Shown: positions 1 through 22,256 of the stretch, one piece after another
Layout: each line of letters begins with the position of its first letter
Position numbering within the stretch: position 1 is the first letter of the stretch
DNA from: a virus
Virus record (IMG/VR): IMGVR_UViG_3300027851_001173
Span: 1 to 22,256 of that record
Reading direction: 5' to 3' (one strand)
DNA: 22,256 bases
Made by a program: the position numbers and the translations under genes
The notes under the pieces: model-generated
Databases searched by the model: none
Seen by the model: the letters and a program-made list of their open reading frames with translations, nothing else
What the model was told of the DNA's origin: nothing

Positions 1-429
1 TCATTTTTGGGATGCGCCCTGGCGCTTTTGTTCAAAGCCCAGCATCTGGCTTATCTTGAGCAACTGGTCGCAAGTGCACCACTCGTAGAAATTGACGCCA
101 AAGGCCTGCTTTGCGATGCCATCGGCATATTCGTCGGGCTTGCGGTCCAGGCTGATGAGCTGGGCGCGAATGCGCTTGACCAGTTGCAGGTTTTCAGCAG
201 CTGGCGTTGGGCGTTTTGGGCGATGAGATGTAGAGGGGCCAGCTTTGCCCTTGAACCCTTTGGAATCGAACCAGGCCAGCAATTTGGCACGGCCAGTGGC
301 AGTCAGATCCTTTGACGATGTGACGCCACCGATTTCTTGCAATTTGACAAGGTATATCTCATCAGCCACATCCAGTTGCTTGCGCGCGATGTGGATTTTG
401 GCGAGATCGCGCTGACGGGCGTCTTTCAT
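1..429 (-). CDS. gemA: GemA-like protein (Mu gp16 family, DUF1018)
   Basis: This 142-residue protein matches the Mu gp16/GemA family. The N-terminus has the family opening KIHIARKQL (residues 11-19), followed by a basic linker rich in Lys, Arg and Pro (about 60-76) and a C-terminal helical part ending in LKISQMLGFEQKRQ. In Mu, GemA is a late-early protein linked to modulation of host gene expression and DNA supercoiling. The ATG overlaps the stop of the upstream gene (ATGA), so the two are translationally coupled. The stop codon is the first three bases of the window, and an ATG overlaps it at 2-4. A further coupled gene, probably the Mor-like middle activator, is therefore expected just outside; that is inference. 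Confidence 0.85.
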   Translation of the reverse strand: MKDARQRDLAKIHIARKQLDVADEIYLVKLQEIGGVTSSKDLTATGRAKLLAWFDSKGFKGKAGPSTSHRPKRPTPAAENLQLVKRIRAQLISLDRKPDEYADGIAKQAFGVNFYEWCTCDQLLKISQMLGFEQKRQGASQK

Positions 430-884
430 GGCGCCACCTGCTCGATCGTTTTCGTGATGACGAAGTCTTGCTTAGGCTCGATATGGGGCTGAATATCTTG
501 GCAATTTTTGGTGAGCTGGCTTTTAAGGCTAGCGAATGTGGGAAACCAGGGCAGATAGAAATCAAATGTGCGATCAAGGTTCATGCTCTTTGCCAGCCGG
601 GCAGCATCACGCTTGGAAAAGCCTTTGAGCATGGAAGACTTCTTGGCGGGCGAATACACGCGGCGCACGGTCTTTCGCCAAAAGCGACGGCGTTCTTCAC
701 AGTCGTCTCTGCCTTGTTGAAAATCGATCTTGCCGTTGATGTACAAGGCAATTTCATATTTCATGGACTTGGCTGATTTGCGCTCGACCTGCAGCGTGAT
801 GAGATAGCCGTCGACCATGAGCTGGGCGTAACCGTAGGGGTGGTTGAGATTGCCTTGCAGCTCTTTCCATTGGGCGGGTGTCAT
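426..884 (-). CDS. conserved Mu-like phage protein of unknown function
   Basis: A 152-residue basic protein that resembles a family commonly found just upstream of gemA in Mu-like phages. The N-terminal part (PYGYAQLMVDGYLITLQV) looks like beta strands. A basic region with FWRKTVRRVYSPAKK lies near residues 67-81. The reading frame stays open upstream to 1043, but the ATG at 884 is preferred because it overlaps the stop of the preceding gene (ATGA) and starts the recognisable MTPAQW family N-terminus. No enzymatic motif is visible. Function unknown; the early-operon position suggests a role in takeover or replication. Confidence 0.7.
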   Translation of the reverse strand: MTPAQWKELQGNLNHPYGYAQLMVDGYLITLQVERKSAKSMKYEIALYINGKIDFQQGRDDCEERRRFWRKTVRRVYSPAKKSSMLKGFSKRDAARLAKSMNLDRTFDFYLPWFPTFASLKSQLTKNCQDIQPHIEPKQDFVITKTIEQVAP

Positions 885-1258
885 GTGATCTGATCCTCGG
901 GAGGTATGCAGCGCCAGCCATGCTTTTTCAAGAGCTGCACGGCCTGGTTGAGGTTGTGTTGAAGGCTTGTGTTTGACACTTGCCAGAAGCCGTCTGCATA
1001 GATGACTTGACCAATCAGGCGGCGGTGTTTCATAAGGCCCCAAATGAGCTTGGTTTGCTCCAGCCCACCAGCGTCCGCGAGCTGGCGTGTCGTCATGCGG
1101 CCCCGAGTTGAGAGCAGTGCGACAAGATGTGCTGTGATGCCTGTCCCGTGGTTGGCTGGCGGGCGTTCGGCAAGCGGATCGGGGAAGCGGATGCCCAGGG
1201 TCAGAGGCACGATGGGTTCACCCGCAGCCTTTCGCAAGAGTTGATCGAATGGGTTCAT
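881..1258 (-). CDS. small winged-helix-like early protein
   Basis: A 125-residue protein. The middle (about residues 43-95) reads like a winged helix-turn-helix: a helix around LVALLSTRG, then MTTRQLADAGGLEQTKLIWGL as helix-turn-helix, then a strand pair ending in VIYADGFWQV. This would make it a DNA-binding regulator, but I assign no target. Both ends are coupled by 4-base ATGA overlaps to its neighbours, so it belongs to the leftward early operon. The fold call is by pattern only; a purely structural role cannot be excluded. Confidence 0.6.
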   Translation of the reverse strand: MNPFDQLLRKAAGEPIVPLTLGIRFPDPLAERPPANHGTGITAHLVALLSTRGRMTTRQLADAGGLEQTKLIWGLMKHRRLIGQVIYADGFWQVSNTSLQHNLNQAVQLLKKHGWRCIPPEDQIT

Positions 1259-1545
1259 AGCAGGGGCAATTGCTTGAATGGCAGGACGTTGGCCAGCTCA
1301 CGCACTTCGGCGCCGCTGTCGCGATAGGCATGCCACATGCCGAGGTGGGCCTTGCAGTAGTGCAGGTCGGGCCCGACTTCATTGGCGTGGCTCTCGCACA
1401 TGTCGCGGTCGCATGTCTTGCCCTTGCCGACCGGGTAATCGCAAAGGTAGTCAGCCACCCAGCCGCAGTCAGCACAATGGGGGCCGAGCTTGCCGCAGAT
1501 GAACATGCGACCGAGCTTGGGATCGTCTTTGGTGTAGCAAGGCAT
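1255..1545 (-). CDS. cysteine-rich putative zinc-binding protein
   Basis: A 96-residue protein with nine cysteines (3, 17, 24, 27, 35, 45, 50, 64 and others nearby) plus His53 and His67, concentrated in the first 70 residues. CADC, CDRDMCESH and CKAH look like zinc knuckles, so the protein probably binds at least two zinc ions. The C-terminal tail is free of cysteine. It starts at an ATG preceded by a weak GGAA and is coupled by ATGA to the next gene. No named family is recognised. A nucleic-acid or protein adaptor role is a guess. Confidence 0.6.
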   Translation of the reverse strand: MPCYTKDDPKLGRMFICGKLGPHCADCGWVADYLCDYPVGKGKTCDRDMCESHANEVGPDLHYCKAHLGMWHAYRDSGAEVRELANVLPFKQLPLL

Positions 1546-1557
1546 AGCTGTTCCGAT

Positions 1558-1845
1558 TCAAAACACGGTTTGATGTCTGCGCTCGCCGGTGCCGATGCAA
1601 TATGTGCAGGGGCCATAGCCGAATTCATCGCAGTCATCCCAGAGCGGGTCATCTACCTGGCAATAGCCCTCGCCCCCGCAATGGGTGCATGACCAGTTGT
1701 CGTCGTAGTCCTCGTAGTCGTCGTCATAGAAGTCATGCGCGGCTTCGGCATGCAGGCGCTCGGCTTCTTCGGCGCGGGCCTTGCGCTGGGCGATGCGGCC
1801 TGCCTGGAGGGCCTGGCGGGCTTGTTTGTGGGAACGCAGATTCAT
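1558..1845 (-). CDS. small protein with DnaJ-type zinc repeats
   Basis: A 95-residue protein in three parts: a basic helical N-terminus (residues 1-35, with many Arg, Lys and Ala), a very acidic stretch of Asp, Glu and Tyr (39-50), and a C-terminal zinc region. CTHCGGEGYC (53-62) and CTYCIGTG (80-87) are the CxxCxGxG repeats seen in DnaJ zinc domains. The frame is open upstream to 2031, but the ATG at 1845 overlaps the stop of the previous gene (ATGA), which decides the start. There is no J domain, so it is not a co-chaperone by itself. Similar small zinc proteins occur in phage early regions without known function. Confidence 0.6.
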   Translation of the reverse strand: MNLRSHKQARQALQAGRIAQRKARAEEAERLHAEAAHDFYDDDYEDYDDNWSCTHCGGEGYCQVDDPLWDDCDEFGYGPCTYCIGTGERRHQTVF

Positions 1846-2510
1846 GGCGTGACCCACTTGAATTCGTACACCCACACCCAGGGGTTCAGATCCCAACTGC
1901 CTGGGCCGTTGATCTCTTCCCATAGCGCTCGGTAGGCCGTGGATGGACTCGGGCCAATAGGCGGCTTTAGCCCGTTTGCAACGGCCCAGGCGTACTTGCT
2001 GCGCCAGGCTTGGAAATGCAAGTTGTCCCACTCTGGTGTGCGCAGTGTGGTAATGCCTTCAGCCAGGGCATCGGTCTCGCTGATGTCGTTGAGGCGTTCG
2101 ACGCGCACGTCCTTGACGCGCAAGCTGATGCGGCTAGCCCACTGGGGCATGTGGATGGATGGCACGTTCGCGCCGATCTGGCCCCGGTAGTGGTTTAGCT
2201 TTACCCAATCCTCTGCGGCCGTTTTGGTATCTTCGATCGCACGCCAGCCGTTGTCAGCCAGGTAGCGAACGCCATCCAGGCCATCAGGCAGCTCTTCTGC
2301 ACGGCATGCTTCTCGCACCCAAAGCAGATCGCCCGGACGGTGGGGACTGAGTTCCGCTGCGAGTTTGGGCCGTGGATGACCAACTGGTGGCAGCAAGCAT
2401 GCTGCCAGGCCAGGCGTGCGGTGCGTGATCTTGACCAGCCGCCTGGTCTGGGTTTTGGTGCCTGCCAAGATAGCCCTGACCATGACGCCTTTGAACAGCA
2501 TGGAGTCCAT
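1842..2510 (-). CDS. ASCH/PUA-like phage protein
   Basis: A 222-residue protein resembling the phage family that begins with a strand and helix ending in K-T-Q-T-R-R and contains GDxLWVRE. Here these are MVRAILAGTKTQTRRLVK (residues 10-27) and PGDLLWVREAC (about 60-70). The remainder includes WASRISLRVKDVRVERLNDIS, typical of the same fold. ASCH domains are RNA-binding or base-recognising beta barrels; the biochemical role in phages is unknown. Two ATGs are possible (2510 and 2501). The first is taken because it lies 3 bases after the preceding stop. Confidence 0.65.
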   Translation of the reverse strand: MDSMLFKGVMVRAILAGTKTQTRRLVKITHRTPGLAACLLPPVGHPRPKLAAELSPHRPGDLLWVREACRAEELPDGLDGVRYLADNGWRAIEDTKTAAEDWVKLNHYRGQIGANVPSIHMPQWASRISLRVKDVRVERLNDISETDALAEGITTLRTPEWDNLHFQAWRSKYAWAVANGLKPPIGPSPSTAYRALWEEINGPGSWDLNPWVWVYEFKWVTP

Positions 2511-2513
2511 GAC

Positions 2514-2675
2514 TCAGGCCCTCGGGACGTGGCCACCAGGCAGCGTGATCCACACGATCACGCAGGGCAGCAGGTTGATGCAGAAGCGGCGGTCATACGT
2601 GCTGTAGTGCACGCCCATCCAGCAACTGGCCAGGCGAAACAGCACGCCACAGTGGAGGCGATCGACGCGGCTCAT
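2514..2675 (-). CDS. 53-residue conserved-looking early protein
   Basis: A short reading frame found by translating the gap by hand. It encodes 53 residues starting MSRVDRLHCGVLFRL and ending ITLPGGHVPRA. Its ATG overlaps the stop of the upstream gene (ATGA), and its stop lies 3 bases before the ATG of the next gene, so it fills the gap exactly. The centre (residues 32-44, CINLLPCVIVWIT) is hydrophobic and could be a short membrane or buried segment. The arrangement WMGVHYSTYDRRFCINLLPC resembles small proteins seen in other Mu-like prophages. Function unknown. Confidence 0.65.
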   Translation of the reverse strand: MSRVDRLHCGVLFRLASCWMGVHYSTYDRRFCINLLPCVIVWITLPGGHVPRA

Positions 2676-2926
2676 GACAGCGGCTTCCTGGTGACGAAGT
2701 CCACCCAGCCTGTGTCTTCGGCCCAGATCGCCAAGGGCGGTTGTGTGCTGTCCGTGCTGACGATGCGCAGAGTGGAGTTGCCGATTCGAGCCAGCTCGAC
2801 GGCGTGCTTCATGACCTTGGCGGCTTTGCGCTCATGGGCTGCATCAAAAGTGATGCAGTTGCGCCATGCGCCCGTGCTGTTGAACTGCAGCACGACCGGC
2901 TTGTGGTTGTGATGTTGTTTGCTCAT
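2672..2926 (-). CDS. hypothetical early protein
   Basis: An 84-residue protein with a His-rich start (HHNH at residues 5-8) and a compact alpha/beta-looking body, AAKVMKHAVELA followed by STLRIVSTD and a Trp-rich end (AIWAEDTGWVDF). I do not recognise a family. It is followed by the 53-residue gene with an ATGA overlap and preceded by a 10-base gap, so it belongs to the second segment of the early operon. Confidence 0.6.
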   Translation of the reverse strand: MSKQHHNHKPVVLQFNSTGAWRNCITFDAAHERKAAKVMKHAVELARIGNSTLRIVSTDSTQPPLAIWAEDTGWVDFVTRKPLS

Positions 2927-2937
2927 GGTGATCTCGG

Positions 2938-3195
2938 TCAGATGCGCTTGTGGCAGACGCGCTTTTTCGGGTAGGCCATGAGGCCCTTCTTACGCAATTC
3001 GCTGACGCGCTGCATCACGCCAACGGTTGGGCGCTCCAATGCCAAGCTCACGGCTTCGGGGCCGAGCAGCTCATAGTTCTCGATCAAGTACTTCTGATCG
3101 AGCGTGGTCCACGGCAAGCCCCGCTTTGGGAAAAGCTCTGGCGTGTACACGAGGCGACCAAACCTGTCGCGCGCATGACGTTCTTTCTCGGTCAT
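2938..3195 (-). CDS. small HTH/SANT-like early protein
   Basis: An 85-residue basic protein. The central part, WTTLDQKYLIENYELLGPEAVSLALERPTVGVMQRVSELRKKG, has the spacing of a Myb/SANT-like or GcrA-like helical DNA-binding unit: an initial Trp, three helices, and a basic last helix. The frame remains open upstream to 3288, but that extension reads through a terminator hairpin. The ATG at 3195 has a good ribosome binding site (AAAGGAG, 6 bases away) and is preferred. It is the first gene after the terminator, so it may head a separately controlled segment. Confidence 0.6.
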   Translation of the reverse strand: MTEKERHARDRFGRLVYTPELFPKRGLPWTTLDQKYLIENYELLGPEAVSLALERPTVGVMQRVSELRKKGLMAYPKKRVCHKRI

Positions 3196-3217
3196 GAGTG
3201 GCTCCTTTCCTTTGCCG

Positions 3218-3236
3218 AAGCGATCGGCGATCGCTT
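3218..3236. promoter_or_regulatory. perfect 19-bp palindrome, candidate operator
   Basis: AAGCGATCG, one central base, CGATCGCTT: a perfect inverted repeat with 9-base arms. The near-absent loop favours a protein-binding site over an RNA hairpin. It sits immediately downstream (in minus-strand direction) of the terminator at 3240-3265 and upstream of the ribosome binding site of the gene starting at 3195. That is where an operator for an internal promoter would lie. No clear -35/-10 pair was found, so its role is inferred from position. Confidence 0.4.
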
Positions 3237-3239
3237 TGG

Positions 3240-3265
3240 AAAAAACCCCGGGCCGCAGCCCGAGG
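3240..3265 (-). terminator. intrinsic terminator within the early operon
   Basis: Read on the minus strand, CCTCGGGC, loop TGCG, GCCCGGGG, then six T. This is an 8-bp GC-rich stem with one T-G pair, a 4-base loop and a U tract, the full signature of a rho-independent terminator. It lies 24 bases after the stop of the gp49-family gene. It should reduce transcription into the segment from 3195 leftward unless an antitermination or internal promoter mechanism exists. Confidence 0.8.
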
Positions 3266-3288
3266 AAACCGCTGTCAACGGTGAGCAA

Positions 3289-4122
3289 TCAGGCTGGCGA
3301 CATTTCCCAGTGGTCGGGGTCTTCCGTGTGTTGGACGGCGTTGGGGCTGATGAGCAAGCCGCCCACCACATTGCGCAGATCAACTGCGGGGTCGTCGGTG
3401 CGCAGCTCAAATTGGGGGGCTTCGGCGATGGCGATCTCGTGCAGCGCGCTGCGCAGCTGATAGCCGAGCAAGGGCCAGACTTGTTCGATGGCCTTGGTGC
3501 GGGCAAAGGCCTTGCCCATTTCAGGGTCGAAGTTCTCGGGACTGATCGGCCCCTCGTTGACGCCGACGATCTTGTGGCCGTTCTTGAGAAACAACACGCA
3601 GATGGTGATCTGGTCAAGAGCGTTCAATTCCGCTTCTCCGACGATTCGGGACACTTCGTTGTCATCAAAGCGGCCTATGACGCCATCGCCAGCGGTGAAG
3701 TACTGCTCGGACACGATTGCATCTTCGATGTCTTGCCGGGTGACGCGTGGCCCCTGATTGCCTGCCTCGGGGGAAGCCTGTTCGGTCTTGGGCTCGGTGC
3801 TGGTCAGTGCCTGTTGCACCTGGTAGTCCATCCACGTTGCGTAGCCGCCGTCGCTGGGCGTGACGTGGTCGCCCGGCTGGTGGAGCGTGACGCTGAGGCG
3901 CTTGTGGACGTTGCCGTTGTGGTCGGTGACCAAGAGGTTGACCAGGCGGTCATTGAAGACGCGCACGACGCCAGCATCACAGGGCTGGCCGCTGGATTCG
4001 ACATCGGCTTCGATGATGGTGGTGGGCTTGACCTCCAGCAGGCCACGGTCGAAGCTGCTGGGCCAGTACCACACGCGACGACCGATGGTTGGGACGATGA
4101 TGTTGTCTTCAGAGGTTTTCAT
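3289..4122 (-). CDS. phage protein with N4 gp49 / Sf6 gp66 family domain
   Basis: A 277-residue two-part protein. The first part (about residues 8-85, IIVPTIGRRVWYWP ... RVFNDRLVNLLVTDHNGNVHKRLSVTL) looks like a small beta domain common in phage early proteins. A linker rich in Pro, Gln and Glu (105-125) follows. The second part (127-224) matches the N4 gp49 / Sf6 gp66 family: RVTRQDIEDAIVSEQYF, then TICVLFLKNGHKIVG, then ISPENFDPEMGKAFARTKAIEQVWPLLGY. The role of that family is unknown. A TTG at 4197 overlapping the previous stop is an alternative start that adds 25 residues. ATG 4122 is preferred because the conserved sequence begins there, although neither start has a strong ribosome binding site. 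Confidence 0.7.
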   Translation of the reverse strand: MKTSEDNIIVPTIGRRVWYWPSSFDRGLLEVKPTTIIEADVESSGQPCDAGVVRVFNDRLVNLLVTDHNGNVHKRLSVTLHQPGDHVTPSDGGYATWMDYQVQQALTSTEPKTEQASPEAGNQGPRVTRQDIEDAIVSEQYFTAGDGVIGRFDDNEVSRIVGEAELNALDQITICVLFLKNGHKIVGVNEGPISPENFDPEMGKAFARTKAIEQVWPLLGYQLRSALHEIAIAEAPQFELRTDDPAVDLRNVVGGLLISPNAVQHTEDPDHWEMSPA

Positions 4123-4193
4123 GGCTGATTGAAGGGTGGTTGAAGTTGGTGGCGCTTTGCCAGTCACTTGGGATGAAACGCCCTTGGTCGTTA

Positions 4194-4553
4194 TCAACGG
4201 CTGGTGTTGACAGTGGCCGTGGTTGGCCCCAGCTGTGAAAGAGGTCGTGGGTTGCTTGCGTCAACAAAGCGCACCCACGCGTGGTGCTCAGGGTGGTGCT
4301 CGATCTGGTCGAGCTGATCCAGGAACAGGACGGCTTCGGTACGCATCTGGCGAAACTCGATGTCGTTGTCGCAGTTGCCGTCGAACAGGCCGGAGGCGGT
4401 GTCCCACCAGCGGACATCACCGTCTTGCACTGCCGTGCATTCGGTTTCGATGTCGCAGCGGCATGCCTGGATGGCCAGGGCGACGGCCTTGAGCACGATG
4501 TGCGGGCCGTCCTTGCGGGCCAGGATGCGGGAGGCTTCCATGCAGGTACTCAT
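4194..4553 (-). CDS. hypothetical early protein
   Basis: A 119-residue protein, acidic in its central and C-terminal parts. The N-terminal third is helical (ASRILARKDGPHIVLKAVALAIQAC), and a second helix carries RTEAVLFLDQLDQIEHH. Four cysteines are scattered and do not form an obvious zinc site. The ATG overlaps the stop of the Gam-like gene (ATGA), so the two are likely translated together. No family is recognised. Confidence 0.6.
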   Translation of the reverse strand: MSTCMEASRILARKDGPHIVLKAVALAIQACRCDIETECTAVQDGDVRWWDTASGLFDGNCDNDIEFRQMRTEAVLFLDQLDQIEHHPEHHAWVRFVDASNPRPLSQLGPTTATVNTSR

Positions 4554-5116
4554 GCTGCTTGCTCCTTTTGCGGCTCGGAATAGGCCGTGACGATCTGGTT
4601 GACGAACTTGTCCACGTCATCGCTCGGGGTCTTGACGTAGGGCTTGTCATCGGTGTCCGTGATGGACACGCCGATGGCCTTGAGCTGCTTGGCGTCCAGC
4701 ACCTCGATGGCGTCATGGCTGAGCTGGCGCGAGGCGGGGGCCAGCGCGTCGAGCTGGTCGGGCAACTGGCGCTCGATGCGCGCGATGACCTTCTCAGCGT
4801 CGTCGTAGGTCAGCTTGCCTTTGCCCTTGCGGTAGCCGACCGTGATGCCGTGGAAGGCCTGCGAGCGGGGCTTGGCAAACAGCTCGGGGTGCTTGGTAAC
4901 CAGGTCGATCAGCGCCTGGTATGCGACACCGACATCTGCGCCGAGCGTGCGCAGATCGTCAACGTGCCTGTCGGTGACCTTCTTGATCGCGTCCTTGAGC
5001 GTCTGGACGGACCGTGCCAGCTTGGCTTTGGCGTCGGCCAGCTCCTTGGACGAGACTTCGATCTCCGCCAGGGCGGGCGGCGGGGGTGCCTTGGGGGCGG
5101 CTTGCTTTTTTGCCAC
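4550..5116 (-). CDS. gam: Gam-like host-nuclease inhibitor
   Basis: A 188-residue protein resembling the Mu Gam family. Gam dimers bind double-stranded DNA ends and shield phage DNA from host exonucleases such as RecBCD. The N-terminus is Lys/Ala/Pro-rich. A long helical segment (residues 20-70) is followed by the family-like core: KPRSQAFHGITVGYRKGKGKL (about 82-102), then a helix DDAEKVIARIERQL, then KQLKAIGVSI near 146-155. The start is GTG at 5116, supported by AAAGGA 7 bases upstream. The position after B in the early operon matches Mu. Similarity is judged by eye, and a different early DNA-binding protein is possible. Confidence 0.6.
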   Translation of the reverse strand: MAKKQAAPKAPPPPALAEIEVSSKELADAKAKLARSVQTLKDAIKKVTDRHVDDLRTLGADVGVAYQALIDLVTKHPELFAKPRSQAFHGITVGYRKGKGKLTYDDAEKVIARIERQLPDQLDALAPASRQLSHDAIEVLDAKQLKAIGVSITDTDDKPYVKTPSDDVDKFVNQIVTAYSEPQKEQAA

Positions 5117-5127
5117 GATGGGTCCTT

Positions 5128-5412
5128 TCAGGGATGAGGCGGCGGATTGGGCGCAGTTGTGGCCTGGGGCGGCTGCAGCTGGGCGATGGCTTGTTCCAGC
5201 AGCCGCTCCAGGCGGGCGCTGTTACGCAGGGAAAGCATTGGGCTGTGCGCTATTGCAGAGGCCCGCCATGCGAACCACAGCGTGTCCGCCGTGGCGTGAT
5301 CCAGCAGGCGCCAGTGCGGCACGCACATGAGGTATGAGCGGGCGATCTGCCGATCACAGGTCGGGAGCGCGCACTTGTGCGTGTCTACGGGCGGGCTGTA
5401 GGGTCGATGCAT
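5128..5412 (-). CDS. small putative zinc-finger protein
   Basis: A 94-residue protein. Cys14, Cys19, Cys30 and His33 (C-x4-C-x10-C-x2-H, in KCALPTC ... LMCVPHW) form a plausible single zinc site. A helical middle with LRNSARLERLLEQAIAQL and a Pro-rich tail follow. It lies 11 bases upstream of the Gam-like gene and 21 bases downstream of the next. The ribosome binding site is weak. No family name can be given; phages often carry small single-zinc proteins like this in early operons. Confidence 0.6.
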   Translation of the reverse strand: MHRPYSPPVDTHKCALPTCDRQIARSYLMCVPHWRLLDHATADTLWFAWRASAIAHSPMLSLRNSARLERLLEQAIAQLQPPQATTAPNPPPHP

Positions 5413-5433
5413 GACTGACTTCTGTTTCAGGGC

Positions 5434-5922
5434 TCAGGCGCCCGTCTGAGCGAGGGACTCGACGCGGCCATCGCGGTAGTGCAGGCGGTTGCCGCGCCGC
5501 GATGGCCACTGTGCGAAGTCCATGGACCCGAGTCGTGGCGAGAACGCCCGTGCTTGCGTGACCAGCTCGACGGGGTTGAGCAGCGCCTTGGGTTGGGTCG
5601 TGCGGTAGATGCCGCCACCCGGCAGGGCCTGCAGTGTCGCGTGGTCGGGATCGTCTTCGGCGATGACCAGCTCGCCAGCTTCAAATGCCTGGGCCTGGCG
5701 TTGGTCAGTGAACCAGCGCAGGCGGGACTTGCTCTGGTCGGCGTAGCGCACGGCGCGGTGCAGCGTGACGGTCTCTTCCGCGATCGTGATGCGGCGCTGC
5801 GCGGCCATGTCGCCAACCTGGCAGAACTCCATGGCCTGGCGCAGGCTGATGCCATTTTTTGAACTGGCGGTCGTGACGATGAATGCCACGCACTGTTCGA
5901 TTGAAGGCTTGTTGATGGCCAT
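5434..5922 (-). CDS. hypothetical early protein, possible winged helix
   Basis: A 162-residue protein. The N-terminal half (residues 5-70) reads as a winged-helix-like unit: SIEQCVAFIVTTAS, then ISLRQAMEFCQVGDMAAQRRITIAEE as a possible helix-turn-helix, then strands VTLHRAVRYA and RLRWFT. The second half contains GGGIYRTTQPKALLNPVELVTQARAF and ends with WPSRRGNRLHYRDGRVESL. A good ribosome binding site (AAGGGG, 8 bases from the ATG) supports the start. Function unknown. Confidence 0.6.
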   Translation of the reverse strand: MAINKPSIEQCVAFIVTTASSKNGISLRQAMEFCQVGDMAAQRRITIAEETVTLHRAVRYADQSKSRLRWFTDQRQAQAFEAGELVIAEDDPDHATLQALPGGGIYRTTQPKALLNPVELVTQARAFSPRLGSMDFAQWPSRRGNRLHYRDGRVESLAQTGA

Positions 5923-5923
5923 T

Positions 5924-6343
5924 TCAAGCCCCTTTCATCGTGCGTGCAGCGGGCGCTGCAGGTGACCGGGTGGGCTTGGATTGCGTGCTGGCCTGGCGGG
6001 TGACCTGGTCGTCGCTGTACAGCAGCGCCTGGCAGGCCTGGGCGAGTGCCAGCCCGGTGGGTGTGGCCTTGACTGAGGCCATGGCATCGCGCTGCCCTTG
6101 GGCGTAGGCGTCTGAGATGCGCCAGGCCAGGTCTTGCTCATCCACGGCGCGCTGGGCTGCGTGCGCCAGCTGCATGTTGATGATCTGGGTCTCCAGGTCA
6201 GCCTGGTTGTCCCAATGACTGGCCAGGCCATACATGCCAAAGATCAGCGCGATGATCAGCACGACCATGGGCGTGTGCGTTGATGCGCCAGGTGTGGTGA
6301 TGGGACGGTGTGTCAGACCGTGCTCGATGTGGCGGTTACTCAT
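5924..6343 (-). CDS. single-span membrane protein of the early operon
   Basis: A 139-residue protein with one clear membrane segment, MVVLIIALIFGMYGLASHW (about residues 26-44). A polar N-terminus of 25 residues precedes it. The long C-terminal part is helical (ADLETQIINMQLAHAAQRAVDEQDLAW) and ends in a basic Ser/Pro/Ala tail. The frame is open far upstream, but ATG 6343 has an excellent ribosome binding site (GGAGGT, 7 bases away) and overlaps the stop of the preceding gene by 8 bases. Its role is unknown. Early timing argues against a holin and would fit superinfection exclusion or membrane anchoring; both are guesses. Confidence 0.65.
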   Translation of the reverse strand: MSNRHIEHGLTHRPITTPGASTHTPMVVLIIALIFGMYGLASHWDNQADLETQIINMQLAHAAQRAVDEQDLAWRISDAYAQGQRDAMASVKATPTGLALAQACQALLYSDDQVTRQASTQSKPTRSPAAPAARTMKGA

Positions 6344-6716
6344 GATCCTTACCTCCGGAGGTGGTTGCCTGCTTGTGCGGGCAGGTTTTGCAGGCGCGTG
6401 CCAGGGAGACACGCATGGGATTGGTGTGAATGACGGGGCGCCCTTGTTGATCCAGGCAGACCTTCGTGTTGATGTCGCCCAGGACGGGACACAGGACCGT
6501 GTCGCCACCCCAGACGCCGCGCACGCGGGCAGCGAAGCGCTCGACGTTGCCTCTGAACTTGTCGTGGACCGCCTGGCTGATGGCGCTCGGGCTGACGCCC
6601 AGCTCAGCAGCCAGGTCGGTGCCCGACGCGTGCTTGAACTTGTCTCGCACCAGGGCCAGCACATCGGTGGGCAACGGCTTGATGGGCGGGGCTGACTTTT
6701 TTGCAGGGTTTGTCAT
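6336..6716 (-). CDS. helix-turn-helix protein with C-terminal Cys cluster
   Basis: A 126-residue protein. TDLAAELGVSPSAISQAV (residues 33-50) is a clear LacI/Cro-type helix-turn-helix. After a basic helix (FRGNVERFAARVRGVWGG) come CPVLGDINTKVC (76-87) and CKTC (109-112), four cysteines that could bind one zinc or an iron-sulphur cluster. Proteins of this design are common in early regions of Mu-like prophages and are usually annotated as regulators. It begins 9 bases after the upstream stop, with AAGGG as ribosome binding site. Confidence 0.7.
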   Translation of the reverse strand: MTNPAKKSAPPIKPLPTDVLALVRDKFKHASGTDLAAELGVSPSAISQAVHDKFRGNVERFAARVRGVWGGDTVLCPVLGDINTKVCLDQQGRPVIHTNPMRVSLARACKTCPHKQATTSGGKDHE

Positions 6717-6724
6717 GGCAGCCC

Positions 6725-7420
6725 TTAGTCCAGCGCGTTGATGATTTCTTCAGCCGATTCAATGGTCTGCACGCAGCCCTTGTTTCGGTCGAAGACCACC
6801 TTGGCGCGGGTGATGGCTGGCGCATGCGGGCCTGTGTCGTTGATCAGGCGGTATTCACTCTCGACCGATGCGCCCGTGCCCTTCTTCGTGATCGAGAAGT
6901 GGCCAGACTTGGCCAGCGCGATGCAGTACTGCTTTGCCGTTGAGAGCTTCACGACGATCTCGCCGACCGATGCGTCACGGGCCAGCTCCGATGGCTTGAA
7001 GGCCTTTCGGATGCGGGCAGCGCGCCACATGGCGAGCACGCCAAGCCCCTGCGTCACGACCTTGCCATCGCGGTCGATCCTGGGCGCCTGTGGCCAGTTG
7101 ACGGCCAGGCGGTATGGGATCGAGGTGAACTTGGAGCCGTTGGCCGCGTCCTTGGTTTGGGCGCTGGCTTTGCGCATGACCAGGCCAGCCTTCTCCAGGC
7201 TGTCCACGTAGGTCTTGACCGATGAAAGCTCGACCGGGTATGCCAGATCGGTGACCTGGCTGATGGTCCAGTCGCCTTTTCGATTGAGCGTCAGCATCGC
7301 TGACCACATGCGCTCGCGTGCTGTCATGAGCACCTTGCCTGAAGCGTGCCCTACGCCACCGCGAGCGGGCAGCTTGTCCGTGGCTGGCGCGCGCAGCTCG
7401 GCGTTAATGGGTTTGCGCAT
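6725..7420 (-). CDS. early protein with probable winged-helix domains
   Basis: A 231-residue basic protein. Residues about 33-105 form a winged-helix-like unit: ARERMWSAMLTLNRKGDWTISQVTDL, then SVKTYVDSLEKAGLVMR, then a wing ending in SIPYRL. A second similar unit seems to follow (about 128-195: GVLAMWRAARIRKAFKPSELA, VKLSTAKQYCIALAKSGHFSI, then ESEYRLIND), so the protein may be an internal duplication. A strong ribosome binding site (GGAGGT, 6 bases from the ATG) supports the start. It overlaps the upstream gene by 17 bases. The exact function is unknown; a DNA-binding role in early regulation or replication is likely. Confidence 0.65.
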   Translation of the reverse strand: MRKPINAELRAPATDKLPARGGVGHASGKVLMTARERMWSAMLTLNRKGDWTISQVTDLAYPVELSSVKTYVDSLEKAGLVMRKASAQTKDAANGSKFTSIPYRLAVNWPQAPRIDRDGKVVTQGLGVLAMWRAARIRKAFKPSELARDASVGEIVVKLSTAKQYCIALAKSGHFSITKKGTGASVESEYRLINDTGPHAPAITRAKVVFDRNKGCVQTIESAEEIINALD

Positions 7421-7697
7421 GGAGCACCTCCGGTTTGGTTTCGGAGATGCGGTGCAGCAAGGCGTTCAGGATCTCGGGAGACGGAACGCGGATGGCCTGC
7501 CCCAGCGTGCTGATGATGAAGCAGCCATCCGCGAGGTCGAAGCGGTATTGCGCGCTCAGATCACGACCATGCAGCCGCATCTGAACGTCGCAGATGAATA
7601 CCACCTGGTCGATCGTTGTTTCGCTTGGGGCGTCAAATGACACGAACTCGATGGGCAGCAGCGACAGGCGCTTTGGCACTTGGTTGTCGGCGCTCAT
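7404..7697 (-). CDS. hypothetical early protein next to B
   Basis: A 97-residue protein dominated by predicted strands: RLSLLPIEFVSFD, TTIDQVVFICDVQMRLHG, YRFDLADGCFIISTLG. A helix SPEILNALLHRISE follows near the C-terminus. The ATG at 7697 overlaps the stop of B (TGATG); a GTG three bases earlier is also possible. It is the first gene after the transposition pair. No family is recognised. Confidence 0.6.
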   Translation of the reverse strand: MSADNQVPKRLSLLPIEFVSFDAPSETTIDQVVFICDVQMRLHGRDLSAQYRFDLADGCFIISTLGQAIRVPSPEILNALLHRISETKPEVLHAQTH

Positions 7698-8419
7698 CAC
7701 TGCACCCCCGCCAGGTCATCCAGGCCGATGCTTTCGAGCGCACGGGTCTTGCTCAGTTCGCCCAGGGCATGCAGCGTCGTGACGATCTTGCGGGCGATGC
7801 CACCGCTCTTGTGCAAGATGGCCTTGCGGGCTTCTGGTTCGATCTTCAGGCCGGGCACGTAGTGCGCCACCAACTTGGTCAGGTCGCTGTCATCTGCGGG
7901 CATGGCGCGGGCCCAGACCAGGACGCGGTCATGGAAGCGCTCGTGCTTGCTGGCCAGCTTGCGCTTGAGGTGCTCTTCGCCGACCAGCAGGATGGGCACT
8001 TGGCCGATGTCGTGCAGGTCGCGCAACATCTCGATGGTGTTCTTCTCGGCGACCCGATCGGCCTCGTCAACAACCAGGGGCCGACCCTGCTCGCCGAATT
8101 GGGTGCAGGCCATCTCGAACATCATGCCGATGGACCAGTGGTCCTTCGCGGGGGCGCCCAGCTCGCGCAGGATCATGGTGATCAGGCTCTTCGTGGTCTC
8201 GAATGAGCGGCAGGCCACGTAGACGCTGTTGATGTCAGCCGGGTGGGCCAGGCGTGTGAGCGCGCTGGTCTTGCCCAGGCCGGGGGCGCCAGACAGCACG
8301 CCGATGCCAGGCATGCCGTGCTGGCGGTTTTGCAGTTGGTCCATCGCAGCCATGGCCATTGCCACTGTCTGCGTTGGGGCTACACCCGTTCGGGTGTTGT
8401 GTTGAGGGTTGTTGCTCAT
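7697..8419 (-). CDS. B: transposition protein B, AAA+ ATPase (MuB family)
   Basis: A 240-residue AAA+ ATPase. GAPGLGKT (about residues 44-51) is the Walker A and LVVDEAD (115-121) the Walker B motif. The C-terminal third carries helices ending in SGGIARKIVTTLHALGELS. In Mu, B forms ATP-dependent filaments on DNA, selects target DNA and delivers it to transposase A. This protein is clearly shorter than Mu B (about 310 residues) and seems to lack the N-terminal helix-turn-helix appendage. ATG 8419 is preferred; a GTG at 8425 would add two residues. It lies 76 bases after the A gene, separated by a plus-strand terminator. Confidence 0.9.
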   Translation of the reverse strand: MSNNPQHNTRTGVAPTQTVAMAMAAMDQLQNRQHGMPGIGVLSGAPGLGKTSALTRLAHPADINSVYVACRSFETTKSLITMILRELGAPAKDHWSIGMMFEMACTQFGEQGRPLVVDEADRVAEKNTIEMLRDLHDIGQVPILLVGEEHLKRKLASKHERFHDRVLVWARAMPADDSDLTKLVAHYVPGLKIEPEARKAILHKSGGIARKIVTTLHALGELSKTRALESIGLDDLAGVQ

Positions 8420-8451
8420 ATACACTCGTTTCTGTTTTCTGCGTTACGAAC

Positions 8452-8488
8452 ACCCGCCCCTCGGTTGCAGCCGTTGGGCGGGTTTTTT
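8452..8488 (+). terminator. intrinsic terminator pointing against the early operon
   Basis: On the plus strand, ACCCGCCC, a loop containing a small inner CGG/CCG stem, GGGCGGGT, then a run of six T. This is a complete rho-independent terminator for rightward transcription. On the minus strand the hairpin is followed by TGTTCG rather than a T run, so it should not stop the ner-A-B transcript. Both flanking genes read leftward. Its likely job is to block antisense RNA from entering the A gene; that is inferred from orientation. Confidence 0.75.
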
Positions 8489-8495
8489 CTGCCTG

Positions 8496-10682
8496 TCAGT
8501 CGCCCCCGCCTTGCGCGGCAATGGGGTCGGTGCCTTGATGCAGGCGGTCCATCGCTCGCCACTCAGCACTGGTGCTGAAGCTGGCAAACCATGTCTTTTC
8601 AGCAGGCGTTAAGGCCTGCCCTTGTTGGGTACGCGCTTGCATGCGCAGCCACGCCGAATAGCGGGCGTTGGGTGTGTTGGAGACGCGGAACACCTGGGCG
8701 GCTGGCGCGTCGGTGCTCTCCAGGCGAGCCATGGCGGCGCGCACGGCCTCCACCTGGTGGGACGGCACCTGAGGCGCCTTGCGCTGGGCCCGGCCTTCCA
8801 GGCCGTTGATCGCCGATTCAATGGCCGGTGTGGTGCCCAGGCTCTCGCGCACCGGCAGGCGCTGGACCTTGCCGTCTGATCGCTCGATTGCGGCATGCTC
8901 ACGGTCGAGGTAGACATCGCGCACGGCCTTGTCCGTGTCATAGGCCTTCTGCGCGTGCTTGATCGCGCTCTTGAACTCGGCCAGGACCTTGCGTTGGTGA
9001 CCCTTGCGCTTGGCTGCAACCTCTTGAGCGCTGACGCCCAGCCGACTGATGTCGGTGGCCACGCACATGAACGAGCCGTCGAGGTTGAACACATAGACCT
9101 CGCCGATCTCATCCTCGGCGATCCGGCAACGCACCTCCAGGCCCTCACGCCCGCCCAGCTCGGGGGCGGTGTACCAGCCGTTGTCGATCCGGATGCCCTT
9201 CTTGGTGATCGTGCTGGTCTTGTTGACCGACACGGGCGAGAGGAACAGGTCCAGGGCGCGCGTATCAACACGCACGATCTCGCGAAGGTGGGCCTGCGTG
9301 TGGGCGTTGGGGCTGACGCCCAGCGTGCCGTGCTTGGCATCCAGGTAGTCCGACACCCAGTTGTCAATCATGGTCTGCAGGTGATCCGGTGTCAGGCGCA
9401 GCTCGACTTGCTGGCCGATCGCCTTTTTGCCGCACAAGCGCTGGGCAAAGCTCTTGGCACTTTCGATGGCCTTGCGGTCCACCACGCTGTGTCCGACGAA
9501 TCCCGTCAGCAGGGGGAACAGGCTGTGCAGGAGTGAGCCGAAGACGCGCTCAACAAAAGGCTTTTGCTGGGGCTGGAATGGCTCACACAGCGGGTGGCTG
9601 ATGCCCAGTTGCACCAGGGCGAATTCGAGCAGGTCAGCCACGTAGTCCGACCCGTTGTCGGTCTTGATGGACTCGGGCTTGCCCCAGGCGTCCATCGCGC
9701 GGCGGATCAGCGCGGCAATGGCGTTGGCCTTGGATGTGCGCGTGACCAGGAACATGACCCGGCGTGTGAACACGTCGATCACGGCAATGATGTGGTGACG
9801 CCTGACCTCGCCGGTCTCGGGGTCGAACAGCATGCAGTCGCCGACCGTGCTGTCCATCTGCCATTCCTGGTTCGGGCGGGTGATGTGCGCGGCGGCATCG
9901 CCGCTGGCTGACAGATAGCTGGAGCGCCAGGCGTCCGGGTTTGTGTGCGCCAGCCAGGCCTGCGCGTTGTCGGTTTTGAACGCAGTGAATGCGCGCTGGA
10001 AGGCCCGTTCCGAGGGGATCAACTCGAAGGGCACCGTGCCTTCTTTGATGAGCAGGTTGCGCACTGCTGTGGCGGACAGGTGCGGTTTGCTGGACAGCAC
10101 GGCCAGGGCTGCGGTACCGACCTCGCCTGATAGGGCCGCGAACTTGCCGCGACTGGGGTGCGCTGGGCGCACGAGACTGCCGCGCGCCTGCATGTCAAGC
10201 CACCAGCGGCGCAGGGTTGGCGCGGCCAGCTTGGGGATGGCATCACGCAGGGCCTGCGGCACATCGGGGATCAGGCCTGATGACCACAGGAATGCGAACT
10301 GTTCCAGCGCGGGGTGCAGCTTGCCGCCAATGGCCTGCCACCAGCGCTGGAAGATGACCAGCACGCGGGTGCGTTGTGCGTCGGCCTCTTTCATGGGACG
10401 CGCGGGGGCGTCAACGATGAAGGCGGTGCGCTTTGCCAGGGCTGCGGCTGCGTCGGACATCGGCGCCGTGTCTGTGGACACGGCGAAGCGCGCGGCCAGC
10501 GCCAGGCGGGCCTCGGCGGGCAATGTGCTGGGGTCATAGCGCACGAGCAGGCCGCCCCGCACGGGCTCAGTGGAGCACGTCCACCCTTCGATCAGCGCGC
10601 GCTTGCGGATGCCCCGGTCTGTGCCGGGCAAGCCGGGCAGGCCTGCCAGGTCGCGGGCTGTGGGCCAGGTGTGATTCGTCAT
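8496..10682 (-). CDS. A: DDE transposase A (MuA family)
   Basis: A 728-residue transposase that binds phage ends and catalyses strand transfer, both for integration and for replicative transposition. The N-terminal 65 residues (TWPTARDLAGLPGLPGTDRG onward) match the Mu-type winged DNA-binding domain. The catalytic core has WQMDST (Asp277), KTDNGSDY (Asp342) and KPFVERVFG (Glu378), the DDE triad. The C-terminal beta-barrel-like part (near 480-560, TKKGIRIDNGWYTAPELGG) matches the MuA C-terminal domain. The tail is basic and Ala/Gln-rich, fitting interaction with B. The frame is open upstream to 10826, but the ATG at 10682 overlaps the stop of the preceding gene and starts the family N-terminus. 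Confidence 0.95.
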   Translation of the reverse strand: MTNHTWPTARDLAGLPGLPGTDRGIRKRALIEGWTCSTEPVRGGLLVRYDPSTLPAEARLALAARFAVSTDTAPMSDAAAALAKRTAFIVDAPARPMKEADAQRTRVLVIFQRWWQAIGGKLHPALEQFAFLWSSGLIPDVPQALRDAIPKLAAPTLRRWWLDMQARGSLVRPAHPSRGKFAALSGEVGTAALAVLSSKPHLSATAVRNLLIKEGTVPFELIPSERAFQRAFTAFKTDNAQAWLAHTNPDAWRSSYLSASGDAAAHITRPNQEWQMDSTVGDCMLFDPETGEVRRHHIIAVIDVFTRRVMFLVTRTSKANAIAALIRRAMDAWGKPESIKTDNGSDYVADLLEFALVQLGISHPLCEPFQPQQKPFVERVFGSLLHSLFPLLTGFVGHSVVDRKAIESAKSFAQRLCGKKAIGQQVELRLTPDHLQTMIDNWVSDYLDAKHGTLGVSPNAHTQAHLREIVRVDTRALDLFLSPVSVNKTSTITKKGIRIDNGWYTAPELGGREGLEVRCRIAEDEIGEVYVFNLDGSFMCVATDISRLGVSAQEVAAKRKGHQRKVLAEFKSAIKHAQKAYDTDKAVRDVYLDREHAAIERSDGKVQRLPVRESLGTTPAIESAINGLEGRAQRKAPQVPSHQVEAVRAAMARLESTDAPAAQVFRVSNTPNARYSAWLRMQARTQQGQALTPAEKTWFASFSTSAEWRAMDRLHQGTDPIAAQGGGD

Positions 10683-10900
10683 CAGCCGCGCGCCCCAGCT
10701 GCTGTGCCGGACTTCAGACCGAGCAGGACGGCAGCGCGGTGGCATTCGCCGCGCTTGGCTGTGACCTTGGTCTGGCTCAAGACGCGGTAAGCGGCGCTTG
10801 GGTTCACGTTGTGGGCCTTGCACCACTCTGCGATCGACTCGCCGCGATCCTCAAAGGCCTTTTTCACCTGTTCGGGGGTCTTGATAGATTTGGTTTTCAT
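10682..10900 (-). CDS. ner: Ner-like small helix-turn-helix regulator
   Basis: A 72-residue DNA-binding protein, first gene of the leftward operon. SIAEWCKAHNVNPSAAYRVLS (about residues 22-42) is the helix-turn-helix, followed by KRGECHRAAVLLGLKSG, a pattern common in small regulators beside transposase A in Mu-like phages. In Mu, Ner represses both the early and the repressor promoter during lytic growth. Sequence resemblance is to this small-regulator family rather than to Mu Ner itself; the functional call rests on position and size. The stop overlaps the ATG of A (TGATG). Confidence 0.8.
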   Translation of the reverse strand: MKTKSIKTPEQVKKAFEDRGESIAEWCKAHNVNPSAAYRVLSQTKVTAKRGECHRAAVLLGLKSGTAAGARG

Positions 10901-10919
10901 GTCACGCTATGTCTGAGAA

Positions 10920-10949
10920 GTCTTAAGACAATGTACACAGTCTATAGAC
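10920..10949. promoter_or_regulatory. paired operators for the lysogeny switch
   Basis: Two perfect 10-bp palindromes: GTCTTAAGAC at 10920-10929 and GTCTATAGAC at 10940-10949, both flanked as AGTCTNNAGACA. Their centres are 20 bp apart, about two helical turns, so bound dimers would lie on the same DNA face. Extra half sites occur at 10911-10914 (GTCT) and 10953-10956 (AGAC). The location between divergent ner and repressor genes makes these the likely binding sites for the repressor, the Ner-like protein, or both. Confidence 0.7.
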
Positions 10950-10958
10950 ATTAGACAA
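10930..10958 (-). promoter_or_regulatory. candidate early promoter for ner-A-B
   Basis: On the minus strand, TTGTCT (10958-10953) as -35, a 17-base spacer, and TACATT (10935-10930) as -10. Each hexamer matches 4 of 6 consensus bases and the spacing is ideal. The right operator lies inside the spacer and the left one at the start point, so repressor binding would block the polymerase. No equally good pair was found for the rightward repressor promoter. Confidence 0.45.
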
Positions 10959-10981
10959 GCCTAGCAACTCATTTCTGACAC

Positions 10982-11599
10982 ATGGAAAACCCGAAAACAA
11001 CAGCCATCTTTGAGCGATTGAAGAAGGCGCTCAAAGTCGAAACGGACGGCGACCTGGCAGCGCGCCTCGGGCTTTCCTACCAGGCATTCAATAAGCGCAA
11101 GGTGCGCGGGTCCCTTCCTCGCGAGGAGGTCGAAACGCTCATTGACGAGCTGGGGCTGAACCCTGCGTGGGTGTATTCGGGCGAGGACCCGATGTATGAA
11201 GGGGGCGAGGCGCAGCAAAAACGAGAGCAGGACTACCGCGACCTGGTTGCGCAGATGACCGCCATGAGCTTGCACAATGAGACCAGGCGCGCGGTGGAGC
11301 CGCTGATCAAGGGCCTGGTTTGGGGTGACTCATCCAGCGTCGAGCGGTGGCTGGAAGATGTCGGTGGACTGAGCTCCGAGGAGCGCGTGATCGTGGCTGC
11401 GTATCGGGCCGGTGACGCCGATGTTCAGAACGCCATGACTCTCATTGCACAACGCGGGCCGGTGCCAAAGCAGAGTGGTGCAAAGATGAAATTCCACGCG
11501 CCTGTCACGCAAGCTGTAGGTGGTGACCTGATAACCCAGAGCAACACCTTAAATAACGCTGAAAGCGTGCCAACTCAGCGACGAAACCCCCGCAAATGA
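10982..11599 (+). CDS. c: phage repressor (CI-like N-terminal HTH)
   Basis: A 205-residue protein with an N-terminal helix-turn-helix (TDGDLAARLGLSYQAFNKRKVRG, residues 21-43) and the following ELGLNPAWVYSGEDPMY typical of the phage CI repressor domain. The middle (80-160) is helical. The tail contains FHAPVTQAVGGDLI (171-184), which resembles the N-terminus of the next gene product, and ends in basic residues (RRNPRK). There is no LexA-type Ser-Lys protease domain, so control is not by RecA-type self-cleavage. It starts 81 bases from the divergent ner gene, with both operators in between, and should maintain lysogeny by silencing ner-A-B. Unlike in Mu, it reads in the same direction as the late genes. 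Confidence 0.85.
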   Translation: MENPKTTAIFERLKKALKVETDGDLAARLGLSYQAFNKRKVRGSLPREEVETLIDELGLNPAWVYSGEDPMYEGGEAQQKREQDYRDLVAQMTAMSLHNETRRAVEPLIKGLVWGDSSSVERWLEDVGGLSSEERVIVAAYRAGDADVQNAMTLIAQRGPVPKQSGAKMKFHAPVTQAVGGDLITQSNTLNNAESVPTQRRNPRK

Positions 11600-11688
11600 G
11601 CGTGCTGTAAGTCCTCTGCAAATGGGCATGACGCCACTCAAAATGACTGAACAACAATCAGATAGAGCGTCACGCACAGGGAGGTATC

Positions 11689-12330
11689 GTGCGATCGTCA
11701 TTCCATGGCCCAGTGCAGCAGGTCGCAGGGCAGTCAATTCACAACAATCACTATCACCAGACCGAGCCGGGTCCAGATGATCATGACCACATGGCGCGCA
11801 AGTGTCCTCAATGCGGACGGCGGACCTGGATGCTGAACCGTCACTGCTATCACTGTCGTATGGATCTCCGTGCATATGACCGGCGTCTGCGCTTGATTGC
11901 GATCAGCAAGCGGGCGGGGATCTGGTTAGTTGGTGCGGCCATCGTCCTGACAATTGCTGCGCAGCCGTTGCAGGCTGCAGAAGCAAATTCGGCCAAAGTC
12001 AGTAAGGCAGCTGCGCTGCAGCTAGCGCGCGACATCGACGGTGCGCAACTGGGGTTGTTCTTGATGCTGACCAAGCCACCGGCTGGGGCAACAGCATCAC
12101 TGTCAAGGCGCGCCAATGCGTTGTTCGGATCGCCCGTCTTGAACCAGCCGTTTGCTGCGTGCGTCCAAGCAGCCAACTTTGCTGACGATGTGAAAAGTGA
12201 TGCACGTGCGATGCTGGCCTCTGGCAAGGCACCGGACGCTGCCCGCATTTCATCTCTTGCACGCGCCTCATATTTGCAAGGCGATGCATACAGGCGTTGC
12301 CGAGTTGAGATCGACGCGATGAAGGACTGA
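11689..12330 (+). CDS. membrane protein with zinc ribbon and repressor-like motif
   Basis: A 213-residue protein starting at GTG with a strong ribosome binding site (AGGGAGG, 5-6 bases away). The N-terminus carries FHGPVQQVAGQSI (residues 5-17), matching a motif in the repressor tail. A His/Asp-rich linker follows, then a zinc ribbon (Cys39, Cys42, Cys53, Cys56), and a membrane segment at about 76-95 (AGIWLVGAAIVLTIAA). The last 115 residues, after ...LQAAEA, are likely on the far side of the membrane and contain two Cys that might pair. Because it follows the repressor, it may be expressed in the lysogen. The function is unknown; sensing or superinfection exclusion is a guess. Confidence 0.65.
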   Translation: MRSSFHGPVQQVAGQSIHNNHYHQTEPGPDDHDHMARKCPQCGRRTWMLNRHCYHCRMDLRAYDRRLRLIAISKRAGIWLVGAAIVLTIAAQPLQAAEANSAKVSKAAALQLARDIDGAQLGLFLMLTKPPAGATASLSRRANALFGSPVLNQPFAACVQAANFADDVKSDARAMLASGKAPDAARISSLARASYLQGDAYRRCRVEIDAMKD

Positions 12331-12362
12331 CCCAGGCGTCACAGCTTACAGGAGAGAATAAA

Positions 12363-13112
12363 TTGGAAAATGACAAGTTTGATTTCGATCCATTCAAGCC
12401 CTATACCGTTGATCAAATAAAGGGCGTGCATGTCACTCCAGAAAAAGGAGGAAATGAACTGCCTACACTTGGGTACCTACAAGCAGGCCTGAGTGATCTT
12501 TATCAAAAGACAAAAATATATGAGTACTACTTGCAACAGTACGAAGCCGCCAGTGGCAAAGGCACCCTGCAAGGGTTCGGCCTTGACTTCTTAGGTTTAC
12601 CAAACAACGGGGCACGTTTGGTCCCATGCTATTTTCACTGGTTTGGGACGTCCATAATCAACTACGCTCGGGTTGCGGGGTTCCTTGGTGGCATCGCCAC
12701 GAATTCGTTCTCCAGAGATGACCTAGAGACAAGCGCTGGAGGAAAGAAGATAAAGGATTATTGCGATAACTACTTGGAGGGCATACAAGAGCTAGATGGC
12801 GTGAGAGTTTGGAGAAATAAGATTGCAGCCCACTTCGCCATTACGGCCCCAAAGACGACTGGAACGGAAAGGGACAACCTTGCGTTGCTAAACCTAACCA
12901 CGATGTTCCCGATTGGCTTTTCAGGCAGTCGTTTTTTTGTTGGACAGACAGGACTCTCACACCACGACAGCGCTGGCGTAAAGCACTATGCACAACTGCC
13001 CCGATGGTCTCTCACCCAAGTTTATGAGTCATTGGTGCCTCGGTTTTTTTCTGACCCGCAGCAACTCCCAACCTATGTAAAGGTGCCACCAAGTCAGGTC
13101 TTAAGTAGTTGA
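12363..13112 (+). CDS. cargo gene with HEPN-like RNKxxAH motif
   Basis: A 249-residue protein in a stretch visibly richer in A and T than its neighbours, suggesting recent acquisition. It starts at TTG, supported by GGAGAG 6 bases upstream; no ATG competes near the N-terminus. The motif VWRNKIAAHF (residues 149-158) has Arg and His separated by five residues, inside a helical region, as in the R-x4-6-H motif of HEPN ribonucleases and related helical bundles. Also visible are FHWFGTSIINYARVAGF (91-107) and a conserved-looking end, LPRWSLTQVYESLVPRFF. A defence or toxin-like role is possible, but many proteins with such a motif have unknown function. Confidence 0.6.
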   Translation: MENDKFDFDPFKPYTVDQIKGVHVTPEKGGNELPTLGYLQAGLSDLYQKTKIYEYYLQQYEAASGKGTLQGFGLDFLGLPNNGARLVPCYFHWFGTSIINYARVAGFLGGIATNSFSRDDLETSAGGKKIKDYCDNYLEGIQELDGVRVWRNKIAAHFAITAPKTTGTERDNLALLNLTTMFPIGFSGSRFFVGQTGLSHHDSAGVKHYAQLPRWSLTQVYESLVPRFFSDPQQLPTYVKVPPSQVLSS

Positions 13113-13152
13113 TTGCTTATCCTTCGGGTCCAGCCACCTTGCGGCTATTGCT

Positions 13153-13204
13153 GCTGAAGGGCTTCAGCCTGTGCCCATGAGGGCACGCTGCCGACACTGG
13201 CAGC
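13153..13204 (+). promoter_or_regulatory. three consecutive hairpins before the endolysin start
   Basis: Three perfect inverted repeats follow each other: GCTGAAG-GG-CTTCAGC (13153-13168), GTGCCC-ATGA-GGGCAC (13171-13186) and GCTGCC-GACACT-GGCAGC (13187-13204). The last ends at the base before the endolysin ATG. There is no T run, so these are not simple terminators, and no Shine-Dalgarno sequence is visible. The first has only a 2-base centre and would open slightly as RNA. A translational control leader is the likely reading. Confidence 0.5.
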
Positions 13205-13744
13205 ATGCTCTACAACAACCGCGCCGATGTTCAGCTCAGCCCCAACTTCTGGCTGAGCGAGTTCGAACACTCCGAAACCGCAACCCGCAATGGGCTGCGC
13301 AATGAGGCTGGCCCGGTTGAGATTGCCAACCTGAAGCGTCTGGCATATCAAGCACAGGACGTGCGCGCCCTGCTGGGCAACGTGCCCATCACGCTCAGCT
13401 CTGGGCTGCGCACCTTGATCGTCAACGGCCTGGTCACAAAGATCATCACGCCGGATCAGGTGCCCAAGTTGGGCAGTCGGCCCGACCTGATGACAGCCCT
13501 GCGCAACAGCACGTCTGCGCACAAGGATGGCAGGGCGATGGACTTCACGGCTGCGACATTTGGTAGCCCGCGAGAGATCGTTGCTCGGCTGCGTGACTCT
13601 GCCCTGCCCTTTGATCAGTTGATCTTTGAGGGCACGTGGGTGCACTACGGTATCGCCAAGGAAGGTGTTGAACCACGCCGCCAGGTCCTGACTGCTGTAT
13701 TCAAGGCAGGCCAGAAGACCCGCTATCTGCCGGGGCTCGTATGA
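13205..13744 (+). CDS. endolysin, M15-type peptidase
   Basis: A 179-residue protein of the M15 D-Ala-D-Ala carboxypeptidase-like family used by many phages to cut peptidoglycan peptides. It opens with LSPNFWLSEFEHSETA, the usual start of this family. SSGLRT (65-70), SAHKDGRAMDF with His106 and Asp113, and FEGTWVHYG with Glu142 and His147 give the zinc ligands and catalytic residues. There is no signal peptide, so release needs the holin encoded next. A stop codon lies in frame 9 codons upstream with no start between, so ATG 13205 is forced although no ribosome binding site is present. It overlaps the holin gene by ATGA. Confidence 0.85.
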   Translation: MLYNNRADVQLSPNFWLSEFEHSETATRNGLRNEAGPVEIANLKRLAYQAQDVRALLGNVPITLSSGLRTLIVNGLVTKIITPDQVPKLGSRPDLMTALRNSTSAHKDGRAMDFTAATFGSPREIVARLRDSALPFDQLIFEGTWVHYGIAKEGVEPRRQVLTAVFKAGQKTRYLPGLV

Positions 13745-13971
13745 CAGACACGACGCCCACGGCAGTGCCGACAAAGCCTTGGTACCGATCCAAGACGATG
13801 TGGTTTAACACCCTGGTGGCCATTGCTGCTGCAGCCGAGACACAGGTCCAGCTGCTGCAGCCAATGCTGCCAATCAATGTCTATCAGCTCATCGTGTTTG
13901 TGCTGGTGATAGGCAATGCAGCGCTGCGGGTAATCAGCGCCGCACGCATCTCGATGGGGGTGCTCAAGTGA
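13741..13971 (+). CDS. holin-like membrane protein
   Basis: A 76-residue protein with two hydrophobic segments (about residues 20-37 and 47-64), a polar N-terminus of about 18 residues with KPWYRSKTMWFNTL, and a short basic C-terminus. The pattern W-x-SKT-x-W-x-N at the start of the first segment is common in small phage holins. It lies between endolysin and spanin, overlapping both by 4 bases. It should form the inner-membrane lesion that releases the endolysin. Topology is inferred, not shown. Confidence 0.7.
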   Translation: MTDTTPTAVPTKPWYRSKTMWFNTLVAIAAAAETQVQLLQPMLPINVYQLIVFVLVIGNAALRVISAARISMGVLK

Positions 13972-14585
13972 TCGCGTCTGGCCTGGCTTTGTTCAACCAG
14001 GTGCGCAAGGCGCCAGGTGTGGCCCTGGCTGCATTGGGCGCCATTGCTGCGATGTGCGCGCTGTCGTGGTGTTGGGGCCTGGCTGTCGGTCAGGCACGCA
14101 CTGAAGGCCTGGTAAGCAAGCGCCAGTTGACCGATGTTCAGAAGGCCCTCACCGACTACCAGGAACGCGTGCGCGAGGGTGAGCGTGCAGCAGCTGGGCT
14201 GCGTGATGAGCTGGCGGCGCGCGATGAACAGGTCAAGTCCCTGAAATGGAGTTTGCGAAATGTGCCCAAGTTGGTTGCGACCGAGGCGTGCCCTCGGCCT
14301 GGTGATGTGCGCCTGTCTGTCGGCGCTGTGCGCCTGTACGACAGCGCCCTCGGTGGTGACAGTGAGCAGTTGCCCCGAGGTGCCTGCGGAGCTGCTGCGG
14401 GAGACCCCGCCGCCAGTGACGCTGTCGGCCAGCCAGCCTGCGCTGCAGACAGCACCGCGTCAGACATCACGCTGAGCCAGTTCCAGGACGTGTCTCAAAC
14501 CAACGCCGAGCGCTTTGGTACGTGCTGGACATCGCTGCAGCGGTTGAGAGAGTTTTTGAAGGCCCGGCAAAACGCTGGGCACTGA
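13968..14585 (+). CDS. Rz: Rz-like inner-membrane spanin subunit
   Basis: A 205-residue protein with one N-terminal membrane segment (about residues 16-41, GVALAALGAIAAMCALSWCWGLAVG). A periplasmic coiled coil (45-95, with TDVQKALTDYQERVREGERAAAGLRDELAARDEQV) follows, then a Cys/Ala-rich part and a helical end. This is the layout of the inner-membrane i-spanin, which with Rz1 disrupts the outer membrane at lysis. The start is a GTG overlapping the holin stop (GTGA). The part after residue 97 is constrained by the nested Rz1 frame, which may explain its odd composition. It is longer than lambda Rz (about 150 residues). Confidence 0.75.
   Translation: MIASGLALFNQVRKAPGVALAALGAIAAMCALSWCWGLAVGQARTEGLVSKRQLTDVQKALTDYQERVREGERAAAGLRDELAARDEQVKSLKWSLRNVPKLVATEACPRPGDVRLSVGAVRLYDSALGGDSEQLPRGACGAAAGDPAASDAVGQPACAADSTASDITLSQFQDVSQTNAERFGTCWTSLQRLREFLKARQNAGH
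14260..14475 (+). CDS. Rz1: nested Rz1-like outer-membrane lipoprotein spanin
   Basis: A 71-residue protein entirely inside the Rz-like gene in the +1 frame. It has an N-terminal signal sequence (basic RPRR, then LGLVMCACLSALCAC) with a lipobox LCA-C. Cys26 would be lipidated, leaving a mature protein of about 46 residues that is Pro-rich (CPEVPAELLRETPPP), as in Rz1. The ATG has GGAG 8 bases upstream. The i-spanin/o-spanin pair spans the periplasm. Complete nesting is the lambda arrangement. Confidence 0.8.
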   Translation: MCPSWLRPRRALGLVMCACLSALCACTTAPSVVTVSSCPEVPAELLRETPPPVTLSASQPALQTAPRQTSR

Positions 14586-14627
14586 GTCGTTTTTCATTCG
14601 CCCAAGGGCAGCATTTGAAAGGTTCAC

Positions 14628-15791
14628 ATGCCACGAATCGGCCAATTTGATCCAGATACTTCGTCGGGCGCAGTTCCTGGCAATGTGCCTGGTTTGATCA
14701 ACAACCTGAAAAGTTCGAACACGTCGGTTTTCCGGCGCATGGTCGCAGGCGCGCGATCTGGCACGCAGCGTAGCCGCCTCTTGGTCGTTGGTATGTCAAC
14801 AGAGGCTGGCGCTGGAGCATTGAACGCGGCTTTGTATACGGCCAATAGCCGCTCTAAGTCCTGGCCTATGCAACTGGCCGCTCGACTCAACGCCGCCGGG
14901 ATCAGCGCAAACGCCGACTACATCTGCGGTGGCGGCAATAGCGCGGCAGCTGCGCTGCCGGCATTTGACAACCGCGTTGCATTCACAAACACAGCGGAAT
15001 ATTTGGGCGCTCGAAATCTTGGTGGCCCCATGTTTCAAATGACTGCCGTATCTGGGGTCATCGTCTTCACGCCAGCAAATGCATTTGACCGGGTCATGAT
15101 GTTGGCGGCACGTGGGGGCACCAACAGTCCGGTAACTATTGCTGGCTCTGCTGGCGGAAATGGCGTTATTGCCACCAATGGATCGGCTGGCATCGCAGCA
15201 GGGGAAGTCGCAGTAACTGCTGGCTCCACTTCGGCGACCCTGACAGCTGGGGCTGGCACTGGCGCCTTTCCATTTGTCATTGGCACACGCGACAGCACAA
15301 AACCCTCTATCGAGGTCATCAACGCAGGATGGGGAGCCGCATCATCTGCAGATTGGGCTGGAACTGTAGGTACCAGCAATATCTGGCTACCGACGGCTGC
15401 GATGACTGCGCTGCTTGACGGCGCAGCACTCAACGGATCTATCGCTGCGTTGGATATCAATGACGCGTTCTTCAATATTCCGATCGAGACTTTCAGGGCC
15501 AACCTGTACACGGTGCTCGCACCGTTGCGCGCTGCTGGCGATCTGCTGCTCAAGTTGTCACCCCAAGTCGATACGGGGCAGGTTTCTCAACTTGTTCAAG
15601 ACGCTTACTGGCAGGTGGTCATTGATGTCGCGCTGGACTTGGATGTCCCCTACATCGATATGCGCGTTGCGCTGCCCAGCCGCGCAGCGGCCTTGGCTCA
15701 AGGGGTCTCGCGAGATGTCTTCCACCAGACTGCCATGGGTTATGCAATTGAAGCGCAGGTGGTCTTCCAGGCGCTGACGTACTTCGCTTAA
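14628..15791 (+). CDS. SGNH-hydrolase-like protein
   Basis: A 387-residue Ala/Gly-rich protein with the spaced blocks of SGNH (GDSL-type) esterases. Block I is LLVVGMSTEAGAG with Ser57 as nucleophile (GDS replaced by GMS). A candidate Asn lies in ALDINDAFF (Asn278), and block V is DVFHQTAMGY with Asp363 and His366. The middle (165-215) is a repetitive Ala/Gly/Thr-rich beta-like region. Such enzymes deacylate sugars or lipids; in a phage it could act on capsule, O-antigen or peptidoglycan. A good ribosome binding site (GAAAGG) precedes the ATG. It sits between the lysis cassette and the packaging genes, not in the tail-fibre region. No signal peptide is seen. Confidence 0.65.
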   Translation: MPRIGQFDPDTSSGAVPGNVPGLINNLKSSNTSVFRRMVAGARSGTQRSRLLVVGMSTEAGAGALNAALYTANSRSKSWPMQLAARLNAAGISANADYICGGGNSAAAALPAFDNRVAFTNTAEYLGARNLGGPMFQMTAVSGVIVFTPANAFDRVMMLAARGGTNSPVTIAGSAGGNGVIATNGSAGIAAGEVAVTAGSTSATLTAGAGTGAFPFVIGTRDSTKPSIEVINAGWGAASSADWAGTVGTSNIWLPTAAMTALLDGAALNGSIAALDINDAFFNIPIETFRANLYTVLAPLRAAGDLLLKLSPQVDTGQVSQLVQDAYWQVVIDVALDLDVPYIDMRVALPSRAAALAQGVSRDVFHQTAMGYAIEAQVVFQALTYFA

Positions 15792-15794
15792 AAA

Positions 15795-16136
15795 ATGAAC
15801 TTCACCGACCCACGCTTCTGGCTCGACCTGGCCCAGTGGTTGATCGTGTTGGCACTGGCTGGCGTGACCTGGTTGCGCAAGCCAGGCGAGCAAGCCACTG
15901 CCGCCGTCAAGGCGCTGGCTGAACAGGTCGAACGTGAACGGCAGGCTCTGGCCATGAAGATCCAGGCGCTTGAAGACCACGTCGCACACATGCCGACAGA
16001 CAAGGAGATGGAGACGCTGCGGGGTGACCTGCAATCGATCGAAGCCCAGCTCGAAGGGCAGCGCGACTTGCTCAAGCGGGTCGAGCGCCAGACCAGTCTC
16101 ATCCATGAACACCTTTTGAACCACCGCGCGAAATGA
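15795..16136 (+). CDS. DUF2730 family Mu-like protein
   Basis: A 113-residue protein with a single N-terminal membrane segment (about residues 9-26, WLDLAQWLIVLALAGVTWL) and a long coiled coil (33-105) rich in Glu, Gln and Leu. This is the design of the DUF2730 family found in Mu-like phages just before the small terminase genes. It begins 3 bases after the preceding stop and overlaps the next gene by ATGA. The function is not established. Confidence 0.8.
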   Translation: MNFTDPRFWLDLAQWLIVLALAGVTWLRKPGEQATAAVKALAEQVERERQALAMKIQALEDHVAHMPTDKEMETLRGDLQSIEAQLEGQRDLLKRVERQTSLIHEHLLNHRAK

Positions 16137-16426
16137 GCTACCAAGACACTGTTTCACAAGACCGCCGCCTGAGCGTGTTGCTGGTGCTCAACGAGTCGCC
16201 AGGCTATAGCTGCAACGCTTTTCTGCTGCAGACGGCTGTGTCTGACATCTACGGGCACACGGCCAGCCTGGATCAGTTGCGCACCGACCTGGCATGGCTG
16301 GCTGAGCAGGGCCTGGTCACGACGAAAACTCATGGCGACGTTGTTGTGGCCACCATGTTGGCGCGTGGCGTGGATGTGGCTGCAGGCCGCACTACGGTGC
16401 CAGGCGTCAAGCGGCCCTTGCCCTGA
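16133..16426 (+). CDS. Mu gp26-like winged-helix protein
   Basis: A 97-residue protein with a winged-helix pattern: RRLSVLLVLNESPGYSCNAFLLQTAVSDIYGH, then SLDQLRTDLAWLAEQGLVTT, then a wing (GDVVVATMLARGVDVAAG). It matches the small ArsR-like proteins that lie between DUF2730 and DUF3486 genes in Mu-like phages (Mu gp26 position). A DNA-binding role in packaging or late regulation is plausible but unproven. Confidence 0.75.
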   Translation: MSYQDTVSQDRRLSVLLVLNESPGYSCNAFLLQTAVSDIYGHTASLDQLRTDLAWLAEQGLVTTKTHGDVVVATMLARGVDVAAGRTTVPGVKRPLP

Positions 16427-16441
16427 GCTGGAGGGGCACGC

Positions 16442-17005
16442 ATGGCCACCAAGCGCAAGTCCACCATCGACCTGCTGGACCCACGCATCCAGGACGAGGT
16501 CAACGCCGCTGTCAAGGAAGGCCGCGCCTCGATTGATGAGATCGTTGACCTGATCAAAGCCATGGGCGGCCAGGCCTCGCGGTCTGCTGTGGGCCGCTAT
16601 GTCAAGAATCAAAGCGAGAAGCTGGAGCAGTTCAAGCAGGCGCGCGAGACCGCGAAGGTGTGGGTCGAAAAGCTGGGCAACGAGCCTGATGGCGACGTGG
16701 GCAGGCTGTTGATCGAGATGCTTCGCGTGATCAGCTACAAGACGATGTCCGAGATGGACGATGTCGGCCCCCAAGACATCATGCTGCTAGGCAAGGCCAT
16801 CAAGGACCTGTCGTCGGCTGACAAGCTCATGGTGGACCGCGAAGCGGCTGTGCGCAAGCTTGTGGCCGCGCAAGCCGCCAAGGTGGCAGAGGCTGTGACC
16901 AATACCGTGCGTCAAGCTGGCATGTCGGCTGAGACCATCGACCTGATCCGCAGCAAGATCCTGGGCATCGGCCAGGATGCGCCTGCCAAGAAGGCGGCAG
17001 CATGA
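16442..17005 (+). CDS. small terminase subunit (Mu gp27, DUF3486)
   Basis: A 187-residue helical protein of the DUF3486 family. The N-terminus has STIDLLDPRIQDEVNAAVKEGRAS followed by a helix-turn-helix (ASRSAVGRYVKNQSEKLEQF, residues 46-65). The C-terminus is helical and ends in Lys/Ala. Small terminases recognise packaging DNA and regulate the large subunit; in Mu-type phages headful packaging proceeds into host DNA. A strong ribosome binding site (GGAGGGG) precedes the ATG. It overlaps the large terminase gene by ATGA. Confidence 0.9.
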   Translation: MATKRKSTIDLLDPRIQDEVNAAVKEGRASIDEIVDLIKAMGGQASRSAVGRYVKNQSEKLEQFKQARETAKVWVEKLGNEPDGDVGRLLIEMLRVISYKTMSEMDDVGPQDIMLLGKAIKDLSSADKLMVDREAAVRKLVAAQAAKVAEAVTNTVRQAGMSAETIDLIRSKILGIGQDAPAKKAAA

Positions 17006-18540
17006 GCGTGATCACGCCGGAAATGCAGCAGTTGGCGAAAGCCATCGACTACCAGTGGGACAAGCGTGCCCCTGCTGTGCTGCTGCCCTACCAGCAGCGC
17101 TGGCTGGCTGACAAAAGTCAGGTCAAGGTTTGCGAGAAGAGCCGACGCATTGGCTTGAGCTGGGCCGAGGCATGTGACGCCGTACTGGAGGCGGCTGCAA
17201 GCGCCGAGGCGGGAGGTGATGACGTTTGGTACATCGGCTATGTCAAGGACATGGCCATTGAGTTCATCCTGGATTGCGCGCAGTGGGCCGCTCACTTTCA
17301 GAGCGTGGCCGATGCGATTGAGGTGAGCGAGGATGTGTTCGTTGAAGGCGAAGAGAAGAAGTCGGTCTTTGCCTTCAGCATTCGCTTTGCCTCGGGCTTT
17401 CGGATCACTGCGCTCAGCTCGCAGCCGCGCAACCTGCGGGGCAAGCAGGGCCGGGTGATCCTGGACGAGGCGGCCTTCCATATCAGCCAGGCAGAGATCC
17501 TCAAGGCCGCGATGGCGCTGCTGATCTGGGGCGGGCGGGTTCATGTGATCAGCACCCATGACGGTGATGACAATCCCTTCAATGAGCTGATCAAGGACAC
17601 GCGGGCGGGCAAGTTCCCTTACAGCGTGCACCGCATCCCCTTTGAGCTGGCTATGGAAGAGGGGCTGTACAAGCGCATCTGCCTGAAGACGGGCAAGGAC
17701 TGGACGGCCGAGGGTGAGGCCAAGTGGGCGGGCGACATCCGTGCCAACTACGGTGATGACGCAGAGGAAGAGCTGGACTGCGTGCCAAAGAACGGCGACG
17801 GGGCCTGGCTGAGCCGTGCGCTGATTGAGCGGTGCATGAGCCTGGACATCCCGGTGCTGCGCCTGGAGAAGAAGGCCGACTTCACTTTCCTGCCCAAGTG
17901 GCAACGGCAAGGCGAGATCAACGAATGGCTGGATGAGCACGTGAAGCCGTTGATCGAGAAGGTCCCGCACGGCCTGATGACATCGATGGGCGGTGACTTT
18001 GCTCGCACAGGCGACCTGACCGTGTTCTACCCGCTTGCTCAGCAGCAGAACCTGAAGCGCCGCATGCCCTTCTTGATCGAGTTGCGCGCCATGCCCTTTG
18101 ACTGCCAGCGGCTGATCTTGTTCTTCCTGATGAAGCGCCTGCCAGGCTTTCGGCATGCGGCCCTTGATGCGCGTGGCCTGGGTGCCCAGATGGCCGAAGA
18201 GGCCGCGCAGGAGTTCGGGCCCTCGATGGTCAGCCAGGTCATGCTGACCGAGGGCTGGTACCGCGAGAACATGCCGCCCTACAAAGCTGCGTTTGAAGAC
18301 TGCTCGATCGAGATCGTTCAGGACGCTGATGTGCTGAATGACCACCGGGCTGTGAAGGTGGTCAAGGGCGTGGCTCGCATCCCTGAACTGCGCACCCAAG
18401 ATGCGGCTAAAAAGAACCGCCACGGTGACTCGGCCATTGCCGGTGCCCTGGCCTGGTATGCGAGCCGCCAGGACGGCGGGCCGGTGGCTGTGGCCAGCCG
18501 TCGATCCAGTCGCGAATCGGTCGATCTGGGCGGGTACTGA
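17002..18540 (+). CDS. large terminase subunit (Mu gp28 family)
   Basis: A 512-residue packaging motor. The ATPase half has a Walker-A-like CEKSRRIGLSW (residues 44-54) and Walker B GRVILDEAAF (150-159). The nuclease half has MGGDFARTGDLTV (Asp332, Asp338), AALDARGLG (Asp389) and RHGDSAIAGALAW (Asp476), the RNase-H-like acidic residues. It pumps DNA into the prohead and cuts when full. Full length for the family and tightly coupled to the small subunit. After it the order is slightly loosened: a 178-base stretch precedes the portal gene. Confidence 0.95.
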   Translation: MSVITPEMQQLAKAIDYQWDKRAPAVLLPYQQRWLADKSQVKVCEKSRRIGLSWAEACDAVLEAAASAEAGGDDVWYIGYVKDMAIEFILDCAQWAAHFQSVADAIEVSEDVFVEGEEKKSVFAFSIRFASGFRITALSSQPRNLRGKQGRVILDEAAFHISQAEILKAAMALLIWGGRVHVISTHDGDDNPFNELIKDTRAGKFPYSVHRIPFELAMEEGLYKRICLKTGKDWTAEGEAKWAGDIRANYGDDAEEELDCVPKNGDGAWLSRALIERCMSLDIPVLRLEKKADFTFLPKWQRQGEINEWLDEHVKPLIEKVPHGLMTSMGGDFARTGDLTVFYPLAQQQNLKRRMPFLIELRAMPFDCQRLILFFLMKRLPGFRHAALDARGLGAQMAEEAAQEFGPSMVSQVMLTEGWYRENMPPYKAAFEDCSIEIVQDADVLNDHRAVKVVKGVARIPELRTQDAAKKNRHGDSAIAGALAWYASRQDGGPVAVASRRSSRESVDLGGY

Positions 18541-18542
18541 CC

Positions 18543-18722
18543 ATGTGTCAACACCCCGCCCAGATCATTTGTAACAAGCCAGGCCGCAAAACGCCGAGGA
18601 TTCGGCGTGGTCTGTTTTTGGCTACCACCCCCGCAGCATGGTCGAACGAGCGCGGCTTAAACGTGCTTAAACCGCCTTCCCGCGTGTTTTCGGGTCGGTG
18701 GGAAGCTCGGGGATTGCAATGA
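18543..18722 (+). CDS. possible 59-residue gene between terminase and portal
   Basis: An ATG 3 bases after the terminase stop opens a frame of 59 residues (MCQHPAQIICNKPGRK ... RWEARGLQ). Its stop overlaps the ATG of the portal gene (ATGA), so it fills the gap exactly in the style of its neighbours. It is basic, with two Cys near the start. Against it: only a poor ribosome binding site, and a terminator-like hairpin lies inside. No family is recognised, so it may be chance. Confidence 0.35.
   Translation: MCQHPAQIICNKPGRKTPRIRRGLFLATTPAAWSNERGLNVLKPPSRVFSGRWEARGLQ
18591..18619 (+). terminator. weak terminator-like hairpin before the portal gene
   Basis: ACGCCGA, loop GGAT, TCGGCGT, then GGTCTG and five T. 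The 7-bp stem is perfect, but the T run starts six bases late, so termination would be partial at best. It may modulate portal expression, or be chance within the possible small gene that covers it. Confidence 0.3.
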
Positions 18723-20212
18723 GCAAGGGAATTTGGGTATCGGATACGGAGTTCGTCCGATTTTCCGAGTCAATGAGCCAGGAGAGCATGACGACGCACC
18801 TGGCCACCAGGCTGCGTGCCGGTGACATGTCTGGCATGTTCGGTATGCTGCCCAACCCAGACCCGATTTTGCGCCGCCAAGGCAAGTCGATCCAGGTCTA
18901 CCGAGACCTGATGGTGGACACCAGCGTGAAGTCCGGCACACGCCGCCGACGCGCTGCCGTGGTGTCTATGGAGCGCGGCTTTGACAGGGAGACCAAGGCG
19001 CCGACTCGGGTGGTCAAGAACCTTGAAGCGATCTATGCCGACCTGCCAATGAGAAAGGTTGCGCGCGAGTTGGTCGATGGGGCGTTCTATGGCTATGCCG
19101 TCGCCGAGCTGATTTGGGGCAAGGTGGGCGGCCTGGTGGTGCCGGTGGACCTGGTCGTCAAGCCGTCTGAATGGTTTGGATATGACGGCAGCAACCAGCT
19201 GGTCATGCGGGAAGCTGCCAGCTTGAACGGCACGCCGGTACCGAACCGCAAGTTCATCGTGGTGGGCAACAACACCAGCTACAACAACCCCTATGGCGAG
19301 CCCGACCTGGCATCGTGCTTTTGGCCGGTGATCTTCCGCAAGGGCGGGCTGAAGTTCTGGGTCACGTTCTCGGAGAAGTACGGTATGCCCTGGGCCGTTG
19401 GCAAGCAGCCACGCAGCGCAAGCCAGGGTGATGCGGATGCACTGGCGGACAAGCTTGACGAGATGGTGCGTGATGCTGTTGCAGTGATCCCTGACGACTC
19501 CAGCGTTGATCTGATCCAGTCTCAGACAACGGCCAACGCGGACATGTACGAGCAGTTGCTGATGTACTGCTCCCGCGAGATCAACATCTCATTGCTGGGC
19601 AACAACCAGTCAACAGAGCAGGCCAGCAACAAGGCCAGCGCAACAGCCGCGTCGGGGGTGGAAGACGAGTTGCGTGACGCTGATGCTGACATGGTCGCCG
19701 GTGGTTTGAGCCAGGTGGCCAAGTGGATCTGCGAGGTCAACTGGCCCAACGCCCTGGCACCCGAGTACGAATTCTGGGAACAGGAAGACGTGGATGAACG
19801 GCTGGCCAAGCGCGATGAAGCGCTCAACAAGGCCGGGCTGAATTTCACCCCTGCCTATTGGCAGCGGATGTACAACCTGCAGCCTGGTGACATTGCTGCG
19901 CCTGCTGCAGCCAAGCCTGCAACCCAACCGGGCCCGGTTGACTTTGCCGAGGGCGATGTGCCACCAGATCAGGCCGCGCTCGATGCGGCGATCGCTGAAT
20001 TGCCTGGCGATGAGATCCAGGCAGCGATGGAGGCCATGCTCAAGCCAGCGCTGGCAGCGATCGCCAAGGTCAGCACACCGGATGAGGTGATGGGCGCGTT
20101 GGCTGAAGCGTTCCCCAAGATGGATTCAAGCGCGCTTGAAGCCCTCATGACACAGGCCTACCTGGTCGCGGACATCGTGGGGCGCCACGGGGTCAATACC
20201 GAGGCCCAGTGA
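18719..20212 (+). CDS. portal protein (Mu gp29, DUF935)
   Basis: A 497-residue protein matching the DUF935 portal family: an N-terminal PNPDPILRRQGK, then SGTRRRRAAVVSMERGF, FYGYAVAELIWGK, FSEKYGMPWAVGK (about 216-228) and SREINISLLGNNQSTEQ (about 285-301). The portal ring is the channel for DNA entry and the site of terminase docking. The C-terminus after about 405 is Ala/Pro-rich and then helical. An in-frame GTG exists at 18698, but ATG 18719 has CGGGGA at a good distance and starts the usual family N-terminus. Confidence 0.92.
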   Translation: MSKGIWVSDTEFVRFSESMSQESMTTHLATRLRAGDMSGMFGMLPNPDPILRRQGKSIQVYRDLMVDTSVKSGTRRRRAAVVSMERGFDRETKAPTRVVKNLEAIYADLPMRKVARELVDGAFYGYAVAELIWGKVGGLVVPVDLVVKPSEWFGYDGSNQLVMREAASLNGTPVPNRKFIVVGNNTSYNNPYGEPDLASCFWPVIFRKGGLKFWVTFSEKYGMPWAVGKQPRSASQGDADALADKLDEMVRDAVAVIPDDSSVDLIQSQTTANADMYEQLLMYCSREINISLLGNNQSTEQASNKASATAASGVEDELRDADADMVAGGLSQVAKWICEVNWPNALAPEYEFWEQEDVDERLAKRDEALNKAGLNFTPAYWQRMYNLQPGDIAAPAAAKPATQPGPVDFAEGDVPPDQAALDAAIAELPGDEIQAAMEAMLKPALAAIAKVSTPDEVMGALAEAFPKMDSSALEALMTQAYLVADIVGRHGVNTEAQ

Positions 20213-21375
20213 TGGACGGCACCGACGTCAAGTTCGCCATCGGCCTGGAGCCCACAGAAGCGGTGCGCTATCTGCAGGGCAAGGGCGTGGCTGTGACGGG
20301 CAACTGGACACAGTGGCTGGAAGGTCAGCATGCACGGGCGTTCACGGTTGCCAATGTGGCCAAGCTTGACGTGGTCAGCGACATCCACACCAGCCTGGTC
20401 GAAGCCCTGAAGCAGGGTCAGACGCTGGATCAGTGGCGCGATGGCCTGATCCCCACGCTGAAGGCCAAGGGCTGGTGGCGCCGCGAAGGCACGGCCAAGC
20501 AGCTGACCGATGCGGGCCGCGTGAACCAGGCCACGGGCGAGATTGCAAAGGGCCTGACAGCGCCGCGCCTGAAAGTCATCTACGAGACCAACATGCAGAG
20601 CGCTTACAGCGCGGCACGTTATGAGCAGATGGTGGCCGGTGCGGCGCGCCGTCCACTGTGGCAGTGGATATCGCTGCAGTACGGTCTCAACAGGCGCCCT
20701 GCCCACGTGGCCATGCACAACCGGGTGTTCAGGTACGACGATGGCCTGTTCAAGACGGTGTGGGCACCGTGCGGCTATGGCTGCAAGTGCCGCATGCGGG
20801 CGTACACCGAGCGAGAGGCTCAGCAGCGCGGCCTGCACGTCGAGAGCACCGCAGGAAAGCTCAGCCAGGTCACCGTGCCGCTGCGCGATGGCAGCATGGC
20901 CCGCGTGACCAGGTACACGGACCCCAGCTTTGGCGCCCAGCGGTTCTTCCAGCCCGACCCGGGCTTCGGCCATAACCCTGCAGCGTCGGTGTGGATGCCC
21001 AGGCTCGGTGATCGGCCTGCAGCGCTGTCTAGCGCGTTTGTGCGCCAGGCAGTGGCCGGGCCTGCGTTTGAGCGCTTCGTTGGCGCAAAGGGCAAGCTGC
21101 AGGGGTCGTTCCCTGTTGGCTTACTTGATGACGCAAAGCCAGGCGCAGACCCTGGTGTGTACCTGGACAGCGAGGAGCTGAGCGCTGGCGTCGCTTCTAC
21201 CATGGCGCTTGATCGACTGCGTTTGCTACCTGACCTGGTCGCGGTGGGTAAGCGCCTGGACGATGGGTCCATTGCCCTGAACGAGCACGACGGCCAGCTG
21301 CTGGCCAGGCTGACCGATCGGGAGGGGTACACGATCGTTTCCGGTCTGTCGTGGAACCCGAGGGCTGCTCGATGA
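20212..21375 (+). CDS. F: MuF head morphogenesis protein with C-terminal extension
   Basis: A 387-residue minor head protein of the Mu gpF (gp30) family. The core includes YETNMQSAYSAARYEQM (residues 124-140), then RPAHVAMHNRVFRYDD (His165, His169) and PCGYGCKCRMRAYT (Cys187, 191, 193). After a linker (about 235-285) a separate C-terminal region (about 289-383) begins with FVGAKGKLQGSFPVGLLDD and ends YTIVSGLSWNP. It resembles the small nuclease-like (barnase/EndoU/RelE-type) domains often fused to MuF proteins. ATG 20212 overlaps the portal stop; a GTG one codon earlier is an alternative. Confidence 0.85.
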   Translation: MDGTDVKFAIGLEPTEAVRYLQGKGVAVTGNWTQWLEGQHARAFTVANVAKLDVVSDIHTSLVEALKQGQTLDQWRDGLIPTLKAKGWWRREGTAKQLTDAGRVNQATGEIAKGLTAPRLKVIYETNMQSAYSAARYEQMVAGAARRPLWQWISLQYGLNRRPAHVAMHNRVFRYDDGLFKTVWAPCGYGCKCRMRAYTEREAQQRGLHVESTAGKLSQVTVPLRDGSMARVTRYTDPSFGAQRFFQPDPGFGHNPAASVWMPRLGDRPAALSSAFVRQAVAGPAFERFVGAKGKLQGSFPVGLLDDAKPGADPGVYLDSEELSAGVASTMALDRLRLLPDLVAVGKRLDDGSIALNEHDGQLLARLTDREGYTIVSGLSWNPRAAR

Positions 21376-21860
21376 TCGAGATTGATATCCCGTATCAGCC
21401 GATCATCCGCGCGCTGCGTGAGCTGATGGGCAACCTGAGCGACCGCAGGGAGTTGATGCGTGACCTGTCGGGGATCATGCACCGGGCCGTTGAGGACAAC
21501 TTCGCGAACGAAGGCCGACCGAAGTGGGTGGCGCTGAGCCCCATGACCATCTCGATGCGCCGCAAGTCGGGCACCTGGCCTGGTCAGATTCTGCAAGCGT
21601 CTGGTCAGTTGGCCGCCAGCGTTCAGCCGTACTCAGATAACGACCAGGCATTGGTGGGCACCAATAAGGCCTATGCCGCGATTCAGCAATATGGCGGGGT
21701 CATCAAACCCAAGACCAAGCGAGCCTTGCGGTTCGGCGGCGTGGTTGTGCGCCAGGTCACTATCCCAGCTCGTCCATTCCTGCATCTGACAGCAGAGGAT
21801 TCACAAGACCTGCTGGACGAAGCCCAACACTTCTTGCAAGCGCAGATTCAAAAGCTGTGA
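21372..21860 (+). CDS. G: virion morphogenesis protein (Mu gpG family)
   Basis: A 162-residue protein of the Mu gpG / tail completion family. Typical blocks are NFANEGRPKWVALSPMT (residues 44-60), GQILQASGQLAASVQ (about 72-86), VGTNKAYAAIQQYGG (about 93-107) and VTIPARPFLHLTAED near the end. Proteins of this family act at the head-tail joining stage. The ATG overlaps the MuF stop (ATGA). It ends 15 bases from the convergent gene on the other strand, with no clear terminator between. Confidence 0.85.
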   Translation: MIEIDIPYQPIIRALRELMGNLSDRRELMRDLSGIMHRAVEDNFANEGRPKWVALSPMTISMRRKSGTWPGQILQASGQLAASVQPYSDNDQALVGTNKAYAAIQQYGGVIKPKTKRALRFGGVVVRQVTIPARPFLHLTAEDSQDLLDEAQHFLQAQIQKL

Positions 21861-21875
21861 CCTAGCGCGTTGCTC

Positions 21876-22256
21876 TCAAATCTCTTTGGGTGCGAATCCG
21901 GTCGCTGCAGCCTGCAGGCAGAAGTGCATGACAAGGGTCACCACAGCTTTCCGGCTCGAAAGCGAGACAACTTTCGGACCGATTTTCAAACTGGTGTCGC
22001 CTTGCTGGCTAAAGCTGAACTCGCCTAGTGGCAGCGCATCTTCAAAGCAGTCATGCCTTGGCAGCATATGGACCGCAACAAGGCCCAGATATTGACCATC
22101 ATTCGCAGTGGTGGTGAACGAGAAGCGGATGTCCTTGCCGACGTAACGAACGACGAAATGGTCTTTCGCTGAATCTGCAGAGGTGACGGCGGCACCCAAC
22201 TGACCGTACTCGCGGTCCGCAAAATTTTGTTTTGCACTAGCTGAAAAGCTAGAAAA
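21876..22256 (-). CDS. reverse-strand cargo gene, 5' end outside window
   Basis: On the minus strand the frame is open from the window edge to the stop at 21876, giving 126 visible C-terminal residues; a TTG at 22199 exists but need not be the start. Readable features are HFVVRYVGKDIRFSFTTT, LPLGEFSFSQQGDTSLKIG and ALVMHF-like strands, suggesting a beta-rich soluble fold. Orientation opposite to all flanking late genes and a base composition less GC-rich than theirs mark it as a cargo gene (moron). No family is recognised. Its promoter must be to the right of the window. Confidence 0.55.
   Translation of the reverse strand, partial: FSSFSASAKQNFADREYGQLGAAVTSADSAKDHFVVRYVGKDIRFSFTTTANDGQYLGLVAVHMLPRHDCFEDALPLGEFSFSQQGDTSLKIGPKVVSLSSRKAVVTLVMHFCLQAAATGFAPKEI

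Follow-up and report, generated by a model that had tools for sequence, protein, structure and literature searches.

In the bacterial amyloid signaling sequences (BASS 1-10), the products of neighboring genes carry a common short motif, placed at the C-terminus of one protein and at the N-terminus of the other; the motifs fall into several classes and were found through likeness between gene neighbors (PMC8086366). By means of amyloid motifs that both carry, Bell/HET effectors are templated by NLR receptors. Here, we describe a motif that is shared in the same tail-to-head manner by phage repressors and the proteins encoded next to them. The exit of a prophage that lacks a cleavable repressor is poorly understood, and the pairing, which occurs in Mu-like and P2-like phages of Pseudomonas, Burkholderia and Escherichia, names a likely missing partner.

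The locus lies on a 22 kb IMG/VR phage contig, analyzed at its full length of 22,256 nucleotides (hereafter, the window), with a Mu/BcepMu-like early region from whose minus-strand genes the repressor gene is divergent (Table 1). The repressor gene and the early HTH gene on the other strand are separated by a stretch with two palindromes, which are likely to serve as repressor sites. The repressor matches Pfam Phage_CI_repr (PF07022) above the cut-off (E 3e-8; 34.3 bits, cut-off 22) and gives no Pfam match to Peptidase_S24, which the same search detects in phage Acica.

The gene that follows encodes the partner, in which Cys39, Cys42, Cys53 and Cys56 form a CxxC-x10-CxxC pattern. As there are 7 K/R before helix 76-94 and 3 after it, the N-terminus of this protein should be cytoplasmic. 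An earlier note on this DNA had called the product a zinc-ribbon membrane protein: the four cysteines and the single hydrophobic helix are present as described, and the ribbon itself finds a weak match among curated zinc-ribbon families. The C-terminal domain resembles the secreted protein of a related operon (L032; phmmer E 2.3e-6 against 6,540 ORFs, BLASTP 31% identity), where this homologue is encoded separately, two genes 3' of the tailed repressor. A search of the window partner for ORF6C or Ant domains gave no match. Further 3' of the partner lies a gene for a 249-aa protein (12363-13112), possibly a moron or defense gene; its likeness to HEPN/AbiU2 is very weak (E 0.29), and it matches no PADLOC model.

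Table 1. Features of the window in the early region and in the repressor and partner genes
Feature	Position	Strand	Evidence or remark
MuB-like ATPase	7697-8425	-	early region
Transposase	8496-10826	-	early region
Divergent BcepMu gp16-like HTH protein	10682-10900	-	phrog_925, E 1.5e-20
Two operator-like 10-bp palindromes, GTCTTAAGAC and GTCTATAGAC, 20 bp spacing	10919-10951	.	repeat search, sequence
Repressor, 205 aa	10982-11599	+	HTH of the Phage_CI_repr type at residues 9-72, then linker and motif at the C-terminus
Class-A motif in repressor tail, FHAPVTQAVGGDLI, residues 171-184	11492-11533	+	sequence, alignment
Shine-Dalgarno-like AGGGAGGT, just 5' of the partner GTG	11678-11685	+	sequence
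Partner, a 213-aa membrane protein with motif at the N-terminus, Cys4 ribbon, single TM and periplasmic domain	11689-12330	+	GTG start
Class-A motif at partner start, FHGPVQQVAGQSI, residues 5-17	11701-11739	+	sequence, alignment
Zinc-ribbon-like CPQC...CYHC, residues 39-56	11803-11856	+	sequence; weak Pfam matches
Predicted TM helix at residues 76-94, N-terminal side positive	11914-11970	+	hydropathy
Predicted periplasmic domain, residues 125-213	12061-12327	+	homologous to the separate secreted protein of the related operon L032

The earlier note had also reported a motif, FHxPVxQxxG, common to repressor residues 171-184 and the start of the partner, and we find it as described, at partner residues 5-17, with F, H, P, V, Q and G in register (6/10 identical). 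Within the window, the pattern F-H-[GAS]-V-Q occurs in the repressor and partner ORFs only. Local alignment of the repressor tail with the partner head scores 37, against a mean of 19.7 for shuffled sequences (z 4.6; 1/1000 shuffles), and when the tail is compared with the heads of all window ORFs of at least 60 aa, the partner ranks best (37; next 32). Pairing ORF tails with ORF heads throughout the window gives 18,566 combinations, of which 275 (1.5%) score 37 or more. Because this share of arbitrary pairs matches as well, the window pair alone is suggestive and no proof, and the case therefore depends on relatives; the pair is among the weaker matches of those that we collected. The same background is what speaks for a chance likeness of two short peptides, an explanation that is refuted by recurrence and to which we give practically no credence. 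In L040, which has the repressor most similar to that of the window (33% identity), the repressor tail ends in QTFHASVGQAAGRDVVNHGRGKGSKR and the gene downstream encodes a 2-TM protein that starts NQVYHGPVRQVAGRDIFN; the pattern recurs throughout. Searches of the viral and genome collections with single proteins of the window (repressor, partner, transposase) returned zero relatives; motif patterns succeeded.

Motif scans of viral contigs returned a recurrent layout, consisting of a short HTH repressor with the motif at its C-terminus and a protein of the same operon, usually membrane-anchored, with the motif at its N-terminus. Co-occurrence of the motif in adjacent repressor/membrane pairs, which the earlier note had proposed to look for, was thereby found repeatedly. 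We distinguish at least two classes, defined by a few patterns, and there may be more: class A (FHGxVGQVAGGDI, the window type) and class B (GxGNRVAGRDYxE). Many of the loci counted are close relatives, and TM calls are from hydropathy only. The DNA pattern for FH[GA]PVxQ[VA][VA]G matched 21 viral contigs, in five of which (three lineages) it encodes the N-terminus of a TM protein; in all five, the TM gene stands directly 3' of a short HTH repressor that ends in a version of the motif, for instance NFHGKVGQAAGRDIVNKKE in the repressor and then MNQEFHGPVEQVAGRDIIN in the partner (L004), or NFHSQVDQVAGRDVVNQGRRKK and then MTQEFHGPVDQVAGRDIVN (L009). Fifteen matches of the RFHAPVLQAAG type and one other were dropped, as their frames show no sign of a real gene.

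In every one of the 32 viral contigs matched by a second, wider pattern, FxxxVxQ[VA]AG[RGS]D[IV], the motif either begins a small, usually TM-bearing protein or ends an HTH repressor. When all ORFs of a locus are considered (15-102 ORFs each), the tailed HTH repressor from the partner's own operon has the C-terminus most like the partner head in 24 of 34 loci, the 10 misses being mostly visible motif variants or overlapping start calls. A reciprocal scan started from the repressor side recovered pairs too. Matches in the scan of genome contigs were mostly chance or antisense, with real ones in L066, L071, L074 and L108; named examples of class A are the Burkholderia phages KS5 (gp11/gp12) and AP3. 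Within class A, the repressor tail shows no preference for its own partner over other class-A partners, so specificity sits between classes.

Two loci have two motif-headed genes behind one repressor (L009:6316-6981, L074:2124-2759). The extra gene, third in L009 and second in L074, encodes an ORF6C-like body with no obvious TM, the match of the L009 protein to ORF6C being below the cut-off (E 1e-3). In L074, a spacing common to the tail of the repressor (VSGGVAGRDI) and the first of the two partners (VEGDVAGRDI) is absent from the second (VGQVAGRDI), hinting at a finer specificity inside class A.

The class-B pattern is present on at least 120 viral contigs. Among the matches listed and examined, near-copies included, the motif is N-terminal in 59, C-terminal in 47 and internal in 1. 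In Escherichia phage 520873, LNISGGNNRIAGRDYNETKGR is paired with MAVNSNGSNNRVAGRDFHE; in KS10, which has a third kind of motif, ASGSGITQVGSRVRI goes with ASGFGIIQVAGDLSI. A profile search with the class-B motif in the PDB found nothing. When classes are assigned by score against one reference peptide each, which takes in variants such as NKTAGRDY and NRTAGRDF, 62 of the 85 non-redundant pairs are B-B, 14 are A-A, none is mixed and nine are unclassified. Of these nine, five have class-A-like variants in the tail, one is KS10, and in three a B head has no B tail next to it. Two of these three (L191, L204) were inspected, and both have a repressor with a B tail one gene farther upstream. Homologues that occur apart and vary freely in the motif, which the earlier note had named as grounds for refutation, were looked for, and the outcome was the opposite.

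Among named phages picked by HTH similarity alone, the partner has the motif in 4 of 5 with a repressor tail (KS5, AP3, 520873, KS10, Komp_PAO1_1) and in 0 of 7 without one (Mana, PM105, Dobby, JBD25, Menos, Bise and the S24-bearing Acica), a small sample in which KS5 and AP3 are related (Fisher p 0.010). In Komp_PAO1_1 (L123:2875-3408), the gene following the tailed repressor encodes a secreted protein without the motif, and the tail is perhaps an orphan left after partner loss. The class-B repressor/membrane operon (L134:2501-3571) is also carried by 520 of 5,426 complete E. coli genomes (~10%), O157:H7 strains included. Its annotation there is only that of an HTH protein and a membrane or hypothetical protein.

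Residues shared between tail and head use the same codon at a frequency of 0.403, against 0.378 expected. Since this agreement does not go beyond what codon usage would give, selection acts on the protein, and DNA duplication as the cause is rejected by this test. More generally, the likeness could be a relic at the DNA level, left by a duplication or by a recombination boundary where the two genes meet; the motifs do flank the junction, often 73-87 nt apart. However, codon sharing shows no excess, and the pairs survive an intervening gene (L191, L204) and further motif genes (L009, L074), which leaves such a relic very improbable.

Exchange of modules and concerted switching of class are both seen. 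Identity between the L033 and L108 repressors is 28% in the HTH but 75% over the final 55 aa, and that between the two partners is 71%; the DNA-binding part has therefore been swapped, with the tail and the partner kept together. In a tree of the Flk-like partner bodies, a quick tree with several long branches, class A requires three changes, at least two of them forced by strong branches. The class-B members L150, L165 and L176 nest in a strongly supported group of class-A bodies, and the repressor tails upstream of them are of the B type.

A fusion found in Pseudomonas phage Gregale provides a further comparison. Its CI-like repressor has an HTH and an ORF6C-type body in one chain (ORF6C match above the cut-off), and this body is 40% identical to that of the motif-headed L009 partner. 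The fusion has no motif, its score being at the shuffled background; the motif is thus present when the modules are encoded apart, as two proteins, and absent when a single chain contains both. In Casadabanvirus (L265:2668-3471, L266:173-895), the end of the D3112 cI is S24-like by inspection, whereas Gregale has the HTH-ORF6C arrangement, and the C-terminal half of the repressor is exchanged wholesale.

These comparisons also bear on the idea that the motif is a common recognition tag for a third party, such as a host protease adaptor, a chaperone or a membrane complex, with no mutual binding of the two carriers. Mu-family repressor tails control ClpXP degradation, a precedent in favor of such a tag, and basic residues stand at the end of many tails in our set. 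If the tag served a host factor, however, it would be expected to be uniform among all phages of one host, whereas class A, class B and the KS10 kind exist and match within pairs, and the motif is missing when both modules are fused. We regard a third-party tag as distinctly improbable.

The partner bodies are diverse and not all homologous. They include 129-aa 2-TM proteins; proteins of 196-216 aa with a Flk-like helical domain and a C-terminal TM (NF007987, E 9e-16 and 6e-14), with pLDDT > 90 for most of residues 33-150 in the model of a Flk-like partner; and 250-aa proteins with an ORF6C-like region, a TM and a Cys-containing tail (PHROG 6521, “membrane protein”). Partners with a Cys4 ribbon and a TM occur in the window and in class B (L140, L163, L167, L172, L178, L201, L203, L216); a profile test of the window ribbon against these class-B zinc-ribbon partners found no homology, and the layout is alike. 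A fold search with one partner body in the PDB and BFVD gave no significant match. Phage partner bodies (L134:2921-3571, L033:3289-3879) have a domain in common with the flagellar regulator Flk, suggesting that the Flk domain may be of phage origin, or the reverse. In AlphaFold monomers, the motif is disordered in one partner (pLDDT ~41) and forms low-confidence strands in one repressor tail (~55), and such low predicted order would be compatible with folding on contact.

The main rival to the reading that we prefer is a repressor-gated membrane effector, acting in superinfection exclusion or cell killing, which the repressor tail would silence or whose assembly would be nucleated by repressors piled up on the operators of incoming phages. 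The gene geometry equals that of BASS pairs, with the motif C-terminal upstream and N-terminal downstream (PMC8086366). Many partners are tiny 2-TM proteins, and the low predicted order of the motif suits assembly on contact. Yet comparison of the partners with PADLOC defense models gave nothing beyond noise, many bodies are ORF6C- or Flk-like and not effector-like, and one of them is fused to a repressor HTH. We think an effector of this kind unlikely.

On balance, we favor a paired docking motif that would join a repressor without S24 to a membrane-held second subunit. Joint function is supported because the motif is confined to tails and heads, is class-matched, switches in concert and is missing in the fusion. 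In this sense, comparison lends strong support to the proposal that the two motif-bearing proteins have a joint role, and from it we infer contact between them and control of the repressor by the membrane. Direct binding of repressor and partner through the motif is likely, judging from the sequences. The N-terminal HTH of the repressor would bind operators, and its C-terminal motif would bind the like-class motif at the N-terminus of the same-operon protein, making a non-covalent, two-part regulator composed of a DNA-binding subunit and a second one, in most cases with an anchor in the inner membrane. The window partner would thus form a chain that leads from the repressor contact through the zinc ribbon and the TM to the periplasmic domain. 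The second subunit may set the state of the repressor, by membrane capture and release or by assembly on DNA. That membrane tethering alters repression is plausible, if a little short of probable. That the partner opposes repression is more doubtful: the ORF6C/Ant likeness of some bodies leans toward relief of repression, yet the Gregale body sits within a repressor.

The motif-tailed repressors examined (128-205 aa) have no S24, so RecA-driven cleavage is not available to them; S24 and a motif tail never occur together in the repressors inspected. Prophage induction would instead follow a membrane- or envelope-derived signal. We tentatively take such a signal, received through the partner, as the most economical alternative to cleavage, with a chance of being right that is a little below even. 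The arrangement suggests that the virus may wire its on/off switch to the cell membrane, and the 15-residue motif is a residue-level handle on the question of induction.

Compared with described systems, the phage pairs have the tail/head geometry of BASS and of the fungal/animal motifs (HET-s, sigma, PP, RHIM). The carriers differ, being phage repressors and membrane proteins instead of NLR/STAND proteins and Bell effectors: Pfam finds no NACHT/NB-ARC or effector domain in them and returns HTH, weak zinc-ribbon or ORF6C matches instead. Comparison of the motif with three published amyloid peptides (33 comparisons) gave a lowest p of 0.0065, which loses significance once multiple testing is corrected for. 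The phage pairs are not filed as BASS. A prion-like system, in which templated, amyloid-type pairing would connect the repressor to a membrane-spanning sensor of an envelope signal, with several classes insulated from one another, as a widespread and undescribed form of lysogeny control, seems to us quite unlikely.

Some partner bodies resemble ORF6C (PF10552) and phrog_245 Ant, as found in antirepressors. Antirepressors usually carry a Bro-N/KilA-N type domain where the partners have the motif; the partners, in contrast, are encoded in one operon with the repressor, and most have a membrane anchor. The bodies of 196-216 aa match residues 20-149 of Flk (RflH), a membrane protein restraining late flagellar secretion, and like it have a C-terminal TM, but the matches are below the equivalog cut-off, Flk is no phage regulator and the motif belongs to the phage pairs. 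With the S24 repressors of the LexA/lambda-CI kind, to which that of Acica can be compared by its S24 domain, the motif-tailed repressors have HTH lysogeny control in common and differ in being without S24. In the open-access literature, we found no paper containing the motif strings and none connecting amyloid signaling with prophage repressors; the paired-motif principle is known, and the system of phage repressor and membrane partner is absent from the open-access literature searched. If our reading is true, the neighbor-gene motif principle of immune signaling is used here to control a transcription factor.

What the first reader, a model, noticed from the sequence alone, without database searches (positions are those of the whole stretch)
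21876..22256. Reverse-strand gene breaks the late operon after G
In Mu-like phages G is followed directly by the protease/scaffold genes. Here a convergent minus-strand gene of different composition follows, with no terminator in the 15-base gap. This is classic cargo placement; the product is unrecognised and beta-rich. The gene could be expressed from the prophage while late genes are silent.
Basis: partly seen in the sequence, partly recalled or inferred. Interest (0 to 1): 0.5.

Follow-up and report, generated by a model that had tools for sequence, protein, structure and literature searches.

The report
Reverse-strand accessory gene in phage
A small gene of unknown job, read backwards, sits between two head genes of a Mu-like phage, in the slot where relatives carry anti-CRISPR and other accessory genes; the slot is known, the gene appears to be new, and its function is unproven.

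Summary
The window is a whole 22,256-bp viral record, so the minus-strand frame at 21876-22256 is cut by its end. Two other phages carry 156-157-aa genes on the same strand just upstream of I. These two are homologous to each other (51% identity, pN/pS 0.42), but kinship of the window gene to them is only suggestive.

The gene does not break one operon. I has its own late-promoter-like element (CTGAAGNNCTTCAG, 25-26 bp, -10-like hexamer), and the same element precedes the endolysin gene at 13205. This matches Mu's C-activated PI and Plys. The gene lies at a transcription-unit boundary.

The slot is an accessory site: D3112 and JBD30 hold AcrF2 and AcrF1 there, and 29 of 115 surveyed loci have 400 bp or more between G and I. 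Best reading: a new accessory gene in a known slot, probably for prophage-expressed exclusion/defence or anti-defence. The function is inferred, not shown.

The parts
21876..22256 (-). accessory (cargo) gene, 3' 126 codons; the 5' part (28 more codons) is seen only in near-identical contig L002:6710-7174
   Evidence: GC 0.529 against 0.609 for the window
21861..21875 (.). 15-bp convergent gap between G and the cargo gene, no terminator-like site
21372..21860 (+). G homologue (Phage_tail_S; phrog_26 tail completion/Neck1), left border of the slot
   Evidence: start codon chosen by comparison with L002
20209..21375 (+). F homologue (Phage_Mu_F; phrog_220)
13154..13167 (.). perfect palindrome CTGAAGGGCTTCAG, proposed activator (C/Mor-type) site of the first late promoter (Plys analogue); the same element lies upstream of I in L002
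   Evidence: about 0.0013 exact matches expected in 22 kb at equal base frequencies
13193..13198 (+). -10-like hexamer GACACT, 25 bp after the palindrome and 6 bp before the endolysin ATG
13205..13744 (+). first late gene, endolysin (phrog_894, Peptidase_M15_3)

Best explanation
The reverse-strand frame is a real accessory gene (a moron) in the G-I accessory slot of Mu-like phages, the slot that holds the anti-CRISPR genes in D3112 and JBD30. Shown: it is a complete 154-codon gene in L002 with a plausible ribosome site; it lies between G and I; the slot's content varies among relatives; a phage-specific palindrome plus -10-like element lies between the gene and I and also before the endolysin gene. 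Inferred: this element is the C-activated late promoter PI, so I is transcribed on its own and a foreign gene can sit here on either strand without cutting the head genes off from a promoter. The gene reads away from PI and would be transcribed from its own promoter in the 94-bp divergent region (not detected by the scan), in the lysogen or early after entry. When C binds the palindrome, PI fires, and transcription arriving from Plys and F-G runs antisense through the gene, turning it down. The product, a small protein with no recognised domain, most likely acts against other phages (superinfection exclusion or defence, about 0.4) or against host defences (anti-CRISPR-like, about 0.3). The 0.75 below is for the accessory-gene-at-a-unit-boundary reading, not for either function.
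For: Whole gene with start and ribosome site in L002. Slot between phrog_26 G and phrog_976 protease. Related pair on the same strand and in the same place in L004 and L093, pN 0.33 against pS 0.79. Low GC in all three (0.526, 0.507, 0.536) against 0.656-0.665 for the G and I genes measured in L004 and L093. Variable slot: 29 of 115 loci with a gap of 400 bp or more, with D12 methylase, RES and HEPN-RES, SDH protease, HNH and pentapeptide proteins. AcrF2 in D3112 and AcrF1 plus a winged-HTH gene in JBD30 in the same slot. Promoter element: 9 of 9 palindrome sites examined have one A2/T6 hexamer in the scanned spacer range 20-31, at 25 bp in 7 and 26 bp in 2. In G006 and G407 one copy precedes the endolysin and one the protease gene. 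If the hexamer is placed at -12 to -7, the palindrome centre falls at about -44.5; Mor's dyad is centred at -43.5 (PMC4287176 passages). [quoted passage not shown] Cargo ends at least 64 bp before I in 24 of 24 hand-listed loci.
Against: No promoter-like site in L002 6500-7300 and no terminator of its own in the window. The D3112 and JBD30 slot genes are on the late-gene strand; in the hand list 18 of 25 are on that strand and 7 on the other. The palindrome was found in 9 of 169 loci, representing 6 records; 160 loci lack it, and 2 of 5 records searched whole had none. 9 of 115 loci have under 100 bp between G and I, too little for this element in its usual place. No functional assay exists. 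The Mor-family gene was found in 1 of 5 records searched, with a TGA inside the match, and not in the window record. Kinship of the window gene to the L004/L093 pair is unproven.
Confidence: 0.75

Rival explanations
1. The gene is an anti-defence gene (anti-CRISPR-like or other inhibitor) expressed at once after entry, as the genes in this slot of D3112 and JBD30 are known to be.
For: Same slot as AcrF2 and AcrF1; small orphan protein of low GC. RGP G of P. aeruginosa Mu-like phages is a low-GC region with anti-CRISPR genes (PMC4378225 section 11).
Against: No aca-type regulator beside it: in L002 it is the only gene in the slot. It is longer than the Acr genes there (154 aa against 90 and 78 codons) and on the other strand. 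No match to known folds or families.
Confidence: 0.3
2. The gene is a prophage-expressed exclusion or defence gene that protects the lysogen from other phages.
For: Reverse-strand genes in this slot of other phages include HEPN-RES proteins (L037, L154; L167 by similarity of its listed sequence). Placement divergent from PI would let it be read while late genes are silent (inference).
Against: No match to PADLOC-DB for this protein or the L004/L093 pair. No promoter-like site found.
Confidence: 0.4
3. Antisense shadow: the frame is open by chance opposite non-coding DNA.
For: The window alone shows no start.
Against: The whole gene has a start and ribosome site in L002. The L004/L093 pair in the same place and strand is under purifying selection (pN/pS 0.42). 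No long plus-strand frame lies opposite (69 aa at most in the window among frames of 60 aa or more). For the window gene itself the window-L002 comparison is uninformative: 2 synonymous and 3 non-synonymous codons.
Confidence: 0.04
4. The window gene and the L004/L093 pair are unrelated genes that arrived independently in the same slot and orientation.
For: BLASTP L002-L004 Expect 47. An HMM of the pair scores the window copy 5.9 bits, E 12, behind several unrelated frames. phmmer L002 to L093 E 28. Global shuffles 18-34 of 1000, L002-L004 local 213 of 1000.
Against: BLASTP L002-L093 E 0.003 over 16 residues, local shuffles 5 of 1000, hhalign E 0.0031 but probability only 10%. Same size, strand, place and predicted element order (the models are not independent because the first used an alignment that holds the pair).
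Confidence: 0.4

Closest known systems
Anti-CRISPR locus (region of genomic plasticity G) of P. aeruginosa Mu-like phages D3112 and JBD30
   Same: Lies between the G homologue and the head maturation protease; small accessory genes; low GC reported for RGP G.
   Different: Those genes are on the late-gene strand, and JBD30 has a winged-HTH gene beside acrF1. Here a single gene is on the opposite strand with no sequence likeness found. That RGP G is the G-I slot is my reading of the D3112 and JBD30 records; the passages I saw do not name the flanking genes.
Phage Mu late promoters Plys and PI activated by C
   Same: A dyad upstream of -35, one copy before the lysis gene and one before I; a non-consensus -10.
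   Different: The palindrome sequence here is CTGAAGNNCTTCAG; binding of a C/Mor protein was not tested. I did not compare it with the Mu site sequences.
Mu-like phages L004 and L093 (IMG/VR) with the related pair
   Same: Minus-strand 156-157-aa gene of low GC just upstream of the I promoter element.
   Different: They also carry a second slot gene on the plus strand (157-aa orphan; D12 methylase) and hairpins between the convergent genes. Sequence likeness to the window gene is marginal.
Burkholderia phage Mana gp015 (P2-like)
   Same: A 151-aa BFVD entry matches the low-confidence model (TM 0.51/0.52, E 0.067, rank 7 of 50 listed). By its length I equate it with gp015, which follows a phrog_26 gene, the PHROG of G.
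   Different: No sequence likeness (shuffles 150 and 329 of 1000); plus strand; picked after seeing the list. A lead only.

Membership tests
G-I accessory slot (anti-CRISPR locus of D3112/JBD30) | lies between G homologue and protease/scaffold I | tested here: met
   (I seen in L002, not in the window)
G-I accessory slot (anti-CRISPR locus of D3112/JBD30) | content varies between related phages | tested here: met
   29 of 115 loci with 400 bp or more, diverse proteins; L094, I 59% identical, has a D12 methylase instead
G-I accessory slot (anti-CRISPR locus of D3112/JBD30) | slot genes on the late-gene strand | tested here: not met
   minus strand here; plus in D3112 and JBD30
Anti-CRISPR genes | aca-type HTH gene beside the acr gene | tested here: not met
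   single gene in the slot of L002; AcrIF7 subclusters without Aca1 are reported (PMC10155984 passage), so this feature is not decisive
Anti-CRISPR genes | blocks a CRISPR-Cas system | not testable with these tools
   needs an assay
Anti-CRISPR genes | sequence likeness to a solved Acr protein | tested here: inconclusive
   profile A3: 0 PDB sequences at E 10 or better; L002 protein: 3, best E 0.1, none an Acr
Moron | composition differs from neighbours | tested here: met
Moron | own promoter | tested here: inconclusive
   0 sigma-70-like sites in L002 6500-7300, L004 3200-4600 and L093 600-1450; other promoter types not covered
Moron | own terminator | tested here: not met
   none in window 21700-22256; L004 has a hairpin between the convergent genes and L093 an inverted repeat followed by T's (seen in sequence)
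C-activated late promoter (PI) | dyad at about -44 with non-consensus -10 upstream of I and of the lysis gene | tested here: met
   9 of 9 sites examined; endolysin and protease downstream. The start site is inferred, so the -44 depends on taking the hexamer as the -10
C-activated late promoter (PI) | a Mor/C-family activator in the phage | tested here: inconclusive
   PF08765 over cut-off in L094's record with a TGA inside the match; none in the other 4 records, all possibly fragments

The most novel reading that the evidence does not exclude
A dedicated class of PI-divergent genes: reverse-strand prophage genes placed so that the late activator C, on binding its palindrome, at once fires the head operon and shuts off the gene (its -35 region would overlap the palindrome). 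This would make a defence or exclusion function that is on in the lysogen and is switched off by the lytic switch, with the same arrangement used by this orphan family and by HEPN-RES genes in other Mu-like phages.
Probability: 0.15. Interest if true: 0.6.

Novelty: new member of a known kind. Interest (0 to 1): 0.4.

Why it matters
The gene adds an apparently unrecorded protein to a slot already known in Pseudomonas phages for anti-CRISPR genes, and the survey shows the slot used for varied cargo in Mu-like prophages of many Proteobacteria. The palindrome with a fixed 25-26 bp spacing gives a simple sequence mark for the two late promoters of this phage group and explains why foreign genes on either strand are tolerated there: the head genes downstream keep their own promoter. 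The slot can be mined for new defence and anti-defence genes.

Tried and rejected
Family searches of the gene: Pfam none, PHROGs best E 0.23-0.27, PADLOC none. tblastn: phages none for the 126-aa part, 3 unrelated at E 6 for the whole; plasmids 3 each at E 0.1 or worse, annotated as hypothetical or none. I opened two of these (Pantoea, Streptomyces) and did not pursue them. L093 protein: 4 plasmid records at E 6-7. L004 protein: no phage.

Further homologue searches. Genome contigs: 32 stretches matched a pattern, none a relative. Viral contigs: only L002, L004 and L093. Whole genomes at E 0.01 or better: 2 of 399, 1 of 399, 3 of 369, 1 of 398, 7 weak matches in all. I looked at five (L188-L192) and none is a gene of this family: partial matches, frames opposite other genes, or no open frame. 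L172 and L173 I did not inspect. These are samples of the taxa, centred on a guessed host order.

Folds: no Foldseek match at E 0.001 or better in PDB for either model or in BFVD for the first. VIA best Z 6.5 (frataxin, a Mediator subunit), below the level the tool calls meaningful. p32-like chains recur in both PDB lists without significance. The models are too poor to name a fold.

Recalled and found wrong: I thought the variable locus of P2-like coliphages lay between S and V; the passage seen puts it between gpA and gpQ (PMC9122126).

Survey limits. Of 166 loci scanned, 128 had G and I on one strand; 11 with G downstream of I and two duplicate records (L011, L092) were dropped, leaving 115.

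Papers. Passages seen in PMC4287176, PMC4461284, PMC4378225 (plus its section 11 whole), PMC9122126, PMC10155984, PMC8188340, PMC3091744 and PMC9936078. The others were seen in search listings only. I found no paper in those listings that describes the G-I slot as a general accessory site outside Pseudomonas, but I searched only this library with those terms.

Full report
What is there. The window is the whole of a 22,256-bp IMG/VR record. Its last feature is a minus-strand frame, 21876-22256, open to the record's end. It converges on G, a Phage_tail_S protein of phrog_26, across 15 bp with no terminator-like site. GC is 0.529 against 0.609 for the window and 0.592-0.651 for the neighbours G, portal and F.

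The missing end. A scan of viral contigs found one relative, L002 (IMGVR_UViG_3300027851_001189), 98% identical in protein over the 126 residues. There the frame runs on to a GTG at 6710 with AGGAG six bases upstream, 154 codons in all. Gene I, a head maturation protease of phrog_976, starts 94 bp beyond on the other strand. The order is therefore G forward, cargo reverse, I forward. Window and L002 differ in the gene by 2 synonymous and 3 non-synonymous codons, too few to show selection.

Relatives of the gene. Using G and an alignment of I as anchors, I found L004 and L093. Each has a minus-strand gene of 157 or 156 aa just upstream of I. The two are 51% identical, with pN 0.33 and pS 0.79, so that pair is a real gene under purifying selection. 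Both are GC-poor (0.507, 0.536) in GC-rich surroundings. L004 also carries a plus-strand 157-aa orphan and L093 a plus-strand D12-type methylase fragment; L094, the nearest long contig by I (59%), has the methylase (Pfam) and no reverse gene.

Is the window gene of that family? For: BLASTP to L093 E 0.003 over 16 residues around the FSF-QQG-T motif; local shuffles 5 of 1000 and global 18 of 1000; hhalign E 0.0031 with probability 10%; same length, strand, place and predicted order of helix and strands. Against: L002-L004 BLASTP Expect 47 and local shuffles 213 of 1000; an HMM of the pair gives the window copy only 5.9 bits, E 12, behind several unrelated frames among 22,081. Of the five control pairs the lowest global count was 52 of 1000. 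I treat kinship as likely but unproven (about 0.6). The models are poor (mean pLDDT 42.3 and 47.5) and the first was made with the other family's rows in its alignment.

The slot. Of 115 loci with G before I, the gap is under 100 bp in 9, 100-399 in 77 and 400 or more in 29. Cargo in the large gaps includes a D12 methylase, HEPN-RES and RES proteins, an SDH-type protease, HNH proteins, pentapeptide proteins (Pfam for L054; L085 by eye) and several orphans. In D3112 the slot between the Mu-G-like orf29 and the protease orf33 holds AcrF2 and two small genes; in JBD30, AcrF1 and a winged-HTH gene. Cazares and colleagues describe RGP G of such phages as a low-GC region with anti-CRISPR genes (PMC4378225, section 11; further passages). 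In a hand-typed list of 25 cargo loci, 18 have the I-proximal cargo on the late-gene strand and 7 on the other, including three HEPN-RES-like genes (Pfam run for L037 and L154 of the three).

Why a reversed gene can sit there. Upstream of I in L002, L004, L093 and L094 lies CTGAAGNNCTTCAG. The same palindrome occurs exactly once in the window, at 13154-13167, 37 bp before the ATG of the endolysin gene (phrog_894). With up to two mismatches no further site appears, although 1.18 were expected by chance; for an exact match at equal base frequencies about 0.0013 would be expected. In the 38-kb record of L094 there are two copies, one before an endolysin and one before I; in a 3.8-Mb genome (L075's) there are two copies, both in one prophage contig, again before an endolysin and before I. 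A 4.8-Mb genome (L079's) also has two, one before I and one elsewhere whose place I did not examine. The reversed control pattern gave none in these five records. In 9 of 9 sites examined, the only spacer between 20 and 31 bp that gives a hexamer with A at 2 and T at 6 is 25 bp (7 sites) or 26 bp (2 sites). If that hexamer is the -10, the palindrome centre lies at about -44.5. Mor of Mu binds a dyad centred at -43.5, and C binds related dyads at Plys, PI, PP and Pmom (PMC4287176 passages; PMC4461284 abstract and passages). I conclude that these are the Plys and PI analogues. The limits: 160 of 169 loci lack this exact palindrome, so other Mu-like groups must use other sites; a Mor-family gene was seen in only one of five records, with a TGA in the match. 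In 24 of 24 listed loci, cargo stops at least 64 bp before I, as expected if PI must be kept.

How it probably works. Shown: gene, slot, promoter-like elements. Inferred: the gene is read from its own start in the 94-bp divergent region, away from PI, outside late control. Its TAATAT sequence (L002 6679-6684) would put a -35 over the palindrome, so C binding could both fire PI and silence the gene. This is conjecture, and the scan found no sigma-70-like promoter. Read-through from F and G would add antisense RNA in the late phase, since no terminator lies between G and the gene in the window. The product's job is most likely exclusion or defence (0.4) or anti-defence (0.3).

Verdict. Real gene, real accessory placement, known slot, apparently new protein, reversed orientation explained by a promoter boundary and not by a broken operon. 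I score it as a new member of a known kind, with moderate interest.

Noticed in passing
window 12363-13112 (+): A 249-aa gene of very low GC (0.482, GC3 0.506) directly before the Plys-like element; only a sub-threshold Pfam match to HEPN_AbiU2 (E 0.29). A second accessory gene at the other late-promoter boundary.
   Followed up: partly
window 11689-12330 (+): 213-aa protein with a sub-threshold zinc-ribbon match (E 0.012) between the repressor-like gene and the low-GC gene.
   Followed up: partly
window 8496-10826 (-) and 10982-11599 (+): Mu-type transposase on the minus strand and a CI-type repressor on the plus strand: the early genes run left, the late genes right.
   Followed up: partly
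L037:3565-4839 (-), L154:438-1736 (-), L167:3524-4822 (-): HEPN-RES-type proteins, also reverse-strand, in the same G-I slot of other phages (Pfam run for L037 and L154). Candidate toxin or defence genes.
   Followed up: partly
L161:3414-4600 (+): Transposase-like frames (IS3-type by eye) interrupt the 270-aa slot gene seen whole in L121.
   Followed up: no
L083, L061/L121, L153/L162, L018, L149: Slot genes of 174-298 aa; those run through Pfam (L083, L121, L153, L018, L149) gave no match. L061/L121 and L153/L162 look like recurring orphan families.
   Followed up: partly
nine sites: The -10-like hexamer ends 6-9 bp before an ATG in the eight sites where that is visible in the printout, which would make the late transcripts nearly leaderless if it is the -10.
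   Followed up: no
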